From: a virus
Strand: one strand, 5' to 3'
Length of the DNA stretch: 27,396 bases
IMG/VR virus record: IMGVR_UViG_3300034092_002812
Span: 1-27,396 of that record
Under the pieces are notes generated by a model. The model had not been told where the DNA came from, searched no databases, and saw only the letters and a program-made list of their open reading frames with translations. Shown piece by piece: positions 1-27,396 of the stretch (positions are counted from its first letter, which is position 1; each line of letters starts with the position of its first letter). The translations under genes and the position numbers were made by a program.

Positions 1-410
1 TTGGCACATGTTTATGGTCTTCTATTGAATCTGGCTTTAATTCATCTTTCGGAATAACAACAAACAACTCGCTATTTGGGTGGGGGTATAACCGTAATGG
101 GCCTATATGTAACACGAATTGCACTTGTTTTTCAACTCCCTCTCAGATAGCAGGTGCATGGAAATGTGTTGCTGTAGGATCTGCAGGGACGATCTCAAGA
201 TTTGCAAGTATTAGTGCTACTGTTGATACCTGTATCGCAGTTGCGCGTGGATCTGGATATCGCTTTTGCGATTTATATGACCCTGTTCAGGCTATGATTA
301 CATCAGCCAATAAACTTTGTTTACAGGCGAATATGGATGCTGGGAGTTGCTCCTGGTCGTGGTCAAAAATCAGTATAGGCGGTGATACAATAGCAGGTAT
401 AAGGTATTGA
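1..410 (+). CDS. RCC1-repeat-like, Cys-rich protein, C-terminal part (5' end outside window)
   Basis: An open frame runs from the window edge (first full codon at base 3) to TGA at 408-410, about 135 residues, so the start lies upstream. The visible part contains a motif of the form SLFGWGYNRNG, followed by a Ser-Thr-Pro turn and an AGAWKCVAVG stretch. This is the pattern of RCC1-type beta-propeller blades (W-G-x-N-x-x-G, then P-x-x-x-x-x-x-W-x-x-V-x-x-G). At least nine cysteines are present, including a C-N-T-N-C-T-C cluster, which is unusual for a phage structural protein and could mean disulfides or metal binding. RCC1-like proteins in phages are of unknown role; its position before the surface-glycan and fibre genes suggests a virion or adhesion protein. 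The coding frame is clear; the RCC1 call rests on one good blade. Confidence 0.6.
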   Translation, partial: GTCLWSSIESGFNSSFGITTNNSLFGWGYNRNGPICNTNCTCFSTPSQIAGAWKCVAVGSAGTISRFASISATVDTCIAVARGSGYRFCDLYDPVQAMITSANKLCLQANMDAGSCSWSWSKISIGGDTIAGIRY

Positions 411-445
411 TTTTTTTGTAGTGTTGTATATTTATAATAGATATA

Positions 446-1483
446 ATGCACTTAATAGATCAGCAGCTTAATATGATGTTGCGCGGTAGATTTGATGATG
501 GGTGGTCGATAAGTGAGAAACTTGAAGAAACAGAACCATCAAATCTACGACATATGTTTAATCGTGGATGGCTCTTAATATATAAAGGCTTCTTTCAAGA
601 GGGTTATAAATGTCTTGAAGCAGGTAGACTTTTAAATGTATATGGAAACAACCGTATTCCGACGGAACAGCCTATTTGGAATCACGAAGATCTCCACGGT
701 AAGACCGTGTTATTGAACATGGAAGGTGGTCTCGGTGATCAAATCATATATATTCGTTTTGTAAAAGATATAAAGAGGCTCGGTGCTAGATGTATTGTGT
801 GCTGCTCCTCGTCATTAATACCTCTCTTCTCCTCAATAGAGGGGATAGATGAAATCATCGACTATACCGATATACCTTTAATTAATTTTGATTTTTGGAT
901 ACCGTCGTTTAGTTGTTCGTGGCTCTTTGGATACTCTCATCACGATTTACCTAACGATCCATATATAAAACCCATGGATATCAATACAGCTGTATGGAGC
1001 CAAGCTGTGATAAGTGACAAAATAAAGGTAGGAATAAGATGGAGTGGTAGTACTCAATTTGAACATCAGCAATTTAGAATCTTTCCGCCGGAGAAACTAA
1101 TTAATTTATACCACAATACACAACTACAGCTATACAGTTTTCAGCGTGATAATGATGTTATAGAACTCCCTGATAAAATATTTGATTTACAATATCTTTT
1201 AATTTCATGGATAGATACTGCAGCAGCTATAGCAAATATGGATTTAGTAATAACCTCATGTACAAGCGTAGCACACTTAGCATCAGCAATGGGAAAACCG
1301 ACATGGGTTATTGTTCCAATCTTACCGTATCATATTTGGGCGTATGAAGGCGAATACACACCGTGGTACAAAAAAACCACACGAATCTTCCGTCAGACCG
1401 TATTTGGTGAATGGGATGATGTATTTGAAAAAATACAACACGAATTAACACGAGTAATAAAAGGCGAAGTGAGCTTGATTTAG
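446..1483 (+). CDS. GT9/heptosyltransferase-like glycosyltransferase with TPR-like N-terminus
   Basis: The 345-aa product looks like a TPR-fused GT-B glycosyltransferase of the ADP-heptose:LPS heptosyltransferase (GT9) type. Residues 1-75 are helical and TPR-like (FNRGWLLIYKGFFQEGYKCL). Residues 90-105 carry the Gly-rich donor-domain loop NMEGGLGDQIIYIRF. Residues 195-202 read VGIRWSGS, the start of the second Rossmann domain. Residues 266-285 hold DLVITSCTSVAHLASAMGKP, which matches the C-terminal nucleotide-sugar-binding region of this family. The ATG at 446 follows a short gap from the preceding stop; no Shine-Dalgarno is seen, but TATAATAG ends 5 nt upstream. It precedes a sulfotransferase and a second related gene, so it probably transfers a sugar onto a surface glycan or virion protein. 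Donor and acceptor cannot be told from sequence. Confidence 0.75.
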   Translation: MHLIDQQLNMMLRGRFDDGWSISEKLEETEPSNLRHMFNRGWLLIYKGFFQEGYKCLEAGRLLNVYGNNRIPTEQPIWNHEDLHGKTVLLNMEGGLGDQIIYIRFVKDIKRLGARCIVCCSSSLIPLFSSIEGIDEIIDYTDIPLINFDFWIPSFSCSWLFGYSHHDLPNDPYIKPMDINTAVWSQAVISDKIKVGIRWSGSTQFEHQQFRIFPPEKLINLYHNTQLQLYSFQRDNDVIELPDKIFDLQYLLISWIDTAAAIANMDLVITSCTSVAHLASAMGKPTWVIVPILPYHIWAYEGEYTPWYKKTTRIFRQTVFGEWDDVFEKIQHELTRVIKGEVSLI

Positions 1484-1511
1484 AGATATATTTCATATAT
1501 AATTATTGTTA

Positions 1512-2297
1512 ATGAAAACAATACATTTTGTCGCCGGCCTACCACGTAGTGGTTCAACGATGATGATGAATATTTTAAAACAAAATCCGCATGTCGGTGC
1601 GGCACCGGTGAGCTCATTATGTACAGTTATAAACGCAGTTAACATTAACTGGGAGAGTGTGGAGGCGAATAGAGAGTACCCTAATGATACTGCTAAGATA
1701 GACACACTTACGTCAATTTTGCAAGGATACCATAAATCTTCGAAAAAAGATATTATCTTTGATAAAGATAGATTGTGGGTAACGAAGATTGGTTTGATAG
1801 AAAATATTATTCAAGCTAAAATAAAGATTTTATGTCCTGTTCGTAACCCTGCAGAAATTATAACGTCATTTGAAAGAATTCGAAGAAATAATCCACTACG
1901 GATTATAGGAGGCGATAGCGGTATTTCAAATGTATCAACTCGGGCTCTATATTACTCTGCTCCTGACGGTGTACTCGGTTTGTCGCATGCAGCTCATAAG
2001 GATGCTGTTATAGAAGGGTATCTAGATAGACTTTTATTTGTAGATTACAATAAATTTTGTAATACCCCTAAGTCTCAGTTAAAGCGTATTTATGAGTTTT
2101 TTGAGTTACCTAAATTTGAGCATAATATGGAAAGTATTGTTCAAAATGAACAGTATAATGATCACGCAACCGGTCATCCAGGGTTACATAAAATTAAAAA
2201 TAGACTAGAACGCACTACTGTTAACTGTGTTCAGTTTTTAGGACTTGAGTTATATGAACAATACAATAGAGAAATCTTCTGGGATGCCTGGGTATAA
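1512..2297 (+). CDS. PAPS-dependent sulfotransferase
   Basis: The 261-aa product begins MKTIHFVAGLPRSGSTMMMN. GLPRSGST (residues 9-16) is the 5'-phosphosulfate-binding loop of sulfotransferases, equivalent to a P-loop. The 3'-phosphate-binding signature follows as PVRNPAEIITSFERIRR, with Arg111 and Ser119 at the canonical R-x7-S spacing. The family moves sulfate from PAPS onto hydroxyl or amino groups of carbohydrates, proteins or small molecules. The ATG at 1512 is preferred over an in-frame TTG at 1506 because the conserved beta-strand starts right after it. The 3' end overlaps the next gene. It sits between two related glycosyltransferase-like genes, suggesting a sulfated glycan product. 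The enzyme would depend on host PAPS, since no ATP sulfurylase or APS kinase is in the window. Confidence 0.85.
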   Translation: MKTIHFVAGLPRSGSTMMMNILKQNPHVGAAPVSSLCTVINAVNINWESVEANREYPNDTAKIDTLTSILQGYHKSSKKDIIFDKDRLWVTKIGLIENIIQAKIKILCPVRNPAEIITSFERIRRNNPLRIIGGDSGISNVSTRALYYSAPDGVLGLSHAAHKDAVIEGYLDRLLFVDYNKFCNTPKSQLKRIYEFFELPKFEHNMESIVQNEQYNDHATGHPGLHKIKNRLERTTVNCVQFLGLELYEQYNREIFWDAWV

Positions 2298-3507
2298 AGA
2301 TGAGCCAATAGATGTTTATTTTGATGTAATAGCTAAGTCGCTATATCAAAATAAAAGATTTGGTGATGCTGCTGCAATACTGGATATTGCAAGTAAATAT
2401 GTGCAACCTAGCAATGTTTATTCTGTGCTAACAAGTGCAAGAGAATGCTATTTTCTAAGCGGTGACGTTGTTACTGCATATAATATTTTATTGTATCAAG
2501 AACAGTTCATACCGTCTAATAACACAAACAATGTTTACGATAAAATTATATATCTCCGTTATCTCGGTAAATATGAAGAGTGTGAACATGTCATTAAAAC
2601 ACAAGCATCGGGTGAGATAAAGTATCGTGCTCTCGGGTGGTTTTCACATAAAAAAGGTGATTTCAAAGAAGCTTTTCTGTTGACAGAAAAAGGAAGAAAT
2701 GGTAAGTATCGATTTAATTCGAATGTAAAAAACCCTTACCCTATCTGGGATGGTAAGACAATATGTGATAATATTGTAGTTTTTGCAGAAACAGGATGTG
2801 GCAATGAAATTATCTTTTCACGTTGGTTAAAAGATCTACAGCCGTATTGTACGAATATATATTATTGTACAGCAACTTCACTCTCAATGGTTTTTGAGCG
2901 TGTCTTTGGTGTAAAATCATATACAAGCAACACCACGCTACCTGGTGATACACGGTTTATACCGATGATGAGCTTACCCTATCTTCTCGATAAGGATAAT
3001 ATTGAAAATCGCACCTATTTAACATCCAATAATGAACATATTTCTCAGTATCTACCGAAATCCCGACCAAGAATAGGCATACAGTTAACAGGTGATTTAA
3101 ATTACACAGAGAACAATCATAGAACAATACCTGAAAGTATTTTTATTGATACGTTTAAATTATTCGGTGAACTTGTTAATATAGGATCTAATTACATGGA
3201 GGAGCGAAAAGATGTGACGTATTATATGAATGACACCTGGGAAGAAACCCTTGCATTAATTGATACATGTGATGTTATTGTTACATGTTGTACAAGTATA
3301 GCACACGCAGCTGGTGCATTAGGTAAGAAAACCGTGGTATTATGTAACATGGCAGATTATTTTACATGGTGCTCGACACCACATTTAGGAATGTCGCCTT
3401 GGTATGAGAATGTTTGGTGTGTTAGACAGCAGCAGCCTGGTAATTGGAGCGATGCTATAGATCAAGCTGCCACTATTGTCAGTGATATTATCGCTACTAA
3501 TAGTTAG
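2254..3507 (+). CDS. Second GT9-like glycosyltransferase paralogue with TPR-like N-terminus
   Basis: The roughly 417-aa product has a helical, TPR-like N-terminal region of about 150 residues, then a GT-B-like region clearly related to the gene at 446. It shares a Pro-x-x-Trp-Asp-Gly segment, a loop reading FAETGCGNEIIFSRWLKDL in place of NMEGGLGDQIIYIRFVKDI, IGIQLTGD in place of VGIRWSGS, and VTCCTSIAHAAGALGKKT in place of ITSCTSVAHLASAMGKPT. The catalytic-domain loop is degenerate (TGCGNE versus GGLGDQ), so it may use another donor or be a partner subunit. The start is uncertain: an in-frame TTG at 2245, ATG at 2254 (AGGA about 10 nt upstream) and ATG at 2284 are possible, and all overlap the sulfotransferase 3' end. 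That overlap implies translational coupling. Confidence 0.7.
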   Translation: MNNTIEKSSGMPGYKDEPIDVYFDVIAKSLYQNKRFGDAAAILDIASKYVQPSNVYSVLTSARECYFLSGDVVTAYNILLYQEQFIPSNNTNNVYDKIIYLRYLGKYEECEHVIKTQASGEIKYRALGWFSHKKGDFKEAFLLTEKGRNGKYRFNSNVKNPYPIWDGKTICDNIVVFAETGCGNEIIFSRWLKDLQPYCTNIYYCTATSLSMVFERVFGVKSYTSNTTLPGDTRFIPMMSLPYLLDKDNIENRTYLTSNNEHISQYLPKSRPRIGIQLTGDLNYTENNHRTIPESIFIDTFKLFGELVNIGSNYMEERKDVTYYMNDTWEETLALIDTCDVIVTCCTSIAHAAGALGKKTVVLCNMADYFTWCSTPHLGMSPWYENVWCVRQQQPGNWSDAIDQAATIVSDIIATNS

Positions 3508-3555
3508 GTATAAAAAGCACTGGTCATATGTTATCTAGTTAATTAAGTATAGATA

Positions 3556-5211
3556 GTGAGAAATTATCTAGTAACACTAAGTAGCATTCAACCAAGCGAC
3601 CCACCGCAGGTACTCGACCACTATCTCTTTCTAGATCCTCTTCTTGGTATTAACTTTGTTTATCCAAATTCAGCGAACGGTGGTTTTTTTGTCGGTACAT
3701 CTTATACCGGTGCTCTTACCGCGGATAGCGAAAATATATACCCATGGGGGTACCCTATACAGACAGCTGTCACAAATATAGAGATAGGACCACTCAAAGG
3801 ACCGTATACACTTACCTTTTCACCTACAGGTCTCGACACAAGTAAGGCAGCGATATTGAAGATAATTTATAATTTCGGTGACGGTACTAATACAACTGTT
3901 AATCGTAGTATTGTACCGAAATTCCGAATGGGTGACACACTATCTGCTGGTGATCCAAACGCTATATCTGTTAGCCATGAGTACTACCCTCAAAGTATAG
4001 ATAGTACCACAGTTTATAATCCGATTATTACAGTAATAAACGGTAATATGGTTGAAAACGTTTTTAATATAACTCTTTCTACCGTACCTGCCTCAATTTA
4101 CGACTTTAATAGTACACATCTTATTAGCAACACTCAGCAAAGCAGACTTTCAGAGACACAAAATGTATTTGAGGTAGAGCAGCCTAATTATCTGACTGTA
4201 GCACGTGTTTTAAGTACCACAGACGCAAAATACACAACACCTCCCTTCTTTAGTCCTGAAACACTTGCAGGTTATGAAGATAATTTAATTTTATGGCTTG
4301 ATGCACTAGATGCTTTAACCCTTTCACGTGATCGATACGAAAATGTTCTTATATGGTATGATAAGAGTTCATATCAAAATAACTTTTTCTCTGATATTCC
4401 GAATATACCCGGTGTAGGTGGTGTGGTAGGCACGAGTCCACAATTTCAATATCAAACACAGTCTACTTCACTAAGAAAGAGTGTATTATTTGAGCAGGGT
4501 AAGTATCTATATGCACTAAGCGATTCATTACGCGGTATTAATAGCTTCGATGCCGTGGTGGAAAACAACGGATATACAGTATTTGCGGTAATGAGGCTTA
4601 ATTCTGTAGAGGGTACACTATTTTCTTATGACCTTAATATGAATGAGGAGCTAAACCCAGTTACCGGTGATCAAGGTGATGGTGTGAATTACGTTCCTAA
4701 TTTCAATATCTCATTTAACCAACCTAATGCATTGACTGTTGAGCAGGGTGATACAAGTTATTATTTTAAAACGAGTGCGACTGATGATTCCGGTGGTATA
4801 TATCAACCTACAACTATAAGCAACATATCACAAAACCTTACCGCTTACAGCTTATTTTCTGTAACAGTAAGCGGTACGTTAAACGCACAAGCATATATAA
4901 CAGCTGATACACTGATAGCGCGAAGACGCAATCAAAGCTATCAATACAATCTGAGTAGCTTTTTATCTGGTGGATTTAATAGCAGTACAGTTCTTTACCC
5001 GCCAACCGGGCAATATATAGAACCAGGGACGTATGATAAAAAGTTAGTATACGCGTTACTCGGTAGAAGCAATGCCTATATTGATAGCTACTTAACAGAT
5101 ACCGAGATTTCAGAAATTATAATATATAATAAACCACTTGATCCTGTTTCTATAGCCAATGTACAAAACTATCTTGTTAATAAGTGGAATTTAACACTGC
5201 GAACTGACTAG
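3556..5211 (+). CDS. PKD + LamG-like jelly-roll virion/adhesion protein
   Basis: The 551-aa product uses a GTG start. A PKD-like Ig fold lies at about residues 75-180, with IIYNFGDGTNTTVNR and the later ISVSHEYYPQ matching the W/Y-x-F-G-D-G-T and H-x-Y hallmarks. From about residue 240 comes a concanavalin/LamG-type jelly roll: LILWLDALDALTL, then IWYDKSSYQNN, a VLFEQGKYLYAL strand, and a C-terminal segment IIIYNKPLDPVSIANVQNYL ending in Lys-Trp-Asn. This last motif is typical of LamG_3-type domains in secreted and virion proteins that bind carbohydrates. There is no signal peptide, fitting a virion component. It is the first of a run of five large structural genes and directly follows the glycan-modifying cassette. 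The host ligand is unknown. Confidence 0.7.
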   Translation: MRNYLVTLSSIQPSDPPQVLDHYLFLDPLLGINFVYPNSANGGFFVGTSYTGALTADSENIYPWGYPIQTAVTNIEIGPLKGPYTLTFSPTGLDTSKAAILKIIYNFGDGTNTTVNRSIVPKFRMGDTLSAGDPNAISVSHEYYPQSIDSTTVYNPIITVINGNMVENVFNITLSTVPASIYDFNSTHLISNTQQSRLSETQNVFEVEQPNYLTVARVLSTTDAKYTTPPFFSPETLAGYEDNLILWLDALDALTLSRDRYENVLIWYDKSSYQNNFFSDIPNIPGVGGVVGTSPQFQYQTQSTSLRKSVLFEQGKYLYALSDSLRGINSFDAVVENNGYTVFAVMRLNSVEGTLFSYDLNMNEELNPVTGDQGDGVNYVPNFNISFNQPNALTVEQGDTSYYFKTSATDDSGGIYQPTTISNISQNLTAYSLFSVTVSGTLNAQAYITADTLIARRRNQSYQYNLSSFLSGGFNSSTVLYPPTGQYIEPGTYDKKLVYALLGRSNAYIDSYLTDTEISEIIIYNKPLDPVSIANVQNYLVNKWNLTLRTD

Positions 5212-5228
5212 TGTATTGTTTAATGTAT

Positions 5229-5236
5229 TATAAATA
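5229..5236 (+). promoter_or_regulatory. TATAAATA box (T4-type late promoter candidate)
   Basis: An exact TATAAATA octamer lies in the 30-nt gap before the 1206-aa gene and ends 5 nt before its ATG at 5242. It equals the T4 late-promoter element recognised by gp55. Using T4 spacing, transcription would start at about the A of the ATG. An alternative is an A-rich translation-initiation context. Confidence 0.5.
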
Positions 5237-5241
5237 ATGAC

Positions 5242-8200
5242 ATGGAGGTTATTTCCCTTAATTCTACAAACTTTATCGGTCTCTCCACTGCTTATACTCC
5301 AGATAAAACCGTAAAATTTGATCAGGAGGTATACTATACAGAACAGGGTGTTTCTCTACCTTTAGCGCAGGTTTTTACGGACATAAACGACAGCTCGACA
5401 AATAATTTCTCTAATCTATTTCTAACACAGGCAACAGCATTATCAAGCGTTGCATATATTGAAGATCTCGATCCGATTCTTGACGATAGTTTTACCACTT
5501 ATTTAGCGGTTAATGCAATTGGTGGTATTAATGATAACACACGTTACCTGGTTGTAGAGGAGCCGGTGTTTACACAATCAGTTGCATCTATTTCAATGTC
5601 AGGGGTACGCTCGAAAATAGATAATAGATATTTTTTCGATATAACATTTATCGATGGTAGGTATTGCAAGGTTGAACATGTTGTACAGAATACCGTACGC
5701 TATCTTACCTGTGATATAGATGATCAATTATTTTTCTCCTTCAATTCAAATACAGATTACCTAGGTGAATTGAGTCCGCAGATTTTTGTGTATACATATG
5801 ATAGAGAAGGTGATTTTCTTGTCTTATCAAAAACAATAAAAGATGTTCCGTACTTTTTAACATATAATTCATTGAGCGGTAATCTTGAAGCTGTACCGCC
5901 ACTCACTGGTTCCAACACAGTACCGTATGCACCGAATGCAATTTTTGCATGTATACCGAGATCTGAAATTCCTAATGACACTAAGCTGGTTGACTCATGG
6001 GTAAGTTATCAAAACGATTTTAAAACAAATACACAAAACATAAACCCGTTACGTAGTTCAAAGGCAGTAAATACAAATTTGTTAATTAATAGTGAATACA
6101 GTACTGTCACCGGCACTGAACTCGGTGTTAATGCATTGTCTCTTAAAAATACTAATACACCAGAAAATTTACAATCAAGAAACAATCCCTTTCAAGCTAA
6201 TAAATCGCTCTTCTTAAATGAAAGTGATGTGGAACAGCGTGTATATAAAAAGCTTTTTACAGGTTCAAACCAAATTTTCGGTGACGATAACATTACACTA
6301 GGATATGAATCCTATACTACTGATATATTACTACCAAAAGATAAGGTTACATATTTTCATGTTCCACAGATATTATATCCTTTCAAACAAATTAATATTA
6401 GTGAATCAGGGTTAATAGAGGCAGGTGCTATAGCCGGTGATCACCCTGTTAAGTCAGATAAGATATTTAAAAAGCTTGCAGACGCAAAATATACTTCACC
6501 GTACGGTGAAGTTATTGACGAATCCAATGGAACGTTTTTATGCAGCTGGCTCTCGGGCAGTTCTGATATAAAGACTAAACCTATTTGGGTTGATAGATAC
6601 TATAACCCTTCAAAAGTTACGTTTATCAATGCTCTTACAACGCGATCACTAAACGCGATTTCATATGACTCTGTATTTCAAGGCTTGGTTAAAGCAGCTG
6701 GTAACATACCGGGAACTGATGATGTTTTTGATACCCCTTCAAGTCTTGTTTTCGAGTCTGGTAGTTACTACGCATATCATCACTATGGTCCGAACGATGT
6801 AGTGAAATTTATTCAAACCTTTACACCGTACCTTATCGATAAAGGGATAGAGAGATTTTATTACACCAATCAGTCATCAGCTGTTCCTGATGTTCGCAAC
6901 GGTGAATATGTTTTTAACGGTAAAACGTATGGCGTTTCTAATCCTCTCTCTAGTATACAAATATCAAATCAATTTACCTTATCTTTTGACATGTTTAACA
7001 GTGATTGGTCTAAACCTTTAGGTTATCAAATATTTGGCAACTTCTTAGATGATGGGTTTGGTATTTTTAATCAAAATATCGTCACACCGACGGTACTTGT
7101 AAATACAGTAACAGGTGTCAGTATTTTAAATACTGATTTAAGAGAGATAAAGAGCATAAACTTTACGTCTACACCGCGTGCATTTATACGTTCTAACTTT
7201 GGAGAAAATTATTCAGTAGTGTTTAATGACGGACTGCTTCGACAGTACACCTGCGACGATAATCCTGTTAATGAGACATTTTCACCTTTTCTTTCAAGTA
7301 TTCTAGACTTTACAAATGATGATACAACAGCATACATCTTGTGCTCCAGTGCACCAGCATATACATTACTGGGTGTAAATTTGCAATCTAGCGCTATATC
7401 CGCTCTAAACCCGGCTCAATATACGGCTTATTTCGCGGCAGGAGCAGGTAGCGTTACTACAAATTTTGCAACTACAATAGAGAGATATAACAATACCTTC
7501 TTTTTTACTCCGGGGACTGTATCACGTAGAATTTCAGATAAGATATATTATCTCACACAAGATAAAACAAAAATTCTCGAATGGAGTGATATTGGTTCGT
7601 CGACGACGGTAACAACTACCGCGTTTAGTTTAACAGGCACTAATAGCATCGCTGATTTTAATATAGATTTCGATGGCAATATTTGGATATTGCAAAGTAA
7701 AAACGTATTTTACAAATATACGCAAAATAGAGAATTCCTATTATCTGGCACTCTTACATCCAACACATCATCATTAAAAACTGTTCAGCTCACCGGCAAT
7801 GGTTCGAGAACATTTAAAATATCTAATAGCGGTTCAATTATACCGTCTGATTATATTGTAACAGTTGATGAAAGGTCGTTACGACCTATTTTCGATTATA
7901 CCGTAACGGCAGATAGTATAACTTTCCTTTCACCTACTCTCTCCGGTAACATATACAGAGTGTCTCGACTTGTATACGAGGACACATATGCAAATTACAG
8001 AGTTAATTTTATAGCGGATTTTTATAACGGTGATTATAAGCGACATGTATTGTTTACCCGTGTTGGTTATAATGCACTAAATACTAGTAGCCTATCAGCA
8101 CAAGCTTATCAATTTAATTTACTAGAAATGAACGGTACTCCTGTGATAAGCGCATTTGTTACTGCACCATCTGGCAATCCTGGACTGACAAATACTAACT

Positions 8201-8862
8201 TTATACGCGAATATGTGCAGGATGTCTACCCTGCAGCAAATTTAAATATTAACGCAATTACAAGAAACGTATATGATGATACTGATCTCTCTAATAACGA
8301 GATAGTGTTCAATCTTTCAGGGCTAGACCCTGGTTATCATCATTTTGCTGTACGGTTCGATGCATATCACGGGTTTATGTCGCTATTTGTGGATGGTCAA
8401 AAATCTGGTGATGTACAATTTGCGCCTAGAAAATATAAATTTAGTAATTTACTCTATCGACCGTTTCTTATCGGTACATCATGCTTTAACAACTCCACAC
8501 CTCTGTATCAGTATCTTAAGAAAGACTCTTATATTATAGATAATGTAAAAATCCGTAATCTTTATCTATACAGCATACCACTCAATGATTGTGATATTGT
8601 TATGCATGCACGTGAAAGTAGAGATATACAGGATATTCATTTTGATATTCCGTGTGGTAGACGTAATTACCTCGAAGAAATAGAGCGCTATTTTAAAGCT
8701 ACTATCCCGGGATCAAAATCTACGCAATATAATATTGTTTTACGTAATACTGGTATTACTAATGAAGAGTTAAGAAAAGCTCTCGAGGAAAGAATAGCTA
8801 TAGTACTTGCTAACTCTGCTCCTGTCTATTCAAAACTAAATAAAATTAAGTGGGTGAATTAA
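5242..8862 (+). CDS. Large virion protein with C-terminal LamG-like domain
   Basis: The 1206-aa product is probably a baseplate/tail-associated structural protein. Most of it is beta-rich, Asn/Thr/Ser-rich and not recognisable. One propeller-like strand set is visible (SIADFNIDFDGNIWILQSKN, about residue 805). Near residue 1030 the segment GYHHFAVRFDAYHGFMSLFV followed by DG is the hallmark of a LamG/concanavalin domain (H-x-A-x-x-x-D...x-x-x-L-F-V-D-G), continuing to an LYLYSIPLNDCD strand. The last 60 residues are helical with a charged NEELRKALEERI segment and could be an attachment module. The 539-aa gene starts 6 nt after its stop. The exact TATAAATA box 5 nt before the ATG and the absence of a Shine-Dalgarno are notable. 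No membrane segment or signal peptide is seen. Confidence 0.65.
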   Translation: MEVISLNSTNFIGLSTAYTPDKTVKFDQEVYYTEQGVSLPLAQVFTDINDSSTNNFSNLFLTQATALSSVAYIEDLDPILDDSFTTYLAVNAIGGINDNTRYLVVEEPVFTQSVASISMSGVRSKIDNRYFFDITFIDGRYCKVEHVVQNTVRYLTCDIDDQLFFSFNSNTDYLGELSPQIFVYTYDREGDFLVLSKTIKDVPYFLTYNSLSGNLEAVPPLTGSNTVPYAPNAIFACIPRSEIPNDTKLVDSWVSYQNDFKTNTQNINPLRSSKAVNTNLLINSEYSTVTGTELGVNALSLKNTNTPENLQSRNNPFQANKSLFLNESDVEQRVYKKLFTGSNQIFGDDNITLGYESYTTDILLPKDKVTYFHVPQILYPFKQINISESGLIEAGAIAGDHPVKSDKIFKKLADAKYTSPYGEVIDESNGTFLCSWLSGSSDIKTKPIWVDRYYNPSKVTFINALTTRSLNAISYDSVFQGLVKAAGNIPGTDDVFDTPSSLVFESGSYYAYHHYGPNDVVKFIQTFTPYLIDKGIERFYYTNQSSAVPDVRNGEYVFNGKTYGVSNPLSSIQISNQFTLSFDMFNSDWSKPLGYQIFGNFLDDGFGIFNQNIVTPTVLVNTVTGVSILNTDLREIKSINFTSTPRAFIRSNFGENYSVVFNDGLLRQYTCDDNPVNETFSPFLSSILDFTNDDTTAYILCSSAPAYTLLGVNLQSSAISALNPAQYTAYFAAGAGSVTTNFATTIERYNNTFFFTPGTVSRRISDKIYYLTQDKTKILEWSDIGSSTTVTTTAFSLTGTNSIADFNIDFDGNIWILQSKNVFYKYTQNREFLLSGTLTSNTSSLKTVQLTGNGSRTFKISNSGSIIPSDYIVTVDERSLRPIFDYTVTADSITFLSPTLSGNIYRVSRLVYEDTYANYRVNFIADFYNGDYKRHVLFTRVGYNALNTSSLSAQAYQFNLLEMNGTPVISAFVTAPSGNPGLTNTNFIREYVQDVYPAANLNINAITRNVYDDTDLSNNEIVFNLSGLDPGYHHFAVRFDAYHGFMSLFVDGQKSGDVQFAPRKYKFSNLLYRPFLIGTSCFNNSTPLYQYLKKDSYIIDNVKIRNLYLYSIPLNDCDIVMHARESRDIQDIHFDIPCGRRNYLEEIERYFKATIPGSKSTQYNIVLRNTGITNEELRKALEERIAIVLANSAPVYSKLNKIKWVN

Positions 8863-8868
8863 AAAACA

Positions 8869-10488
8869 ATGAATATTAATAATATCATAGAGAATAATGG
8901 CATTATCTTTGATCGGTATCTAGGAACACCCCTAGAGTTACCATATTCAAACTTTGATGAAATTAAAATAAAGCAAAACGACACTGTTACGAATTTTAAT
9001 ATTAATAATATTATATCAAAGCTTTACGATAACTACCTTTACCTGTATAAGATGTCTCATATTGCGTCTAACCTCATGCCACTTACTTCTATTGCGACTG
9101 CAGGTGTTTTTAATAATATATTCTCATATTATAGAAATCTCAGTACAAGTCAATTTACAAGTCTTACTAGTGGTAATATAACAAATCTCGATAACTGCAA
9201 TGCATTATCTGTTCAGTATAATGCTGATTTAGATCAGTATGCAATTTTTGCGTCCTCTGGACCGTCGCTAGTTGTGTTTAATAGCGATACAACGTTTACT
9301 AGCATTGTAACCGCTCTTAGTACAAATACTATCTTTGATGGATCAACTATTAAATGGGGCAAGATACAGGACTTTGCATTTGGTGATAACACGTCACTTT
9401 ATGTACTTGATTTAAGTGCTAACTCTGTCATAAAATATAATGCAGCAGGGTTTGTTACAGATGATAACATATTAGGTAACACGTTAACATACGAAACCCG
9501 TATTGGTGGGTATGGTGGGTTTGATGATACAACAAAGTTTAACAGCCCTGAGAGTATTACATATTATAACTCAGAACTATATGTTCTCGATTCTGGTAAT
9601 AGTTGTATTAAGAAATATGATAAAAATTTAAACTGGTTAACAACGTATCGACTATTTAGAGACTTCTTATCCGCGTATCCCATACAAATAAACCACGATA
9701 GTAGCGGGTCACCGTATGTTGTAACGAATGCTAATATTGTTTACAAGTATAATGGTGATTTTACAGATAAGACTGTAATAGATATTGATCTTTTAACAGG
9801 TGATAAGGGAGCAGTTAAGCGGATTGTGTTTTCTCCTTCAGACAGCAATGTATTTTATCTATATACGGATAAAAATGTATATAAGAGTTTATTGAGCAAT
9901 CCTGATGACATTGTTGGTAAATATCTATTCAATCTCTTCAAAGTTAATACAGATGAAACAATACGTACCGTTTCATCTATTGCTAAAAGTGATAGTACTG
10001 GCTCATACGACTATAATTTTATTTTTAGCTCAGCAAACAACGTAGGTAAGATATCTATTTACAAAGATAATATTAATATTGTTAGCTTGCTTACTGATAG
10101 AGAATTTGATGTGTATGATCTTAATGAAATAAAAATTAATTCAGAAGAATATATACAAAACTGGGTAATTAATAAAGCGATTTCAAAATTGCTTATTAAT
10201 CATATGAGACTTAGAGATGAAATCGCTAGTAAATTTCTTTTTAAAAAAGATCCCGCTAGTGGTGACACTTTATTTGTCGGTGAAAGGTATTTGCTTCCGG
10301 GTGAATTTAGTTCTATACGGTTTCAGCAAGATTTAACAAATTATATAGGCATGAACGAAATATTTCAAAACAATATCATTAATAGACCTTTTGAGATTAT
10401 TCACAATATTCAAACAAATATACTATCAGTTATAGCTGCTGAAGTTGAAAATTTTTATGATAAAACTCGAATTATAAATTTGAGTTAA
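8869..10488 (+). CDS. NHL/beta-propeller-containing virion protein
   Basis: The 539-aa product follows the 1206-aa gene by only 6 nt and is likely co-transcribed. Residues about 165-350 show repeated propeller blades of the NHL type: FAFGDNTSLYVLDLSANSVI, ITYYNSELYVLDSGNSCIKK, then weaker copies around SSGSPYVVTNANIVYKYN and SPSDSNVFYLYTDKNVYKS. Each has the x-L/Y-Y-V-x-D-x-x-N-x-x-I-x-K-Y pattern. The C-terminal part (from about residue 425) is helical, with a LLPGEF turn and an Asn/Ile-rich ending that may form a multimerisation or attachment region. No enzyme motif is visible. NHL propellers are protein- or glycan-binding scaffolds; here a virion adhesion or connector role is inferred from neighbours. 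Confidence 0.65.
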   Translation: MNINNIIENNGIIFDRYLGTPLELPYSNFDEIKIKQNDTVTNFNINNIISKLYDNYLYLYKMSHIASNLMPLTSIATAGVFNNIFSYYRNLSTSQFTSLTSGNITNLDNCNALSVQYNADLDQYAIFASSGPSLVVFNSDTTFTSIVTALSTNTIFDGSTIKWGKIQDFAFGDNTSLYVLDLSANSVIKYNAAGFVTDDNILGNTLTYETRIGGYGGFDDTTKFNSPESITYYNSELYVLDSGNSCIKKYDKNLNWLTTYRLFRDFLSAYPIQINHDSSGSPYVVTNANIVYKYNGDFTDKTVIDIDLLTGDKGAVKRIVFSPSDSNVFYLYTDKNVYKSLLSNPDDIVGKYLFNLFKVNTDETIRTVSSIAKSDSTGSYDYNFIFSSANNVGKISIYKDNINIVSLLTDREFDVYDLNEIKINSEEYIQNWVINKAISKLLINHMRLRDEIASKFLFKKDPASGDTLFVGERYLLPGEFSSIRFQQDLTNYIGMNEIFQNNIINRPFEIIHNIQTNILSVIAAEVENFYDKTRIINLS

Positions 10489-10521
10489 TTGAATTCAACG
10501 CTTCGATATTAAATAATCATA

Positions 10522-12369
10522 ATGGCTAATACTATTCAAGTTACATCTGACACCGTTGTCAAGCTTCTAATACGACGCGGTACAGACTTTGACCGTAAGA
10601 ATGTAGTTCTATCGCAAGGCGAGCTAGGTTTTACAACAGACACTGAGAGACTATTTGCTGGCAACGGTGTTACACTTGGAGGTGTTATTGTTGGTAACAA
10701 ATCTACTGTTACAAATGCAGGTAAAGAGACTATATCCAACCCATTTCCCGGTGATTCGGTATTTGAAACTCAAAATACTGACGGTGCGCCTACCAATTTA
10801 TTATATATACTAAATAAGGACAATCTCTGGGTAAATGCACACCCTGTTTACGGTTCACCGTTTAGTTATACAACGGGTGAATTGCTCTTTAATTCACAGT
10901 ATCTAACACTCGATACGGCTAAATCTATTTTAAACTTAAATGTAGATCTCTATACTGCTAATTTAAGTAGTAATCAAACATTTGTTTACGAATTACCAAG
11001 AAGAGGTATTAATGCAACAAATAAAACCTACGTTGATACGCTAGTAAGTGTAGCTACAGCAGGTGATCAGCTATATACTAGGAATTACGTTGGTAATAAC
11101 TACGTACCCCTCAGCGGGGAAGCAACTGTATTCGGTACAATTAGCAGTACTACAAATATAACTGTACCTACATTACCTGTTCATGATAATGATCTGACAA
11201 ACAAGGTGTACGTTGATACAGAAATAAGCACATCCTCAAACGCCGACAGAACATTTGTCGGTAATAGGTATCTTCCTCTATCAGGTGGTACATTAACTAA
11301 TTCTGTTACTGCTGTCGTTCAAAGAAACAACGCGGCAGCGCTTCATATTAGACAATTAGGAACCGCACCGGCTCTAAGAATTGATAATACCAATACTCTT
11401 AACGCTAACCAGCCGGCATTTATAGTAGACAACTACGGTAGTTTAGGTATTGGTATGACACCTGTACCAGGCAGCTCAACAAGACTAACTGTCGTTGGTA
11501 ATGTTAGCGCTACAGGTAATATCAATACAGACAGCAATCTCTATACAGGTGGCCGTGTTGGTGTTGGTACTCTTACACCGACACAACAGCTTGATGTCAT
11601 CGGTTACATTAAATCTACAGGCGTTGAGTCAGGTATTCGTATCGGAACGTCAGACTCAGGTTCTACAGGTCAATTTTCTGTCGATGGACAGAATACATAT
11701 CTTGATTATTCCGCAAGTTTATTAATACGCAATGGTAGTGATTTTTCAGAAAAAATCCGCGTAACCGGTGATGGTAAAATTGGTGTTGGTGGTATAGAGC
11801 CAGTGACTAATCTACAGATTAACGATCCTGCAGGAGCGAGAGTGCGAGTAAGCGGTGCGAATGGCTCAGCTTTTGAACTTAATGATGCAAATACTCGAAT
11901 TGGTATACCCGCTACAAATACACTAGCTCTTTATACATCTAACAATGAGCGCGCTAGAATTGATCTGAATGGTAATGTTGGTATAGGTACATCGTCACCG
12001 GCTGCAAAACTAGATGTTAATGGCAATACACGTATAACTGGTACCCTTACAACGACAGGTGATATTAATGCAGGTGGTGACGTTACGGCGTTTACAACAT
12101 CTGATGAGCGTTTAAAGAATAATATTACCCCGATATCCAGTGCTTTAGAGAAAATAGATCGAATCACCGGTGTTGAATACGATTGGAATACCGAATTACA
12201 GTCAAATCGCACTGGACACGATGTCGGTGTGCTTGCACAAGAAATAGAGGCGATTATCCCAGAAGCTGTTACAACACGTGAAGATGGCTACAAAGCAGTA
12301 AATTACGAAAAAATCATACCTCTCTTAATTCAAGCTATTAAGGAATTAAAGGCTAATACTACAAAATAA
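10522..12369 (+). CDS. Tail fibre protein with C-terminal S74 intramolecular chaperone
   Basis: The 615-aa product starts with a segment seen in many phage fibre and adhesin proteins: RRGTDFDRKNVVLSQGELGF, then an LFAGNGVTLGG turn. The middle has fibre repeats (NKTYVDTLVS and NKVYVDTEIS, each followed by a YVPLSG or YLPLSG turn) and repeated G-N-V-S-A-T-G and V-G-I-G-T-S-S-P strands typical of trimeric beta-helices. Residues about 526-615 form the Peptidase_S74 domain: TSDERLKNNITPI, GVEYDW, VGVLAQEIEAIIPEAV, VNYEKIIPLLIQAIKEL. In known members this domain drives trimerisation and then cleaves itself at the Ser of the S-D-E-R-L-K motif (Ser527 here). It should be a receptor-contacting fibre. 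Confidence 0.88.
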   Translation: MANTIQVTSDTVVKLLIRRGTDFDRKNVVLSQGELGFTTDTERLFAGNGVTLGGVIVGNKSTVTNAGKETISNPFPGDSVFETQNTDGAPTNLLYILNKDNLWVNAHPVYGSPFSYTTGELLFNSQYLTLDTAKSILNLNVDLYTANLSSNQTFVYELPRRGINATNKTYVDTLVSVATAGDQLYTRNYVGNNYVPLSGEATVFGTISSTTNITVPTLPVHDNDLTNKVYVDTEISTSSNADRTFVGNRYLPLSGGTLTNSVTAVVQRNNAAALHIRQLGTAPALRIDNTNTLNANQPAFIVDNYGSLGIGMTPVPGSSTRLTVVGNVSATGNINTDSNLYTGGRVGVGTLTPTQQLDVIGYIKSTGVESGIRIGTSDSGSTGQFSVDGQNTYLDYSASLLIRNGSDFSEKIRVTGDGKIGVGGIEPVTNLQINDPAGARVRVSGANGSAFELNDANTRIGIPATNTLALYTSNNERARIDLNGNVGIGTSSPAAKLDVNGNTRITGTLTTTGDINAGGDVTAFTTSDERLKNNITPISSALEKIDRITGVEYDWNTELQSNRTGHDVGVLAQEIEAIIPEAVTTREDGYKAVNYEKIIPLLIQAIKELKANTTK

Positions 12370-12370
12370 T

Positions 12371-12378
12371 TATAAATA
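12371..12378 (+). promoter_or_regulatory. TATAAATA box (T4-type late promoter candidate)
   Basis: An exact TATAAATA octamer fills the 18-nt gap between the S74 fibre stop and the ATG at 12388, ending 9 nt before it. It matches the T4 late-promoter consensus. An AGG lies closer to the ATG (TTAGGTATATG), so this gene may also have a weak ribosome binding site. Confidence 0.5.
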
Positions 12379-12387
12379 ATTAGGTAT

Positions 12388-13659
12388 ATGGCTAATAACT
12401 ATGGACCTCTGCCAGTATCTGGACCGATTTCTCTCGAGGATATTGCCGATGTATTTTTCTTATATAAGGCATATCCGGATATTGTAAGGGGCCGGTTAGT
12501 CGATATGACTGACTATTACGGTGATAAGATCAAATATTATACACCGTTGCAGCCGCCTATCCCTGTAGAAGCCTCGAGAGAGCTAAGTATATCTGATTTT
12601 AAAGGAAAGCAATACGGTTTACTCGTTGATGTATTCATTAATGCGCCGATAAACAATTATAATTTATATGACTATGCGCAAGCGCGTGTAAATGTACTAT
12701 ACCCGGGATTTTTACTTTCTAATCCCACGATACCTTTTTTTATTACATTAACAAACAATAGTCGTGTTGGCTCTACAAGTGTGAGTCTACCCGCTCTTAG
12801 CATAGGTACAAGTTCAAATAATGTAAATAGTCTCAATCAATATTCAACTGTATCCTTCGTTAATAATGGATCCGTAGTCGGGGCCCCGCAGCCAAATGGT
12901 GCGAGATCTCATACCTATGGACCTGGTGGCCATGGTCTGACTATACCTGTAGGCGTGGCAAGTGTTAATGTACGTGTTGTTGCAGGTGGTGGTGGTGGTG
13001 GTACTGGGCAGGAGGTGAATAATGGAGGTGCAGGCGGGGGCGGAGGTTCAGGTGGTACTAGGGCCGGTACAATTTCTGTTTCACCGGGTGGTGTAATGAG
13101 TATAAGTGTTGGTGGTGGTGGTCGCGGTGGTCAGTCCGGTGGTCGTGGCACGTCTGCGGGTGGTAATGGCGGCGGTGGTACTACAGTTTCATATGGCGGT
13201 GCTTCTGTTTCGGCCGGAGGAGGAAGCGGAGGTGGCGGTGGCGGTCAAGGATCCGGTGGTAGCGGTGGTAGCGGTGGTTCTCCTAATGGTGCGCGAGGTG
13301 GTAATGGTCAAGGCGGTGGTAATGACCACGCAAGTGGGTCAGGCGGTGGAGGCGGAGGCTCTGTATATGGTGGTTACGGTACCGGTGGTGGTGGAGCGTC
13401 ATTTTATGATCGATCAGGTTCGCTTGGCTGGTCAGGGAGCAACGGCGGAGGCGGTGTAGCTGTTCTTGATTATATTATTAACGTACCGGGCGGTCCTGCC
13501 GTTCAGCTCACACGACCAACAACAATTACTAATAACGGTCTTTTAGAGGGAGGCACAAGCAGTATAGGAAGCACTGGTGTCCCGGGTCCTTATATAATAG
13601 GATACAGTAACGTTCGTAATAAACCTGTGGGTGGGAGAGTTTTGGGGACTGTTCAATAG
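12388..13659 (+). CDS. Glycine-rich adhesin / tail-tip protein
   Basis: The 423-aa product has three parts. Residues 1-75 carry an N-terminal module, GPISLEDIADVFF ... LSISDFKGK, resembling the short attachment module found at the start of many T4-like glycine-rich structural proteins. Residues about 80-195 are a beta-rich linker. Residues about 195-355 are dominated by runs of Gly (up to six in a row) with Ser, Asn, Ala and Arg, followed by a short non-repetitive end. Polyglycine blocks of this kind form the polyglycine-II helical sandwich of T4-like gp38 adhesins, where loops between the strands bind the receptor. It lies just after the S74 fibre gene, as an adhesin would. Homology to gp38 is not claimed; the likeness is in composition and position. 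Confidence 0.65.
   Translation: MANNYGPLPVSGPISLEDIADVFFLYKAYPDIVRGRLVDMTDYYGDKIKYYTPLQPPIPVEASRELSISDFKGKQYGLLVDVFINAPINNYNLYDYAQARVNVLYPGFLLSNPTIPFFITLTNNSRVGSTSVSLPALSIGTSSNNVNSLNQYSTVSFVNNGSVVGAPQPNGARSHTYGPGGHGLTIPVGVASVNVRVVAGGGGGGTGQEVNNGGAGGGGGSGGTRAGTISVSPGGVMSISVGGGGRGGQSGGRGTSAGGNGGGGTTVSYGGASVSAGGGSGGGGGGQGSGGSGGSGGSPNGARGGNGQGGGNDHASGSGGGGGGSVYGGYGTGGGGASFYDRSGSLGWSGSNGGGGVAVLDYIINVPGGPAVQLTRPTTITNNGLLEGGTSSIGSTGVPGPYIIGYSNVRNKPVGGRVLGTVQ
12983..13455 (+). repeat. GGN-rich low-complexity tract coding polyglycine
   Basis: Within the adhesin gene this tract is built from GGT/GGC/GGA codons with interspersed Ser, Asn and Ala codons. It is locally much richer in G than the AT-rich surroundings. 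Such tracts are prone to slippage and recombination, so fibre variants could arise here. It also creates an open antisense-free alternate frame that should not be taken as a gene. Confidence 0.7.
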
Positions 13660-13685
13660 TACCGTTTGATGTTTTGAGTAAATTA

Positions 13686-13693
13686 AATAAATA
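13686..13693 (+). promoter_or_regulatory. AATAAATA box before the lysis cassette
   Basis: AATAAATA differs by one base from the T4 late-promoter octamer and ends 7 nt before the ATG at 13701. It is in the 41-nt gap before the first lysis gene, and late expression would fit. No Shine-Dalgarno is present. Confidence 0.4.
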
Positions 13694-13700
13694 TATTAAT

Positions 13701-14270
13701 ATGAAAAGATTAGCTTTAGTGTGTATGCTTTTAACAGGGTGTACCGTATACACCGAAAAACAAACAGAAGCAGTAAGTCAGTCTGTTTATGCTACTAAAG
13801 ATTCCATTGATTTAGCTAGAATTGATTTGGCTGAGAGTTATATCAGTGAAACTACAAAATTAATTAACCCTCCTAAGAAAAGAATTCAAATTAGTGCTGT
13901 TTATCAAAAACCAATACAGGTTAATGACTCAAAACAGAGGATTGTAATTGTTCCAGAACAATATAAGAGTGATAAAGTTGTAGTAGTTAACTCTACGGAT
14001 TACGATAATCTTTTAAAGGATAAGGATATTGCTATTCAATTAAAGAAAGACAATGAGCTCTTAACAAAAGCTAGATCTGAATTTGATGCTGAACGTACAA
14101 AGCAACAAGAAATGAGAGACAGGATGGTAAAAGATCTTAACATTATGCAAAAGAAGTTAGTAGAGAAGGATTTAGCTATTCTTTGGCGAAATATTATTAT
14201 CGTAGCTCTTCTTGGCGTGATTGGTGGTTATGTCTACCTTAGAATGAATAGTGGGTTTAAACTTTTTTAA
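13701..14270 (+). CDS. Lipoprotein with C-terminal TM segment, candidate unimolecular spanin
   Basis: The 189-aa product starts MKRLALVCMLLTGCTVYTEK. Residues 11-14 (L-T-G-C) are a lipobox, so Cys14 should be lipidated. The +2 residue is Thr, not Asp, which favours outer-membrane sorting. A long hydrophilic, helix-rich and partly coiled-coil region follows (about residues 100-155, charged heptads). Residues about 164-180 form one membrane segment (NIIIVALLGVIGGYVYL), ending in a short Arg/Lys-bearing tail. A lipidated N-terminus plus a C-terminal TM in one chain is the layout of u-spanins such as phage T1 gp11, which join and fuse inner and outer membranes at the last step of lysis. The ATG at 13701 is chosen over an in-frame TTG at 13674 because the lipobox then has normal spacing. 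Holin and endolysin candidates follow. Confidence 0.65.
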   Translation: MKRLALVCMLLTGCTVYTEKQTEAVSQSVYATKDSIDLARIDLAESYISETTKLINPPKKRIQISAVYQKPIQVNDSKQRIVIVPEQYKSDKVVVVNSTDYDNLLKDKDIAIQLKKDNELLTKARSEFDAERTKQQEMRDRMVKDLNIMQKKLVEKDLAILWRNIIIVALLGVIGGYVYLRMNSGFKLF

Positions 14271-14272
14271 AA

Positions 14273-14280
14273 GATAAATA
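14273..14280 (+). promoter_or_regulatory. GATAAATA box before the holin candidate
   Basis: GATAAATA ends 5 nt before the ATG at 14286, in the short gap after the spanin-like gene. It differs from TATAAATA at the first base only, and its distance to the start codon is the same as for the boxes at 5229 and 17385. Confidence 0.4.
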
Positions 14281-14285
14281 TCTAT

Positions 14286-14717
14286 ATGTGGCAGAATATT
14301 GTCAATATAGCTAAATCCACGACTGCATTCTTGCAGAATGGTGTTGCTCCACCCAATACACCTACTGTGTTAAAAACAAAGATGGAGAATACTAATCATC
14401 TTTCTTCGAAGAAATTCTTTATTATCTTCACATCAGTCTTAATGTTAGCTGCTCTATATTACTCTAGTGTTGCTATTCTTTTAGCTATACAGATGCCAGA
14501 GCATGTAACAGCTTTTGTGACTCTTTTTTCTAAGACCATAGAGATATTTGCCATTATCATTGCCTCATATCTCGGTGTTCAAGCTGCTGTAGAGTTAAAA
14601 TATAACAGTGCTTCAAACGCTGAAGTAAAGGGAGAAGTTATAGTAGAACAGAAGGAAGTAATTTTAACTCACAATACAAAAGAAGACGATTATGATATTT
14701 CGGGGGTAATAATATGA
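14286..14717 (+). CDS. Holin candidate, two membrane segments
   Basis: The 143-aa product has a polar N-terminal region of about 43 residues, a first membrane segment at about 44-68 (FFIIFTSVLMLAALYYSSVA onward), a short Pro-Glu-His turn, a second segment at about 82-104 (IEIFAIIIASYLGVQAAV), and a charged, acidic C-terminal tail. Two TM segments with both ends likely cytoplasmic fits class II holins, which form the inner-membrane lesions that let endolysin out. No family motif is recognised. The holin call comes from topology and from its place between a spanin-like lipoprotein and a muramidase. The stop overlaps the next ATG (ATGA), which indicates translational coupling. An antiholin or other membrane protein is the main alternative. 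Confidence 0.6.
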   Translation: MWQNIVNIAKSTTAFLQNGVAPPNTPTVLKTKMENTNHLSSKKFFIIFTSVLMLAALYYSSVAILLAIQMPEHVTAFVTLFSKTIEIFAIIIASYLGVQAAVELKYNSASNAEVKGEVIVEQKEVILTHNTKEDDYDISGVII

Positions 14718-15325
14718 AAAAACCATCACCTAAAGCATTAGATTTAATTTTAAAATATGAAGTAGGCGGAGGTAAATCATACTATGATAAATTTTTAGCT
14801 AAACCTACATGGCCAGGAGGGGCTAGTGGAATGACTCTTGGAATAGGAATCGATTGCGCGTACTACACACCTACTGAATTAGAAAAGATATTTAATTTCC
14901 TGCCAAAGAAGCAATTAGATATTGTTAAAGGTGCATCTGGTAAGAAAGGACAGTCTGGTAAAGATTACACAAGTCAACATAAGAATAGTGGCATAGTAGT
15001 AGCTTGGGATCAAGCATTAGATATTTTCAATAATCTTATCTGGACAAAGTTTTCTAGACTTGCTGAAAGAGCGTTTCCTGGTTTAGATCAACTCTGCGAT
15101 GATGCTTATGGCGCTATTGTGTCTTTAGTGTTCAATAGAGGTTCTTCACTGACTGGAGACAGTCGTGTAGAGATGAGGAACATAAGAGACTTGGTTCCGA
15201 AGAAGAACTATAAGGGGATTGCTAAGGAATTTCGTAAGATGAAAAGAATCTGGGAAGGTAAAGGCTTAGATGGTCTTCTTGAGCGAAGAGAGGCGGAAGC
15301 TAAATTAGTGGAAACATGCATGTAG
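14714..15325 (+). CDS. Endolysin: pesticin/T4-lysozyme-type muramidase
   Basis: The 203-aa product is a glycan-cleaving lysozyme (cuts MurNAc-GlcNAc bonds of peptidoglycan). The N-terminal catalytic part shows LDLILKYEVGGG with the likely general acid Glu16, then PTWPGGASGMTLGIGIDCAY with Thr41 and Asp47. The E ... T-x5-D order matches the Glu/Thr/Asp set of T4 lysozyme-like and pesticin-like muramidases, and the P-T-W-P-G-G-A-S-G-x-T-x-G-I-G block is a strong marker of the pesticin-like branch. A second conserved stretch, ALVSLVFNRG-like (AIVSLVFNRGSSL), is also present. No signal peptide is seen, so export needs the holin. The start overlaps the holin stop (ATGA), and the 3' end overlaps the next gene by 10 nt. 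Confidence 0.85.
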   Translation: MKKPSPKALDLILKYEVGGGKSYYDKFLAKPTWPGGASGMTLGIGIDCAYYTPTELEKIFNFLPKKQLDIVKGASGKKGQSGKDYTSQHKNSGIVVAWDQALDIFNNLIWTKFSRLAERAFPGLDQLCDDAYGAIVSLVFNRGSSLTGDSRVEMRNIRDLVPKKNYKGIAKEFRKMKRIWEGKGLDGLLERREAEAKLVETCM

Positions 15326-15525
15326 ACTATAATAGATTTTTTAATATTGAAGACAGTTGTCCTGACAATATACCGAATTGCGAGGCATTACGTGAGCAGT
15401 ATAAGCATGAACTCAGTGAAATATCTGTTCAGGGATGTACAAATTGTACTATGAGTAAATTGAAGGTTAAATATCTCGAGCTAATATGGCAGGCTTTTAT
15501 GAATAACCACGGTCAAGGTAATTAG
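15316..15525 (+). CDS. Small four-cysteine protein, possible zinc binding
   Basis: The 69-aa product overlaps the endolysin 3' end by 10 nt, and its frame is open to TAG at 15523-15525. Cysteines are at 15, 22, 41 and 44, i.e. C-x6-C and C-x2-C (CPDNIPNC and GCTNC), a spacing that could hold one zinc ion. The second pair is followed by a Lys-rich amphipathic helix (MSKLKVKYLELIW). No known family is recognised. Coupling to the lysis genes suggests late expression but not necessarily a lysis role. It ends 1 nt from the convergent metalloprotease gene. Confidence 0.6.
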   Translation: MHVDYNRFFNIEDSCPDNIPNCEALREQYKHELSEISVQGCTNCTMSKLKVKYLELIWQAFMNNHGQGN

Positions 15526-15526
15526 T

Positions 15527-15997
15527 TTAACTTTTTTCGAAATGTTTATAATATCTATAATACTTCTTTAGATACGCGCGTGCAAACCTTCGTGCATCAA
15601 CTTCGTATTCATTCCTAAAATATGCGTGCGAGTTTCGCTGTACATCTTCCTCATCGTACGTTAATTTCGTCCAACTAACCTTGTATATTTTGCTTTGCAT
15701 CCAATGACGAAATTCATGTAGAAAATGATCAAAAATAGCGAGCTTCATTTGCTTATTTGATTTTGCATTATCATCGGGCTTGTCACATAGACAAATTTTG
15801 TCGGTAGTGAATGTATACTCACTGGCATCAGCACCGTAGAGTACTTGAATGGTTAGTGTCTTTGTTCGTGTTAGAATTGTTGGTTCAATCTCACTATAGA
15901 GGAGAGTCAAAGCCGCTTCCATAGCCAAGCAATTAATCTTATGCTCTTCAAGCCATAAGAATGTTTTTTCTGTTGGTTTAAATTTAAACAATAACAT
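15527..15997 (-). CDS. HEFRH zincin-like putative metalloprotease
   Basis: The 156-aa product contains FDHFLHEFRHWMQSKIY, an H-E-x-x-H zinc motif at His94-Glu95-His98, and 32-34 residues later NEYEVDARRFARAY, an E-x-x-A-x-x-F-A motif typical of gluzincin-like peptidases, with Glu132 as the probable third zinc ligand. Residues 66-76 include a Cys-x-Cys pair. No signal peptide or membrane segment is present, so it should act in the cytoplasm. Substrate unknown: candidates are a phage morphogenesis protein or a host protein. It is the only minus-strand gene inside a plus-strand run, facing the four-Cys gene and divergent from the 61-aa gene, so it probably has its own promoter. No phage family name is claimed. 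Confidence 0.7.
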   Translation of the reverse strand: MLLFKFKPTEKTFLWLEEHKINCLAMEAALTLLYSEIEPTILTRTKTLTIQVLYGADASEYTFTTDKICLCDKPDDNAKSNKQMKLAIFDHFLHEFRHWMQSKIYKVSWTKLTYDEEDVQRNSHAYFRNEYEVDARRFARAYLKKYYRYYKHFEKS

Positions 15998-16021
15998 TTT
16001 GTTGAAATCTGGTTATATTAG

Positions 16022-16027
16022 TATAAT
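16022..16027 (+). promoter_or_regulatory. TATAAT -10-like hexamer before the 61-aa gene
   Basis: A perfect TATAAT lies 10 nt before the ATG at 16038. The nearest -35-like hexamer, TTGAAA at 16002-16007, is only 14 nt upstream, shorter than the usual 17. It shares the divergent 40-nt gap with the metalloprotease start. Confidence 0.3.
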
Positions 16028-16050
16028 ATATACATATATGGGAAATACAA
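16023..16050 (-). promoter_or_regulatory. Possible sigma70-type promoter for the metalloprotease gene
   Basis: On the minus strand a TTGTAT hexamer (16045-16050) is followed by 16 nt and TATTAT (16023-16028), about 25 nt before the ATG at 15997. The match to the sigma70 consensus is fair but the region is very AT-rich, so chance is possible. Confidence 0.3.
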
Positions 16051-16223
16051 GTAGCGAGAATGAACTTATTGAGGTAGAGACAGAACTTACAATATCGGAT
16101 ATAAAAACACTCGATGGTATTATTGATGCTTGTTTGGATGTTAAGCTTTTTAAAGACGAGAGTATACAAATAGTCAGAGATTTAAGTTCAAAAATTAAAT
16201 CTCTTATTGTTTCTTTAGAATAA
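16038..16223 (+). CDS. Small acidic helical protein, unknown function
   Basis: The 61-aa product starts at ATG 16038 (MGNTSSENELIEVETELTIS), preferred over an in-frame upstream ATG at 15999 that would overlap the divergent promoter region and add a poorly coding stretch. It is acidic and predicted helical, with a regular pattern of Ile/Leu (SDIKTLDGIIDACLDVKLF, IVRDLSSKIKSLIVSLE), suggesting a small helical hairpin or coiled coil. No family is recognised. It lies 6 nt before the nuclease gene, so it is likely co-transcribed with it. Confidence 0.55.
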   Translation: MGNTSSENELIEVETELTISDIKTLDGIIDACLDVKLFKDESIQIVRDLSSKIKSLIVSLE

Positions 16224-16229
16224 TTTACT

Positions 16230-16913
16230 ATGCTTGTCTTTGATCCCATACAACACACGTATAAGAACGCATATACCGGTGACAAATATACATCTGCGAC
16301 AACTTTGCTGCATAAGTTCAAGAAACCGTTCGAGGCTGATCTTATTGCTGAAAGGGTAGCGAAGAAAGAAAAAACAACTGTTGAAGAAATTAAGTTAAAG
16401 TGGAAGAAGAGTAACGATGAGAGTAAAGAGTATGGTACAGCAATACATGCTGCTATTGAACAATACAATAAATTAGGTACATACGATGTATCATTTGTTG
16501 ATGTGGTACAAGCCTATATAGATTTAAATATTATTAATAAAGGGGATGATCTTTTAATAGAGCATCAGGTATATAATCACGAGTATAAGGTTGCTGGTAC
16601 AGCAGATATCATACGTGTAGAGGATAAAGGTGGTTTTAGTGTATTTGACATTAAGACAAATAAGAAATTTAATCTTTATAGCCAATACAATGATTACCTC
16701 TTGACACCTCTCGAACACTTACCCGCCTGTGAGTACTCTATATACGGTTTACAACTCTCTCTCTATGCGTATATGTTTCAAAATATTACAGGTAGACGAG
16801 TTAATCAGCTCGGTGTAATGTATTATGATAGAAATACCTGTAAATTTACATATTATCCTATTAATTATATGAAGCATGAAATTGAAGCTATGTTAAAGTG
16901 TTGCGGAAAATGA
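16230..16913 (+). CDS. PD-(D/E)XK superfamily nuclease (RecB/Cas4-like)
   Basis: The 227-aa product shows the ordered motifs of the PDDEXK_1 nuclease group: GTAIHAAIEQYN with His73, Glu111 in LLIEHQVY, VAGTADIIRV with Asp126, then SVFDIKTNKK with Asp140-Ile-Lys142, and QLSLYAYMF with the Q-x3-Y motif (Gln175, Tyr179). These residues bind the metal ion and cleave DNA in RecB, AddB, Cas4 and phage exonucleases. There is no helicase domain or visible four-Cys Fe-S cluster, so it is a stand-alone nuclease. Possible roles are recombination, DNA end processing or host DNA degradation. Its stop overlaps the following start (ATGA), indicating coupling. Confidence 0.85.
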   Translation: MLVFDPIQHTYKNAYTGDKYTSATTLLHKFKKPFEADLIAERVAKKEKTTVEEIKLKWKKSNDESKEYGTAIHAAIEQYNKLGTYDVSFVDVVQAYIDLNIINKGDDLLIEHQVYNHEYKVAGTADIIRVEDKGGFSVFDIKTNKKFNLYSQYNDYLLTPLEHLPACEYSIYGLQLSLYAYMFQNITGRRVNQLGVMYYDRNTCKFTYYPINYMKHEIEAMLKCCGK

Positions 16914-17389
16914 AATTTATAGATCTTATATTACAAAACAGTCAAATAAAAGAGGCTAAGCTTTACGGTCCGGCTAAAAAAGCAGCAGATCGACCAGAAA
17001 CAGGTATAACTATACAGACCCCGTCTGCGTTTCATGTAATTAAGGATTGTGCTACAATAACTACCAAATATTTACCACACTTTGTATTTGGTCATTATGC
17101 AAATCCGTTTGAAGTATTAAAGGGTAAGTTTATAAAAAATGATATTATAGAGTTTGTAAATGAGGCAAACTCTGATATTGTTCTTTTTCAACTACTGATA
17201 CTCATATTAGATAAAATTAATAAAAACCCCTTGTTTAAACAACCAGTGAACGTTCCGACAGATGTACTTACAACTGCAGTTACCGCAGATCCCTATGGTG
17301 ATTATGAGTCCTATCTACCTATAGCTCAAGCTACTATACAGACTGATACTGTATCATTGCTATGCTCTGCTTTTAACGTGAAGGAATAA
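16910..17389 (+). CDS. Conserved-looking protein of unknown function, coupled to the nuclease
   Basis: The 159-aa product begins at ATG 16910, which overlaps the nuclease stop as ATGA; an in-frame GTG at 16898 is less likely. It is mixed alpha/beta, with FHVIKDCATITTKYLPHFVF, an FEVLKGKFIKNDIIEFV stretch and a hydrophobic helix (DIVLFQLLILILDKI) that looks buried rather than membrane-spanning. No enzyme motif or known family is recognised. Tight coupling suggests it acts with, or is needed in fixed ratio to, the PD-(D/E)XK nuclease. The Dps-like gene follows after 8 nt. Confidence 0.6.
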   Translation: MKFIDLILQNSQIKEAKLYGPAKKAADRPETGITIQTPSAFHVIKDCATITTKYLPHFVFGHYANPFEVLKGKFIKNDIIEFVNEANSDIVLFQLLILILDKINKNPLFKQPVNVPTDVLTTAVTADPYGDYESYLPIAQATIQTDTVSLLCSAFNVKE

Positions 17390-17392
17390 ATA
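17385..17392 (+). promoter_or_regulatory. AATAAATA box before the Dps-like gene
   Basis: AATAAATA overlaps the stop codon region of the preceding gene and ends 5 nt before the GTG start at 17398. AAGGA lies just upstream (17381-17385), about 12 nt from the GTG, so a weak ribosome binding site is also possible. Confidence 0.4.
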
Positions 17393-17397
17393 ATATT

Positions 17398-17754
17398 GTG
17401 AGACTAATTACACCTCTTCTTGAAATACAGAATCAATTAAGAATTTTTCATTGGCAGACATCGAGCTATGCTCAGCATAAAGCGTTCGGGAAGGCATATG
17501 AAAGCTTAGATACTTTAATTGATGACTTTGTAGAGGTCTTTATTGGTAAATACGGTAAAACAAAGGCGAGTATAAAATATAGTATTGAATTATCGAATTT
17601 TGATGATGGTTATCTTACGGTGATTGATTCATACATCTCATATTTGACCGCATTAACTAGTGAGCTAAAGGATATTGATACAGATTTGCTTAATATTCGT
17701 GACGAAATGCTTGCTACGTTAAATACGCTAAAATATCTGCTTACTCTTAATTAA
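17398..17754 (+). CDS. Dps/ferritin-like four-helix protein (short)
   Basis: The 118-aa product (GTG start) resembles Dps mini-ferritins but is shorter than their usual 150-170 aa. LRIFHWQTSSYAQHKAFGKA aligns with the Dps helix-A/B ferroxidase region (H-W-x ... L-H-E-x-x-x-x-L-Y). His27, Asp42 and Glu46 keep the His-x14-Asp-x3-Glu spacing of the Dps iron site, and Tyr34 also lines up; the His18-to-His27 distance is 9 rather than 12. The C-terminal DEMLATLNTLKYLLTLN resembles the last Dps helix. Dps proteins oxidise and store iron and protect DNA; similar short proteins are known in phages, but function is unproven. Its TAA overlaps by 4 nt the stop of the convergent 1033-aa gene. Confidence 0.6.
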   Translation: MRLITPLLEIQNQLRIFHWQTSSYAQHKAFGKAYESLDTLIDDFVEVFIGKYGKTKASIKYSIELSNFDDGYLTVIDSYISYLTALTSELKDIDTDLLNIRDEMLATLNTLKYLLTLN

Positions 17755-20700
17755 GCTGTCACGTCGTAACCGAATGTAAAGGTGTTATCTGCGGCGTTAA
17801 AGTAACCTGCTGCAGATCCAAGCGTTGTATACGTTTCGAGATATGGGCTGCCTTGCGGGTTACCAAAAGTAATGTCATATACATCTATAACAGGTGTGTG
17901 TAAGGTACATGTAATGTTCTGTACTGTGTTATTAACGTATCTAAATCGTGTAGTTACAATGTAGAAGCAATCTGCTGTATCTTTACCGAGGTATGTAAGG
18001 GTATAAAAGCCTGTTTCAGGGCTAAAGTTAAATACTGGCTTTTCAATTTCCACAATATTGAGTTCAATACCTTTACCGTTCAATGAGAATACACTTAAAT
18101 CGTTGAATACAAGATCTGATACCGCTTTTGCAGGGTATATTTCACTTATTTGCTGGTTATTTAAATTAATTCTGTATATCGTGGGGTATACAACCTTATA
18201 ATTTGAAGCGCTTAAACTATCACGTAATAAAGTTGTCTTACAGAACATAAGAGTGTTGTCACTTTCGTTGAACCACACATTAGAGAACCGTTCTAAGTCC
18301 GGTAATTCACCGCGGTTAAAGTATCTAAATTCATTTACCGATCCGGTAATACTGTTTGTATTATAGTCAAACTGCAGTCTATCGAAAATTAAATAGTTCT
18401 CTGTTTCAAGCTGCAAGACATCGTAGTAAACTTCAAAATTAATGAGCTTGTTGTATATTTCTTCTTTTATGTTCTGTGGATAATTTAATAGCGCTGCACT
18501 TAATGTAGCAGATGCCGGTCCAATGGTTGTACTGTTAGCGTTTCTAAAGTAAAGATCACCGTATTCTACAGCTCTTGTGTAGTAGAGCGGTTTCTTTGTA
18601 GAAACTGTATTAATTGATGTGTCTAACACTGTTTCATGGCCGGTCTGTCTTATATCTTTAAAATTGGACGGCTCTGTGTATGAATGTGTATAAGAACCTA
18701 ATGTACAGGGTTCGCTGTCCAACGAGTCTATATAAAATACATTTCCATCATAATCAAACCCGTTATATGAAAGAGCATCTAAACTAAAGTCAGGTTGATA
18801 CGTAAATGTACCAACACCATAAGGTGCGTTAGGCGCGGGTGCACCGTCAGTTAATTCGTTATAATATAGTAAACCGGTATTCGGGTTATATGATACAATG
18901 TCACTCGGAACATCTGGTAACATACCGTTATTATTCTTTGTAAAGTATAAGCCATCCTTTACTGTACATGTATATGTCGTTGTGACAAAATCTTCAAAAA
19001 GATCTTCATATAAGAAATTACTCGCGAAATCATATGATGTGATAATAGTAGGATTACCACCATCGGAAAAGCTTGCTGGTTCTGATACACTCGTGTTTAA
19101 TACGACGCCAGAAAATATCTTACCATTTGATGCTGTACCTGCAACAGTATAATTAAAATTATATCCTTGACCGCATAGAGAATCGAAGAAAGTGTAGCCA
19201 TCGAAAATATAATTAACTAATGCTCTAGGACGTGAAATATCGGAGACACGGCTCATCTCTGATACGCTCTTATAAAGAGCATATTCATTACCGTAGACGT
19301 CACCCTTATACTGAAATAGAGTCTTATTCAGAGTTAGTAGATTGCTTTGTCGTAGATCTATTGGGTATTGGCTAATTAATTCTAACGGGTATACATCGGG
19401 ATTGCTCCATAGTGTATCTTGACTACCTGTAAAGAAATCCTGCGAGTCAATATATCGTGAGACACCGAAGTTTGTATGATTTAACGTTTGTTCACGTGAT
19501 TGATATGCGCGAAATGTTTGAAAGTACGGATCTGTACTGGCGTCACCAAACTTATATTGGTTTGAATAATCAGTCTTATTAAAATAATTTTCTTCAAAAA
19601 ACGTTAAAGGTGATTTGAACTCCAGCTTTGTATTACCAGAAATATTTCCGTACTTAGCGGGATCCGGAAAGTAGTAGACAGTATCTGGTGACAGTGCATC
19701 GACGTTAACGAATGATGTGAATTTAAAATTAGTAAAATTAGCTAGTCCGATTTTATCAGGTTTAAAGAATAAACCAAGCTCGTACCCGGTTTTGAGAAAT
19801 TCTTCACTCGGTACTGCAGCAATAGAGGGGTAACGCTTGTTTAAATAGTTTGCAAACTCTGTATCAGCGGTAAATAGTTGACCGGATGTAAAGGCTGTTG
19901 TTGTATCTGTTACAATATAATAAAAATCTGACCCGATATATTTGGTGATTTCTTGAGATTTGTTTACTAGATTTAAGTTATTTACGTCACCGTCATTTAC
20001 AGTGCTGATGAAGTCACTGTCTTTTAGTAGATTTAACTGAGAAGAGTTTACAAGCGGGTCTATAGTAAAATTACCGTCAAGCTCTATAAGATAAAACGGA
20101 TAGGAAAGAATTGACCGCAGAATGCTCTGATCAAAATTACCGAACAGATATGGATCTACATCATTTTGATTTAAATTAAAATAATCATTTCTTAACCCGG
20201 TATTTGTATCGTAAGCAGAGGCAGGTAACGTCGGACTTAAATCATAATAATCCGCATACGTATCATATAAATCCTCTACATCTATAACGATATTATTGCG
20301 TACGTCAGCTAGGGATAAATTTAACGTACTGAATAAATCAACAATATCCTGTGCCTGCAGAGCTTTTGTGAGGTTTACATAAATTAAATCTGCAATACCG
20401 GTATTTGATCCCTTTAAGTTAAAACTCAAGGCAGAAGTCTGAACATCATCTCTTAATGTACTGTAATAAATGCAAATATCTTTAATTTTTTTTGCAAAGA
20501 AAGGTACAGCGATTGCAAGGTCTCGGTTATTACTAATGTCGATATTTTTGAGATATCTTTTTTCGTCAGTTGTTGTATAGTTAATGACGATGTCATTAAT
20601 AAGATTTGTGTAATATTTTTGTATCTCTGTTACAGCTTCTTGCTTTGTGATATCCTTTGCAGCATACCAATTTGTAAGATATGATTGATATCTCGTCAAA

Positions 20701-20852
20701 AAATCACCAGTTGTGGTGAGCAGTTCTGTATTGCGTTTGAGCCATTCTGTAAATGTTAACGGTTGTAGCGTATCAACGGGATTATCGACAGGTATACGTG
20801 CCGTAATTGAATCGTTTATTCTTTCATCTATAAATTGTAACGCATCGGCCAT
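17751..20852 (-). CDS. Large baseplate/tail structural protein (1033 aa)
   Basis: The 1033-aa product is the last gene of the minus-strand baseplate operon. The N-terminal ~170 residues are helical and end in AVPFFAKKIKDICIYYSTLR and a LSFNLKGSNTGIADLIY stretch, which looks like a conserved attachment module of large phage baseplate proteins. The rest is Tyr/Asn/Asp-rich and beta-strand rich, with no enzyme motif, signal peptide or TM. Its place after gp25-like, gp6-like and the 1177-aa genes corresponds to T4 gp7/gp8 in order, and its length is like T4 gp7, but no direct sequence likeness to gp7 is claimed. A GTTAAATA box ends 7 nt before the ATG; no Shine-Dalgarno is seen. Confidence 0.6.
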   Translation of the reverse strand: MADALQFIDERINDSITARIPVDNPVDTLQPLTFTEWLKRNTELLTTTGDFLTRYQSYLTNWYAAKDITKQEAVTEIQKYYTNLINDIVINYTTTDEKRYLKNIDISNNRDLAIAVPFFAKKIKDICIYYSTLRDDVQTSALSFNLKGSNTGIADLIYVNLTKALQAQDIVDLFSTLNLSLADVRNNIVIDVEDLYDTYADYYDLSPTLPASAYDTNTGLRNDYFNLNQNDVDPYLFGNFDQSILRSILSYPFYLIELDGNFTIDPLVNSSQLNLLKDSDFISTVNDGDVNNLNLVNKSQEITKYIGSDFYYIVTDTTTAFTSGQLFTADTEFANYLNKRYPSIAAVPSEEFLKTGYELGLFFKPDKIGLANFTNFKFTSFVNVDALSPDTVYYFPDPAKYGNISGNTKLEFKSPLTFFEENYFNKTDYSNQYKFGDASTDPYFQTFRAYQSREQTLNHTNFGVSRYIDSQDFFTGSQDTLWSNPDVYPLELISQYPIDLRQSNLLTLNKTLFQYKGDVYGNEYALYKSVSEMSRVSDISRPRALVNYIFDGYTFFDSLCGQGYNFNYTVAGTASNGKIFSGVVLNTSVSEPASFSDGGNPTIITSYDFASNFLYEDLFEDFVTTTYTCTVKDGLYFTKNNNGMLPDVPSDIVSYNPNTGLLYYNELTDGAPAPNAPYGVGTFTYQPDFSLDALSYNGFDYDGNVFYIDSLDSEPCTLGSYTHSYTEPSNFKDIRQTGHETVLDTSINTVSTKKPLYYTRAVEYGDLYFRNANSTTIGPASATLSAALLNYPQNIKEEIYNKLINFEVYYDVLQLETENYLIFDRLQFDYNTNSITGSVNEFRYFNRGELPDLERFSNVWFNESDNTLMFCKTTLLRDSLSASNYKVVYPTIYRINLNNQQISEIYPAKAVSDLVFNDLSVFSLNGKGIELNIVEIEKPVFNFSPETGFYTLTYLGKDTADCFYIVTTRFRYVNNTVQNITCTLHTPVIDVYDITFGNPQGSPYLETYTTLGSAAGYFNAADNTFTFGYDVTA

Positions 20853-20872
20853 ACACTATTATTTAACAGAAA

Positions 20873-23800
20873 CTAGCTGTTATAGGTAACATCAACACCA
20901 GAAGTAAATAACCGGAAGCCTTTTGTTAATTCATAGCTAAGAATATTTTGTATTATTCCATCATCCGTACTCCATGTATCATAAGAGCTGTTCGTCGGTG
21001 CGAGAGTTGTAAATACACTATTCCAATCTATTACATTGTCATAATACTCATCGCTATATTTAGAATTGTATTGATAAAAATTGTAATAATTTCCTATTTC
21101 AGTACCGGATATCGATGCTGGTGCTGTGAGTCCCCAACCCCAACTAGGTGTATATGACGATAGAGGGAGAGGTATTGTTGATTCTGTGAAGTAGTTTGTA
21201 TTTACAATAGTATATACGTCAGAGAAGAGTTCTTTTGCTACAATTGGTATACCTGGTACAATATAACTAGAAGTTATATCTAATTTTGCACTTAAATTTA
21301 TACCGTACGTGTCGTTTGGCATTGTTGTACCACGGTTATCGAAATTAAGAGCGTATTTATTTCTTGATCCCCAGAGCTTGCTCTGCTTTATGGATAACAT
21401 GTCTACTATACGTTTTAATTGCGGCGGGTATAGGTAATTATACTCCTCAAAATCAACAGTTAATTCCTTACAGAGTGAAAGAAGTGAGTCGATATTAACT
21501 TTATCAACATCAGCTTTATTGTCGACAAAATTAGCGATTTTTTCGTATACTGTTTTACCTAATTCATATGGCTGCGATGCAGCGTTACCAACAATTACAC
21601 CGAGAAATTTATCAAAAAATACTTCTTTATCGAGAAGTGACTCCTGGTACCGTAGAGAATTATAGTATCCAGACGCGTCCCAGCTCTCGTTTATTTTTGC
21701 AATACCGTATTTACCGCTTGACGGGTATATATTGAATAAATTGGAAGACCCGGTAATGGTTCTCACTGTAGTGACAGGTGCCGCGTATTTGTTTATCCAA
21801 CGGTAACCATTCCAGTCTCCAGTGGCTTGAAATTCCTGAAGACCGTCACTGTATTGATTTGGTAGAACCTCAATTGGGGTGGTATAGCTACTAAGTACAG
21901 GTAGACCTGCTGATGGGAATACGAGATCAGCGACAGTAACATAGGATAACTGAGGCTGAGGTATCGTATTACCATTGATCATGTATAACTTTCGATCGAA
22001 ATTATTAATAACCCAAATATTATTAGATGTATCGCAAGTTATACCACCAATACTACAAATATAATTTGTTTTGTTATTACCTACACCCGCGATATAATCG
22101 GTGCGTTCGTTTGTAAACGCGTCAACTTTTGTTATTAATTCCCTGTCATGAGAAACCCATGCATTTTGACTTCCGTCTACTGTAATATTACCAATCTGCT
22201 GAAATCCGCTTAGAGGGAACCCATTTTGTATATTACCATCTAAATCAAACTTGTATAGGTAGTCATTAAACTCGCCGAATACAGATCCACGTACGTTATG
22301 GTTTCTAGCAGTTACCCATACGTAGTTATTTCTATCTATACAAACCTCTACTGGGGCAATACCTGCCGGGAATTGTATCTCCTTTTTTGTTTCAGCAAAT
22401 ATTGTAAAATTGTTGGTACCTTGGTATTTGATTAGGTAATTGAAAATAGGATGTGTATATGTAATCCATATATCGTTATTACGGTCGGTATCAATTGATG
22501 ACGGTAGTATTAAGTTTTCACCAGCAAAGCCTTCGTTATTTAAATAATCGGAACTCAGTGCATAACTAAAGTTAGTGGCGCCTGATGGTGTTGCTACTGC
22601 AGTAACTACATTACGTGTTGAATCTATTTTTATAGCAGATCCGCTCTCGAGCAATGTTACCCAAATATTTTCATCTCTATCAATAACAATACCGTTAGGC
22701 GCAGCTGCAGCAGAAATAAGATTCGATCCTGTAGTTCTATAATCAATATCAACAATTTGATTATTGATCAGTGTCGGTACCGCCGAAAGATTATATAGAC
22801 CATTCTCAACCGGGTTACCATATACGTCATATTTAAATATTCTATCATTAACAGCGTCAGCGAACCATGTCTCGTAATCATCTGAGCTCTTATCGGTGCC
22901 GACTGGTGATACAGCTACAGCGAATGCATTTCTATTATCTGCAACAGGAATTACAGATTGATCGTTAATTAATGTGACTGTCTTTGTGTGTGTAAATTCA
23001 TTATAATTCACCTCTCGTAATACTCTTATTGCGGAATTATATTGAGGTACTAGGACCCAGCCGAGCAATGAATCCTTTTCATAATGAGGTGGCTCTATAA
23101 CAACTACACCAGCCGTCAGAATACAATTTTCTGAAGACTGTGATGAAACAAAATATCCTTTATAGAATGCGCCGAGACTCTGTGGTGATTGACGGGTGAA
23201 GTCTTCGTAAAATTTTACTCCTTCAAGAGGATAATATTGATCACCGCTCAAATATGAAATACCTGTTTCTATATTATAGAACTCCGGTGGCAAGAGGGGG
23301 GGATTTGCTGATGATGAAGAAAGTGGTGGGTAGTTTTTTGTTGTGAACCCATGTTTGTCTTTAAATTTTATTACGTACGGTATTTCCGTCTCTTGCCATG
23401 AAACATTCGGTATTTCAAATTTTGTCGTAGATAGTGTTCCTTCACCGTCTATTCCTGTTGTAGTTATTGAAAGACGGTCTGCTGAATTAAACCTAACTTT
23501 TAAAGCAGGGAATACAGCAGGTTCTATATTCTGAAAACCTGCTATCGGGTAATCTACGTATTTAAACGTTTGCATTCGTTGTGTATAAGCATCGTTAAAT
23601 TTAGAATTATCAAGTGTTGCGAATATAATAATAGGGTTATTCTCTGTAAGTAGAGCATTCGGTCGTTCATCAGTATACCAAAATTTACCTGTACCTGTAA
23701 TACCAACAAATACACTACCGACATCTGATGCATTGCACCGCACTATTTGATTGTCTTGAAGCTTAACGTACATTTCTGTATGTGCAGCTGTTAAGCTTTC

Positions 23801-24406
23801 TATTTCAAGATATTCTGTTTCACCGGTTGGTGTTTTATTCTCACGATAGAATCGACTTAAACTACGTAAATGGTCCCACTTATCAGTAACATCGAGAGGT
23901 GTGTAGTTGTAATCACCAGCAGCACCAGATGCGTACAGATTTATCGTATACCCCGTCCCACTCAACGCATTATAATTTTGCCAACTATCATACACGTTTA
24001 CATATAGTGGATCGGATAATCTACCTGCGGGTACATCATATATTAACCCTCTATAATCTTGAAAATTAATTTGTGTTGAAATATAGTCATATATTTGTAC
24101 AGTACAAGAAAATGTACTATCATATGCGTTACCGTCACTATCAAATATTGTTAGCGTGACAGTATATTGACCTGGCCATTTATATGTATGTGTTGGTCTT
24201 AGATCGGTTGAAAATGTACCGTCACCGAAGTCCCATCTTAAATTTTTGTTTGATATAATTCTTGTACCTGACAGTATATTAGAAGTTGTAAAATCAGGTA
24301 TAAAATTGAGAGGTGTAATGTCGAGTGTGTATGCAGATAGGGTACTTGTCCCGTTATAGTCAAGAACTTCAAAATAGACATATGTATCTTGAATATTGTA
24401 TGTCAT
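20873..24406 (-). CDS. Large baseplate-associated protein with PKD domain and NHL propeller
   Basis: The 1177-aa product starts with a PKD domain (about residues 25-105): NLRWDFGDGTFSTDLRPTHTY and YTVTLTIFDSDGNAYDSTF are textbook PKD strands. From about residue 545 to 830 there are at least five NHL/Vgb-like blades, each of the form D-R-x-x-x-I/V-W-V-T (DRDENIWVTLLESGSAIKID, DRNNDIWITYTHP, DRNNYVWVTARNH, DGSQNAWVSHDRELITKVD, DTSNNIWVINNFDRKLYMI). The C-terminal third includes YPPQLKRIVDMLSIKQSKLW, likely a structural docking region. Its ATG overlaps the gp6-like stop (TAATG), with a clear AAGGA 6 nt upstream, so expression is coupled. A wedge protein bearing external sugar- or protein-binding modules is inferred. 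Confidence 0.7.
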   Translation of the reverse strand: MTYNIQDTYVYFEVLDYNGTSTLSAYTLDITPLNFIPDFTTSNILSGTRIISNKNLRWDFGDGTFSTDLRPTHTYKWPGQYTVTLTIFDSDGNAYDSTFSCTVQIYDYISTQINFQDYRGLIYDVPAGRLSDPLYVNVYDSWQNYNALSGTGYTINLYASGAAGDYNYTPLDVTDKWDHLRSLSRFYRENKTPTGETEYLEIESLTAAHTEMYVKLQDNQIVRCNASDVGSVFVGITGTGKFWYTDERPNALLTENNPIIIFATLDNSKFNDAYTQRMQTFKYVDYPIAGFQNIEPAVFPALKVRFNSADRLSITTTGIDGEGTLSTTKFEIPNVSWQETEIPYVIKFKDKHGFTTKNYPPLSSSSANPPLLPPEFYNIETGISYLSGDQYYPLEGVKFYEDFTRQSPQSLGAFYKGYFVSSQSSENCILTAGVVVIEPPHYEKDSLLGWVLVPQYNSAIRVLREVNYNEFTHTKTVTLINDQSVIPVADNRNAFAVAVSPVGTDKSSDDYETWFADAVNDRIFKYDVYGNPVENGLYNLSAVPTLINNQIVDIDYRTTGSNLISAAAAPNGIVIDRDENIWVTLLESGSAIKIDSTRNVVTAVATPSGATNFSYALSSDYLNNEGFAGENLILPSSIDTDRNNDIWITYTHPIFNYLIKYQGTNNFTIFAETKKEIQFPAGIAPVEVCIDRNNYVWVTARNHNVRGSVFGEFNDYLYKFDLDGNIQNGFPLSGFQQIGNITVDGSQNAWVSHDRELITKVDAFTNERTDYIAGVGNNKTNYICSIGGITCDTSNNIWVINNFDRKLYMINGNTIPQPQLSYVTVADLVFPSAGLPVLSSYTTPIEVLPNQYSDGLQEFQATGDWNGYRWINKYAAPVTTVRTITGSSNLFNIYPSSGKYGIAKINESWDASGYYNSLRYQESLLDKEVFFDKFLGVIVGNAASQPYELGKTVYEKIANFVDNKADVDKVNIDSLLSLCKELTVDFEEYNYLYPPQLKRIVDMLSIKQSKLWGSRNKYALNFDNRGTTMPNDTYGINLSAKLDITSSYIVPGIPIVAKELFSDVYTIVNTNYFTESTIPLPLSSYTPSWGWGLTAPASISGTEIGNYYNFYQYNSKYSDEYYDNVIDWNSVFTTLAPTNSSYDTWSTDDGIIQNILSYELTKGFRLFTSGVDVTYNS

Positions 24407-26265
24407 TAGTATTCCTTAATTAATGATTGTATTGAAGGTGTCACTACAACAACTTTATTAATAAAATTAAGTGCGTCCTTGAGATACGGGTACTTAAAAT
24501 ATGGGAGCTTAACATTTTGTGTGAAAATATTAATGTCGCTGTACGGGTAGACAGGGTTATATATTAGCAAGCTAATACCAGGTGTTGTATATACTTGCTC
24601 ATCTACAGTACGCTGCGTGGTGACGTTTGTTATACCGTCAATCGCTAATATTTGATTTGTTAGGTCTGTTATACTGACAAGTAGACCGAGATTGTCTTTC
24701 GTAGTTGCAAAATAATTTATAATCGTTTCTGATACTAGTTGTTTAAGCAGGGTAGTGTCTTTTTTAGATGTTACTGATCGATTTATTACCAAAAATGTAT
24801 CATCTCCTATGCTAGGTGTTAGAGTCTCGGAAGGTGATTTTACTCCAAGATCTACTTCTACATAAACGGGATCATTTACAATAAGCTCTGCAGTCGTTAG
24901 CTTAACATCCTGTAGGTCATTTAGTAAGAGCTGCTTTTGTGCATTATTCAGATAATTTGTTCTTGTTGTGACAGAAGATGTCTTTACGAGTTTGGGTACC
25001 GCGTATACGTAAACATTATTGAAATTGCTTGAATCAGCAAATTTTACTTGGTTAAATAGTACTCTTGATTCAATATTTGGTTTCGCGACACCGAGATCAA
25101 AATAATATTTTAAATGCCCTGATATATAATCCCAATTATTAACAACTTGTGTAGAGGCAATAATGTTACTGTAATTTTTATTAATGTAATTAATAAAGTC
25201 CTCAGATGTAATAAGACGAAACTGACTCCTAAATGTATTAGGTGCATTAGCTTTAATGCTTTCAACATTTTCGCGTTCCACGAATTTAGTGGATGAATCA
25301 ATATTTTTAAATGTTATGTTAGAAGTCTCTGTTGAGGTTATTAGTTTTAAATTCGGTGAAATGGTATCAGCTTTAATACTATTGAATCTTGCAGTACTGT
25401 AAAAGAACAATGATCTTCCATCGAGTAGACTAGGCCCGACTTCACCTGTTATGCCATTTGACTGTATATAATAAACAGCGACCTCTGAATTTACATCGAG
25501 CTGCTTACCGGTAATGTTATTGCCAAACTTAATTTCATATCGTCCACTTTCATTTAATCTAATTTCATATTTTGTTGCGTTTGATTTTTCAAGAAATAGA
25601 GATTGTGTTGAAAGCCATTTTTCCCACTTAGATCCCTGCAAGCTACTCTTCACATATACATCGATATTAAAATGGTCAATAGTGATATTATTACCGTTTG
25701 GATCCACTACAGTTAGTATGAGTGTCTCAAAGGGAGCACCTGTTGCAAAGTATGATGGGTATTCAGTATACGATCCCTGGTAGAGTAAATTATTGTCTTG
25801 TAAATCTGTGAGTGTTTCTGTATCACTCGTCGTCTTGGTAAATGTTATATCTGAATTAAACGAGTATACTTTACCATTTACGTTAAAGTATGAATAACGG
25901 GGTATAGTGTATGTATCTGGCAGTAAATTGGCATTACTCGATGCTTTAAATGGGAGTATAGCGGTCTGTACACCGATAGGGTTGTAACCAATAAGTTTAA
26001 CAATTTTATTAACGTTTTCGTAAAGCTCTACAGTTGTAAATGTACTCTCAGCGCTTGTTCTGTTCAAATAGAACAACAAGACGTGATATGCATATGCAAT
26101 AATATCGATTATCGATGAAAGATTGCTCCCTTCAAAGCGTTGATCTGTATAATCACCTGTAGAATTTAAACGCTTTATTATAAGGTTCTTTAAGCTTAAA
26201 GCATCGAATGCAGCATACCCATCAATGGGTAAATTAAAGTCGTTATATTTGTTATTTGTTGACAT
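24406..26265 (-). CDS. 6: Baseplate wedge protein, gp6 / baseplate J-like
   Basis: The 619-aa product is close in length to T4 gp6 (about 660 aa), which forms the dimeric ring joining the baseplate wedges. The N-terminal part, RFEGSNLSSIIDIIAYAYHV and LLFYLNRTSAESTFTTVELY, followed by VNKIVKLIGYNPIG, is characteristic of the gp6 family. The middle carries FRSQFRLITSEDFINYINKN, the conserved J-like core, and later VYVEVDLGVKSP and a GITNVTTQRTV-type turn with an ISLLIYNPVYPYSD end. The upstream gene is gp25-like, as in T4. The stop overlaps the 1177-aa start. No Shine-Dalgarno is seen at its own ATG. Confidence 0.85.
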   Translation of the reverse strand: MSTNNKYNDFNLPIDGYAAFDALSLKNLIIKRLNSTGDYTDQRFEGSNLSSIIDIIAYAYHVLLFYLNRTSAESTFTTVELYENVNKIVKLIGYNPIGVQTAILPFKASSNANLLPDTYTIPRYSYFNVNGKVYSFNSDITFTKTTSDTETLTDLQDNNLLYQGSYTEYPSYFATGAPFETLILTVVDPNGNNITIDHFNIDVYVKSSLQGSKWEKWLSTQSLFLEKSNATKYEIRLNESGRYEIKFGNNITGKQLDVNSEVAVYYIQSNGITGEVGPSLLDGRSLFFYSTARFNSIKADTISPNLKLITSTETSNITFKNIDSSTKFVERENVESIKANAPNTFRSQFRLITSEDFINYINKNYSNIIASTQVVNNWDYISGHLKYYFDLGVAKPNIESRVLFNQVKFADSSNFNNVYVYAVPKLVKTSSVTTRTNYLNNAQKQLLLNDLQDVKLTTAELIVNDPVYVEVDLGVKSPSETLTPSIGDDTFLVINRSVTSKKDTTLLKQLVSETIINYFATTKDNLGLLVSITDLTNQILAIDGITNVTTQRTVDEQVYTTPGISLLIYNPVYPYSDINIFTQNVKLPYFKYPYLKDALNFINKVVVVTPSIQSLIKEY

Positions 26266-26273
26266 GTTATATT

Positions 26274-26777
26274 TTAAGTGAAGTTAAAGCCTGAAGTACT
26301 TAATATTCCTATGAGATTAAAGCTAGTGTTCCCAAGTGTTGGTACTGAAAAGAAAATATTGATAGTGTATTGTTGATTTTCTGGTTCTGCAGTTACCTTT
26401 ACTTTGTCAAGCGTTACACGTGGTTCGTATGTTGTAACACCGGATACAATTTGATTACCGATTAAATTCGCTATATCCTCATCACAAGCCTCAAATACAT
26501 ACTGCATTAAATTTAATCCGAAATAAGGGTTTAAAATTTTTTGACCAGGAATCGTAGTGAATATATTGTATAGTGAATTTCGTATAGCTCCTAAATCATA
26601 GTCAGCTACGATATCCACTATTTCTTGCTCCTTTAAGAGTTCGTTATTTTGTGTATAAGCACCGTACGGTGATTTGCCGTATACAGGTGTAAAATCAAGA
26701 TGTAAATCTCTATAAAGATAACCATTTTTCGTTTTACTAGGTTGCTCTACAAGAGATGGTAGTTTAATGGTTGCCAC
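26274..26777 (-). CDS. 25: Baseplate wedge protein, GPW/gp25 family
   Basis: The 167-aa product (GTG start) holds the GPW/gp25 core: DYDLGAIRNSLYNIFTTIPG, then QKILNPYFGLNLMQYVFEAC and VTTYEPRVTLDKVKV. The I-x-x-S-L-x-N-I-x-T-T-x-P-G, P-x-F-G-x-x-L and Y-E-P-R-V signatures are diagnostic. T4 gp25 (132 aa) is the inner wedge protein that sets off sheath assembly around the tube; the extra length here is an N-terminal extension of about 35-40 residues (LYRDLHLDFTPVYGKSPYGA). It heads the minus-strand baseplate operon, 8 nt ahead of gp6-like. GTG is accepted because an AATAAATA box ends 5 nt upstream and no better ATG precedes it. Confidence 0.88.
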   Translation of the reverse strand: MATIKLPSLVEQPSKTKNGYLYRDLHLDFTPVYGKSPYGAYTQNNELLKEQEIVDIVADYDLGAIRNSLYNIFTTIPGQKILNPYFGLNLMQYVFEACDEDIANLIGNQIVSGVTTYEPRVTLDKVKVTAEPENQQYTINIFFSVPTLGNTSFNLIGILSTSGFNFT

Positions 26778-26782
26778 GTATA

Positions 26783-26790
26783 TATTTATT
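26783..26790 (-). promoter_or_regulatory. AATAAATA box driving the baseplate operon
   Basis: On the minus strand AATAAATA ends 5 nt before the GTG of the gp25-like gene, the same gap as at 5229, 14273 and 17385. It is in the 69-nt divergent region with a matching box facing the other way. Confidence 0.45.
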
Positions 26791-26831
26791 AGTTTTCTTG
26801 GTTTCGATAATTGGTTTATTGACCCTCTAGC

Positions 26832-26839
26832 AATAAATA
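26832..26839 (+). promoter_or_regulatory. AATAAATA box facing the plus-strand gene
   Basis: AATAAATA ends 7 nt before the ATG at 26847. With the minus-strand box about 40 nt away it forms a compact divergent late-promoter-like pair. No Shine-Dalgarno is visible. Confidence 0.4.
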
Positions 26840-26846
26840 ATAATAG

Positions 26847-27396
26847 ATGAAGAAGCGTTTTTTAAAATTATATGAGAGTGCACTAACAGCATTAAACCAC
26901 AGTGGGTTTCTTGTTGGTAACATTGTTAAATTCAAGGATGATGCTTTAAAGCACGAATTTTTTAAAACACAATCAGACGCTATTCTCGACGCGGTCAAAA
27001 ACCTCATTGATAGCGGCAATACTCTCCGTGTTACTAATGTAATTAACAAATACCCTGCAGTGATGGGAGTTGGTAACCCAGACAATGTCGGTCCTGATTA
27101 TAATGTAGAAGTTAGCGAAGATACAGGCGGCGGGAGACTCGGTAAAGGTGTAGTTGTACCGTCGTTTATTTTAAATAAGATTGACACTACACCAAATCTT
27201 GAACCAGTACCTGATAAAAACAAGCGTAAAGATAGAATCGATATTAAGCCGGTATCTGTAAAGGATGAAGCAGAAGAAGTCCCTTTTTATTCACCATCTA
27301 ATACACGTAGATCGGATATCGGTGACGGTAAGCTAAGTACAGGTGACCGTTCACTGAAAAACGTTAACGTTAAAATACCTGCTGTACCTGCTACTA
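26847..27396 (+). CDS. Protein of unknown function, 3' end outside window
   Basis: The frame opens at ATG 26847 (MKKRFLKLYESALTALNHSG) and stays open through the window edge, giving 183 residues. It starts with a basic amphipathic helix, then FLVGNIVKFKDDALKHEFFK (a short SH3-like beta element is possible), a helical LDAVKNLIDSGNTLRVTNVI, and a long hydrophilic region rich in Lys, Asp and Pro that looks disordered. No family is recognised. It diverges from the baseplate operon and shares its upstream region. A minus-strand frame across 26816-27085 is a shadow of it. A head or scaffold-related role is possible but not supported by any motif. Confidence 0.6.
   Translation, partial: MKKRFLKLYESALTALNHSGFLVGNIVKFKDDALKHEFFKTQSDAILDAVKNLIDSGNTLRVTNVINKYPAVMGVGNPDNVGPDYNVEVSEDTGGGRLGKGVVVPSFILNKIDTTPNLEPVPDKNKRKDRIDIKPVSVKDEAEEVPFYSPSNTRRSDIGDGKLSTGDRSLKNVNVKIPAVPAT

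Follow-up and report, generated by a model that had tools for sequence, protein, structure and literature searches.

Glycosyltransferases of families GT9 and GT25 classically act on LPS, of which ADP-heptose is a precursor, and glycosylated phage virions are known. The heptosylation of proteins by GT9 enzymes is likewise of an already known kind: TibC heptosylates a repeat-rich adhesin, and the BAHT enzymes carry as their hallmark a four-cysteine iron-finger near the C-terminus (PMC4358343). Among sulfotransferases, the catalytic residues of the tyrosylprotein enzymes (TPSTs) are R79, E100, K159 and S286 (PMC5562738). For phage genomes, the function of sulfotransferases has been called unclear (PMC10580990). 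In the open-access literature covered, we found no earlier description of a linked GT9-sulfotransferase/RCC1 module, of phage RCC1 adhesins or of virion sulfation.

The 27,396 nucleotides of DNA analysed here, hereafter the window, are part of the genome of a freshwater T4-like phage and hold an exonuclease gene, an S74 tail fibre and, on the minus strand, gp6-like and gp25-like baseplate genes. Three genes running in the same direction encode a first glycosyltransferase (GT9a), a sulfotransferase (ST) and a second glycosyltransferase (GT9b); they are preceded by the end of an adhesin gene and followed by fibre/adhesin-like genes (Table 1), so that the initial annotation was right in placing the cassette before a fibre/adhesin block. 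Counted from the ATG starts, GT9a and ST are separated by a 28-base gap and ST and GT9b overlap by 44 bases. T4-type late-promoter motifs precede two structural genes, and none was found upstream of GT9a. Adjoining the exonuclease, a short protein encoded at 17398-17754 matches phrog_858 (phage starvation-inducible, Dps-like regulator). As for the host, psbA (PF00124) is absent from the 23 related records searched, hence a cyanobacterial host is unsupported for most of them.

Table 1. Coordinates of the cassette and of neighbouring adhesin and fibre genes in the window
Feature	Coordinates	Strand	Length and start	Evidence or remark
RCC1-repeat tail adhesin	3..410	+		C-terminal end only, truncated by the window start; RCC1_2 above Pfam cut-off
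GT9a ORF	446-1483	+	345 aa, ATG start	
ST ORF	1512-2297	+	261 aa from ATG; alternative TTG at 1506	
GT9b ORF	2245-3507	+	420 aa from TTG; likely ATG start 2254	
Structural/adhesin protein after the cassette	3556..5211	+	551 aa	phrog_10356 virion structural protein, short match, E 2e-4
Tail fibre	10522..12369	+		Mtd_N + S74 chaperone domain

The first glycosyltransferase had been called GT9-like, and its predicted fold bears this out, although both GT9a (14.4 bits) and GT9b (12.9 bits) score below the curated cut-off of 22 of the Pfam GT9 family (PF01075). Single-sequence scans with the two proteins gave few relatives, an alignment-based scan at least 525. Since a profile search with GT9a against PDB sequences yielded chance matches only, a fold search was needed. 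The AF2 model of GT9a, built with 31 relatives as input (pLDDT 89.3), has TPR-like helices followed by a glycosyltransferase domain (residues 72-345) that aligns in VIA-align with a Veillonella GT9 protein (3tov; Z 18.0), WaaF (17.3), TibC (16.2) and WaaC (15.9). The first non-GT9 fold appears at Z 12.5, except for the glycosyltransferase-like subunits of the plant NDH complex (14.4-15.4). Judged by this model, the fold of GT9a is that of a GT9 heptosyltransferase.

With the LPS heptosyltransferases WaaC and WaaF, GT9a shares the fold (Z 16-17) and a Gly-Asp motif after the first strand; the catalytic aspartate of WaaC, D13, is located there. GT9a differs from these enzymes in its fused TPR-like helices, in having no linkage to LPS genes and in having a cysteine where they have an aspartate before the donor-site threonine. 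Residues D98, R211 and H277 are invariant across the 31 relatives, with D98 likened to the catalytic D110 of TibC by motif only. Cys272 is invariant as well, and because it replaces what is presumably the donor-binding aspartate of heptosyltransferases, the sugar transferred by GT9a may not be heptose. TibC and AAH, the BAHT enzymes associated with the adhesins TibA and AIDA-I, resemble GT9a in their GT9 heptosyltransferase fold, in being soluble and in the linkage of their genes to a repeat-rich adhesin. GT9a differs from them in that it is paired with a sulfotransferase or a methyltransferase and has a phage RCC1 propeller as its putative target; its N-terminus is TPR-like, whereas that of TibC is a beta-barrel. 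Furthermore, residues 273-345 of GT9a contain no cysteine in the C-terminal region that holds the iron-finger of TibC. An identity of GT9a as a BAHT was rejected, as this cluster of four cysteines is missing.

The second gene is the PAPS sulfotransferase that the initial annotation had recognised. It matches Pfam Sulfotransfer_3 (PF13469) at E 7e-13 (49.7 bits, cut-off 27) and carries both PAPS motifs, GLPRSGST and R111-x7-S119, whose residues G9, L10, P11, R12, G14, R111 and S119 are invariant in an alignment of 34 relatives; family score, 5'-PSB motif and 3'-PB motif are all those of the PAPS-dependent sulfotransferase superfamily. In a fold comparison of its AF2 model (34 relatives as input, pLDDT 89), the top seven rows are all TPSTs, with TPST1/2 aligned over the full length at Z 18.2-18.7, followed by a curacin/olefin-synthase sulfotransferase (15.3), heparan 3-OST (14.6) and SULT (12.9). 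TPST1/2 are also the best sequence-profile matches (E 8e-6 for TPST1). Of the TPST active-site residues, Arg79 corresponds to the invariant R12 and Lys159 to the mostly conserved K85, whereas Glu100 aligns with the non-acidic V33. Since two of these counterparts are present and the third is absent, we describe ST as a PAPS-dependent sulfotransferase with a TPST-like modelled fold, which may act on sugar or on protein. It also differs from TPST1/2 in being phage-encoded and paired with a glycosyltransferase.

This resemblance brings up the alternative that ST sulfates protein directly, on tyrosines of the adhesin or of another tail protein as TPST or the bacterial RaxST do, in parallel to glycosylation by GT9. 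The lead of TPST1/2 of about 3 Z units over all other sulfotransferases, the profile match and the shared arginine and lysine argue for such an activity, but the catalytic glutamate has no acidic counterpart, the RCC1 proteins associated with the glycosyltransferase are poor in tyrosine (median 1.7%) and rich in serine and threonine, and ST is fused to or adjoins a glycosyltransferase, which suggests the product of the latter as its target. On balance, we regard direct protein sulfation as unlikely. The earlier proposal of a phage-encoded glycan- and sulfate-modifying unit thus holds as regards the unit, and is weaker as regards sulfate being placed on the glycan, given a fold nearest to the tyrosylprotein sulfotransferases.

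Sulfotransferases of the same family are present in the cyanophages S-SKS1, S-SRM01 and S-SCSM1 and in OM43-phage metagenomic sequences, to which ST is only 22-32% identical. Those of S-SKS1 and S-SRM01 also adjoin beta-propeller adhesin genes; unlike ST, these cyanophage and OM43-phage enzymes have no strict GT9 neighbour. The ST profile was also run against 84,980 species genomes of bacteria and archaea, in a scan that rests on two short peptide patterns and that relatives lacking these patterns could escape. The single relative found is a GT9-ST fusion; it lies together with RCC1 genes on a contig of a Nomurabacteria MAG, and this is probably a misplaced phage contig.

The linkage of the cassette was examined in IMG/VR from both ends, with loci chosen either by ST similarity alone or by the GT profile alone. 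In the first set (42 loci after dereplication at 95%), the gene immediately 5' of ST is GT9 in 40 cases, with gaps mostly from -14 to +113 bases; one of the remaining two is cut by the contig edge and the other has a single gene between GT9 and ST. RCC1 is immediately 5' of GT9 in 32/42, and most of the others are cut. The second set comprises 80 loci among the matches listed, which are not dereplicated and are in part shared with the first; an RCC1 gene is present in all 80 and immediately 5' of GT9 in 78, and in L130 and L144 RCC1 is on the opposite, downstream side of the cassette. Among the same listed matches, single-domain GT9 has ST as the next gene in 52 of 52 uncut loci. The long GT9 proteins (26 loci, again among the matches listed) are fused to the methyltransferase MT2 in 24 cases and to ST in two, and no free ST follows them. 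A further GT9-ST fusion is present in L084, and in the cultured cyanophage BUCT-ZZ01, whose host is the laboratory strain S. elongatus PCC 7942, RCC1 is followed by a GT9-methyltransferase fusion. The cassette is under strong purifying selection (dN/dS about 0.05-0.1, median 0.05-0.09) and its linkage is kept across many divergent contigs, which excludes chance as the cause. In the podovirus ctDrO704 (L089:3625-8852), a TPR-GT9 gene lies shortly 3' of the major capsid gene, accompanied by genes for an FkbM methyltransferase and a GalT-like protein; capsids may be modified along similar lines.

The three genes had been proposed to form a unit, with their synteny in related genomes as the check. 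The link between the first two is borne out by the 40/42 dereplicated loci and by the fusions, whereas the third gene is not fixed. GT9b is, as had been stated, related to GT9a: it is a second TPR/GT9-like protein of GT-B type (24% identity, BLASTP E 3e-27, hhalign probability 99.8%), and by sequence the two are paralogues. At the putative catalytic aspartate position, GT9b has an asparagine (GCGNEII), where the other 11 of 12 aligned glycosyltransferases keep the aspartate; it may be inactive, regulatory or of altered chemistry. A second GT9 copy is found only in some relatives, for example L043, L047, L053 and L067, usually with at least one gene intervening. Given this sporadic occurrence, the frequent separation by other genes and the asparagine of the window copy, the cassette is a two-gene core of GT9a and ST with GT9b as an optional paralogue.

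The adhesin fragment at the window start forms the C-terminal end of an RCC1-repeat beta-propeller protein of 1,091 aa, which is present as a whole at L009:1624-4899 (contig 3300020550_000015), where the cassette proteins are identical to those of the window. RCC1 proteins at GT-associated loci contain about 26% serine plus threonine, compared with 13-15% in RCC1 proteins from Clostridioides and Brevibacillus phages, taken as controls, and 21-22% in those of two filamentous-cyanobacterium phages. RCC1 genes were found too in phages with no detectable GT homologue. In farther marine relatives (AG-345-E08, AG-345-O18, S-SKS1), the neighbours of ST are 2OG oxygenases and beta-propellers of the Kelch-like or RCC1 kind; as the flanking propellers include Kelch-like ones, the link to propeller adhesins reaches beyond RCC1. 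The locus of AG-345-E08 (L083:1398-12337) encodes three RCC1 proteins, several 2OG-Fe(II) oxygenase-like proteins, GT9, a sulfotransferase and GT25, an arrangement which suggests hydroxylation of a tail protein before its glycosylation as a role of cyanophage 2OG oxygenases. In Aphanizomenon phage Yong-DA (L088:1751-6706), genes for SAM and FkbM methyltransferases and for a sugar transferase flank that of an RCC1-like protein annotated as dockerin.

These data bear on the target, for which the virion and the infected cell had both been considered. If the cassette enzymes remodelled the surface polysaccharide of the infected host (LPS core or O-antigen), they might exclude superinfection or aid release, and such a role would agree with LPS as the classic GT9 and GT25 target and with ADP-heptose as its precursor. 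However, none of the 17 cassette families examined for hydropathy gave a candidate membrane protein, GT9 is strictly paired with an adhesin gene in the GT-selected loci among the matches listed (RCC1 in 80/80, directly upstream in 78/80), and the TPR-GT9 gene of ctDrO704 again neighbours a virion gene. The virion is hence the favoured target, and remodelling of the host surface appears improbable.

The genes around the core vary among relatives. Downstream of it, the 42 ST-selected loci encode the SAM methyltransferases MT2 (40/42) and FkbM (26/42), and GT2/GT25 enzymes and 2OG-Fe(II) oxygenases also occur in relatives. Some of a set of HldE-kinase-, HldE-adenylyltransferase- and HldD-like proteins and a cupin are present in 10/42, the HldE/HldD-like scores being under the NCBIfam curated cut-offs. 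At L024:9631-11848 and L007:6037-8597, HldE-adenylyltransferase-, HldE-kinase-, cupin- and HldD-like genes stand in a row, with shortened kinase domains; ADP-heptose synthesis is a possible function of such rows. In 16/42 loci, a few genes 3' of ST, an APS-kinase-like domain is fused to a nucleotidyltransferase. All 15 of 15 members match PF01583, and the profile match to the solved APS kinase 2yvu has an E of 7.8e-6; the second domain (L015:8151-9008 and 34 homologues) is an NMNAT-like HxGH nucleotidyltransferase. The layout resembles that of PAPS synthase, but with a different second domain. Altogether, the accessory genes of relatives, at modest family scores, suggest a supply of ADP-heptose and PAPS; within the window fragment, no ADP-heptose or APS-kinase genes were found. 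That the cassette sits in a variable tail region gathering glycan-related genes and serves unrelated targets, for instance small molecules or nucleotides, is most improbable: downstream content does vary (methyltransferases, oxygenases, GT25, heptose genes), yet the RCC1-GT9(-ST) core is invariant amid changing neighbours and contains domain fusions.

We thus propose, as the probable but by no means certain reading, that a soluble phage module O-glycosylates the RCC1 tail adhesin by means of GT9a and caps the glycan with sulfate by means of ST or, in sister lineages, with methyl. Glycosylation of the adhesin is favoured because of the RCC1-GT9-ST linkage, the fusions, the TibC-type fold, the Ser/Thr-rich RCC1 proteins and the lack of membrane-like families by hydropathy; the adhesin synteny could also reflect a shared exchange hot-spot. 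Late in infection, soluble GT9a would move a sugar, probably of the heptose type and from an ADP donor, onto serines and threonines repeated along the adhesin. ST would then put PAPS-derived sulfate on the glycan made by GT9a, and in sister lineages the methyltransferase fused to the glycosyltransferase would cap the glycan instead. The adhesin would thereby gain a glycan coat, capped and possibly charged, that alters adsorption, stability or recognition.

Tentatively, and at somewhat under an even chance, we consider this a widespread and previously undescribed phage pathway, by which a sulfated or methylated glycan is placed on a beta-propeller tail adhesin, with some genomes bringing their own supply of ADP-heptose and PAPS and possibly hydroxylases that make acceptor sites. 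Sulfotransferases and 2OG-Fe(II) oxygenases of aquatic phages have been reported without a known role; the linkage of RCC1, GT9 and ST or methyltransferase points to the tail adhesin as a concrete target and gives phage sulfotransferases a role that can be tested. If true, the glycosyltransferase and sulfotransferase would be useful as soluble tools for protein glycans, and phages would chemically cap their own adhesins, with effects on adsorption, host range and stability.
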